A stretch of DNA of 33,513 nucleotides from an uncultured Lachnospiraceae bacterium (GTDB lineage Bacteria > Bacillota > Clostridia > Lachnospirales > Lachnospiraceae): assembly GCA_947385425.1 (NCBI GenBank), contig CANDKY010000037.1, positions 1 through 33,513 of the forward strand. The letters are read 5' to 3'. The position numbers and the translations under genes were made by a program. The notes under the pieces were generated by a model. That model worked only from the letters and a program-made list of their open reading frames with translations. It made no database searches and was not told the DNA's origin. Positions within the stretch are counted from its first letter, which is position 1; each line of letters opens with the position of its first letter. Shown here piece by piece: positions 1 to 33,513 of the stretch.

Positions 1-18
1 TATTTTTGCATCTTTCAT
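1..18 (-). CDS. Start of an unidentified gene running off the left edge
   Basis: Only the first six codons (M-K-D-A-K-I) are inside the window. The start is convincing: on the minus strand an AAAGGAG ribosome binding site lies five bases upstream of the ATG, and a consensus promoter lies about 110 bp upstream at 125-153. No function can be read from six residues. A second purine-rich GGAGGAGG stretch lies in the leader near 46-55, which could be an upstream SD for a short leader peptide or simply chance. Confidence 0.6.
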
Positions 19-124
19 ATAAACTCCTTTGCCTGCCTAACCTCCTCCTTCAGCGGTTTCCGGATCACTTTAAATTCCCACCCCGCACAAATGTAAATTT
101 TTATGTATCTATTTCTGTACTTCT

Positions 125-153
125 ATTGTATTCAGAGTATTCCCCGGTGTCAA
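125..153 (-). promoter_or_regulatory. Sigma-A type promoter for the left-edge gene
   Basis: On the minus strand, TTGACA (148-153) and TACAAT (125-130) are separated by exactly 17 bases. Transcription would start near 118 and leave a leader of about 100 nt before the ATG at 18. Seen directly in the sequence; activity is inferred. Confidence 0.7.
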
Positions 154-268
154 TGAAAATAAAACTTTTCATGATATCCCAATTCGTTTTCAACAGGCCT
201 CTTCCTTTCTTCCTAACCCGGATAAACCGGCGCCATAATTTACCATTTTGCGCAAGATTTCATTCCTT

Positions 269-342
269 AGGAAATCCCCATGCCCCGAATGCACGGCAGC
301 ACCAGTAATGAAAATGGGGGCAGGGAGACTTTTTCATAGTAA
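269..342 (-). repeat. Dispersed repeat family C, copy 1
   Basis: Read on the minus strand this 74-bp block (TTACTATGAAAAAG to GGGGATTTCCTA) matches 17641-17713 on the plus strand along its whole length, with a few substitutions. Both copies have an imperfect palindrome in the middle (CCGTGCATTCGG here, CCGCATATGCGG in the other). No coding potential is evident. It lies upstream of the promoter at 125-153. Confidence 0.7.
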
Positions 343-489
343 CTATAGAAAAATAAGCGCTACAGATTGCACAGGATATTTCTTCGGGTGCACAAAATTA
401 CTACGTAATTGCCAAAAAAACTGTAAAATTTATTAATTTTCCTCTTCCTTTTTCTGGGAAAATGTGTTATTATAATTTTGAACTCATTC

Positions 490-541
490 ATAGCTTCGGC
501 TATAGATTTACCCCGTAGGTATCTGAATTGCCTATGGGGTA
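490..541. other. Twin hairpins (UUCG stem-loop plus 11-bp stem)
   Basis: ATAGC-TTCG-GCTAT (490-503) is a small stem closed by a UUCG loop in the plus strand. It is followed at once by an 11-bp stem pairing 509-519 with 531-541 (CCCCGTAGG with CCTATGGGG, one G-U pair). No T-run follows on either strand, so this is not an obvious intrinsic terminator. It overlaps the 3' end of the decayed frame 500-853. Confidence 0.5.
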
Positions 542-853
542 TTCCATTTTCTCCATGCAGTTCTGCGGATTCCCTACATTCATATTCTCTATTTCTGTAA
601 GTTCCATGCTTTTTATTGTCATATTCACATCAGCCTTATCCCATTCTGCTGATTCATTTCAAGCAGGACATACCACATTGCCCTGTGTAAACAGCTTATC
701 CGATTCTACGTTGGATTCCTTATTTATGAAACCTACTTCAGAAAAGTTCCCCGTAATTTCTACCCTGGCAAGCTGTTTGCCTGCCACTTTGGGGCTGCCC
801 TTCTACGGAACCCCGTTTCTGCCGCTTCCTGTAAAGACTTGCAAAAATTTATA
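500..853 (-). pseudogene. Decayed gene with two in-frame stops, unidentified
   Basis: One minus-strand frame reads as ordinary protein over about 115 codons but is broken by TAG (803-805) and TGA (659-661) and ends in TAG at 500-502. The segment between the stops is 47 codons (begins K-G-S-P-K-V-A-G-K-Q) and the last segment 52 codons (ends S-D-T-Y-G-V-N-L). No start codon with a ribosome binding site is present; the frame merges upstream into the end of the GatB/YqeY gene. I do not recognise the family. The composition (many E, N, K, few repeats) suggests a former gene rather than chance. TGA recoding as selenocysteine is possible but unlikely given the extra TAG. Confidence 0.45.
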
Positions 854-861
854 AAACGATA

Positions 862-1308
862 TTACTGCAGCATTTCCCCTACGATCCGGTTCACTACAGC
901 TCCGTCCGCCTTCCCTTTCACTTTCGGCATCAGTTCTTTCATCACCTTTCCTTTATCCTTTGCCGTAGGGTTGTCCAGTCCCAAGGCTGCGAACACTTCC
1001 CGGATCGCTTCCCTGATAGCATCCTCCCCCATCTCCTCCGGGGCAAATTCCTGCAGTACTTCCAGCCGTTTCCTGCATTGTTCCCTGATATCCTCCCGTT
1101 CCGCCGGGGCAAGCTCCATCGTTTCCTTCGTCTGCTTGATCTCCTTTTTTATCACCTCGTACTCTTCCACTTCCGTCAAATCTTCCCTCTTATCAATTGT
1201 TTTGTTCTTCAGAGCAGCCAGCAGCATGGATAAAGTTTCTTTCCTCTCCTTATCTTTATTTTTCATAGCTGTAACCATCTGCGCCCTGATCTCATCAATC
1301 TTTCCCAT
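862..1308 (-). CDS. GatB/YqeY domain-containing protein
   Basis: This is a 148-residue protein of the YqeY family, which resembles the tRNA-binding C-terminal domain of GatB, the amidotransferase subunit that makes Gln-tRNA or Asn-tRNA. Its own role is not established. The start M-G-K-I-D-E-I has GGAGG five bases upstream. The longer frame that continues to 1476 runs into the tandem repeat and is not real coding sequence. Family features visible are the N-terminal amphipathic helix, the K-R-E-D-L-T-E-V-E-E-Y region and the C-terminal V-K-G-K-A-D-G-A-V-V-N-R motif. Length is the usual one for the family. It may be transcribed behind carB-holA, but 400 bp of hairpin repeats separate it from holA. 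Confidence 0.9.
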   Translation of the reverse strand: MGKIDEIRAQMVTAMKNKDKERKETLSMLLAALKNKTIDKREDLTEVEEYEVIKKEIKQTKETMELAPAEREDIREQCRKRLEVLQEFAPEEMGEDAIREAIREVFAALGLDNPTAKDKGKVMKELMPKVKGKADGAVVNRIVGEMLQ

Positions 1309-1320
1309 ATTATCCTCCAT

Positions 1321-1706
1321 TCCAGTTCCGCATATGCAATCCCAGTACCTGGTATCCGGCAGAACAAAATCTGCCCCTAATGCATGGTCAGCTTTTGTTC
1401 TGAGGCACTGAAATCGCATATGCTGTTTTTCCAGTTCCGCATATGCAATCCCAGTACCTGGTATCCGGCAGAACAAAATCTGCCCCTAATGCATGGTCAG
1501 CTTTTGTTCTGAGGCACTGAAATCGCATATGCTGTTTTTCCAGTTCCGCATATGCGATCCCAGTACCTGGTATCTGGCAGAACAAAATCTGCCCCTAATG
1601 CATGGTCAGCTTTTGTTCTGAGGCACTGGAATCACATATGCTGTTTGGGCTTTCAGCCCATATATGCGTTTCCAGTACCTAATATCCGGCAGAACAAAAC
1701 CTGCCC
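1321..1706. repeat. 109-bp tandem repeat, three units plus a partial fourth, each a hairpin
   Basis: Units start at 1321, 1430 and 1539 with an exact 109-bp period and almost no differences. A diverged partial unit (about 1648-1717) reaches into the end of holA. Each unit is itself an inverted repeat: GCATATGC at both ends, and inside it CAGAACAAAA pairs with TTTTGTTCTG around a CCCCTAATGCATGG centre. RNA from this gap would form three successive long stem-loops between holA and the YqeY gene. Short open frames here come from the repeat and are not genes. Confidence 0.9.
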
Positions 1707-2684
1707 TCATGCACTGTAGCGCACAATCAGAAGTTCCACACTCATCACGTCATTCATCCGCCCCGTCTTCACGGCCTCTTCCGCTTCCACACAGGCCTCC
1801 ACTGCTTCCCGCAAATCCTCGCTTTTAAACTTCCCGGCCTGTGCCGCATATTTTCCGGCTATGAAAGGCTGCAGGCCGACTTTCCTGCCGATCGTTTTGT
1901 TATCATATCCCTTTCCCTCCAGTTCCTTTACCTGCAGCAGCAGGTTAAACTGCCTTGCAATCAAAAACAGGATACGCATGGCAGGCTCTTTTAATGCCAG
2001 CAGGTCGTAATACAAGTCTAACGCCCTTTTCCGCTTCCTGTCCGCAATGGCATTAACCATGTCAAAAATATGATTGCTCACACGCTGGGTACATATTTCC
2101 TCAATATCCTGCTCCGTTACGGATTCCTTATCCATACAGTAACACATCAGCTTCTCCAGCTCCTTGCGGATATTTTCCATATCTGTCCCTGTTTTCTCCA
2201 AAAAGCAATTCAATGCCCGCTCCGTAACCTGCTTGCCTTCCTTCCGGAACATGCCAAGAACCCATTTCTTTAAGGTAGCTTCATTCTGTACCGGGAATTC
2301 CACAGCCGTGCCGTTTGACGAAACCGTCTTAAACAATTTGCTCCGCTTATCAATCTCTTTCTCCACAAAGACAAAATATGCCGTCTGTGCCGGCTCCGCC
2401 AGATACTCCGCCATCTTCTCGCCGCCCGACTTGAATAAATTGCTGTTTTCCATCACAATCAGCCGGCGTTCCGCAAGGAAAGGCATAGTCTCCGCCAGGT
2501 CAATCACTGCCCCGGCAGAAATATCCTTTCCCTCGAAATAACTGTAATTCATAGTATCCCCTTCCGCCGCCAGCGCCCCCTTCAGCCTGTCCCTGTACTG
2601 CTTCCTGAGATACGCTTCCTCGCCGTACAAGAGATACATCTGCTTAAACCGCCCGGTTTTTATATCCTCATTAATCCTCTGCAA
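1707..2684 (-). CDS. holA: DNA polymerase III subunit delta
   Basis: A 325-residue HolA. It is the clamp-loader subunit that opens the beta sliding clamp at primed DNA. The N-terminal Y-L-L-Y-G-E-E-A-Y-L motif, the region M-P-F-L-A-E-R-R-L-I-V typical of the AAA+-like domain, and the C-terminal helical collar domain (R-I-L-F-L-I-A-R-Q-F near residue 240) fit the family. The start is TTG, chosen because the carB stop lies 9 bp inside it and AGAGG sits six bases upstream; the nearby ATG is out of frame. The 14-bp overlap with carB implies translational coupling. The last codons fall in the diverged end of the 109-bp repeat array. Confidence 0.93.
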   Translation of the reverse strand: MQRINEDIKTGRFKQMYLLYGEEAYLRKQYRDRLKGALAAEGDTMNYSYFEGKDISAGAVIDLAETMPFLAERRLIVMENSNLFKSGGEKMAEYLAEPAQTAYFVFVEKEIDKRSKLFKTVSSNGTAVEFPVQNEATLKKWVLGMFRKEGKQVTERALNCFLEKTGTDMENIRKELEKLMCYCMDKESVTEQDIEEICTQRVSNHIFDMVNAIADRKRKRALDLYYDLLALKEPAMRILFLIARQFNLLLQVKELEGKGYDNKTIGRKVGLQPFIAGKYAAQAGKFKSEDLREAVEACVEAEEAVKTGRMNDVMSVELLIVRYSA

Positions 2685-5600
2685 TCGGCACCTCTGCTCC
2701 CTTCACTGTTCCTTTATCATGAATCTCACTGTGCAGCTCCTGCAGTGATTTCACCACGCTCCCTTCATGGGTTTTCAGGTAGTGGATCCCTTCCGCCGTC
2801 ACCTTCGCCGCCGCCACCGTCGTAATATAAGGCGTCTTTGCCTTGATTGCCGCTTTCCGCAGATAACTGTCGTCGTGTATGCTGTCCTTGCCTATCGGGG
2901 AATTGATAATGAGGTCAAAATCCCCATTAGTAATCATATCCCCCACGTTCGGACGGCCTTCATACAGCTTCTTCACTTTTTTCGCCGGAATGCCTGCCGC
3001 CGTAATCAGGTCATAAGTACCTCCGGTAGCCGAAATCCGGAACCCGTCTTCCGCCAGGCTCCTGGCAACTTCAACCACTTCATCCTTATCCTTTTTATTC
3101 ACGGAAATGAGCACCCTTCCTTCCAGCGGCAGCTTTGACTGGACTGCCTCCTGCGCCTTGAAGAAAGCCTCGCCGTAAGACCGCGACAGCCCAAGGACTT
3201 CCCCGGTGGAACGCATCTCCGGGCCCAGGACCGGATCTACTTCCGGGAACATGTTGAAAGGGAATGCCGCTTCCTTTACCCCGTAATTAGGGATTACCTG
3301 CTCTTTCAAATCCCGGATGGGTGAAGGGCGTCCCGTAATTTCAGAGGTAATAATCTCGGTCGCCAACGGTACCATACGGATATTGCAGACTTTTGATACC
3401 AGCGGCACCGTCCGGGATGCCCTGGGATTGGCCTCCAGCACGAATACTTTCCCGTTTTCAATGGCATACTGCATGTTCATAAGCCCTTTGACATGCATCT
3501 CTTCCGCAATCTTCCTCGTGTATTCCTTAATAGTCTCCACACTCTCCCCCGGAATATGCACCGACGGGATGATGCAGGCCGAATCACCGGAATGGATGCC
3601 TGCCAGCTCTATATGTTCCATCACGGCAGGCACAAAAGCATGTTCCCCGTCGCTGATGGCGTCCGCCTCACATTCCATGGCATGGTTTAAGAAACGGTCA
3701 ATCAAAATCGGCCGATCCGGCGTCACACCCACTGCCGCCTTCATATATTCCGCCATACTCTCCCCGTCATAAACCACTTCCATCCCCCTGCCGCCCAATA
3801 CATAAGACGGGCGCACCATAACCGGATACCCTATTTTTTCCGCAATGGCAAGGGCTTCCTCCACCGTTGCGGCCATCCCCGATTCCGGCATGGGTATCTG
3901 CAGTTTTTCCATCATTGCCCTGAACTGGTCGCGGTCTTCCGCCAGGTCAATCACAGAAGGGGAAGTGCCCAGTATCCTGACCCCGTTCTTTTCCAGCTCC
4001 GCCGCCAGGTTCAGCGGCGTCTGCCCGCCAAACTGCGCAATCACGCCAAGGGGCTTTTCCTTATTATAGATACTAAGCACATCCTCCAGGGTAAGAGGTT
4101 CAAAATACAGCTTATCAGAAGTATCGTAATCCGTAGATACCGTTTCCGGGTTGCAGTTTACGATAATGGTTTCAAATCCCAGCCTCTTAAGCGCCATAGC
4201 CGCATGCACGCAGCAATAATCAAACTCAATCCCCTGCCCAATCCGGTTCGGCCCTCCGCCCAGGATCATAATTTTCGGCTTCCCGGTATTGACAGGATTC
4301 CTGTCCTCCCCATTGTAAGTGGAAAAATAATATGCGCTGTCCTTTGTCCCGCTGACATGCACGCCCTCCCATGCTTCCTCCACACCCAAAGCCATACGGC
4401 GGCGGCGGATATCTTCCTCCGGTATCTGCAGCAATTGGGCCAGATATTTATCGGAAAAACCGTTTTTCTTCGCCGCGGCCAGCATCCCGTCCTCCGGAAG
4501 CCTTCCTCGGTATGCAAGGATTGCTTCCTCTTCCTCCACCAATTCCTTCATCTGCCCGATGAAATAAGCCTTTACTTTGGTCAGTTCATAGATTTCCTCC
4601 ACCGAAGCCCCTTTGCGCAGAGCTTCATACATCAGGAAATGCCGCTCGCTGGAAGGCGTAATCAGCCTCTTTAACAGTTCTTCCCTGGACAGCGAGTCAA
4701 AAGCAACCCCGTCAGAACCGACGGCATGCCCCAGCCCGTAACGGCCTGTCTCCAGGGAGCGGATCGCTTTCTGGAACGCCTCCTTATAAGTTTTCCCGAT
4801 GCTCATCACTTCCCCTACGGCACGCATCTGCGTCCCCAGCTTATCCTCCACACCTTTGAATTTCTCAAAAGCCCAGCGGGCAAATTTAATCACCACATAA
4901 TCGCCGTCCGGTACATACCGATCCAATGTCCCGTACTTCCCGCAGGGGATATCCTTTAACGTAAGCCCTGCCGCCAGCATGGCGGAAACCAGCGCAATGG
5001 GGAAACCGGTCGCCTTGGAAGCCAAAGCTGACGAACGGGAAGTACGCGGGTTAATCTCTATGACAATAATGCGGTCTGTCACCGGGTCGTGCGCAAACTG
5101 AACGTTCGTCCCCCCGATAACCTGTACGGATTCCACAATCCGGTATGCCTGCTCCTGCAGCTTCTTCTGGCATTCTTCGGAAATCGTAAGCATGGGAGCC
5201 GAACAGAACGAATCCCCCGTATGCACGCCCAGCGGGTCGATATTCTCGATGAAACATACGGTAATAATATTGTTATCCGCGTCCCGGACTACTTCCAGTT
5301 CCAGTTCCTCCCACCCAAGGATGGACTCTTCCACCAGAACCTGCCCAACCAGGCTCGCCTGCAGCCCTCTTGCGCAGACTGTTTTCAGTTCTTCCTTATT
5401 ATAGACCAGGCCGCCGCCCGCACCGCCCATCGTATAAGCGGGGCGCAGGACCACCGGATAGCCAAGCCCCTCCGCAATCGCCAGCGCCTCGTCCACAGAA
5501 TAAGCAACCTCGCTGCGCGCCATCTCAATCCCGAGCCGGTTCATCGTCTTCTTAAACTCAATGCGGTCTTCCCCGCGCTCTATAGCATCCACCTGTACAC

Positions 5601-5949
5601 CGATTACCTGTACTTTATATTTTTCCAGGACGCCGGCTTTATTTAACTCCGCACACAGATTCAGCCCTGACTGCCCTCCCAGGTTGGGAAGCAGCGCATC
5701 CGGCCGCTCCTTAGCGATAATCTGTTCCAGACGTTCTACATTCAACGGTTCAATATAAGTCACATCCGCAGTTTCCGGGTCTGTCATAATTGTAGCCGGG
5801 TTGGAATTCACCAGCACAATTTCATATCCCAGTTTACGCAGCGCCTTGCATGCCTGTGTCCCTGAATAATCAAATTCACAGGCCTGTCCTATAATAATAG
5901 GCCCCGAGCCAATAATCAGCACTTTATGGATATCTGTTCTCTTAGGCAT
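2671..5949 (-). CDS. carB: Carbamoyl-phosphate synthase large subunit
   Basis: A 1092-residue CarB, which makes carbamoyl phosphate from bicarbonate, ATP and ammonia passed from the CarA subunit, for pyrimidine and arginine synthesis. Two homologous halves are seen: each has a pre-ATP-grasp segment (I-I-G-S-G-P-I-I-I-G-Q-A near 12-23 and I-L-G-G-G-P-N-R-I-G-Q-G near 560) and an ATP-grasp fold (A-Y-T-M-G-G-A-G-G-G; S-Y-V-L-G-G-R-G-M). The C-terminal 140 residues form the MGS-like allosteric domain (S-A-T-G-G-T-Y). AGGAGG lies seven bases before the ATG, and a promoter is at 5993-6022. There is no carA next to it in this window: upstream are a repeat and a small unrelated gene. Confidence 0.97.
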   Translation of the reverse strand: MPKRTDIHKVLIIGSGPIIIGQACEFDYSGTQACKALRKLGYEIVLVNSNPATIMTDPETADVTYIEPLNVERLEQIIAKERPDALLPNLGGQSGLNLCAELNKAGVLEKYKVQVIGVQVDAIERGEDRIEFKKTMNRLGIEMARSEVAYSVDEALAIAEGLGYPVVLRPAYTMGGAGGGLVYNKEELKTVCARGLQASLVGQVLVEESILGWEELELEVVRDADNNIITVCFIENIDPLGVHTGDSFCSAPMLTISEECQKKLQEQAYRIVESVQVIGGTNVQFAHDPVTDRIIVIEINPRTSRSSALASKATGFPIALVSAMLAAGLTLKDIPCGKYGTLDRYVPDGDYVVIKFARWAFEKFKGVEDKLGTQMRAVGEVMSIGKTYKEAFQKAIRSLETGRYGLGHAVGSDGVAFDSLSREELLKRLITPSSERHFLMYEALRKGASVEEIYELTKVKAYFIGQMKELVEEEEAILAYRGRLPEDGMLAAAKKNGFSDKYLAQLLQIPEEDIRRRRMALGVEEAWEGVHVSGTKDSAYYFSTYNGEDRNPVNTGKPKIMILGGGPNRIGQGIEFDYCCVHAAMALKRLGFETIIVNCNPETVSTDYDTSDKLYFEPLTLEDVLSIYNKEKPLGVIAQFGGQTPLNLAAELEKNGVRILGTSPSVIDLAEDRDQFRAMMEKLQIPMPESGMAATVEEALAIAEKIGYPVMVRPSYVLGGRGMEVVYDGESMAEYMKAAVGVTPDRPILIDRFLNHAMECEADAISDGEHAFVPAVMEHIELAGIHSGDSACIIPSVHIPGESVETIKEYTRKIAEEMHVKGLMNMQYAIENGKVFVLEANPRASRTVPLVSKVCNIRMVPLATEIITSEITGRPSPIRDLKEQVIPNYGVKEAAFPFNMFPEVDPVLGPEMRSTGEVLGLSRSYGEAFFKAQEAVQSKLPLEGRVLISVNKKDKDEVVEVARSLAEDGFRISATGGTYDLITAAGIPAKKVKKLYEGRPNVGDMITNGDFDLIINSPIGKDSIHDDSYLRKAAIKAKTPYITTVAAAKVTAEGIHYLKTHEGSVVKSLQELHSEIHDKGTVKGAEVPIAED

Positions 5950-5992
5950 AAAAAGTCCTCCTGACTTCTACAAAATTTTCCTGCTGCTATCC

Positions 5993-6022
5993 ATTCTATC
6001 ATTGCACTGCGAGGGATGTCAA
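5993..6022 (-). promoter_or_regulatory. Promoter of carB-holA
   Basis: Minus strand TTGACA (6017-6022) and TAGAAT (5993-5998), spacing 18. The predicted transcript starts near 5986 and gives a leader of only about 36 nt, so no PyrR-type attenuator or riboswitch fits between promoter and carB. Confidence 0.65.
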
Positions 6023-6076
6023 TTTGTTCCGATAAGGAAAACCATCCTGTCCAAAGCCTATGGTTACAGATACAGC

Positions 6077-6130
6077 CCCAATGTCGTCAACTTGAGCGCC
6101 CTTCCGGACACGGCCTGCGGAGGCAGCACA
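6077..6130 (+). repeat. Degenerate copy of repeat family D
   Basis: The stretch around CCAATGTCGTCAACTTGAG matches the outer arm of the inverted repeat at 28260-28450 and the copy at 33459-33513 (CCAATGTCATTAACTTAAG), and the flanking GTTACAG is shared too. After about 25 bp the match is lost, so this is a truncated relic. It fills the gap between the carB promoter and the gene at 6133. Confidence 0.5.
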
Positions 6131-6132
6131 GT

Positions 6133-6543
6133 TTAAGCTTCTTCCAGCGCCTTTTTAAGCGCCTTCCCTAACGTCTGCCCAGTTTCCTCCACACGCGGCT
6201 TATATGTACGTTCCGACTGCAGGAATGCTTCCTGTTTCCGCTGCCTGCCCAAAAGCTGTGCAAGCTGGTTGAGTACTTTCCGGTTCTGTTCTTCCCTGAA
6301 AAACTGGGTTATGTACTCCAGCAGGAGCACTTTATCTTTATTTACCCTCCGCACCCTCCTGCTTTCGCGAAGCTTGGCGGCAGCGCGGTTCCTTTCTTTT
6401 GCGGTCGGTGAAAATTCAAGTTCATGAAGCATGTCCTGCAGGCGTTTGTCCTCCCTGCCTACATTTTCACGCGCCAGGTCATATTCCCCCTGCCACTGCC
6501 TGATATTATCCAAAAAATCCTGTATGGTTTCCGACGGCGTCAA
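6133..6543 (-). CDS. Small charged coiled-coil protein, unknown function
   Basis: A soluble 136-residue protein, very rich in R, K, E and Q and predicted almost wholly helical. It begins T-P-S-E-T-I-Q-D-F-L-D-N after the initiator and ends G-K-A-L-K-K-A-L-E-E-A. No signal peptide or membrane segment. I do not recognise a characterised family. The start is inferred as TTG at 6543 because GGGGAGGG lies seven bases upstream; the only close ATG is out of frame. The longer frame reaching 6882 runs through a promoter, a repeat and transposon debris. Its own promoter is at 6649-6677, so it appears monocistronic and upstream of carB. Confidence 0.7.
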   Translation of the reverse strand: MTPSETIQDFLDNIRQWQGEYDLARENVGREDKRLQDMLHELEFSPTAKERNRAAAKLRESRRVRRVNKDKVLLLEYITQFFREEQNRKVLNQLAQLLGRQRKQEAFLQSERTYKPRVEETGQTLGKALKKALEEA

Positions 6544-6648
6544 TATGCATCCCTCCCCTTCCCTGCCGGATTGCCAGGCGGCGGAATACGGAATCCTTCT
6601 CACTCCATGCCTGGGACAATTATTTGCGGGACTTGCTCCGCATCCTAT

Positions 6649-6677
6649 ATGATACTGTATTATCCTCTTTTTGTCAA
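6649..6677 (-). promoter_or_regulatory. Promoter for the gene at 6133-6543
   Basis: Minus strand TTGACA (6672-6677), 17-base spacer, TATCAT (6649-6654). It leaves a leader of about 100 nt before the proposed TTG start and argues against the longer reading frame. Confidence 0.6.
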
Positions 6678-6752
6678 GATCTTTTCTATTATTTTGATAC
6701 CATTCGGATAGCCGCAGCCAGCAAATCATAAAGAGCCAGCTCCCCCTACTCG

Positions 6753-6793
6753 CGCGCAACCCGTGCGCCGCCTCAGCGACGTATTTCCTCTGC
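6753..6793 (+). repeat. Dispersed repeat family F, copy 2
   Basis: GCAACCCGTGCGCCGCCTCA and the following TATTTCCTCTGCA match 14058-14100 (CACACCCATGCACCGACTTA, then TACTTCCTCTGCA) with scattered transitions. It lies at the edge of the transposase debris. Confidence 0.5.
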
Positions 6794-6865
6794 ACACAAC
6801 ACCATGAAATCATAGGCGTTACCGAGCCGCGCAGGGCGCATGCCTCCGAAATCCCTGACACCGGA

Positions 6866-7083
6866 ATCTTTGAGAGGCGCACCTACAAGGCATTCATCCG
6901 GGAATGCCCTGACACCAGGGTGGCTGAAATGGACACCGTCGTCGGCTGTGAGGGCAACAGGAAGGTGCTCCTGACCCTGCACTTCTATACATCCGGCTTC
7001 ATGATGGCCTGGCTCCCGGAATCCAAGGAATCCGCAGGCGTGGAGGCTGTCTTTGACCGGATGGAAAAGGCCATCGGCACTTG
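6866..7083 (+). pseudogene. IS30-family transposase fragment
   Basis: About 72 codons of the catalytic core remain: R-R-T-Y-K-A-F-I, then V-A-E-M-D-T-V-V-G with the first catalytic aspartate, and K-V-L-L-T-L-H-F and G-F-M-M-A-W-L typical of IS30-type DDE transposases. The N-terminal helix-turn-helix and the rest of the DDE domain are gone. The 3' end is joined directly to a different transposase in another frame near 7084. Non-functional. Confidence 0.7.
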
Positions 7084-7084
7084 C

Positions 7085-7670
7085 ACTTTCTCCCCCAATG
7101 CAAAGTCCATTTCGATTCCTCTGAAAGGAACCGGCTCCATGCGGAGCTTTGGAAACCCTGGCAGAAGCTCCGCCTTTTCGGCAGGCTCAAAAGTGACCGG
7201 ATCCTTGCTGCCCTCGTCGGCTGCTCTGCGGATTCCCTGCCGCCACTTGGTTCTTATTATGACTTCATGAACAGGCTTTGGGCCGCTCCAAAAACGGACT
7301 TATACGCCCGCAATGAACTCCTTCCCGCTTCCTGGAACAACAAAAAGCCGGATAAGCCCAAAGGGAAAAAGCAGAAAGCACAGGAAGCAAAACCAAAAAT
7401 CACCGAAATGATCGAAAAACGCCTTATGGACGGCAAGGATATCCCTTTTAACTTTGAGGAGTGCCTACAACGCTTCTTCTATCATGTGGCCGTCCTGCCT
7501 TCCATGGAATGCGGCCTCATACCTAAGGAACACCTTACTGTTTCCGGCGACGGCACCGCCGTCCATACCCATGCCAGCCCCAGCGGCCACCACAGGGATG
7601 GCGCTCCCGATAACCTGCGCCATTTCCCCGACCCCGATGCTTCCTGGGGCTGGGACAGCGGCCTGGAATT
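7085..7670 (+). pseudogene. Second DDE transposase fragment, not IS30
   Basis: Roughly 195 codons in a single frame: G-R-L-K-S-D-R-I-L-A-A-L, Y-Y-D-F-M-N-R-L-W, then T-V-S-G-D-G-T-A-V-H-T-H and F-P-D-P-D-A-S-W-G-W-D-S. The last two motifs are typical of DDE transposases with an S-D-P-D-A-x-W-G-W-D-S signature. The family name is uncertain. It lacks its N-terminus (replaced by the IS30 fragment) and everything after W-G-W-D-S-G-L-E, where IS256-type sequence on the opposite strand takes over. Confidence 0.65.
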
Positions 7671-7989
7671 CCCCATACTGGCTCTTTACTGTTTTAGGCG
7701 AGTGTCCGTTTCTTTTATTGGATGTAGGGACACCGCCCTTCTGGTTTTTTTCATAACCCAGGGAAGCATCCAGTTCCGCCTCCATAAGTTCCTGGAGGAT
7801 ATCCTTGAAGCTGTCCCTTAGCAGGCTGTAAACATCAGCCACGCTGTTTAAGTTGTTATCTGCAATAATCTGTCGTATTTGCTGTTTTGTTGCTGGCATA
7901 AAAAACCCCCTTTTCGATAAGAACTGTCATATCTTAATTCTTACCAAAAAAGAGGTATTTTTTCCCTAAGACACAAACTATTTTACACT
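7666..7989 (-). mobile_element. Truncated IS256-family element (left end and transposase N-terminus)
   Basis: The minus strand from 7899 encodes about 78 residues of an IS256-type transposase N-terminus (M-P-A-T-K-Q-Q-I-R-Q-I-I; L-Q-E-L-M-E-A-E-L-D-A-S-L-G-Y-E; K-R-N-G-H-S-P-K-T-V). Similarity stops after S-Q-Y-G-E-F-Q near 7666, where the second DDE fragment begins. Upstream is the usual short untranslated end, with a terminus near 7989 (minus strand GTGTAAAATAGTTTGTGTCT). The catalytic domain is missing, so the element is dead. Confidence 0.75.
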
Positions 7990-8097
7990 AACTCCCATTC
8001 GCCCGCTCCCGCGGGCACTCAAATCAAGATGGTGAAATCTCTGATTTCACACTACCGTCCACGCTTATGGGTACATTATAGGCTGACAACAAAGTTC

Positions 8098-8120
8098 AGG
8101 GCTGTTCAGCCCTCTTTTAA
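8098..8120 (+). terminator. Weak terminator-like hairpin in the 7990-8202 gap
   Basis: AGGGCTG-TT-CAGCCCT followed by CTTTTAA on the plus strand. No plus-strand gene needs it, so it may serve the dead transposon region. The same gap holds GCCCGC-TCCC-GCGGGC (near 8001-8016) and GTGAAATC-TCT-GATTTCAC (near 8032-8050). No coding sequence is seen here. Confidence 0.35.
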
Positions 8121-8202
8121 TATTTTGGGCAATATTTCACAATTACGGCGGCAAATCAGTGGCAAACCATTCATTTCCACACCCACAAATCCTTAAAATT
8201 CC

Positions 8203-9603
8203 TTATTTTATGCGTTTTAAGGCCACGACACACTCCACATGCCCACAAAAAGGAAACATATCACACCCCATCCCCTTCACCGCGCGATACCCCTTCTTAG
8301 CCAGAAACTCCAAATCCCTCACCAAAGTCTCCGGATTACAGGAAACATACACAACACGTTGCGGCTTCAGTACCGCCAGTGAACTCAGAAACACCTCGTC
8401 ACTTCCGGCACGGGGAGGATCCATAAAGACGACATCTATTTTCTCCCCCTGCTGTGCAAGCTGTACCATAAACTCCCCTGCATCCTTCTGATAAAACTCT
8501 GCATTCCTGATCTTATTCCCCCTCGCATTCGCCACGGCATCCCGCACAGCATCACTGTTTAACTCCACACCGATAACACGTCTTGCTCTCGACGCGGCAA
8601 CCATCCCTATCGTACCAATCCCGCAGTACGCATCCAGCACCGTTTCCTTTCCCGTCAGGCCGGCATACTCCACTGCCTTTTCATACAGCTTCCCCGCCTG
8701 CACGGAATTTACCTGATAAAAAGATCTGGGGGATATCTTAAAAGTAATACCGCAGAGTACATCCTCTATATAGCCTTTCCCATATATAACCTGCTCCTTA
8801 TCCCCTAAAACCATACTTGTCTGACGGTCATTGACATTAACTACAATTGTTGTAATTTGGGGATGAAGCCGCAGAAGCGCTTTTACGAAATTCCTTTTCG
8901 AAGGCATAACAGGGGATGCCAGCACAAGCACCACCATAATCTGGCCTGTAGCATGTCCCGTCCTGACCATCACATGACGCAGCAACCCATAATCTCTATC
9001 CTCATCGTAAGTCTTTATTTTAAAAGACGGGAGCAGCTTCCGGATGGAACCGATAATTTCATCTGCCTTCCGGTTCTCCAGTACACATTCCTCTATGGGA
9101 ATTATATAGTGTGTCCCCTCCTTATATACTCCGGATAAAGGATTCCCGTCCCTGTCATGGGTAAATGCCGCATTCACCTTATTTCGGTAATGCTCCGGCT
9201 CCTCCATCCCAATCATCCCGTCCAGCTTCACATAAGGTTTCAGCAACTTGGCCAAATCCCTCTCTTTTTCTGCAAGCTGTTCTTTATAAGGAACACCTAA
9301 TAACTGACAGCCGCCGCACTCACCAAATGCATGGCAGATCTCTTTCCCCTTCCCATATTTTTTCGGCTGCCCTGTTTTCTCCATTTTCCCTGCATTCCCC
9401 GGCTTCCCTGTATTCCTCGCTTTTCCTGCATTCCCCGTTCTTCCATGCTCCGCTTTTCCTGCACTCCCCGTTCTTCCATGCTCCGCTTTTCCTGCATTCC
9501 CCCCTTTCCCTGTCCTCTTCCTTTTCAAAGCCCCTTCCTCTTCCCGGGCCCTTCCTTTTTCAAAATTATGCGTCCTGCCTTTCTTCTTTTCCGCTTCTCT
9601 CAT
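8203..9603 (-). CDS. rlmCD: 23S rRNA (uracil-5-)-methyltransferase, RlmCD/RlmD type
   Basis: A TrmA/RumA-family methyltransferase that makes m5U in 23S rRNA with S-adenosylmethionine. The iron-sulphur cysteines (C-H-A-F-G-E-C-G-G-C), the SAM site D-A-Y-C-G-I-G-T-I-G, D-P-P-R-A-G and the nucleophile in S-C-N-P-E-T-L-V-R-D-L are all present. Instead of a normal TRAM domain the N-terminus is a very basic region with 11-residue repeats (A-E-H-G-R-T-G-[SN]-A-G-K). The start is uncertain: ATG at 9603 has AGGG five bases upstream, ATG at 9645 is possible, and the longer TTG frame to 9756 reads through repeat E and into sigH, so I reject it. Which uracil is modified cannot be told from sequence alone. 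Confidence 0.9.
   Translation of the reverse strand: MREAEKKKGRTHNFEKGRAREEEGALKRKRTGKGGNAGKAEHGRTGSAGKAEHGRTGNAGKARNTGKPGNAGKMEKTGQPKKYGKGKEICHAFGECGGCQLLGVPYKEQLAEKERDLAKLLKPYVKLDGMIGMEEPEHYRNKVNAAFTHDRDGNPLSGVYKEGTHYIIPIEECVLENRKADEIIGSIRKLLPSFKIKTYDEDRDYGLLRHVMVRTGHATGQIMVVLVLASPVMPSKRNFVKALLRLHPQITTIVVNVNDRQTSMVLGDKEQVIYGKGYIEDVLCGITFKISPRSFYQVNSVQAGKLYEKAVEYAGLTGKETVLDAYCGIGTIGMVAASRARRVIGVELNSDAVRDAVANARGNKIRNAEFYQKDAGEFMVQLAQQGEKIDVVFMDPPRAGSDEVFLSSLAVLKPQRVVYVSCNPETLVRDLEFLAKKGYRAVKGMGCDMFPFCGHVECVVALKRIK
9382..9516. repeat. 33-bp coding minisatellite in rlmCD
   Basis: Two near-perfect 33-bp units followed by diverged ones encode A-E-H-G-R-T-G-S-A-G-K and A-E-H-G-R-T-G-N-A-G-K, then R-N-T-G-K-P-G-N-A-G-K. 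Multiples of three keep the frame open. This is the same kind of expansion as in the SGNH hydrolase and GNAT genes of this window. Confidence 0.75.
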
Positions 9604-9706
9604 TTTATCCCTTTTCTCCAAACTCTTTTTCCCTGCCGCAGGCATCTTTGCTTTCCAGTATTGGCACACTAACACTATCCAACATGCCGCTGCCCTGCAG
9701 CGCAAA

Positions 9707-9745
9707 CCCGGCCATGAAAAACCTGGAAAAACGCCTCTCTTCACG
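9707..9745 (+). repeat. Repeat family E, single copy
   Basis: AAACCCGGCCATGAAAAACC followed by TGGAAAAACGCC is identical to 26231-26262 in the repeat cluster of the ABC operon. It sits between the sigH stop and the proposed rlmCD start and creates the spurious N-terminal extension of the rlmCD frame. Confidence 0.7.
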
Positions 9746-10390
9746 TTAATTGCCAATCACCCTGCGCAGTTTCCCCTTTATCCGCTGCAAAGCATTATCC
9801 GTTGATTTTCCGTCCCGGCCCAGCACCTTTGCTATCTGCACATAACTCATACCTGTGAGATACAAATCCAGAACCTGCTTTTCAAAAGCACTCAGTTCAC
9901 GCTCGATAATCTTTTCAATCCTCTCCACGTTTTCCCTGTCAATCAGCATTTCTTCCGGGCTCTGCCCGGCCCTGGAAACAAGTACATTCTGTAACTGCGC
10001 TTCCTCCCCGTCCTGTTCGCCGTCCCCCATCCTCCGGCTCACATGGCTGTAAAGCGAAACATAAGTATTCAGCGGGGCATGCTTCTGGCGCCCGGAAGCC
10101 TGTACCGCCGTATACATCTGCCGGGAAATGCACAAATCCGCAAAAGTGAAGAAACTGGCATCCCGCCCAATATCATAATCCCTGACGGCTTTAAACAGGC
10201 CTATCATCCCTTCCTGGATAAGATCGTCATTATCCGCCCCAAGGATATACATGGATTTTGCCTTGCTTTTCACCAAATGCTTATACTTATCCATTATGTA
10301 ATCAGTAATCTGCTCCTCGCCGTCCCGCAGACGCACAATCAATTCCTCATCACTGTACTGCCCATATAAATCCTGCATCCTGGCCCCCAT
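9746..10390 (-). CDS. sigH: RNA polymerase sporulation sigma factor SigH
   Basis: A 214-residue sigma-70-family factor of the SigH (Spo0H) type that in Firmicutes directs early sporulation and stationary-phase genes. Region 2 is clear (A-D-N-D-D-L-I-Q-E-G-M-I-G-L-F-K-A-V-R-D, then F-F-T-F-A-D-L-C-I-S-R-Q), and region 4 holds the helix-turn-helix (S-Y-V-Q-I-A-K-V-L-G-R-D-G-K-S-T-D-N-A-L-Q-R split by one gap). The Q-K-H-A-P-L-N-T-Y-V-S-L link is characteristic of SigH. The ATG at 10390 overlaps the stop of the SGNH gene (TGATG), implying coupling; an ATG at 10378 behind GGGGG is an alternative start. Confidence 0.93.
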   Translation of the reverse strand: MGARMQDLYGQYSDEELIVRLRDGEEQITDYIMDKYKHLVKSKAKSMYILGADNDDLIQEGMIGLFKAVRDYDIGRDASFFTFADLCISRQMYTAVQASGRQKHAPLNTYVSLYSHVSRRMGDGEQDGEEAQLQNVLVSRAGQSPEEMLIDRENVERIEKIIERELSAFEKQVLDLYLTGMSYVQIAKVLGRDGKSTDNALQRIKGKLRRVIGN

Positions 10391-12816
10391 CACTGAATTA
10401 CTATGGCCTCTCCGCCATACTCATAGTTTTCCTCCCCGCCTGCATCCATGGCATCAGGCATTTTGTCCTGTGATCCTCCGTCCTGTTCCTGATGCCCTTC
10501 CTGCATTGCCTCTGCAGGGTTTTCCCCTGCCGGAAGATTCCCTCCCGGCGCCGGTTCTATGACCACGGCATCTTCCGCAACCTTCTTATTGTTCTCCTCC
10601 GCCTTCGCTGCCTCTTCCTTCTCCCTCTCCAGCCTTTCTTTCTCCGCCCGGAGCCTTTCTTCTTCGATCCTCTTTGCTTCCTCCGGAGACAGCGTCCTCT
10701 CCGGCGGCAGCGGGCTGTCCGCGTTAAGCCCGTTGCCGCTGATTGTATCCCCGCCTGCCGGGGCGCCGTCTGCCATTCCCCCGCCAAATCCGTCTGTACT
10801 GTTACCGCTGACTGTCCCCTGGGCCTGGCCGTTCCCCAGCCCGCCCCGCTGCACAATCTCTATAATGCTTCTCGCCATATGTTCCGCCAATACCTGATAA
10901 CCTGCCGGATTTCCATGTACACCATCCGGCATATAGTTCGAAATAACCTGCGCATCATGGGTATCAAGAAGATTCGAGTTGTACAGGTCAATCACATCGA
11001 TCTGATACTGGGCCGCCAATTCTTTCACCGCATTGGCATATACCCTTTGAGGCAGCAGGTAATCCCTCTGCGCCCTCAGATAATCATGGAGTACATTCGG
11101 AAGCGGCGTCGCAAATATAATCTTTGCATTCGGATAATCCTTTTTCAGCCCCCGCATAAGCTCATCCACATCCCCGTAAAAAGTCCTGGCCTTCTTTTCC
11201 TCCAGGCTACCCAGTTCCTTTGTTGATGCCGCAAAACCATCGTTCGTACCGCCCATTACCAATATAATATCCGCATCCTCCGGGATTTCCTTATAGCGGT
11301 CCACAAATGCATTATCCCAGTACCTTCCATAAGAAGAACCGCCGACCCCCAGATTATAAACCTCCTCTGCCTGCAAGATATTTTTTAACACAGAAGGATA
11401 GGAATACTGCTGGTAATTCTCCATTTTATCCAAATTGCTTCCTTCCGTAATACTATCCCCAAGACAGGCAATCTTAACATCCGAAAAATCATAACTGCTG
11501 CTGTTAATAACCGCCTTATCCTCACCGTTTGTCTGAACAGTTTCCATATAAGAAGAACATATCTTTCTCCGTTCTTCCAAAGTCATCTCCGGCTCATTCC
11601 TGACATATGGTATTACCTGCCCATCCACCACCGCATTACCCGAGATCGTATCTGCCCCGGCTACATTACCGGATGCCATTCCCGCTTCTTCCGTAATGCC
11701 CGCTGTATTACCGGATTCCCCTTCTTCGGAAACCCCGTTCGCGGACACAGTACCGTCCTCTTCCTCTTCGGCTTCCTCGGGCGTCCCGTTCATGGACACG
11801 GTGTCCTCTTTCTCCTCTTCGGCTTCCGCAGGCATCCCGTTCATGGACACAGTGTCCTCTTCCTCCTCGGCTTCCGCGGGCATCCCGTTCATGGACACAG
11901 TGTCCTCTTCCTCTTCTTCGGCTTCCGCAGGCATCCCGTTCATAGACACGGTGTCCTCTTCCTCCTCTTCGGCTTCCGCGGGTATCCCGTTCATGGACAC
12001 GGTATCTTCTTCCTCTTCCATATCTTTATCTTTCCCATTACCGGATACGGTATCCCCCTCTGCGGACGCTGCGCCATCTGCTGTTTCCGGTTTTTCTGCC
12101 GGCGGTTTCGGTTCAGGCGGCGCATCTATAATAATTGCGCCATCCGCAGCCGCGTCCAGCCCCTGCTGATCCACTTCCTCCGCCGGCATATCTGCACCCA
12201 TTTCCGCCGTTCCTTCCCCTTCCGGCTGTCCGGTACTCACTGCCGGCTGTTCTGCCTGCCCTTCCTGCCCTGCTTCTTCCGCACCGATTACAATTGCACC
12301 TGAGGAAACTTCCAAAGCCGGATCTTTGCCTCCGTCCGGCCCGTCCGCAGAACCCTGGCTTCCTGTTCCCTGCTCATCCCCCCTGTTTCCTGTCTCACCT
12401 GAATCCTCCTGCGGCTGCGATCCCCCCGCATTTTCCTGCGGCTGCGAACCGCCCGCACTCTCCTGCGCCTGCAGATCTTCCGCATTCCCCCCAGTCTCCA
12501 TCCCGCTTTCCCCGTTTACGGCATCCTGGCCTTCCTGCTCCCCGCTCTGCCATTCGTCCAGCACCAGAACCGAATTCACCTGTTCATCCAAAAATATCTG
12601 TAAAGCTTCCGCATCCCCTGCCAGCTCTTCAATCTGCACCCGTACACTGTCAACTTCCTGCTGCACTTCCTGATGCCTTGCAGCCCACTCCTTCTCCTGC
12701 TTTTTATCCAAATACAGCCGATACCCCTTAAAAATTAAAACCGATGCCAGAACAATTGACAGGACACCAATCAATACCAGCAAACTTTTCTGAACTTTAT
12801 CCAAACCCTTTTTCAT
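10390..12816 (-). CDS. Membrane-anchored SGNH/GDSL hydrolase with acidic repeats
   Basis: An 808-residue extracytoplasmic protein. One membrane segment (about 11-30) follows a basic start, then a coiled coil (35-70), a long low-complexity acidic region (90-400), the SGNH domain (445-656) and a charged helical and Q/G-rich tail. Catalytic blocks are intact: G-D-S-I-T-E-G-S with Ser455, G-G-T-N-D with Asn525, and D-G-V-H with Asp631 and His634. The enzyme probably removes acyl groups from a wall or surface glycan; the substrate is unknown. Residues 255-361 hold six or seven repeats around D-T-V-S-M-N-G. The start (M-K-K-G-L-D) has GGAGG five bases upstream. The gene sits between rlmB and sigH, where other Firmicutes have yacP/rae1. 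Confidence 0.88.
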   Translation of the reverse strand: MKKGLDKVQKSLLVLIGVLSIVLASVLIFKGYRLYLDKKQEKEWAARHQEVQQEVDSVRVQIEELAGDAEALQIFLDEQVNSVLVLDEWQSGEQEGQDAVNGESGMETGGNAEDLQAQESAGGSQPQENAGGSQPQEDSGETGNRGDEQGTGSQGSADGPDGGKDPALEVSSGAIVIGAEEAGQEGQAEQPAVSTGQPEGEGTAEMGADMPAEEVDQQGLDAAADGAIIIDAPPEPKPPAEKPETADGAASAEGDTVSGNGKDKDMEEEEDTVSMNGIPAEAEEEEEDTVSMNGMPAEAEEEEEDTVSMNGMPAEAEEEEDTVSMNGMPAEAEEEKEDTVSMNGTPEEAEEEEDGTVSANGVSEEGESGNTAGITEEAGMASGNVAGADTISGNAVVDGQVIPYVRNEPEMTLEERRKICSSYMETVQTNGEDKAVINSSSYDFSDVKIACLGDSITEGSNLDKMENYQQYSYPSVLKNILQAEEVYNLGVGGSSYGRYWDNAFVDRYKEIPEDADIILVMGGTNDGFAASTKELGSLEEKKARTFYGDVDELMRGLKKDYPNAKIIFATPLPNVLHDYLRAQRDYLLPQRVYANAVKELAAQYQIDVIDLYNSNLLDTHDAQVISNYMPDGVHGNPAGYQVLAEHMARSIIEIVQRGGLGNGQAQGTVSGNSTDGFGGGMADGAPAGGDTISGNGLNADSPLPPERTLSPEEAKRIEEERLRAEKERLEREKEEAAKAEENNKKVAEDAVVIEPAPGGNLPAGENPAEAMQEGHQEQDGGSQDKMPDAMDAGGEENYEYGGEAIVIQ
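11734..12054. repeat. 48-54 bp coding minisatellite in the SGNH hydrolase gene
   Basis: Repeated units encode D-T-V-S-M-N-G-M-P-A-E-A followed by a glutamate run of variable length (4-6 residues), so unit length varies by whole codons. The core (D/G)-T-(V/I)-S-(G/M/A)-N recurs outside the array as well (near residues 389, 667 and 690). Confidence 0.85.
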
Positions 12817-12929
12817 AATAACCTCCATGCCACTGCCATACAGCAGCGCCAATCAAATACACAACCCCGCCCAAACCTCCCCGTCCCACCGCATCCTGCC
12901 CAAAACCATTCTCCCTCAGTCTCACACAC

Positions 12930-13050
12930 CTAAGGAGCTGTTAAAGAATTCATCTTTACACCTATTGCTCCGCCCGGCCGGAAATTATACTTCCATTCTG
13001 CCTGCCTTTTTCTCCGATAGCGCCAAGCCAAAATTGGTTACACAGTAAAC
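12930..13050 (-). repeat. Relic of repeat family A in the rlmB-SGNH gap
   Basis: The plus-strand stretch CTGCCTTTTTCTCCGATAGC and the following GGTTACACAG match the inner part of the family A copy at 17338-17420 (TTGCCTTTTTCTCCGCTATC, then GTTACATAG). The ends are decayed. Nothing else is recognised in the 12817-13083 gap; a TATAAT without a good -35 lies on the minus strand near 12988. Confidence 0.4.
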
Positions 13051-13083
13051 ATAAAAAGGCATAGCATCCCCCGGAACATGTCC

Positions 13084-13827
13084 TTACCTTCCCATTTGCT
13101 GCCTTACAATCTCATAAGCCAACACCCCCGCCGCCACCGAAGCGTTCAGCGAATCAATATCCCCCTTCATTGGAATGGATGCAACAAAATCGCATTTCTC
13201 CTTTATCAGCCGCCCGATGCCTTCCCCTTCCCCTCCTATGACAAGCCCGATCGGCCCTTTCAAATCCAACTGGTACATCTGCGTACCGTCCATATCCGCA
13301 CACACAAACCAAATCCCCTTTTTCTTCAGCGCATCTATCGTCTTCGCCAGGTTTGTCACCTTCGCCACCATAGTATAATTCAAAGCCCCCGCCGAAGCAC
13401 GGGCCACTGCCGCCGTCAGGCCTGCCGCATGGTTTTTCGGTATAATTACACCATGGGCGCCTGCCAGGTTCGCGGTGCGGATAATTGCCCCCAGATTATG
13501 CGGATCCTCGATATTATCCAGCAGCATCAGGAATGGCGGCTCCCCCTTTTCCTCCGCCAGTTTCAGCATGTCCTCCACTTCCGCATACCCATAAGCTGCC
13601 GCATAGGCAATCACCCCCTGGTGCCTGCCCGTTCCTGACATCTGATCCAAACGCTCCTTTGGCACAAACCTCACCAGCGTGTCCTGCTTTTTGGCCTCCC
13701 GCTTCACCGTTGCAATAGGCCCATCCTGGCATCCGTCCTGAATATACACCTTATCTATCGTCTTCCCGGAACGGAAAGCCTCAATTACCGCATTCCTTCC
13801 CTCTATTGTAAATTCCTCATATCTCAT
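13084..13827 (-). CDS. rlmB: 23S rRNA (guanosine-2'-O)-methyltransferase RlmB
   Basis: A 247-residue SpoU/TrmH-family enzyme that methylates the 2'-oxygen of a guanosine in the 23S rRNA peptidyl-transferase region (G2251 in E. coli). The N-terminal substrate-binding domain begins with I-E-G-R-N-A-V-I-E-A. The three SPOUT motifs are visible: N-L-G-A-I-I-R-T-A, G-L-V-I-G-G-E-G-E-G-I and I-P-M-K-G-D-I-D-S-L-N-A-S-V-A-A-G-V-L. Length is normal. The purine-rich GAAGGGAA lies a little far (about ten bases) from the ATG. Its place between mrnC and the sigH region is the conserved Firmicutes order. Confidence 0.95.
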   Translation of the reverse strand: MRYEEFTIEGRNAVIEAFRSGKTIDKVYIQDGCQDGPIATVKREAKKQDTLVRFVPKERLDQMSGTGRHQGVIAYAAAYGYAEVEDMLKLAEEKGEPPFLMLLDNIEDPHNLGAIIRTANLAGAHGVIIPKNHAAGLTAAVARASAGALNYTMVAKVTNLAKTIDALKKKGIWFVCADMDGTQMYQLDLKGPIGLVIGGEGEGIGRLIKEKCDFVASIPMKGDIDSLNASVAAGVLAYEIVRQQMGR

Positions 13828-14057
13828 ACTGCCGCATTCCCTTCTTCTTCCTTATTATATAACAGAATTTCTCCGATATAACCACCTTTTTACGAATTTT
13901 AAACGATTCTTAATCAAATATTAATTTTTAGGAATCCAGGATTCCAGTATACAGAGCATTCCCGGCACACGCCTGATACAGCATAACATATCTTAATATG
14001 CTTAACCGGGCCGCCGCCTTTCCTCCTGTCCGCCAAATTCCGGCATGGCCTGCCCGC

Positions 14058-14100
14058 CGCACACCCATGCACCGACTTAACGGCATACTTCCTCTGCATA
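14058..14100 (+). repeat. Dispersed repeat family F, copy 1
   Basis: Matches 6753-6793 (see that entry). It occupies part of the 13828-14123 gap between mrnC and rlmB, which is otherwise without a recognisable gene; the short frames there are repeat-derived. Confidence 0.5.
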
Positions 14101-14123
14101 GGACGGTGCACAAAAACTCCCTT

Positions 14124-14564
14124 TTACAATTCCAGCCCCAGCTTCTCTAACCCCAGCTTCACCAACGCCATGGCCCTCTCCGTCTCATCCTGCAAATACA
14201 AATAGCCCATCAGTGCTTCCAGCCCGGTTGCCTTCCGGTACTCTGCCACCGAAGCATTCTTAGCCGTCGTATAAGCTTTCGCATTCCTCCCTCTTCGGTA
14301 CACTGCCGCTTCCTCTTCCGTCAGACACTCCTGCAGCACCTCCGCCATTAAAGCCTGTGTCCCTGCTTTCACATATTTTGACGCTGTCTTATGCAACTGA
14401 TCCGTAGAGCGGTTCCCCCTTGCCACCACTACAGTGCGGATCATCAAATCAAAAATACTGTCCCCGATATAGGCAAGCGCAAGAGGCGAATATGCCCTGA
14501 TATCCACCTCTTTACACCCAAATTCCCTTTTCAGTTGCCCCAGCAAAGTTAAACCCGCTTCCAT
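14124..14564 (-). CDS. mrnC: Mini-ribonuclease III
   Basis: A 146-residue Mini-III: an RNase III catalytic domain without the double-stranded RNA-binding domain, which in Bacillus trims the ends of 23S rRNA precursor. The catalytic motif is seen as A-Y-I-G-D-S-I-F-D-L-M-I-R (near 31-43), and the second acidic cluster as G-L-E-A-L-M-G-Y-L-Y-L near residue 120. AAAGGAG lies five bases upstream of the ATG. It starts 57 bp after the cysS stop, in the conserved cysS-mrnC-rlmB order, and is probably in the same transcript as cysE-cysS. Confidence 0.94.
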   Translation of the reverse strand: MEAGLTLLGQLKREFGCKEVDIRAYSPLALAYIGDSIFDLMIRTVVVARGNRSTDQLHKTASKYVKAGTQALMAEVLQECLTEEEAAVYRRGRNAKAYTTAKNASVAEYRKATGLEALMGYLYLQDETERAMALVKLGLEKLGLEL

Positions 14565-14621
14565 CGAACTCCTTTTCCCGCTGCTTTCACCAGACTTTTT
14601 CCTTCCCTATAGTTAACGGCC

Positions 14622-16037
14622 TTAAGAATTTGCCCTCTTCCACTTAACCCCTTCACGGGTATCCTCCAGCAGGATCCCCTTACCCGACAGTTCCTCCCTT
14701 ATTTCATCTGCGCGGGCAAAATTTTTCGCCTTTCTCGCCGCCTGCCGCTCTTCGATCAGCCTTTCGATATCCGCATCCAGAAGCTCACCCTCTTTCTCCA
14801 CAATCAGCCCGCAAATACCGGACAATTCCACGATCTTCCCCTTCAAAGCCTCAAGGAACGGCACACTGCTGCCTTCCCCTGCATGGGTATTGGAAAACTT
14901 CACCAGTTCGAATATAGCGGAAATCGCATCCGCCGTATTAAAATCATCATCCATAGCCTCATCGAATTTCGCCGTAAAGCCGTCCAGTTCCCCCGTCAAA
15001 GCTTCTTCCTCCCCGCTCGGCACGGCAGCAGAAGCATTCTGTAGCAGATAATTCAGGTTTTCCACACTGGTCACAATCCTCCCGTACCCGTTTGCAGCCG
15101 CTTCCATCAGCTCCTCACTGAAATTCAGCGGGCTTCTGTAGTGCGCGGAAAGCATAAAGAACCGAAGTACCTGCAGATCATATTTCTCCCCGATTTCCCT
15201 TACGGTGAAAAAATTCCCGGCAGACTTGGACATCTTCCTGTGATCAATATTCAGGAAAGCATTGTGCATCCAATATCTGGCAAAAACCTTCCCATTGGCC
15301 GCTTCGGACTGTGCAATTTCATTTTCATGATGAGGGAATATCAGATCCTCGCCCCCGGCATGGATATCTATTTCATCCCCCAGATACCGCTTACTCATCA
15401 CCGAGCACTCAATATGCCAGCCCGGACGCCCGTCACACCACGGGGATTCCCAATACGGCTCCCCTTCCTTCTTCGGCTTCCACAATACAAAGTCCAGGGC
15501 ATCTTCCTTCTGATCCTCCCCGGAAACAAGAAGCGAACGATTCCCTCCCTGCAGATCATCCAGATTCTTGTGGGATAATTTCCCGTACTCCTTAAAATTA
15601 CGCGTCCGGAAATACACTGTCCCGTCCGCCGCCCGGTAAGCATACCCCTTATCGATCAGGATTTGTATCATTTCCAGCATCCCGCAGATCTCATTCGTCG
15701 CCAGGGGATGCACCGTTGCGGGCTTCACATTCATAGCCTCCATGTCCTTCCTGCACTCCGCAATATAACGCTCCGAAATAACGCTTGCATCCACACCCTC
15801 TTCAATGGCCTTTTTAATGATTTTATCATCCACGTCCGTAAAATTAGATACATAATTCACCTCATACCCCTTATGCTCCATATACCGGCGCACCGTATCA
15901 AACACAATCATGGGCCTTGCATTCCCGATATGGATCAAATTGTAAACCGTAGGCCCGCATACATACATCCTGACCTTTCCCTCTTCTATCGGTATAAATT
16001 CTTCCTTCTTTTTTGTCAAAGTATTGTATATTTTCAT
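14622..16037 (-). CDS. cysS: Cysteine--tRNA ligase
   Basis: A 471-residue class I synthetase that charges tRNA-Cys. The zinc and cysteine site is seen in M-Y-V-C-G-P-T-V-Y-N and W-H-I-E-C-S, the HIGH signature as H-I-G-N-A-R-P, and the KMSKS loop as K-M-S-K-S-A-G-N. The C-terminal helical domain ends with the usual A-D-x-I-R-x-x-L and G-I-x-L-E-D-T-x-x-G segments. The start M-K-I-Y-N-T-L is chosen: AGGAG lies ten bases upstream, and earlier codons (to 16076) encode a K/R-rich stretch outside the family. Co-transcribed with cysE under the T-box at 17081-17566. Confidence 0.96.
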   Translation of the reverse strand: MKIYNTLTKKKEEFIPIEEGKVRMYVCGPTVYNLIHIGNARPMIVFDTVRRYMEHKGYEVNYVSNFTDVDDKIIKKAIEEGVDASVISERYIAECRKDMEAMNVKPATVHPLATNEICGMLEMIQILIDKGYAYRAADGTVYFRTRNFKEYGKLSHKNLDDLQGGNRSLLVSGEDQKEDALDFVLWKPKKEGEPYWESPWCDGRPGWHIECSVMSKRYLGDEIDIHAGGEDLIFPHHENEIAQSEAANGKVFARYWMHNAFLNIDHRKMSKSAGNFFTVREIGEKYDLQVLRFFMLSAHYRSPLNFSEELMEAAANGYGRIVTSVENLNYLLQNASAAVPSGEEEALTGELDGFTAKFDEAMDDDFNTADAISAIFELVKFSNTHAGEGSSVPFLEALKGKIVELSGICGLIVEKEGELLDADIERLIEERQAARKAKNFARADEIREELSGKGILLEDTREGVKWKRANS

Positions 16038-16070
16038 TGTCCTGTTTCTCCTCTTTCCTTTCTCCTGCTT

Positions 16071-16244
16071 TTCCATTCCTTATATTCTGTTTACGCGTCC
16101 CTTTCCACTGCTTTCCATTCCTTTATTCTGTTTACGCGTCCCTTTCCACTGCTTTCCATTCCTTTATTCTGCATATGCATTCCCTTATTCAGCACTTTCT
16201 TAATCTACGTTCCCTTATCCTGCATCCCCTTATCCTGCATTTCC
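16071..16244. repeat. 41-bp tandem repeat between cysE and cysS
   Basis: Two almost identical 41-bp units (TTCTGTTTACGCGTCCCTTT core at 16086 and 16127) are followed by a third truncated unit and then shorter degenerate units (TCCCTTATCCTGCAT type) up to the cysE stop. The unit contains AAAGGAATGG on the transcribed strand, which resembles a ribosome binding site followed by ATG, but no frame of any length follows. Confidence 0.75.
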
Positions 16245-16955
16245 TTATTTTCCCTCAATCTGCCGCCCCTTATTCCCCTTTTCCTCCCCCAACTGCCTCT
16301 GCAACCTGCTGACTGTCCTTTCCAGTTCCAACAGCCGGTTGGTCAGTTCACTGTCCGCACGCTGCAGGTTCGAAATATCCTCCTTCACAGGATCCGGCAG
16401 GTTCGTCTGATCCATCTCCTCCTGCGGGAAACACTGTTTGTTCCTTTTTACTACACGCCCCGGCACCCCCACTACCGTAGAACCGCAGGGCACCTCTTCC
16501 AGGACCACACTCCCGGCGCCGATCTTGGAGTTATCACCAATCTTAAACGAGCCCAGCACCTTTGCCCCGGCACTGATCATCACATTATTCCCGACGGTAG
16601 GATGCCGCTTCCCCTGCTCCTTTCCCGTCCCCCCTAAGGTAACGCCCTGATACAGCGTCACATTTTCTCCGATGATTGCCGTCTCCCCGATAATCACGCC
16701 ATTCCCGTGATCAATGAAAAACCCCTTCCCGATTTCCGCCCCCGGGTGTATCTCTATCCCCGTCTTGCGCACGCCGCGCTGGGATACCCATCTGGCCAGA
16801 AAATAATGTTTTTTCAGATATAACTTATGAGCAATCCGATAATGCAGCATCACCTTGAAGCTCGGATACAAAAATACTTCCATGGAAGAATGGATTGCCG
16901 GATCCCTCTGCCTGATAACGGCTATCTCATCCCGAATCCTTTTCACAAATCCCAT
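16245..16955 (-). CDS. cysE: Serine O-acetyltransferase
   Basis: A 236-residue CysE that makes O-acetylserine from serine and acetyl-CoA, the first step to cysteine. The N-terminal helical region (R-D-P-A-I-H-S-S-M-E-V-F-L-Y-P) is followed by the left-handed beta-helix hexapeptide repeats, with catalytic His in F-I-D-H-G-N-G-V-I-I-G-E and the C-terminal G-V-P-G-R-V-V. An extra 50-residue tail is predicted coiled coil (L-E-R-T-V-S-R-L-Q-R-Q-L), as in some clostridial homologues. I start at ATG 16955 behind AGGGGG; a TTG at 17048 behind GGAG would add 31 low-complexity residues and cannot be excluded. First gene of the T-box operon. Confidence 0.93.
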   Translation of the reverse strand: MGFVKRIRDEIAVIRQRDPAIHSSMEVFLYPSFKVMLHYRIAHKLYLKKHYFLARWVSQRGVRKTGIEIHPGAEIGKGFFIDHGNGVIIGETAIIGENVTLYQGVTLGGTGKEQGKRHPTVGNNVMISAGAKVLGSFKIGDNSKIGAGSVVLEEVPCGSTVVGVPGRVVKRNKQCFPQEEMDQTNLPDPVKEDISNLQRADSELTNRLLELERTVSRLQRQLGEEKGNKGRQIEGK

Positions 16956-17150
16956 ATTCATGCCCCCTGATATAGAAACCTGCTGTGCCGGGGCGCTGCC
17001 GGAGCTTCCTTCCCGAACCTGCGCACCCCCGGGATTTTTTCCTGCCAAATAAAAAACTCCATCCCCTCTTAACCTGAATTAAAAAGAGACGAAGTAACTC
17101 CGCGGTTCCACCCTAATTAAAGGCAACCTGCAAAAATTGCCTTTCACTTA

Positions 17151-17293
17151 GGAACTGTCCAGAAATAACTTGTGCAAGCTACGCAGAATTTTTTTCGGCA
17201 GTGTCAGTCAAAAATCGGGCGCATAGCGGGCTTAGTAACCGGATGCCGGAGAAAAAGGCAAGTAAATTGCACAAATTATTTCCGGACAGTTCC
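17151..17293. mobile_element. Repeat family A: 143-bp palindromic MITE-like element with TTA target duplication
   Basis: Terminal inverted repeats of about 27 bp (GGAACTGTCCAGAAATAACT on the left, GGAACTGTCCGGAAATAATT from the right) with 25 of 27 matches. TTA flanks both sides (17148-17150 and 17294-17296). Removing the element and one TTA restores the continuous T-box leader GATATAAGTGAAAGGCAA on the minus strand. It has no coding capacity. Confidence 0.85.
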
Positions 17294-17337
17294 TTATATC
17301 GCGTAACGTGCTTACTTACCCCGGATCCGGATACTTA

Positions 17338-17420
17338 GGAACAGTCCCAAAATAACCTGCCATATTCCTTGCCTTTTTCTCCGCTATCACCGATTAAAAA
17401 TCAGTTACATAGCCCAGCAC
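17338..17420. repeat. Half copy of repeat family A in the T-box leader
   Basis: GGAACAGTCCCAAAATAACC, then TTGCCTTTTTCTCCG and GTTACATAGCCC match one end and the interior of the 143-bp element, in the opposite orientation. The partner inverted repeat is not seen, so it is a solo or decayed copy. Confidence 0.6.
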
Positions 17421-17572
17421 AAGCCCTTTCCCCGGATCAGCTCACAGATGCACTTGGGTTATCCTCCTGTTGGGACTGCTTACAGCCAATGGCACTCCCT
17501 CTCTGCAACCGCCAGACAACTTACTCTCCCTGTTCACAGCTTTTCATCCATATATTAAATTCCTTTTATCAC

Positions 17573-17601
17573 AGAATATGCAATCTTTCCGCATTTGTCA
17601 A
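17573..17601 (-). promoter_or_regulatory. Promoter of the T-box cysE-cysS transcript
   Basis: Minus strand TTGACA (17596-17601), 17-base spacer, TATTCT (17573-17578). Transcription would begin near 17566, directly ahead of the T-box stem I sequences. Confidence 0.75.
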
Positions 17602-17640
17602 TCCCTTTCCCGGAATCCGCATGGAAATCATTGCAGACCC

Positions 17641-17713
17641 TTACTATGAAAAGCCTCCCTGCCCTCACTTTCATCACTGGTGATGCCGCATATGCGGGCA
17701 TGGGGATTTCCTA
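17641..17713 (+). repeat. Dispersed repeat family C, copy 2
   Basis: Matches 269-342 (minus strand) over its length; the centre is a perfect CCGCATATGCGG palindrome. It is followed without a gap by a family B half copy, sharing the CTAG junction. Confidence 0.7.
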
Positions 17714-17756
17714 GAGCATGTTTGAAAAATGCTTTCCGGCAGATGTGCGTCACAAT
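17713..17756 (+). repeat. Half copy of repeat family B
   Basis: AGAGCATGTTTGAAAAATGC followed by TTTCCGGCAGATGTGCGTCACAATT (shown in two parts) is the reverse complement of the right half of the element at 24773-24946, with one mismatch near the end. The other half is missing. Confidence 0.65.
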
Positions 17757-17807
17757 TAGACTTCCGCTTTGCATGATCCGTGGCAGCCGGTATCGGCATG
17801 CAACCCC

Positions 17808-17836
17808 TTCCTAACCCGTATACATTATGGTATAAT
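17808..17836 (+). promoter_or_regulatory. Possible promoter of the membrane protein gene
   Basis: TATAAT at 17831-17836 with a poor -35 (TTCCTA, 17808-17813) at 17-base spacing. It lies about 70 bp before the start at 17907. Confidence 0.45.
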
Positions 17837-17906
17837 TTATTATGCAGTTCCGTTCCCGCAGAAATTACCGCATTTTTTCAAAAAGCATAAGGAGGCAATA
17901 AACCCT

Positions 17907-18452
17907 ATGAAAAAAATAATATGGCTCCTGCCAACCATCCTGTATCCCTATTCCATGCTGTTTTTCCTGTATTGCGTCCTTACAGGTTCTTTTTGGAACG
18001 ACAGCACCTCTTCCGCCGCCATGACTAACTTTCTGATTTCCCTCGGCGTCCTGTTCCTTCTTGCCGTTGCCGGGAATATCATATTCATCCTGCGCAGCCG
18101 AACCGGGAAATGCAATACAGGCAAACTGCCCCTTATCAATATGCTTGTGAAACTCATTCATGTACCGGCATATATTCTCATCTTTGCCCTCAGCCTGCTG
18201 TGCATGATTACAATCTTTACGATGGCATTTTCCATATTTTTTCTTTTCTTTGACTGCCTGACCATATTTTTATCCGGGATGACAGGGCTTACAGCGGTCA
18301 TAGCTTTGTCCCGCAGCGGGAAATGCACAAAAAAGTTCATGTTTTTCCATGGTATCCTGCAGTTCCTCTTCGTGGCGGATGTAATAAGCGCAATCATTAT
18401 TTACCGCAGGGGCAAACACGGGAAACCGCTCCCCGGTACAGAAAGCCGATAA
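17907..18452 (+). CDS. Multi-pass membrane protein, unknown function
   Basis: A 181-residue protein with about five or six hydrophobic segments: near 5-28, 40-62, 78-105, 108-130 and 148-172, separated by short basic loops (R-S-R-T-G-K; R-S-G-K-C-T-K-K). No catalytic motif is seen and I do not recognise the family. The start M-K-K-I-I-W is taken because AAGGAGG lies eleven bases upstream; the longer frame from 17769 has no such site. It is alone on the plus strand, convergent with hflX (40 bp between the stops), and follows a pile of repeats (families C and B). Confidence 0.75.
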   Translation: MKKIIWLLPTILYPYSMLFFLYCVLTGSFWNDSTSSAAMTNFLISLGVLFLLAVAGNIIFILRSRTGKCNTGKLPLINMLVKLIHVPAYILIFALSLLCMITIFTMAFSIFFLFFDCLTIFLSGMTGLTAVIALSRSGKCTKKFMFFHGILQFLFVADVISAIIIYRRGKHGKPLPGTESR

Positions 18453-18492
18453 GAAACTGCAAATGAATTACCGGAAGCAATTAACAGTCCTT

Positions 18493-19821
18493 TTACTGCC
18501 GTACATTCCCCTCCATGGTTTCCACCACATATTCCATATATTTTCCCACATCCGCCCTGTGGCAGTCTGCCGTAACGGCAACCCCCTGCTCCAGATACTC
18601 CTGCCCCCGGATTGCGGCATGTTCCATCAGCCACGAAACAGCCTGCCCCTTATCATAGGGAAACAGGAATTTGGCACGCACACAATCCGAATATACCCTC
18701 TCCTCGATCATTTTCGCCAGTTCCGCAATCCCCTGCCCGTGCTTCGCCGATATATAGATCTTATCCGTGCCCGCAAACCACGGCAGTTCTTCTTTTTCCG
18801 GCCCTTCCATCCCAATCCCGCACAGATCCGCTTTATTGTATACATAGATCATGGGGATATCCGCCGCGCCGATTTCCAGCAGCGTTTCCTCCGTCACCTT
18901 AATCTGCTGTTTATGGTACTCGTCGGAACAATCCACCACACAGAGCAGTAAATCCGCATTTTTTACTTCCGCCAGTGTGGAACGGAAAGCCTTCACCAGG
19001 CCGTGGGGCAGCTTATGGATGAACCCGACGGTGTCGGAAAGCAATATCTCCCGGTTATTCCCCATGTTAATCCGGCGTACCGTCGTATCCAGGGTAGCAA
19101 AAAGCATGTCCTTTTCCAACACTTTCTTTTCCGGGATTTTCTTTTCCTCCCCGCCCGGATAGCACTCTACCATCCGGTTGAGCAGTGTGGATTTCCCCGC
19201 GTTCGTATATCCGACCAGCGCCACTTTCGGTATGCGTGATTCCTGCCGCTGTTTTCCCTGCGTCTCCCGTTCTTTTTCCACTTCCTCCAGCTCCCGCCCA
19301 AGTTCCGTCAGACGCCGTTCAATCTTCCTCCTGTCCAGTTCCAGCTTCTTCTCCCCGGCGCCCCTGCTGCTCATGCTCCCGCTGGTGCCCCCCTGCCTGG
19401 TCAGCGCGTCGTGCATCCCCACCAGGCGTGACATGAGATATTGCAGCCTGGCCGTTTCCACCTGCAGCCTGGCTTCCCTTGTCTTTGCCCTCATTGAGAA
19501 GATATCCAGTATCAAAGCCGTCCTGTCCAGAATCGGCTTATCGATCTCCTTGTGCAGATTGCGCATCTGGGAAGGCGAGAGGGAATTATCGAAAATAACC
19601 ACATCCGCTTCCAGCGCCCGGGCATATTCCTTTACTTCCTGCACTTTTCCCGTCCCTATATAAAATGCTTTGTTAATACTTTCCATCTTTTGGGTGGCCA
19701 CTCCCGCCACCGCCATATTGCAGGCTTTTGCCAGTTCCCCCAGTTCTTCCATGGAACGTCCAAAGTCTTCCTCCTCCCCGATATCCAGGCCAACCAACAA
19801 TGCCTTTTCTTTTTCTTCCAT
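18493..19821 (-). CDS. hflX: GTPase HflX
   Basis: A 442-residue HflX, a ribosome-binding GTPase that splits stalled or heat-damaged 70S ribosomes. The N-terminal HflX domain carries G-T-G-K-V-Q-E and V-I-F-D-N-S-L-S-P-S-Q-M-R-N-L, followed by the R-Q-G-G-T-S-G-S-M-S-S-R-G linker and a coiled coil. The G domain has G-Y-T-N-A-G-K-S-T (G1), D-T-V-G-F-I-H-K-L-P (G3) and N-K-A-D (G4). The start M-E-E-K-E-K-A has GGAGG six bases upstream, so the earlier M at 19845 is not used. It is the last gene of a likely ispF-GNAT-DUF2130-hflX run. Confidence 0.96.
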   Translation of the reverse strand: MEEKEKALLVGLDIGEEEDFGRSMEELGELAKACNMAVAGVATQKMESINKAFYIGTGKVQEVKEYARALEADVVIFDNSLSPSQMRNLHKEIDKPILDRTALILDIFSMRAKTREARLQVETARLQYLMSRLVGMHDALTRQGGTSGSMSSRGAGEKKLELDRRKIERRLTELGRELEEVEKERETQGKQRQESRIPKVALVGYTNAGKSTLLNRMVECYPGGEEKKIPEKKVLEKDMLFATLDTTVRRINMGNNREILLSDTVGFIHKLPHGLVKAFRSTLAEVKNADLLLCVVDCSDEYHKQQIKVTEETLLEIGAADIPMIYVYNKADLCGIGMEGPEKEELPWFAGTDKIYISAKHGQGIAELAKMIEERVYSDCVRAKFLFPYDKGQAVSWLMEHAAIRGQEYLEQGVAVTADCHRADVGKYMEYVVETMEGNVRQ

Positions 19822-19945
19822 AATCCGCCTCCTGTTCACAATCAATGCCGTTTCCTAACCTAATGCCCTTTGTCCGCTCCCAAAACAAATCATTCCAGGC
19901 CACCGAAAAGCAGCGGCTCCCTCCCCTCCCGGAAAATATCCCGGG

Positions 19946-21310
19946 TCATTCCCCCTTTAATCCGTCAAACATTTCCTTTACGGCCGGCGCGTTCTTCGTC
20001 AGTTTTTTTATGCTCAAATCTTCCGCCTTATTATTCGCAAGCCGCAGGTTGTTTTCCGACGAGAGAAGCGCATCCTTCGTCTTTTGCAAATGGGAAATCG
20101 TCTTGTCTATTTCATCGATTGCCGTCTTGAACCTTTCGCTGGCAAGCCTGTAATTACGTGAAAACCCGTCCTTAAAAGCATTCATATTTTCCTCAAAATG
20201 GAGAATGTCAATCTGCTGATGTTTGGCCGTCTCGAGCTCCTGACGGTATTTCAGGGAATTTAACGCCGCATTCCGCAATAAAGTTATGATAGGGATAAAG
20301 AACTGGGGACGGATGACATACATCTTTTCATACCTGTAAGAAACATCCACGATTCCGTTATTGTACAATTCATTGTCAATCTCAAGGAGGGAAACCAGCA
20401 CTGCATATTCGCACTTCTTCTCCCGCCTGTCCTTGTCAAGCTCCTTAAAAAAGTCCTCATTTTTATGTTTGGTTGCAGTCCCGTCCATTTCGTTCTTCAT
20501 TTCAAACATTATGGAAATAAATTCGATGCCTTCCGCCGCTTCCCTGAAAATGAAATCCCCCTTGCTTCCCGTTCTGGCATCATTGTCCTTTTCAAAATAA
20601 GCAGCCGGGAACGCAGTCATCCTCAGCGAATTGAACTGGGTCAGGCAATGCTGTTCCAGGCTCTCCCCTATCATTTTCGTAGACTGCCTTGCCTTAAAGT
20701 CCTTATAATATTCAATCTGTTCCTCTTTCAGTTTCAGCGCCGCTTCATATTGCTTGTGCAGGGATTGTTCTTTTAATTCGCTTTCCGCCGCTTTGTTTGA
20801 TAACCGGCTTTTCAGTTCCGTAATCTCCGCAGCCTTCTCCATCAATTCCTGTTCCTTCTCATGCACTGCTTCTGAAACGGCCAGTTTCTTTTCCGCTTCG
20901 CTGTTCCCCAGTTTCGCTTTTAACTCCTCAATCATAAGGGCCTGTTTGGCCAGTTCCCCGTTTTTCTTTCCAAGCGCTTCCTCCCTCTCCTTTTCCTTCT
21001 CGTTTACCGCCTCGCTGACCGCAAGCTTTTTCTCCGTTTCCTTTCCGGAAATCTGCGCCGCCAGTTTTTCGATCGTCTTCTCCTTCTCGGCGATTTCCGC
21101 TTCCTTTGAAGAAAGCGCCCTGTCAAACTCCTCCTTCTGCTCCAGCCGCACAAGCTTCAATTCGCTTTCCTTCATCTCTTCGAAATCTTTTTCCCGCCGC
21201 CTAAGCTCCTTCTCGAATTCCTTATCCCTGATCTGCTGGACAATCCGCGCATAGCCGGACTCGTCCACAACAAAAACTTCCCCGCAATTAGGGCATTTAA
21301 TCTCCTGCAT
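19946..21310 (-). CDS. DUF2130 domain-containing protein
   Basis: A 454-residue protein. It opens with a single C-P-N-C knuckle (I-K-C-P-N-C-G-E-V-F), continues with a coiled coil of about 200 residues with near-repeats (A-V-S-E-A-V-[NH]-E-K-E three times), and ends with the DUF2130 domain. There G-D-F-I-F followed by I-S-I-M-F-E-M-K-N-E resembles the D...E-x-K core of PD-(D/E)XK nucleases; this is my inference from the motif. Biochemical function is unknown. The start M-Q-E-I-K-C is behind AGGAAGG. It lies 80 bp after the GNAT gene and upstream of hflX on the same strand. Confidence 0.88.
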   Translation of the reverse strand: MQEIKCPNCGEVFVVDESGYARIVQQIRDKEFEKELRRREKDFEEMKESELKLVRLEQKEEFDRALSSKEAEIAEKEKTIEKLAAQISGKETEKKLAVSEAVNEKEKEREEALGKKNGELAKQALMIEELKAKLGNSEAEKKLAVSEAVHEKEQELMEKAAEITELKSRLSNKAAESELKEQSLHKQYEAALKLKEEQIEYYKDFKARQSTKMIGESLEQHCLTQFNSLRMTAFPAAYFEKDNDARTGSKGDFIFREAAEGIEFISIMFEMKNEMDGTATKHKNEDFFKELDKDRREKKCEYAVLVSLLEIDNELYNNGIVDVSYRYEKMYVIRPQFFIPIITLLRNAALNSLKYRQELETAKHQQIDILHFEENMNAFKDGFSRNYRLASERFKTAIDEIDKTISHLQKTKDALLSSENNLRLANNKAEDLSIKKLTKNAPAVKEMFDGLKGE

Positions 21311-21389
21311 ATTTACCTTCCTCTTCCTCAATCCCTCCTGGCCGGAAATCAGGGAGCCGCGTCACCGTTACGATGCCCTGAATAGTATC

Positions 21390-22904
21390 CTATACCACTT
21401 CGTTGATCCATACTTTCCCCGGCCGTCCCACCTTCCGGAGCCGCTCCAGTATCCTTTCCTTACTTTCTTCCCCTATACCTTCACGGAAGCGGAAGCATTC
21501 CCCCGCCTCCCTGCAGCCAAATGCCCAGGAAACCAGCGCATCCACGGAAATCTCCGCTTCTGCCGGCCTTCCCGGTTCCACGAATGCCTTCTCGTCTCCC
21601 GGACTTCCCAATTCCATAGAAGCCGCTGTAAGCTCCGCCCTCCCCTGTCTATCGGCTTCCCTCTCCTGCCTTCTGCGCACTTTCGTCCCGTCTTCTGCAA
21701 AAATGCATTCCCAAACTCCATTGTTTCCTTCCAACACCGGATCAAAAACCCGGATATCCACAGCGATTTCCTCATCCTGTGCCCAAAGCAGCGAAAGCAT
21801 AGCCTCTGCATTCACAACCCTGGCCATAATCACCGGCTTCCTCTCCCCGGTTTCCGTTACCGGCCAATCCCCGCCGCCCCTTTCCCCATCAAGGACAGCC
21901 TCCTGTATCTCCGTTTCCTCTGTCTCCCGCGCATACAGGAAATAACCTTTTATACGTCCCTGCTCTTCAAACAGGACGATCCCTCCCTGCTCCGCCTGCA
22001 GTTCCTTTTCCATCCTCCGGTAATACCTCTCATCCCGCCGGATAAACACATCATAATTCCTTTCCAGATATTCCTGTGCAAACCCTGCCAGTTCCGGCAG
22101 ACGGCCGGAATCCGCTGCCATAATTCTTATCCCCTCCCTGTCTTCTGGCAGCCCGTCCCTCTCTTCCTGTCCGGCCTGCTTCTCCAGGCCAAACCTCTCT
22201 TCCTGTCCGGTCTGCTTCTCCAGGCCAATCCTCTCTTCCTGCCAGGACTTCTTCTCCAGGCCAATCCCCTTTTCCTGCCCGGCTTGCTTCTCCCGGCCAA
22301 TCCTTTTTTCCTGCCCGGACTTTTTTTCCAGGCCAAACTCCTTTTCCAGCCCGGGCTTCTCCTCCCGCACAAACCCCTTTTCCTGTCCGGCCCGTTCGCG
22401 GCCCGGCTCCGGCCTTACATCCCTGCCCAGCCTGCCCGCCCACTCTTCCGCCAGCCGGTATTCCGGCCGTCTATAAATATAGGCAAACTGGTAAGGCCGG
22501 TAAATAGCCGGATCCGCAGGCATCAGGAATGTAAACGGCTGCCCCTTTCCGTACATATCCAACAAAGCCTCCCTGAGCAGCCTGTCCATACATCCTCTGT
22601 GACGGTACTCCTCCTTTGTAGCGACCCCGACCACATAATTTATTTCCCGGCACCCAAAAGAACTTTTCCGCCTGATCATAACCGGATAAGGGGAAAGGTA
22701 CAGCATAGCGGCTAACGCCCCATTCCTGGCCCGCAGCGCATAACCATGGTTCCCGGCCGCCTTTTCCCGGAAATAATAATCCGTAAATTCTTTTGAATCC
22801 TCCCAAAAAACCTCTTCCCAAAGAGGCCGCAGCCAACGGCACCTATCCCCTTCCAGCCGTTCCAGCTTAAACTCCCCTTCCGCTGCATCCTGCAAAAATG
22901 ACAT
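21390..22904 (-). CDS. Eis-like GNAT N-acetyltransferase with repeat insertion
   Basis: A 504-residue acetyltransferase of the Eis architecture: an N-terminal GNAT domain (1-150) with the acetyl-CoA motif V-V-G-V-A-T-x-E-Y-R-H-R-G, a second divergent GNAT region (about 255-400) and a C-terminal SCP2-like region. Eis-type enzymes acetylate amines such as aminoglycosides or lysines; the substrate here is unknown. Residues 172-252 are an insertion of charged 12-residue repeats (G-L-E-K-Q-A-G-Q-E-E-R plus one), probably a flexible linker between domains. AAGGAG lies eight bases upstream of the ATG. It follows ispF by 60 bp. Confidence 0.88.
   Translation of the reverse strand: MSFLQDAAEGEFKLERLEGDRCRWLRPLWEEVFWEDSKEFTDYYFREKAAGNHGYALRARNGALAAMLYLSPYPVMIRRKSSFGCREINYVVGVATKEEYRHRGCMDRLLREALLDMYGKGQPFTFLMPADPAIYRPYQFAYIYRRPEYRLAEEWAGRLGRDVRPEPGRERAGQEKGFVREEKPGLEKEFGLEKKSGQEKRIGREKQAGQEKGIGLEKKSWQEERIGLEKQTGQEERFGLEKQAGQEERDGLPEDREGIRIMAADSGRLPELAGFAQEYLERNYDVFIRRDERYYRRMEKELQAEQGGIVLFEEQGRIKGYFLYARETEETEIQEAVLDGERGGGDWPVTETGERKPVIMARVVNAEAMLSLLWAQDEEIAVDIRVFDPVLEGNNGVWECIFAEDGTKVRRRQEREADRQGRAELTAASMELGSPGDEKAFVEPGRPAEAEISVDALVSWAFGCREAGECFRFREGIGEESKERILERLRKVGRPGKVWINEVV
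22155..22334. repeat. 36-bp coding minisatellite in the GNAT gene
   Basis: Five consecutive 36-bp units encode residues 191-250: G-L-E-K-K-S-G-Q-E-K-R-I, then four variants differing at a few positions. The upstream residues 172-190 look like more decayed units. Confidence 0.85.
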
Positions 22905-22964
22905 ATTTCCGGCTCCTTACCTCCGTTCAAAACCCCAAATGCCTGCCCATAGACCTTATATCCA

Positions 22965-23528
22965 TTACCCGATCCGATCCTGCCCTTCCACTTTCGGACA
23001 CCCGCTGCAGCTTCCGCACCTGCCCGGCGCCGCCACATCTTCCGTATAATAATTGACCGGACTGGTTAACAGGCAAACTGCCTGGGCGGAAATCCCCTCC
23101 CCTGCCCCTGTAAAACCAAGCCCTTCCTCTGTCGTCGCTTTTACATTCACCTGCGACACATCAATGCCTAAGGCACAGGCTATATTTTCCCTCATTTGAT
23201 CGATATAGGGGCGCATTTTCGGTGCCTGCGCAACGATCACCGCATCAATGTTCTCAATGAGGAAACAGTTCTCTTCCAGAATTTTCCCCACCTGCCCCAG
23301 CAGCTTTACGGATGAAATCCCCTTATATGCCATATCCGTATCCGGAAAATGCTTCCCGATATCCCCCAACGCTGCGGCGCCCAGCAGGGCGTCCATAACA
23401 GCATGCAGCAATACATCCGCGTCCGAATGCCCAAGAAGCCCTTTTTCATAAGGTATCTTAACGCCCCCCATTATCAGCTCCCTGTCCTCTGCCAGCCTGT
23501 GCACATCATATCCTGTCCCTATCCTCAT
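22965..23528 (-). CDS. ispF: 2-C-methyl-D-erythritol 2,4-cyclodiphosphate synthase
   Basis: A 187-residue IspF, the enzyme of the non-mevalonate isoprenoid pathway that cyclises CDP-methylerythritol phosphate with loss of CMP. Metal ligands are seen as G-Y-D-V-H (Asp8, His10) and His42 in [10 protein letters not shown]; the [12 protein letters not shown] signature closes the fold. IspF is normally about 157-160 residues; here a tail of about 27 residues ends with [10 protein letters not shown], a C-x2-C-x2-C cluster. GGAGG lies five bases upstream of the ATG, with a promoter at 23629-23657. In other Firmicutes ispF also precedes the cysE-cysS block. Confidence 0.95.
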
Positions 23529-23628
23529 ACCTGCCTCCTATTCCGTCTCTTCGTCCCAGTCCCAATCGCCCGGCCAACAGGATGCCCCATTGCGGCATCA
23601 CAAGCCAGCCATGAAAAGCCTGTTTTTT

Positions 23629-23657
23629 ATTATAACATTATTTTCCCAAAACAGGAA
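23629..23657 (-). promoter_or_regulatory. Promoter of the ispF transcript
   Basis: Minus strand TATAAT (23629-23634) with TTCCTG (23652-23657) at 17-base spacing, about 100 bp upstream of ispF. The leader between them contains a family E relic (GCGGCATCACAAGCCAGCCA near 23592). Confidence 0.6.
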
Positions 23658-23720
23658 TGAATTCATGCACTTTCCCGGAGCGGATTCATATTTTATACTA
23701 AAACAAAAAAGAGTAATCAT

Positions 23721-24200
23721 ATGCGACCTTCTACTAATTATATCGGCATTACCGGGATTATTGAACGCATGTCCTCCATGAGGAATGACTGCTGCAACCA
23801 AATCATAACATTGCGCACGATGGACGGCATCATAAATTTCGTCCTTTCCCCAGGCACCTATGTGGTAGACAATACACCTCTGCGCACCGGCATGCGCATA
23901 ACCGCTTTTTACGACAGCAGCCTGCCCATCCCCCTTATCTACCCGCCCCAATACCAGGCAGCTTTTATCGGCCGGACCGAACCTTCCGAGAATATCATGA
24001 TTGCATGGTTTGACCGCAGCCTTCTCTCCGAGGAAAACCAGTTAAAGCTGAACATCGGCTCCCGCACCCGTGTCACCACTGCCAACGGGCAGCGTTTTAC
24101 CTGCGATATCGGCGGGAACCTTCTTATTGTATACTATGGGGCGACTACCAGAAGCATCCCTGCACAGACAACGCCTGACAGGGTTATTGTTTTCTGCTGA
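23721..24200 (+). CDS. Small conserved-looking protein, unknown function
   Basis: A soluble 159-residue protein, beta-rich by composition, without signal peptide or membrane segments. It opens M-R-P-S-T-N-Y-I-G-I-T-G and has N-Q-I-I-T-L-R-T-M-D-G-I-I-N-F and G-T-Y-V-V-D-N-T segments, resembling an OB-like barrel; that is an impression only. Two adjacent cysteines are near residue 24. I cannot name the family. The frame is clean, codon use matches its neighbours, and it has a TATACT -10 box about 25 bp upstream of a weak GAG ribosome binding site. It is divergent from ispF. Confidence 0.75.
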   Translation: MRPSTNYIGITGIIERMSSMRNDCCNQIITLRTMDGIINFVLSPGTYVVDNTPLRTGMRITAFYDSSLPIPLIYPPQYQAAFIGRTEPSENIMIAWFDRSLLSEENQLKLNIGSRTRVTTANGQRFTCDIGGNLLIVYYGATTRSIPAQTTPDRVIVFC

Positions 24201-24234
24201 TTGGCTGCGCAGATATACTCCGCCAATGCCTTAA

Positions 24235-24309
24235 GGAACTGTTCCAAAACGGTTTCTTTATCCTTGATTGATCCTGCGGACTATCGGTAAGTTATTTCGG
24301 GACCGTTCC
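24235..24309. repeat. Repeat family A, short copy
   Basis: GGAACTGTTCCAAAACGG at the left end and GGAACGGTCCCGAAATAACT from the right end form imperfect terminal inverted repeats of a 75-bp element, bounded by TTAA and TAAA. The ends match those of the element at 17151-17293; most of the interior is missing. Confidence 0.6.
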
Positions 24310-24522
24310 TAAATTTATCTCCCCTGCTCCTGTGATACGTCCGGTATAACATATCCGGGCTTGGGCTTTGTAATATTTTGATGATATTTTTACTAATTTT
24401 AGCATCAAAAGCAGCTGTATACAAGAGCTTTAGTATCATAAAACGGGAAAATATATAAACACCAAACACAACGCAGGTCAACTGCGCAAAACAGAAAAAG
24501 CAGTTACAGTTGTCCTGGAAGT

Positions 24523-24571
24523 AAAAAATCCATCTGCTGTCGATTTTAAAATCAACAGCAGATGGATTTTT
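24523..24571 (-). terminator. Rho-independent terminator of tRNA-Ala
   Basis: A 24-bp inverted repeat, nearly perfect (one G-U pair), of the form AAAAATCCATCTGCTGT... then its complement, starting five bases after the tRNA 3' end and finishing in a T-run on the minus strand. The A-run and T-run on both sides make it potentially bidirectional. Confidence 0.85.
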
Positions 24572-24575
24572 GCAG

Positions 24576-24648
24576 TGGAGATAACGGGACTCGAACCCGC
24601 GGCCTATGCGTTGCGAACGCATCGCTATCCCAGCTTAGCTATATCCCC
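24576..24648 (-). tRNA. tRNA-Ala (CGC anticodon)
   Basis: A 73-nt cloverleaf on the minus strand. The acceptor stem GGGGATA pairs with TATCTCC and includes G3:U70, the alanine identity pair. The anticodon stem ATGCG/CGCAT closes the loop TTCGCAA with anticodon CGC, which reads GCG. The T-arm has GGTTCGAGTCC. CCA is not encoded. A CGC alanine tRNA fits the medium-GC codon use. Confidence 0.93.
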
Positions 24649-24658
24649 GTACAAATTT

Positions 24659-24686
24659 ATTTTATCACAACGGTGAAAAAAAGCAA
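24659..24686 (-). promoter_or_regulatory. Promoter of tRNA-Ala
   Basis: Minus strand TTGCTT (24681-24686), 16-base spacer, TAAAAT (24659-24664), 11 bp upstream of the tRNA 5' end. Confidence 0.65.
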
Positions 24687-24772
24687 GGGGAAAATTGTTT
24701 TTTATAGTAAGTTTTTTACTATTTACTTTTCTCACCTCCTCACCGTACCTTATAGCTATATATCAGTGGCCT

Positions 24773-24946
24773 AGAGCGTGTTTGAAAAATCATTCCCACC
24801 ATCTGCACGCCCCACTTTGCGCGATATTAAGACCACTTGGTCTACCAAATTCAGGTTACATAGCCCGCTATGCGCCCTGAATTTGGCGCAAATCTCCCAC
24901 AAATTGTGACGCACATCTGCCGGAAAGCATTTTTCAAACACGCTCT
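24773..24946. repeat. Repeat family B: 174-bp palindromic element
   Basis: AGAGCGTGTTTGAAAAAT at the left is perfectly repeated in reverse complement at the right end. The centre is a second nested hairpin: CCAAATTCAGG (24845-24855) with CCTGAATTTGG (24876-24886), enclosing CATAGC-CC-GCTATG. Half copies are at 17713-17756 and 30087-30140. The central GGTTACATAGCCCGCTATGC is shared with family A (17218-17240, two mismatches). Confidence 0.8.
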
Positions 24947-25041
24947 AAAGACTCTTTTCCAATTATATTTTGCGCCTTACTTTTTTATTGGCTTTCAAAT
25001 CATTTGCTGATATGCTTAGCCAAAATGACAGTTTTCTTTAA

Positions 25042-25212
25042 AATCCATATAATAAAATCAGGCAGGATGGCAATCCAGATGAAATTCACGTTGAAAGAAA
25101 AGATGTGGACTCCATCACAGGGATAGCCCAAGAATACGCAAATCCCGAACTGATACCTTTGGAAAAGGAGGCATTTGCCAATGCAATGGCCGAAAAACAT
25201 GCAATTAATTGA
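25042..25212 (+). pseudogene. C-terminal gene fragment, unidentified
   Basis: Fifty-six codons open between a TAA (25039-25041) and TGA (25210-25212) with protein-like composition: N-P-D-E-I-H-V-E-R-K-D-V-D-S-I-T, then E-Y-A-N-P-E-L-I-P-L-E-K-E-A-F and K-H-A-I-N at the end. No start codon is suitably placed. It lies just beyond the family B element and 30 bp from the stop of the permease gene on the other strand, so it is probably the tail of a lost gene. Family not recognised. Confidence 0.4.
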
Positions 25213-25243
25213 CGCTAATGTGGTTCTCCGCTGCATCCTCCCT

Positions 25244-26020
25244 TTACGCCCCGGCCGACTGATACCTCGATATCCCCAATTTAAACAATGCCCAGCACGG
25301 CACAATAAAAAGAAGGGAAAGGCAAGGCAGGAACATATATACCGCCTGCCCCTCCCCATCCACCATAAACCGCAGCGGATAATACTGAACCAACGCCAAA
25401 GGCACACAAAAAGTCAAAACATACAGGACCCTCCTGCCATAAACCGAAAAAGGATACCTGCCGAACTGACGGGCGCCATAAGTAAAAATATTCAAAAACT
25501 CCAAACTGTCCATAGTAAAAAATGCAAAAGCCGCCTGGAACAGAAACAGACAGAAAAACAAAACAGCCCCGCAGACAACCATCAACACCAACGTCACAAC
25601 CTTAGCCCCAGTCCAGGCAATCCCGCTTTGCGGCACAGCAATCCCCAGCACAATCGCCCCCTGCACCAACAAACCGATACGCGTAAAATCAAAAAAAGGG
25701 ATCATCACCTGCAAAACAAGATTCCCCGGCCTGGTCAGGATACGATCAAACTCCCCCGTCCGCACCATTCGTGGAAAATTCGCCAAACCGCCCCCCACAG
25801 CCTCCCCGATCGAAAAGGACAACATAACAACAGCAAAACAAAGCAGCACCTGCCCATACGAAAACCCATCCACAGCATCTATCTGCATAAAAATAAACTT
25901 TACACTAAAAAAGGAAGTAAACGCCGTGACAAACTGCCCCAAACAGGACAAAAAAAACGAAAATTTATACTGCATCTGGCTTTTCAGATTTAAAGCAAAC
26001 AACTTCACATAAAACTTCAT
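25244..26020 (-). CDS. ABC-2 type permease (second)
   Basis: A 258-residue integral membrane protein with about six hydrophobic segments (near 18-40, 50-72, 108-130, 138-165, 195-215 and 225-245), of the ABC-2/DUF990-like exporter type. The loop F-D-R-I-L-T-R-P-G-N-L is characteristic of this type. The start M-K-F-Y-V-K-L is chosen because GGAGGG lies nine bases upstream; codons up to 26089 derive from repeat E. With the permease at 26370 and the ATPase at 27167 it should form an exporter with two different transmembrane subunits. Substrate unknown. Confidence 0.88.
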   Translation of the reverse strand: MKFYVKLFALNLKSQMQYKFSFFLSCLGQFVTAFTSFFSVKFIFMQIDAVDGFSYGQVLLCFAVVMLSFSIGEAVGGGLANFPRMVRTGEFDRILTRPGNLVLQVMIPFFDFTRIGLLVQGAIVLGIAVPQSGIAWTGAKVVTLVLMVVCGAVLFFCLFLFQAAFAFFTMDSLEFLNIFTYGARQFGRYPFSVYGRRVLYVLTFCVPLALVQYYPLRFMVDGEGQAVYMFLPCLSLLFIVPCWALFKLGISRYQSAGA

Positions 26021-26055
26021 AAAACACAGCCCTCCTATCACCACATCCCTACACC

Positions 26056-26320
26056 TGCCGCCGCCCTGCGGCAGCACAAATCCAGCCATAAATACCGGGA
26101 AAAAGCCGCTTTTCCAAGCTTACATTCTTCCATGTACAATGAATTTGCAATGTTACGCATAGCAACTCCTGGAAAAATACCCGCTTTCTGGGCATTCTTC
26201 CATGTGAAACGGATTTGCGATGCGGCATCCCAAACCCGGCCATGAAAAACCTGGAAAAACGCCGCTTTCCCGGCGTTTTTCCGCGTGAAATGGATTTGCA
26301 ATGCTACGCATGGCAAATCC
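26056..26320. repeat. Repeat family E cluster in the ABC operon
   Basis: Three units of about 72-82 bp in direct repeat, each with CTGGAAAAAN(1-2)CCGCTTT, a C-rich spacer, TTCCATGTGAAACGGATTTG-like sequence and an ATGC..CGCAT end. Single or broken units lie at 9707-9745, about 23590-23622 and 28186-28226. No gene fits in this 350-bp gap. Confidence 0.75.
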
Positions 26321-26321
26321 T

Positions 26322-26362
26322 AGAAGCTCTTAGGCGGCGTCCTTTGACGCCTTAGAGCTTCT
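26322..26362. other. Hairpin after the first permease gene
   Basis: AGAAGCTCT (26322-26330) pairs with AGAGCTTCT (26354-26362), and GGCGTC with GACGCC forms an inner stem. In the mRNA of the ABC operon (minus strand) no T-run follows, so it is more likely an mRNA-processing or stability structure than a terminator; the four T lie on the plus strand side. Confidence 0.5.
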
Positions 26363-26369
26363 TTTCACG

Positions 26370-27170
26370 CTAACCGCCCTGCACCACAACGCGTTTCAAT
26401 GTTTTTCCCATAACCCAACACCCCATACCCGCCAGGACAGCCAGCCAGAAAACCTGAAGCCCCATAGCACACACCGCGTCCCTGCCGGCCAAAGAACCGC
26501 TGTATATCAGCAAAGGCGTACTCTGGGTAGCCGCAAAAGGCAGAAACTGCACCACCCTCCGTAAGCCTTCCGGGAAATAGGGGAGCGGAATCAAACTGCC
26601 CGCAAAGAAACCGACAACAGCACGTCCAATGATTTTCACTCCACGCTGGGAAGTAGTATAAAACATAGTAATATGCATCAGCACGGCAATAGCGCCCGAC
26701 ACTGCAAGGGCAAGCGCCGTCGAAACAAGAAACAGCGCCGCATCCGCCGCACCGGGAACCCTGAGCCGGTACGGCTCCGGCATACATAGGGCAATCACCA
26801 GCACCGGAAGGCAGTTTATGGCCGTTGGCGCGAACCGGTTGGCCAGACATTGGGTGAACCAGTTCCCGTACAGACTCATCGGCCTGACCAGCTCATAGGC
26901 GACTGAACCGTCATTAATCGACGCTTCAATTTCCGGATCGCCGTCAATCACATTGTACATCAGGATAAAAGCCTGCTGAATCCAGATATAAGAGGCCGTC
27001 TGGGAAAAAGTCATGGCAAAACTGCCGCCGCCCGACCGATGGAGCGCTAAAAAAGCAAGTATTTCCATAAAGGCCCAGCAAAACCTGGTAAGTATCGCCC
27101 CCAGCGCAACAGCCCGGTACTGCAGTCCGTTGATCATCCGGATACGGAACAAAGACAAATAACTCTTCAT
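26370..27170 (-). CDS. ABC-2 type permease (first)
   Basis: A 266-residue membrane protein of the same ABC-2/DUF990-like type as the one at 25244, with six predicted segments. The cytoplasmic loop carries I-N-D-G-S-V-A-Y-E-L-V-R-P-M-S-L-Y, which corresponds to the T-R-P-G-N-L loop of its partner. Its ATG overlaps the ATPase stop by four bases (ATGA), and AAGGAG lies in the end of the ATPase gene, so translation is coupled. The 350-bp gap to the second permease is filled by repeats, unusual inside an operon. Confidence 0.9.
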   Translation of the reverse strand: MKSYLSLFRIRMINGLQYRAVALGAILTRFCWAFMEILAFLALHRSGGGSFAMTFSQTASYIWIQQAFILMYNVIDGDPEIEASINDGSVAYELVRPMSLYGNWFTQCLANRFAPTAINCLPVLVIALCMPEPYRLRVPGAADAALFLVSTALALAVSGAIAVLMHITMFYTTSQRGVKIIGRAVVGFFAGSLIPLPYFPEGLRRVVQFLPFAATQSTPLLIYSGSLAGRDAVCAMGLQVFWLAVLAGMGCWVMGKTLKRVVVQGG

Positions 27171-28141
27171 ATCTGATACTCCTTATAAAGCGCCGCCACT
27201 ACCTCTTCGGCGGAAATATCGGTAACAGACACATCCAGCAGCTCCGTCTGGGACGCGAGCGAAGCAATGGCCACGCTTACCGGCAGGATAGCAGGGTCAA
27301 GGGCTACCGTGAGCTGATTTTCTTTCGCTTCCCGGAGCTCCATGCCTCCGGAAACGGCAGGCATACTGCCCGTGTATTTTATGGTTATTATCTTCTCTGT
27401 GGACGTATGCCTTTTCAATTCCTCCAGAGTCCCGTCCAAAAGAATCCTGCCATGCCCGATTAGCAGGACACGGTCCGCCAAAGCCTCTATATCCATCATA
27501 TCGTGCGTAGTGAGCACAACCGTGGTATGCTTCTCTTCCTTTATTTTTTTGACAAACTGACGCACGGCAATCTTCGAAACCGCATCCAGGCCGATGGTCG
27601 GCTCATCCAGGAAAAGCACCTTAGGTTCATGCAGCAGCGACGCCGCAATTTCACACCGCATACGCTGCCCCAGGCTCAGATTCCTTGCCGGCGTTTTAAG
27701 AAGCTCCGAAAGCTCCAGGAGCCGGGCCAGTTCCTCCAAATTACGCCTGTACCGCCGCTCCTCCATTTTGTACATATCCCGCAGAAGCTCGAAACTGTCG
27801 ATGACCGGCACATCCCACCAAAGCTGGCTGCGCTGCCCGAACACAACGCCGATGTCCTTCACATGGGAAGCCCGTTCCTTCCAGGGAATTTTCCCATTCA
27901 CAAGGCAATTCCCGCTGTCCGGGGTCAAAATACCGCACATCACCTTTACCGTCGTGCTTTTCCCCGCTCCGTTCGGCCCGATATACCCGATGATTTCCCC
28001 GTCCGCTATACGGAAACTCACATTATCCAGAGCCTGAACCGTCTCATACTCCCGGGAAAACAGCGACTTCACGGCATTCCTGAACCCTGCCTGGCGTTTT
28101 GCCACCCGGTATGTCTTACAAACCTTTTGAAATTCGATCAT
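27167..28141 (-). CDS. ABC transporter ATP-binding protein
   Basis: A 324-residue ATPase that powers the two permeases downstream. Walker A is G-P-N-G-A-G-K-S-T-T, the Q-loop is in V-V-F-G-Q-R-S-Q-L-W-W, the signature is L-S-L-G-Q-R-M-R-C, Walker B is V-L-F-L-D-E-P-T-I-G-L-D and the switch histidine is in T-T-H-D-M-M-D. A C-terminal extension of about 80 residues is typical of ABC-2 exporters. The long N-terminal segment before Walker A (A-G-F-R-N-A-V-K-S-L-F) is as in DUF990-linked ATPases. GGAGG lies five bases upstream of the start M-I-E-F-Q-K, so the M at 28165 is not used. Confidence 0.95.
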   Translation of the reverse strand: MIEFQKVCKTYRVAKRQAGFRNAVKSLFSREYETVQALDNVSFRIADGEIIGYIGPNGAGKSTTVKVMCGILTPDSGNCLVNGKIPWKERASHVKDIGVVFGQRSQLWWDVPVIDSFELLRDMYKMEERRYRRNLEELARLLELSELLKTPARNLSLGQRMRCEIAASLLHEPKVLFLDEPTIGLDAVSKIAVRQFVKKIKEEKHTTVVLTTHDMMDIEALADRVLLIGHGRILLDGTLEELKRHTSTEKIITIKYTGSMPAVSGGMELREAKENQLTVALDPAILPVSVAIASLASQTELLDVSVTDISAEEVVAALYKEYQI

Positions 28142-28259
28142 GCCAACCTCCTTTTCCTCCTCCATAATATCCTTCTGACACAGATGAAAAAAAACTTCCA
28201 GGGCATCCTTCCGCGCGAAATGGACTTAAAATATCCTTCCCTGTGTTACAGTTCGCTCC

Positions 28260-28450
28260 CCAATGTCATTAACTTAAGCTTCCCGGAGCGCCGCAGACCA
28301 CATATCTCATCCGGACACGCTTTCGCTCAGCGGCAGACGCAACGGCACTAAGGCGCCAAAACACGGCGCCTAAGTGCCGACGTCTTTCAATGGTCCGGAT
28401 TGAGATATATGTTCTGCAGCGCCCCGAAAAGCTTAAGTTAATGACATTGG
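28260..28450. repeat. Repeat family D: 190-bp inverted-repeat element
   Basis: Two arms of about 60 bp face each other: CCAATGTCATTAACTTAAGC at the left end and exactly the same read from the right end, continuing through ...CGCAGACCA, ATATCTCA and CCGGAC with few differences. The centre is another hairpin: CGGCACTAAGGCGCC with GGCGCCTAAGTGCCG. The whole can fold into one long structure or cruciform. It fills the gap between the HipA-like gene and the ABC ATPase gene. Another copy starts at 33459. Confidence 0.85.
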
Positions 28451-28632
28451 TTCACTTCCCTGTAAAAAAGTATAGCGGAAAAGAAAAAAAAGACTAGACT
28501 ATTCTTTTATCTTATGGTATGTTATATACTATCTACGGAAAAAAACAGAACAAACAGGAAAATCCGCAAATGCACCGCGCCATGCCCTGGAAATCTGTCC
28601 CAGCCATGCCATACTGCACTGCGGATTATATT

Positions 28633-29730
28633 TTATAGATTATTTACCCTTCTCATCATACTGTCATACTCTTCCGCCGACTTACACTTCAGGAATGTTT
28701 CCTTAAATGTACTGCTGCCGATTATCTCCCGGAACCGCACCGTATCGATCGTACTGTAATACCTGTAATATTTCGTTTTCAGAAGTTCCAACGTCTTACT
28801 GAATGTAATGCCGGTAGGAAAATAATTGCCATTGGGGCTTTTCCCTTTAAAGCATGAATCATGATCAAACAGCGGATACATCCCCAGCATCTTCCCCCTA
28901 TACACCAAAAGCCCGAAATTATCCCTGTTCCTGTCCGTATTCAGCACTACGTAATCCAGAATCTGCATCCGGATAAAATTGATGGGATCAACTTTCATAA
29001 AGAATGCATAATATTCCCCCTGGTAATTCATCTGGTTCGTATTGTAATAAGACAGGATATCCCGGCATGGAACCAGCTCCCTGTCGTCACAGGTCAAAAT
29101 CTCGCATACCGAACATTCCTTTCCGAACATATTCCTGATCTCATACCTGGAACACGCAATCCCCAACGCCTGCGCAATATAATAAGTGATCACTTCCGAC
29201 AAAATCTCCGCCCTTGTTTCATTCTTTATCATAACCACTTTATTATCCGTGCGGTAATAGCATTTCGCCTTCGTCCCTTTGCCCGTCAGCTCCCCGGTAA
29301 ATACCTTATCATCCACCATATCGGCATGCTGCATATTACCGGTAAGCGCTATGTGGGAAATATTCAGGGAAAAATTGTTATTATACAAATTAAATTCTTC
29401 CCATGTTTCCTTCTTATTCGTCCTGGAGATCCAGTAATTGTCCCGGAAGCTCAGTGCCCTGCACATAATACAGATATTGATGTCACTCTGATCCTCAATC
29501 CCGCACGCCGTCAATATCTCCTTGCAATACCCCCGGTTCAGCGTCAGTATCCGGTCGGAACAGAACTTCTGCACCAGATCAAAGCTGACCGGCTTATTCT
29601 GCAGCGATATAGGCAGAAGATTGCTGTTTACCATCACTATCGTTTTCTGGTCAATATTGAATTTAAATACAATATCGTTCCTGTATTTCAGGCAATACTC
29701 TATTTTCTGATACAATTTATTCATTCCCAT
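28633..29730 (-). CDS. HipA-like serine/threonine kinase
   Basis: A 365-residue cytoplasmic protein. The C-terminal half is a HipA/CtkA-type kinase fold: an ATP-binding lysine in K-V-V-M-I-K-N-E (about Lys169), the catalytic loop N-T-D-R-N-R-D-N-F-G (Asp266, Asn271) and the metal site P-L-F-D-H-D-S (Asp289, Asp291). The N-terminal 130 residues are a separate module with S-D-R-I-L-T-L-N-R and F-R-D-N-Y-W-I-S-R, as in CtkA-like proteins. It does not look like the HipA N-subdomain. The start overlaps the small gene at 29717 by 14 bp. No HipB-like helix-turn-helix gene is adjacent. Target unknown; phosphorylation of a protein such as a tRNA synthetase would be by analogy only. Confidence 0.82.
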   Translation of the reverse strand: MGMNKLYQKIEYCLKYRNDIVFKFNIDQKTIVMVNSNLLPISLQNKPVSFDLVQKFCSDRILTLNRGYCKEILTACGIEDQSDINICIMCRALSFRDNYWISRTNKKETWEEFNLYNNNFSLNISHIALTGNMQHADMVDDKVFTGELTGKGTKAKCYYRTDNKVVMIKNETRAEILSEVITYYIAQALGIACSRYEIRNMFGKECSVCEILTCDDRELVPCRDILSYYNTNQMNYQGEYYAFFMKVDPINFIRMQILDYVVLNTDRNRDNFGLLVYRGKMLGMYPLFDHDSCFKGKSPNGNYFPTGITFSKTLELLKTKYYRYYSTIDTVRFREIIGSSTFKETFLKCKSAEEYDSMMRRVNNL

Positions 29731-30007
29731 AATTCTCCCCCGGCAGCAGATTATGCTTCGTTTTATATTCGTCCCACTTTAAAAGCGCCTCCCCATCATC
29801 TGCCAAATGATATTCTTCCTTGATTTTTTGAATCATATATGATAAAATTTCTTCTTTCGCCGCCTCACGCTTCGAAGCATTGATTAGCCCGCACTCGTCA
29901 AAATCCCCATAATCTATATTCCCGTCAAACCGCTTCCCAAGCATATTTTCAATGATATCATTCCGCTCCTCTTCGGAAACCGGCACTGTCAGACTCCCTA
30001 TTACCAT
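29717..30007 (-). CDS. Small acidic partner of the HipA-like kinase
   Basis: A 96-residue acidic protein. It opens M-V-I-G-S-L-T-V-P-V-S-E-E-E-R, has G-N-I-D-Y-G-D-F-D-E-C-G-L and a helical region (A-K-E-E-I-L-S-Y-M-I-Q-K-I-K), and ends with a short basic-acidic tail. It has no helix-turn-helix I can see, so it is not a typical HipB. The start at 30007 is chosen because GGAGG lies five bases upstream; the ATG at 30028 would lie only six bases from the predicted transcription start. It is the first gene of a two-gene operon with the kinase; a role as antitoxin, substrate or adaptor is inference from that arrangement. Confidence 0.78.
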   Translation of the reverse strand: MVIGSLTVPVSEEERNDIIENMLGKRFDGNIDYGDFDECGLINASKREAAKEEILSYMIQKIKEEYHLADDGEALLKWDEYKTKHNLLPGENYGNE

Positions 30008-30040
30008 AACATCCTCCGGAATTTGCATTTTTTTATTGCC

Positions 30041-30069
30041 ATTATAACCTGAAAACTGAAAAAATGCAA
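30041..30069 (-). promoter_or_regulatory. Promoter of the HipA-like operon
   Basis: Minus strand TTGCAT (30064-30069), exactly 17 bases, TATAAT (30041-30046). Transcription near 30034 leaves a leader of about 27 nt. TTGCAT and the following ATGCAAATT near 30024 form a short direct-inverted pattern (AAATGCAAATT seen twice nearby: 30061-30071 read on plus, and 30031-30021 read on minus), a possible operator. Confidence 0.65.
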
Positions 30070-30086
30070 ATTATTGGCACTTCCTT

Positions 30087-30140
30087 AGAGTGTGTCTTAA
30101 AAATGCTTTCTGCAAAATGCCGTCCCAATTTGCCCTCAGT
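30087..30140 (+). repeat. Degenerate copy of repeat family B
   Basis: AGAGTGTGTCTTAAAAATGC and the following TTTCTGCAAAATGCCGTCCC match the element end at 24773-24946, and CCAAATTCAGG (30150-30160) matches its central hairpin arm. Lies between two divergent promoters. Confidence 0.55.
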
Positions 30141-30210
30141 TTTTGTCCAAATTCAGGATCACTTTTTTGCATCGTTTTGAATGACGGTTTTACCCGGGCA
30201 GACGTATCCC

Positions 30211-30239
30211 TTGTTTTTCCCCGGCAATTTTGCTATAAT
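30211..30239 (+). promoter_or_regulatory. Promoter of the KdgK-type kinase gene
   Basis: TTGTTT (30211-30216), 17-base spacer, TATAAT (30234-30239); leader of about 66 nt before the ATG at 30312. Confidence 0.65.
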
Positions 30240-30311
30240 CAAAACAATAGATGGAATATTTCCACAGAAATATACATAAATTCATACAATTCCAACAAGG
30301 AGGTTACTGAT

Positions 30312-31400
30312 ATGGAACATTTCAATCCCTTACTGCAGAACAGTGAAATCCCGCAGAAATTTATCACCATCGGTGAAATCATGCTTCGACTGACCCCTCC
30401 CAACTATGCCAAGATCCGTATGGCAAACACTTTCGAGGCCAGCTACGGAGGCAGCGAAGCCAATATCGCACTGGCGCTTGCCAACCTCGGCATTGACAGC
30501 ACTTTTTTCAGTGTGGTGCCCAATAACAGCCTCGGAAAAAGCGCAGTCCGCATGCTGCGAAGCAATGACGTACACTGTACGCCTGTCATCTTAAGCACAC
30601 CGGAGGAAACCCCTACCCACCGCCTGGGCACCTATTATCTGGAGACCGGATACGGCATACGCGCCAGCAAAGTTACCTATGACCGGAAAAACAGCGCCAT
30701 TACGGAATATGATTTTGACAAAGTGGACATCAGCGCATTATTGGAAGGCTTTGACTGGCTGCACTTAAGCGGCATCACCCCGGCCCTCGCACCCAACTGC
30801 CGGAAGCTTATCATGGACAGCCTGAAAGCCGCCAACGAAAAAGGCATGACCGTAAGTTTCGACGGCAATTTCCGCAGCGCCCTGTGGAGCTGGGAAGAGG
30901 CAAGGGATTTCTGCACCCAATGCCTGCCTTATGTGGACGTGCTGTTCGGCATCGAACCTTACCACCTCTGGAAAGACGAATCCGACCACAGCCTGGGCGA
31001 CTGCAAAGACGATATCCCCCTGCAGCCCTCTTACGAACAGCAGGACGATATTTTCCGCCATTTCGCAGACCGCTTCCCGAACTTGAAATGCATTGCGCGC
31101 CACGTCCGCTATGCCCACAGCGGCAGCGAAAACAGCCTGAAAGCATTTATGTGGTACGAAGGCCATACCTTCGAAAGCCGCCTGTTCACCTTCAATATCC
31201 TGGACAGGGTAGGCGGGGGCGACGCTTTTGCCAGCGGCCTGATCTATGCCATCATGCACAACTACCGTGCCATGGACATGATAAACTTCGCGGTGGCAAG
31301 CAGCGTAATCAAGCATACCATCCACGGAGATGCCAATATAACCGACGATGCCAGGAGCATCCGTAACCTTATGAACATGAACTATGACATTAAACGGTAA
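30312..31400 (+). CDS. kdgK: 2-dehydro-3-deoxygluconokinase (PfkB family)
   Basis: A 362-residue PfkB-family sugar kinase, best matched to KdgK, which phosphorylates 2-keto-3-deoxygluconate before cleavage by KDPG aldolase in hexuronate breakdown. The N-terminal motif G-G-S-E-A-N-I-A-L-A-L-A-N-L-G (46-60), F-D-G-N-F-R (183-188) and the anion-hole and catalytic motif D-R-V-G-G-G-D-A-F-A-S-G (Asp304) are intact. AAGGAGG lies eight bases upstream of the ATG; the frame from 30090 crosses the promoter and repeat. No aldolase or uronate gene is adjacent in the window, so the exact sugar is inferred; fructokinase-like activity is the alternative. Confidence 0.88.
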   Translation: MEHFNPLLQNSEIPQKFITIGEIMLRLTPPNYAKIRMANTFEASYGGSEANIALALANLGIDSTFFSVVPNNSLGKSAVRMLRSNDVHCTPVILSTPEETPTHRLGTYYLETGYGIRASKVTYDRKNSAITEYDFDKVDISALLEGFDWLHLSGITPALAPNCRKLIMDSLKAANEKGMTVSFDGNFRSALWSWEEARDFCTQCLPYVDVLFGIEPYHLWKDESDHSLGDCKDDIPLQPSYEQQDDIFRHFADRFPNLKCIARHVRYAHSGSENSLKAFMWYEGHTFESRLFTFNILDRVGGGDAFASGLIYAIMHNYRAMDMINFAVASSVIKHTIHGDANITDDARSIRNLMNMNYDIKR

Positions 31401-31414
31401 GTAAATAACTGCAT

Positions 31415-31495
31415 AAAAATAACCTGTGCCATTTGCCGGGATTTTTCTTTTGCACTCCCAAAGAAAAATCCCTCGCAACTGTCACAGGTTATTTT
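31415..31495. terminator. Large bidirectional terminator-like hairpin between kdgK and the GGDEF gene
   Basis: AAAATAACCTGTG (31416-31428 region) pairs with CACAGGTTATTTT (31483-31495), and inside it GGGATTTTTCTTT with AAAGAAAAATCCC. The A and T runs at the base let it act on both converging transcripts. Confidence 0.75.
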
Positions 31496-31533
31496 CATAC
31501 CGTTACTAAAATTACGTTTTCCCGCCTTTTTTC

Positions 31534-33330
31534 CTATTTTTTATCCGCTACAATCTGCGCCATCATCCGCCCGGCAATTTTAATCAGCCCTTTATCCGTC
31601 TTACCCAGCTTCGGCGCACGGTTAAAGAAGTCAAAGGATACCACTGCCAGCGGGCCGTCCCAGGCCAGCACCGCGCACTGTATCACCTCTTTCGTTTCCT
31701 GGGCAGTGAACAGATGATAAGCCGACGGGACCTTGTTTTCCAGGCGCTGCACATGATCCTCCGTATAATATCCCTGTTCGTCAAAATATTCCTGGTAGGC
31801 CTCCTCATAAATACAGGTAAGGTTTTCAATCGGGTTCACATATTTCCCCACGGAATCTACCCGCGCCATATTTTCCCCCGCATACAAGGCCACGCCGTCC
31901 ACGTCAAAATAAACCTGCATCTGCTCCATCGTAAAACGCAGCGCCTCTTTCCCCTCTTCATGCAGCTTTAACATCAGCTCCGAAATTACCGTATATTTTT
32001 CCGCATCGCTGATATTAGCTTTCAGCCCAATCTGCCGGTTCGCGGCATCTTCGTTTACCACCGATCCATGCTTCTCCTCATCGTATAGGATGAAACGGTT
32101 CTTCCCTTCCGCTTTTGCTATGTACAGGCACTTATCCGCTTTCTGGAACAAATCCTCGTAAACAAAACCATCCTCCGGGCATTTCGCAATCCCTACGGAC
32201 AGCGTGACAGACAGCCCTTCCACATCGCTGAACGCCCATTGGATATGGTTGGAAACAGTCTTTAGAATGCGCCGCAGCGTGTCCTCCGAATCGATTTCCT
32301 CGAACACAATCATAAATTCGTCGCCGCCGAACCTGCCGGCCATCCCCCGGGACTTTAACACGCTCTTTATAACTTCCGCCACTTTTGCCAGCACTTTATC
32401 ACCAAACATATGCCCGAACCCGTCATTGACTTTTTTGAAATCGTCCACGTCCATAATGGCAAGATACACCCCCGCGGCTTCCTCATGTATCTTCTCCAGC
32501 GCATATTCATTGATTGCCCGTTTGTTTAACAGCCCCGTGCCGGCATCACAGGCTTCCTCTGTCAGATAATACCTCTTTTTCGGCTTCCTTTCACTGGTAA
32601 CGGACACCAGCCCTATCACCTTGTCCCGCACATCCTCCCGGTACAGCGTATGCAGCCTGCATTCGTACCGTATGTTTTCCGTCCGCTCATGGAAAACCTC
32701 CGCATCCAACCCTGCCCTTATACGGTCGCTGCCATTCTTCACGGCCTCATACAACACACGGAACTCGGACTTCTGCGCGCTGCTTAACGTCCCGTCATTC
32801 TGTATCTGCCCGTATAGTTCTTCCAGTTTTTCATGAAGGATCGCTTTCCGCTGGCTGTTCCTGTATTCGTACACACACAGGTTATCCGTAGTATAATCAT
32901 ACTCTAAGAACATCCCGGAAAACATCGAAAGAAATTCGCGGTTTTTTTCCAACAGGCCCTTGTATTCCACATAGCGTTCGGTAATCACCATAATATCGCA
33001 CATCTCTATGTCAAAGGAATAGAATCCCCCAAAGATCCTCCCGTTATGTTTCATTACCATATAGACACACTTATATTGCTCGTCACCGCCCCGTATCCTC
33101 GCCAGCAGGCACTGGGGCTGCTCTTTCAGCTTCTTCACTGCCTCCAGGAACTCCCCCACATCTTCCGGATGCAATAGTTCCGGTATGGAATAACAACTGT
33201 TTTTCCCTATAAACTCATAAAAACGTTCATCCCCATTGACAATATAGTATCCGGTCCGGATAGATGCCTTGCAATGGTACATCTGAAACTCTTCCGTCCC
33301 GTTTTTATATGCGGTAATATTCTGAATCAT
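31534..33330 (-). CDS. Diguanylate cyclase (PAS-GGDEF-GAF)
   Basis: A 598-residue cytoplasmic protein. PAS-like regions (20-115 and 130-250) are followed by a GGDEF domain (about 255-420) with intact G-G-D-E-F at 335-339 and the metal and substrate residues D-V-D-D-F-K-K-V-N-D. It should make cyclic di-GMP. The R-x-x-D inhibitory site that normally lies five residues before GGDEF is absent (K-S-R-G instead). The last 170 residues look like a GAF-type sensor placed after the catalytic domain, an unusual order. The start at 33330 has a weak AGGGTTGG site; a promoter is at 33377-33405. Convergent with kdgK. Confidence 0.9.
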   Translation of the reverse strand: MIQNITAYKNGTEEFQMYHCKASIRTGYYIVNGDERFYEFIGKNSCYSIPELLHPEDVGEFLEAVKKLKEQPQCLLARIRGGDEQYKCVYMVMKHNGRIFGGFYSFDIEMCDIMVITERYVEYKGLLEKNREFLSMFSGMFLEYDYTTDNLCVYEYRNSQRKAILHEKLEELYGQIQNDGTLSSAQKSEFRVLYEAVKNGSDRIRAGLDAEVFHERTENIRYECRLHTLYREDVRDKVIGLVSVTSERKPKKRYYLTEEACDAGTGLLNKRAINEYALEKIHEEAAGVYLAIMDVDDFKKVNDGFGHMFGDKVLAKVAEVIKSVLKSRGMAGRFGGDEFMIVFEEIDSEDTLRRILKTVSNHIQWAFSDVEGLSVTLSVGIAKCPEDGFVYEDLFQKADKCLYIAKAEGKNRFILYDEEKHGSVVNEDAANRQIGLKANISDAEKYTVISELMLKLHEEGKEALRFTMEQMQVYFDVDGVALYAGENMARVDSVGKYVNPIENLTCIYEEAYQEYFDEQGYYTEDHVQRLENKVPSAYHLFTAQETKEVIQCAVLAWDGPLAVVSFDFFNRAPKLGKTDKGLIKIAGRMMAQIVADKK

Positions 33331-33376
33331 AGCAACGCCAACCCTTATACTTTTTTTCGAAAAATGCCCTACTTAT

Positions 33377-33405
33377 ATTTTGCACATATATTGGAAACTT
33401 GTCAA
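33377..33405 (-). promoter_or_regulatory. Promoter of the GGDEF gene
   Basis: Minus strand TTGACA (33400-33405), 17-base spacer, CAAAAT (33377-33382). About 40 nt leader. Confidence 0.6.
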
Positions 33406-33458
33406 GTTTTCTTCTTAAATTAGGGGATGTAATTGTCCACAGGTGTTACGGTTCACTC

Positions 33459-33513
33459 CCAATGTCATTAACTTAAGCTTCCCGGGGTGCTGCAGACCAT
33501 ATATCTCAATCCG
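33459..33513 (+). repeat. Repeat family D, second copy (cut by window end)
   Basis: CCAATGTCATTAACTTAAGC, CCCGG, CTGCAGACCA and ATATCTCAATCCG repeat the left arm at 28260-28320. The preceding TGTTAC-GGTTCACTCC also matches 28244-28259, so the conserved unit starts about 15 bp before the inverted repeat. Only the first arm is inside the window. Confidence 0.8.

Follow-up and report, generated by a model that had tools for sequence, protein, structure and literature searches.

A HipA/CtkA-type kinase gene and an overlapping gene for a small acidic partner form a conserved two-gene module in Lachnospiraceae

The window, the whole 33,513-nucleotide stretch of DNA from an uncultured Lachnospiraceae bacterium that was analysed here, carries a kinase gene of the HipA/CtkA type directly preceded by a gene for a small acidic protein, which we call the partner (Table 1). 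The 14-bp overlap described in an earlier note on this DNA is borne out by the open reading frames. The longest partner frame (29717-30028) would encode 103 residues from an in-frame upstream ATG at 30028, and we prefer the 96-residue start because GGAGGA precedes the ATG at 30007; the partner length given earlier therefore stands. The earlier proposal of one strong promoter holds only in part: a promoter-like site is present upstream of the partner, but the scan found eight such sites against a mean of 5.6 (SD 1.9) in shuffled sequence, a count not clearly above the shuffles, so that support for this site comes solely from its position. The module is flanked by genes for an ABC transporter (27167-28165) and a PfkB sugar kinase (30312-31400), and no helix-turn-helix (HTH) gene adjoins the pair.

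Table 1. Features of the kinase-partner module (window positions)
Feature	Position	Strand	Basis
Kinase gene, HipA/CtkA-type, 365 aa	28633..29730	minus	ORF, profile and predicted fold
Partner gene, 96 aa, pI 4.5, predicted helical	29717..30007	minus	ORF, conserved as protein
Overlap of partner end and kinase start, 14 nt	29717..29730	minus	ORFs
N-domain, about residues 10-130, HipA N-subdomain-like by fold	29341..29703	minus	predicted fold
Gly-rich loop, residues 145-156 (TGELTGKGTKAK)	29263..29298	minus	loop assigned by its position
Catalytic loop, residues 264-273 (NTDRNRDNFG), Asn at usual His	28912..28941	minus	motif comparison
Metal-binding motif, residues 286-291 (PLFDHD), including D289	28858..28875	minus	motif comparison
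GGAGGA, Shine-Dalgarno-like, four bases before partner ATG at 30007	30012..30017	minus	sequence
Promoter-like site TTTGCA-18-TATAAT, 10/12	30041..30070	minus	promoter scan

Several repeats also occur in the window. A MITE-like element of 191 bp (28260-28450), with 50-nt inverted ends that are 88% complementary, lies downstream of the kinase; the genome has at least 40 near-full copies, this one included, with the others at 89-98% identity (scoring covered 40 of 249 candidates). One arm of this repeat, 92% identical over 51 nt, stands at the contig end (33458-33508) and is probably a copy where the assembly broke. Positions 1320-1706 hold a tandem 109-nt repeat with three copies of 96-100% identity and a partial fourth, while a 48-51 nt repeat with six copies (11670-12069), inside an 820-aa ORF (10390-12852), encodes an acidic EEEEDTVSMNGMPAE-like unit.

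The catalytic motifs of the kinase are intact, as had been claimed, with D266-R-N-R-D-N271-F-G and F-D289-H-D both present in a basic protein (pI 8.5). An HMM search of both proteins, which the earlier note had proposed, matched the kinase marginally to Pfam HipA_C (E 0.07) and the partner to no known family. The nearest solved sequence to a profile of 40 relatives was CtkA (3akj, E 8.9e-21), and a Foldseek search with the kinase model gave a best match of E 1.8e-8, reported for homology to the CtkA core; both the profile match and the structural match are limited to the core and leave the N-domain outside the CtkA-aligned part. The first 130 residues had been described as unlike HipA. This is true of their sequence (Pfam, NCBIfam) but not of the predicted fold, since the whole-kinase model matches HipA across nearly its whole length, N-subdomain and core alike. 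The model thus predicts a HipA architecture, in which a HipS-like lid domain is fused to a CtkA/HipA core. Residues 147-294 of the core also match PADLOC PDC-M03A (E 2.4e-15, with no curated PADLOC cut-off given).

The partner is an acidic protein of no recognised family and without a recognisable DNA-binding fold. No HTH match was obtained from Pfam or NCBIfam, in agreement with the earlier reading. The partners of all five relatives that carry the pair are acidic (pI 4.4-5.1), and one Trp is conserved in all five, 10-19 residues before the C-end. With five members searched at E up to 10, Pfam gave only DUF3201 (E 0.018) and TNP-like_RNaseH_N (E 0.078), in one member each, and NCBIfam gave only YebC (E 0.035, one of five); all three matches fall far under curated cut-offs. 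A suspected likeness to DUF3791 found no support, as that family was absent from the Pfam scan output. Three partners had no match in PADLOC (for the window's partner, none at E up to 1), and neither the best match of the window's partner to PHROGs (E 0.08) nor the best match to PDB sequences (E 0.11) was meaningful. The structure model of the partner, built from two sequences, is helical with low confidence (mean pLDDT 62), and its best Foldseek match (E 2.0) was likewise not meaningful.

The kinase-partner pair is a real, conserved module without shared flanks. We found it in five genomes (G000, G312, G316, G016 and G143), two of whose kinases are cut by contig ends (L004, and that of G312, which appears as L033 and L034). 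In a midpoint-rooted tree of 62 kinases the five pair-bearers form one group (100/99) with one change of label, and the partner is present at all five clade loci and absent from the other 57, with about 1.5 kb covered on each side of the kinase, or less where a contig ends. Conservation of the small gene beside homologous kinases, a point raised in the earlier note, was seen within this clade. A partner profile built without G316 picked out G316 at E 2.7e-21, where the adjoining gene is a kinase of the same clade, so we consider the pairing to be beyond chance. Across 397 genomes the partner profile gave four matches below 1e-20 (G000, G016, G143 and G316), each adjoining such a kinase. In all, 36 of these genomes match at E up to 0.1; beyond the four, the values are 9.5e-4 or worse and mostly lie within long frames, and we took them as chance without opening the loci individually. 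When the 62 kinase loci and 28 viral loci were searched in six frames with a five-partner profile, the five came back, which is by construction as the profile was built from them, and nothing else scored below E 0.016.

The arrangement and divergence of the two genes agree with this. The order is partner then kinase in all five cases, and the genes overlap in four: by 14 nt in the window, 8 nt in L038, 1 nt in L003 (at its ATG), and by a longer stretch in L004 that depends on the chosen start. An 11-nt gap separates them in L033. A conserved pair of co-directional genes that overlap or lie close together is also characteristic of type II toxin-antitoxin modules. Among the window, L033 and L038, partner pS was 0.76-0.80, near or past saturation, against a pN of 0.24-0.43. 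The partner ORF is therefore conserved as a protein, though with synonymous sites so saturated we claim no ratio for it. Kinase pN was 0.08-0.25, and the partner diverged faster than the kinase in all three comparisons (0.24 versus 0.08, 0.38 versus 0.25 and 0.43 versus 0.22).

The module is distributed sporadically. Kinase relatives at E up to 0.001 occurred in 78 of 299 genomes of the bacterial family, the window's own included, and the latter has one kinase paralogue. Close relatives (E under 1e-50) occurred in only three of the 299, in two of 16 genomes of the genus, and in two of 145 genomes around G316 and two of 145 around G143, all of them previously known carriers. In a class-wide scan of 391 genomes the sole clade member was the window's own, the other known carriers not having appeared in the sample. 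We note that the genome samples behind these counts overlap. Weak kinase relatives (22-28% identity) were found in six of 50,697 phage records and in 14 of 72,556 plasmid records, with Campylobacter and Helicobacter accounting for several, and a motif-based scan whose pattern demands His found 28 viral loci with distant kinase relatives; neither the window's subfamily kinase nor the partner had a match in viral scans. DNA similarity between the window and G312 covers the module only (window 28664-29985) and ends at both sides. The G312 pfkB gene, 93% identical to the window's neighbour, lies on another contig without similar DNA upstream, so that no exact empty site with a clean insertion point could be shown in G312. 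The gene pair looks small and portable.

Members of the clade share a change in the catalytic loop. The His of the D-R-H-x-x-N loop is Asn in all four readable members (window, L038, L003 and L034) and is kept in all 57 other kinases from genome searches; a further 17 viral kinases also have His (74 of 74 with them), but these were found by a His-requiring pattern and were left out. The paralogue L002 keeps the His. L003, alone among the four, also has Asn in place of the catalytic Asp, and its kinase may therefore be inactive. This locus (L003:1441-2586) is possibly a pseudokinase keeping its partner, and a 445-aa ORF follows closely. In HipT, phospho-Ser59 contacts Lys161, His212 and the catalytic Asp210, according to an excerpt of PMC10627512. 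Judging from the D-x-H spacing, the clade's Asn would correspond to HipT His212, and the change from His to Asn may reflect a move away from autophosphorylation, with the partner taking over control.

Kinase relatives outside the clade hold other proteins in the slot upstream of the kinase. In L085 a separately encoded HTH protein of 96 aa (Pfam HTH_3, just above cut-off) lies 12-14 nt upstream, and near-identical ORFs occupy the slot in L088 and L089. An HTH is fused to the kinase N-terminus in L028 (Pfam) and, by eye, in L075, L076, L079 and L080, while Fic proteins fill the slot in L120 (Pfam) and, by eye, in L006 and L093. The remaining relatives have nothing recognised there, and most are without a recognised conserved partner. 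Because relatives hold HTH or other proteins in the same slot, we read the partner as standing in HipB's place. Four kinase relatives of about 500 aa (L020, L083, L087 and L092) share an N-terminal extension of another kind.

In some relatives the N-domain seems to be a separate gene. On the viral contig L120 a Fic protein comes first, then a 266-aa core kinase and, overlapping it by 29 nt, a 125-aa protein with a match to the N-terminal region of the family profile. The row spans L120:1306-3198, and its Fic protein matches PADLOC PDC-S04 at E 6e-107. L008 has a 104-aa ORF before a 285-aa core kinase, with a weak N-domain profile match (hmmsearch 16.8 bits with that sequence alone, hhalign probability 77.5%) and no DxYW motif. 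By these matches L120 is the better case of a split, and a separate N-domain gene is less sure in L008. Both split relatives match PDC-M03A, and their small proteins match PDC-M03B weakly (E 0.0014 for L120 and 0.0009 for L008); the window's own N-domain alone gave no match to PDC-M03B. Given the separate N-domain genes and these weak matches, A and B of PDC-M03 may represent a split arrangement, comparable with HipT and HipS relative to HipA.

We suggest that the pair is a self-contained two-gene module of the toxin-antitoxin kind, a reading to which we give about an even chance and in which toxicity, binding, inhibition and target are putative. The free kinase, presumably acting on Ser/Thr, would phosphorylate a host protein, probably one of translation, and this would stop growth. 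The upstream acidic partner, probably translated in a coupled way with the kinase, would bind the basic kinase and keep it inactive; its gene would stand where that of HipB does, although the protein has no recognisable DNA-binding fold. The one-to-one pairing, the antitoxin-first order and the HTH that some relatives have in the equivalent slot argue for this, as do the acidic partners set against a basic kinase, the faster divergence of the partner, the sporadic module and the HipA-like predicted fold. On the other side, restraint in trans is not a requirement for kinases of this family, given that most relatives lack a recognised conserved partner; the clade is known from five genomes, L003 is perhaps inactive and the partner model is of low confidence.

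The earlier note had offered a toxin-antitoxin pair, a phage-defence kinase and a CtkA-like effector with an adaptor as options, and these now differ in weight. That the kinase serves in abortive infection, with the partner as a sensor or activator that infection alters so that the kinase shuts the cell down, is possible though rather improbable. The core matches the defence candidate PDC-M03A, split relatives match PDC-M03A and weakly PDC-M03B, distant relatives lie on viral contigs (28 loci) and in six phage records, and the sporadic module has no flanks common to two congeners. However, PDC-M03 is itself a candidate, and the open-licence literature yielded no paper that names it; no viral contig emerged from scans for the window's subfamily, and a look by eye through the ORFs of at least 150 aa in window positions 1-24300 showed no recognisable defence gene. 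An effector of the CtkA type, putatively secreted with a chaperone-like partner, is very unlikely: secretion chaperones are typically small, acidic and helical and encoded next to the effector, which suits the small acidic, predicted helical partner, and CtkA is the nearest solved sequence, but no secretion genes were noticed by eye within the window and the kinase model has an N-domain beyond the CtkA-aligned part. We consider it unlikely, if less so, that the kinase is regulatory and the partner its own adaptor or substrate, recruiting a target or being phosphorylated with no growth arrest. One-to-one pairing and opposite charge would fit such a role, the clade-specific loss of His suggests altered catalysis or regulation, and CtkA, with the same fold, can act as a signalling effector (PMC5536186, in excerpt). 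Sporadic spread without shared flanks, however, would be more natural in a selfish or defence module than in a housekeeping pathway, and the HTH-bearing relatives point to HipBA-like logic.

Under the toxin-antitoxin reading, the module looks like a known kind of bacterial growth-control switch in which the partner replaces the expected DNA-binding antitoxin. HipA-type kinases are a model for persistence. If the reading is true, a non-HTH partner tied to a unique catalytic-loop change would be another way to restrain the HipA fold, and the module would offer a clean test system, its nearest neighbours in the kinase tree having kept the His and lacking such a partner. More tentatively, the pair may represent a new HipA-type toxin-antitoxin class, in which an acidic, helical, non-DNA-binding partner replaced HipB and loss of His on the same branch swapped off-switching by autophosphorylation for partner control.

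Control proteins described for HipA-type kinases are HipB, HipS, HipN, HipR and HipP, which are HTH, HipS-like, HIRAN, Stl-like or resolvase-like, and none of the ten gene organisations set out in the portions of PMC8262856 used here has a partner like the window's. Titles and abstract starts in the open-licence literature likewise held nothing describing this kinase-partner pair. The module was earlier said to differ from both HipBA and three-gene HipBST, and we agree. It shares with HipBA the predicted fold of N-subdomain and core, the kinase motifs and an antitoxin-first gene order, but sequence similarity is marginal, the catalytic-loop His is Asn, and the partner, which matches no HTH family, stands where HipBA has its adjacent HTH antitoxin HipB. 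In HipBST, HipS is apart from a lid-less kinase, whereas the two genes here include no HipB, the predicted fold places the lid within the kinase itself, and the separate protein is of another kind. The solitary kinases HipH/YjjJ and HipL (PMC8262856, same portions) resemble the many relatives without a recognised partner; HipH has a fused HTH, as do some relatives, while the window's kinase instead has a separate partner without a recognisable HTH. CtkA of Helicobacter pylori, compared at the kinase protein alone, is the nearest solved relative, with sequence and structural likeness that cover the core only. PDC-M03 shares its PDC-M03A kinase with the window but has a separate PDC-M03B gene; the window's kinase seems to fuse both parts and adds a new partner, and the HipA-like N-domain fold, separately encoded in some relatives, may link PDC-M03 to the HipS/HipT arrangement.
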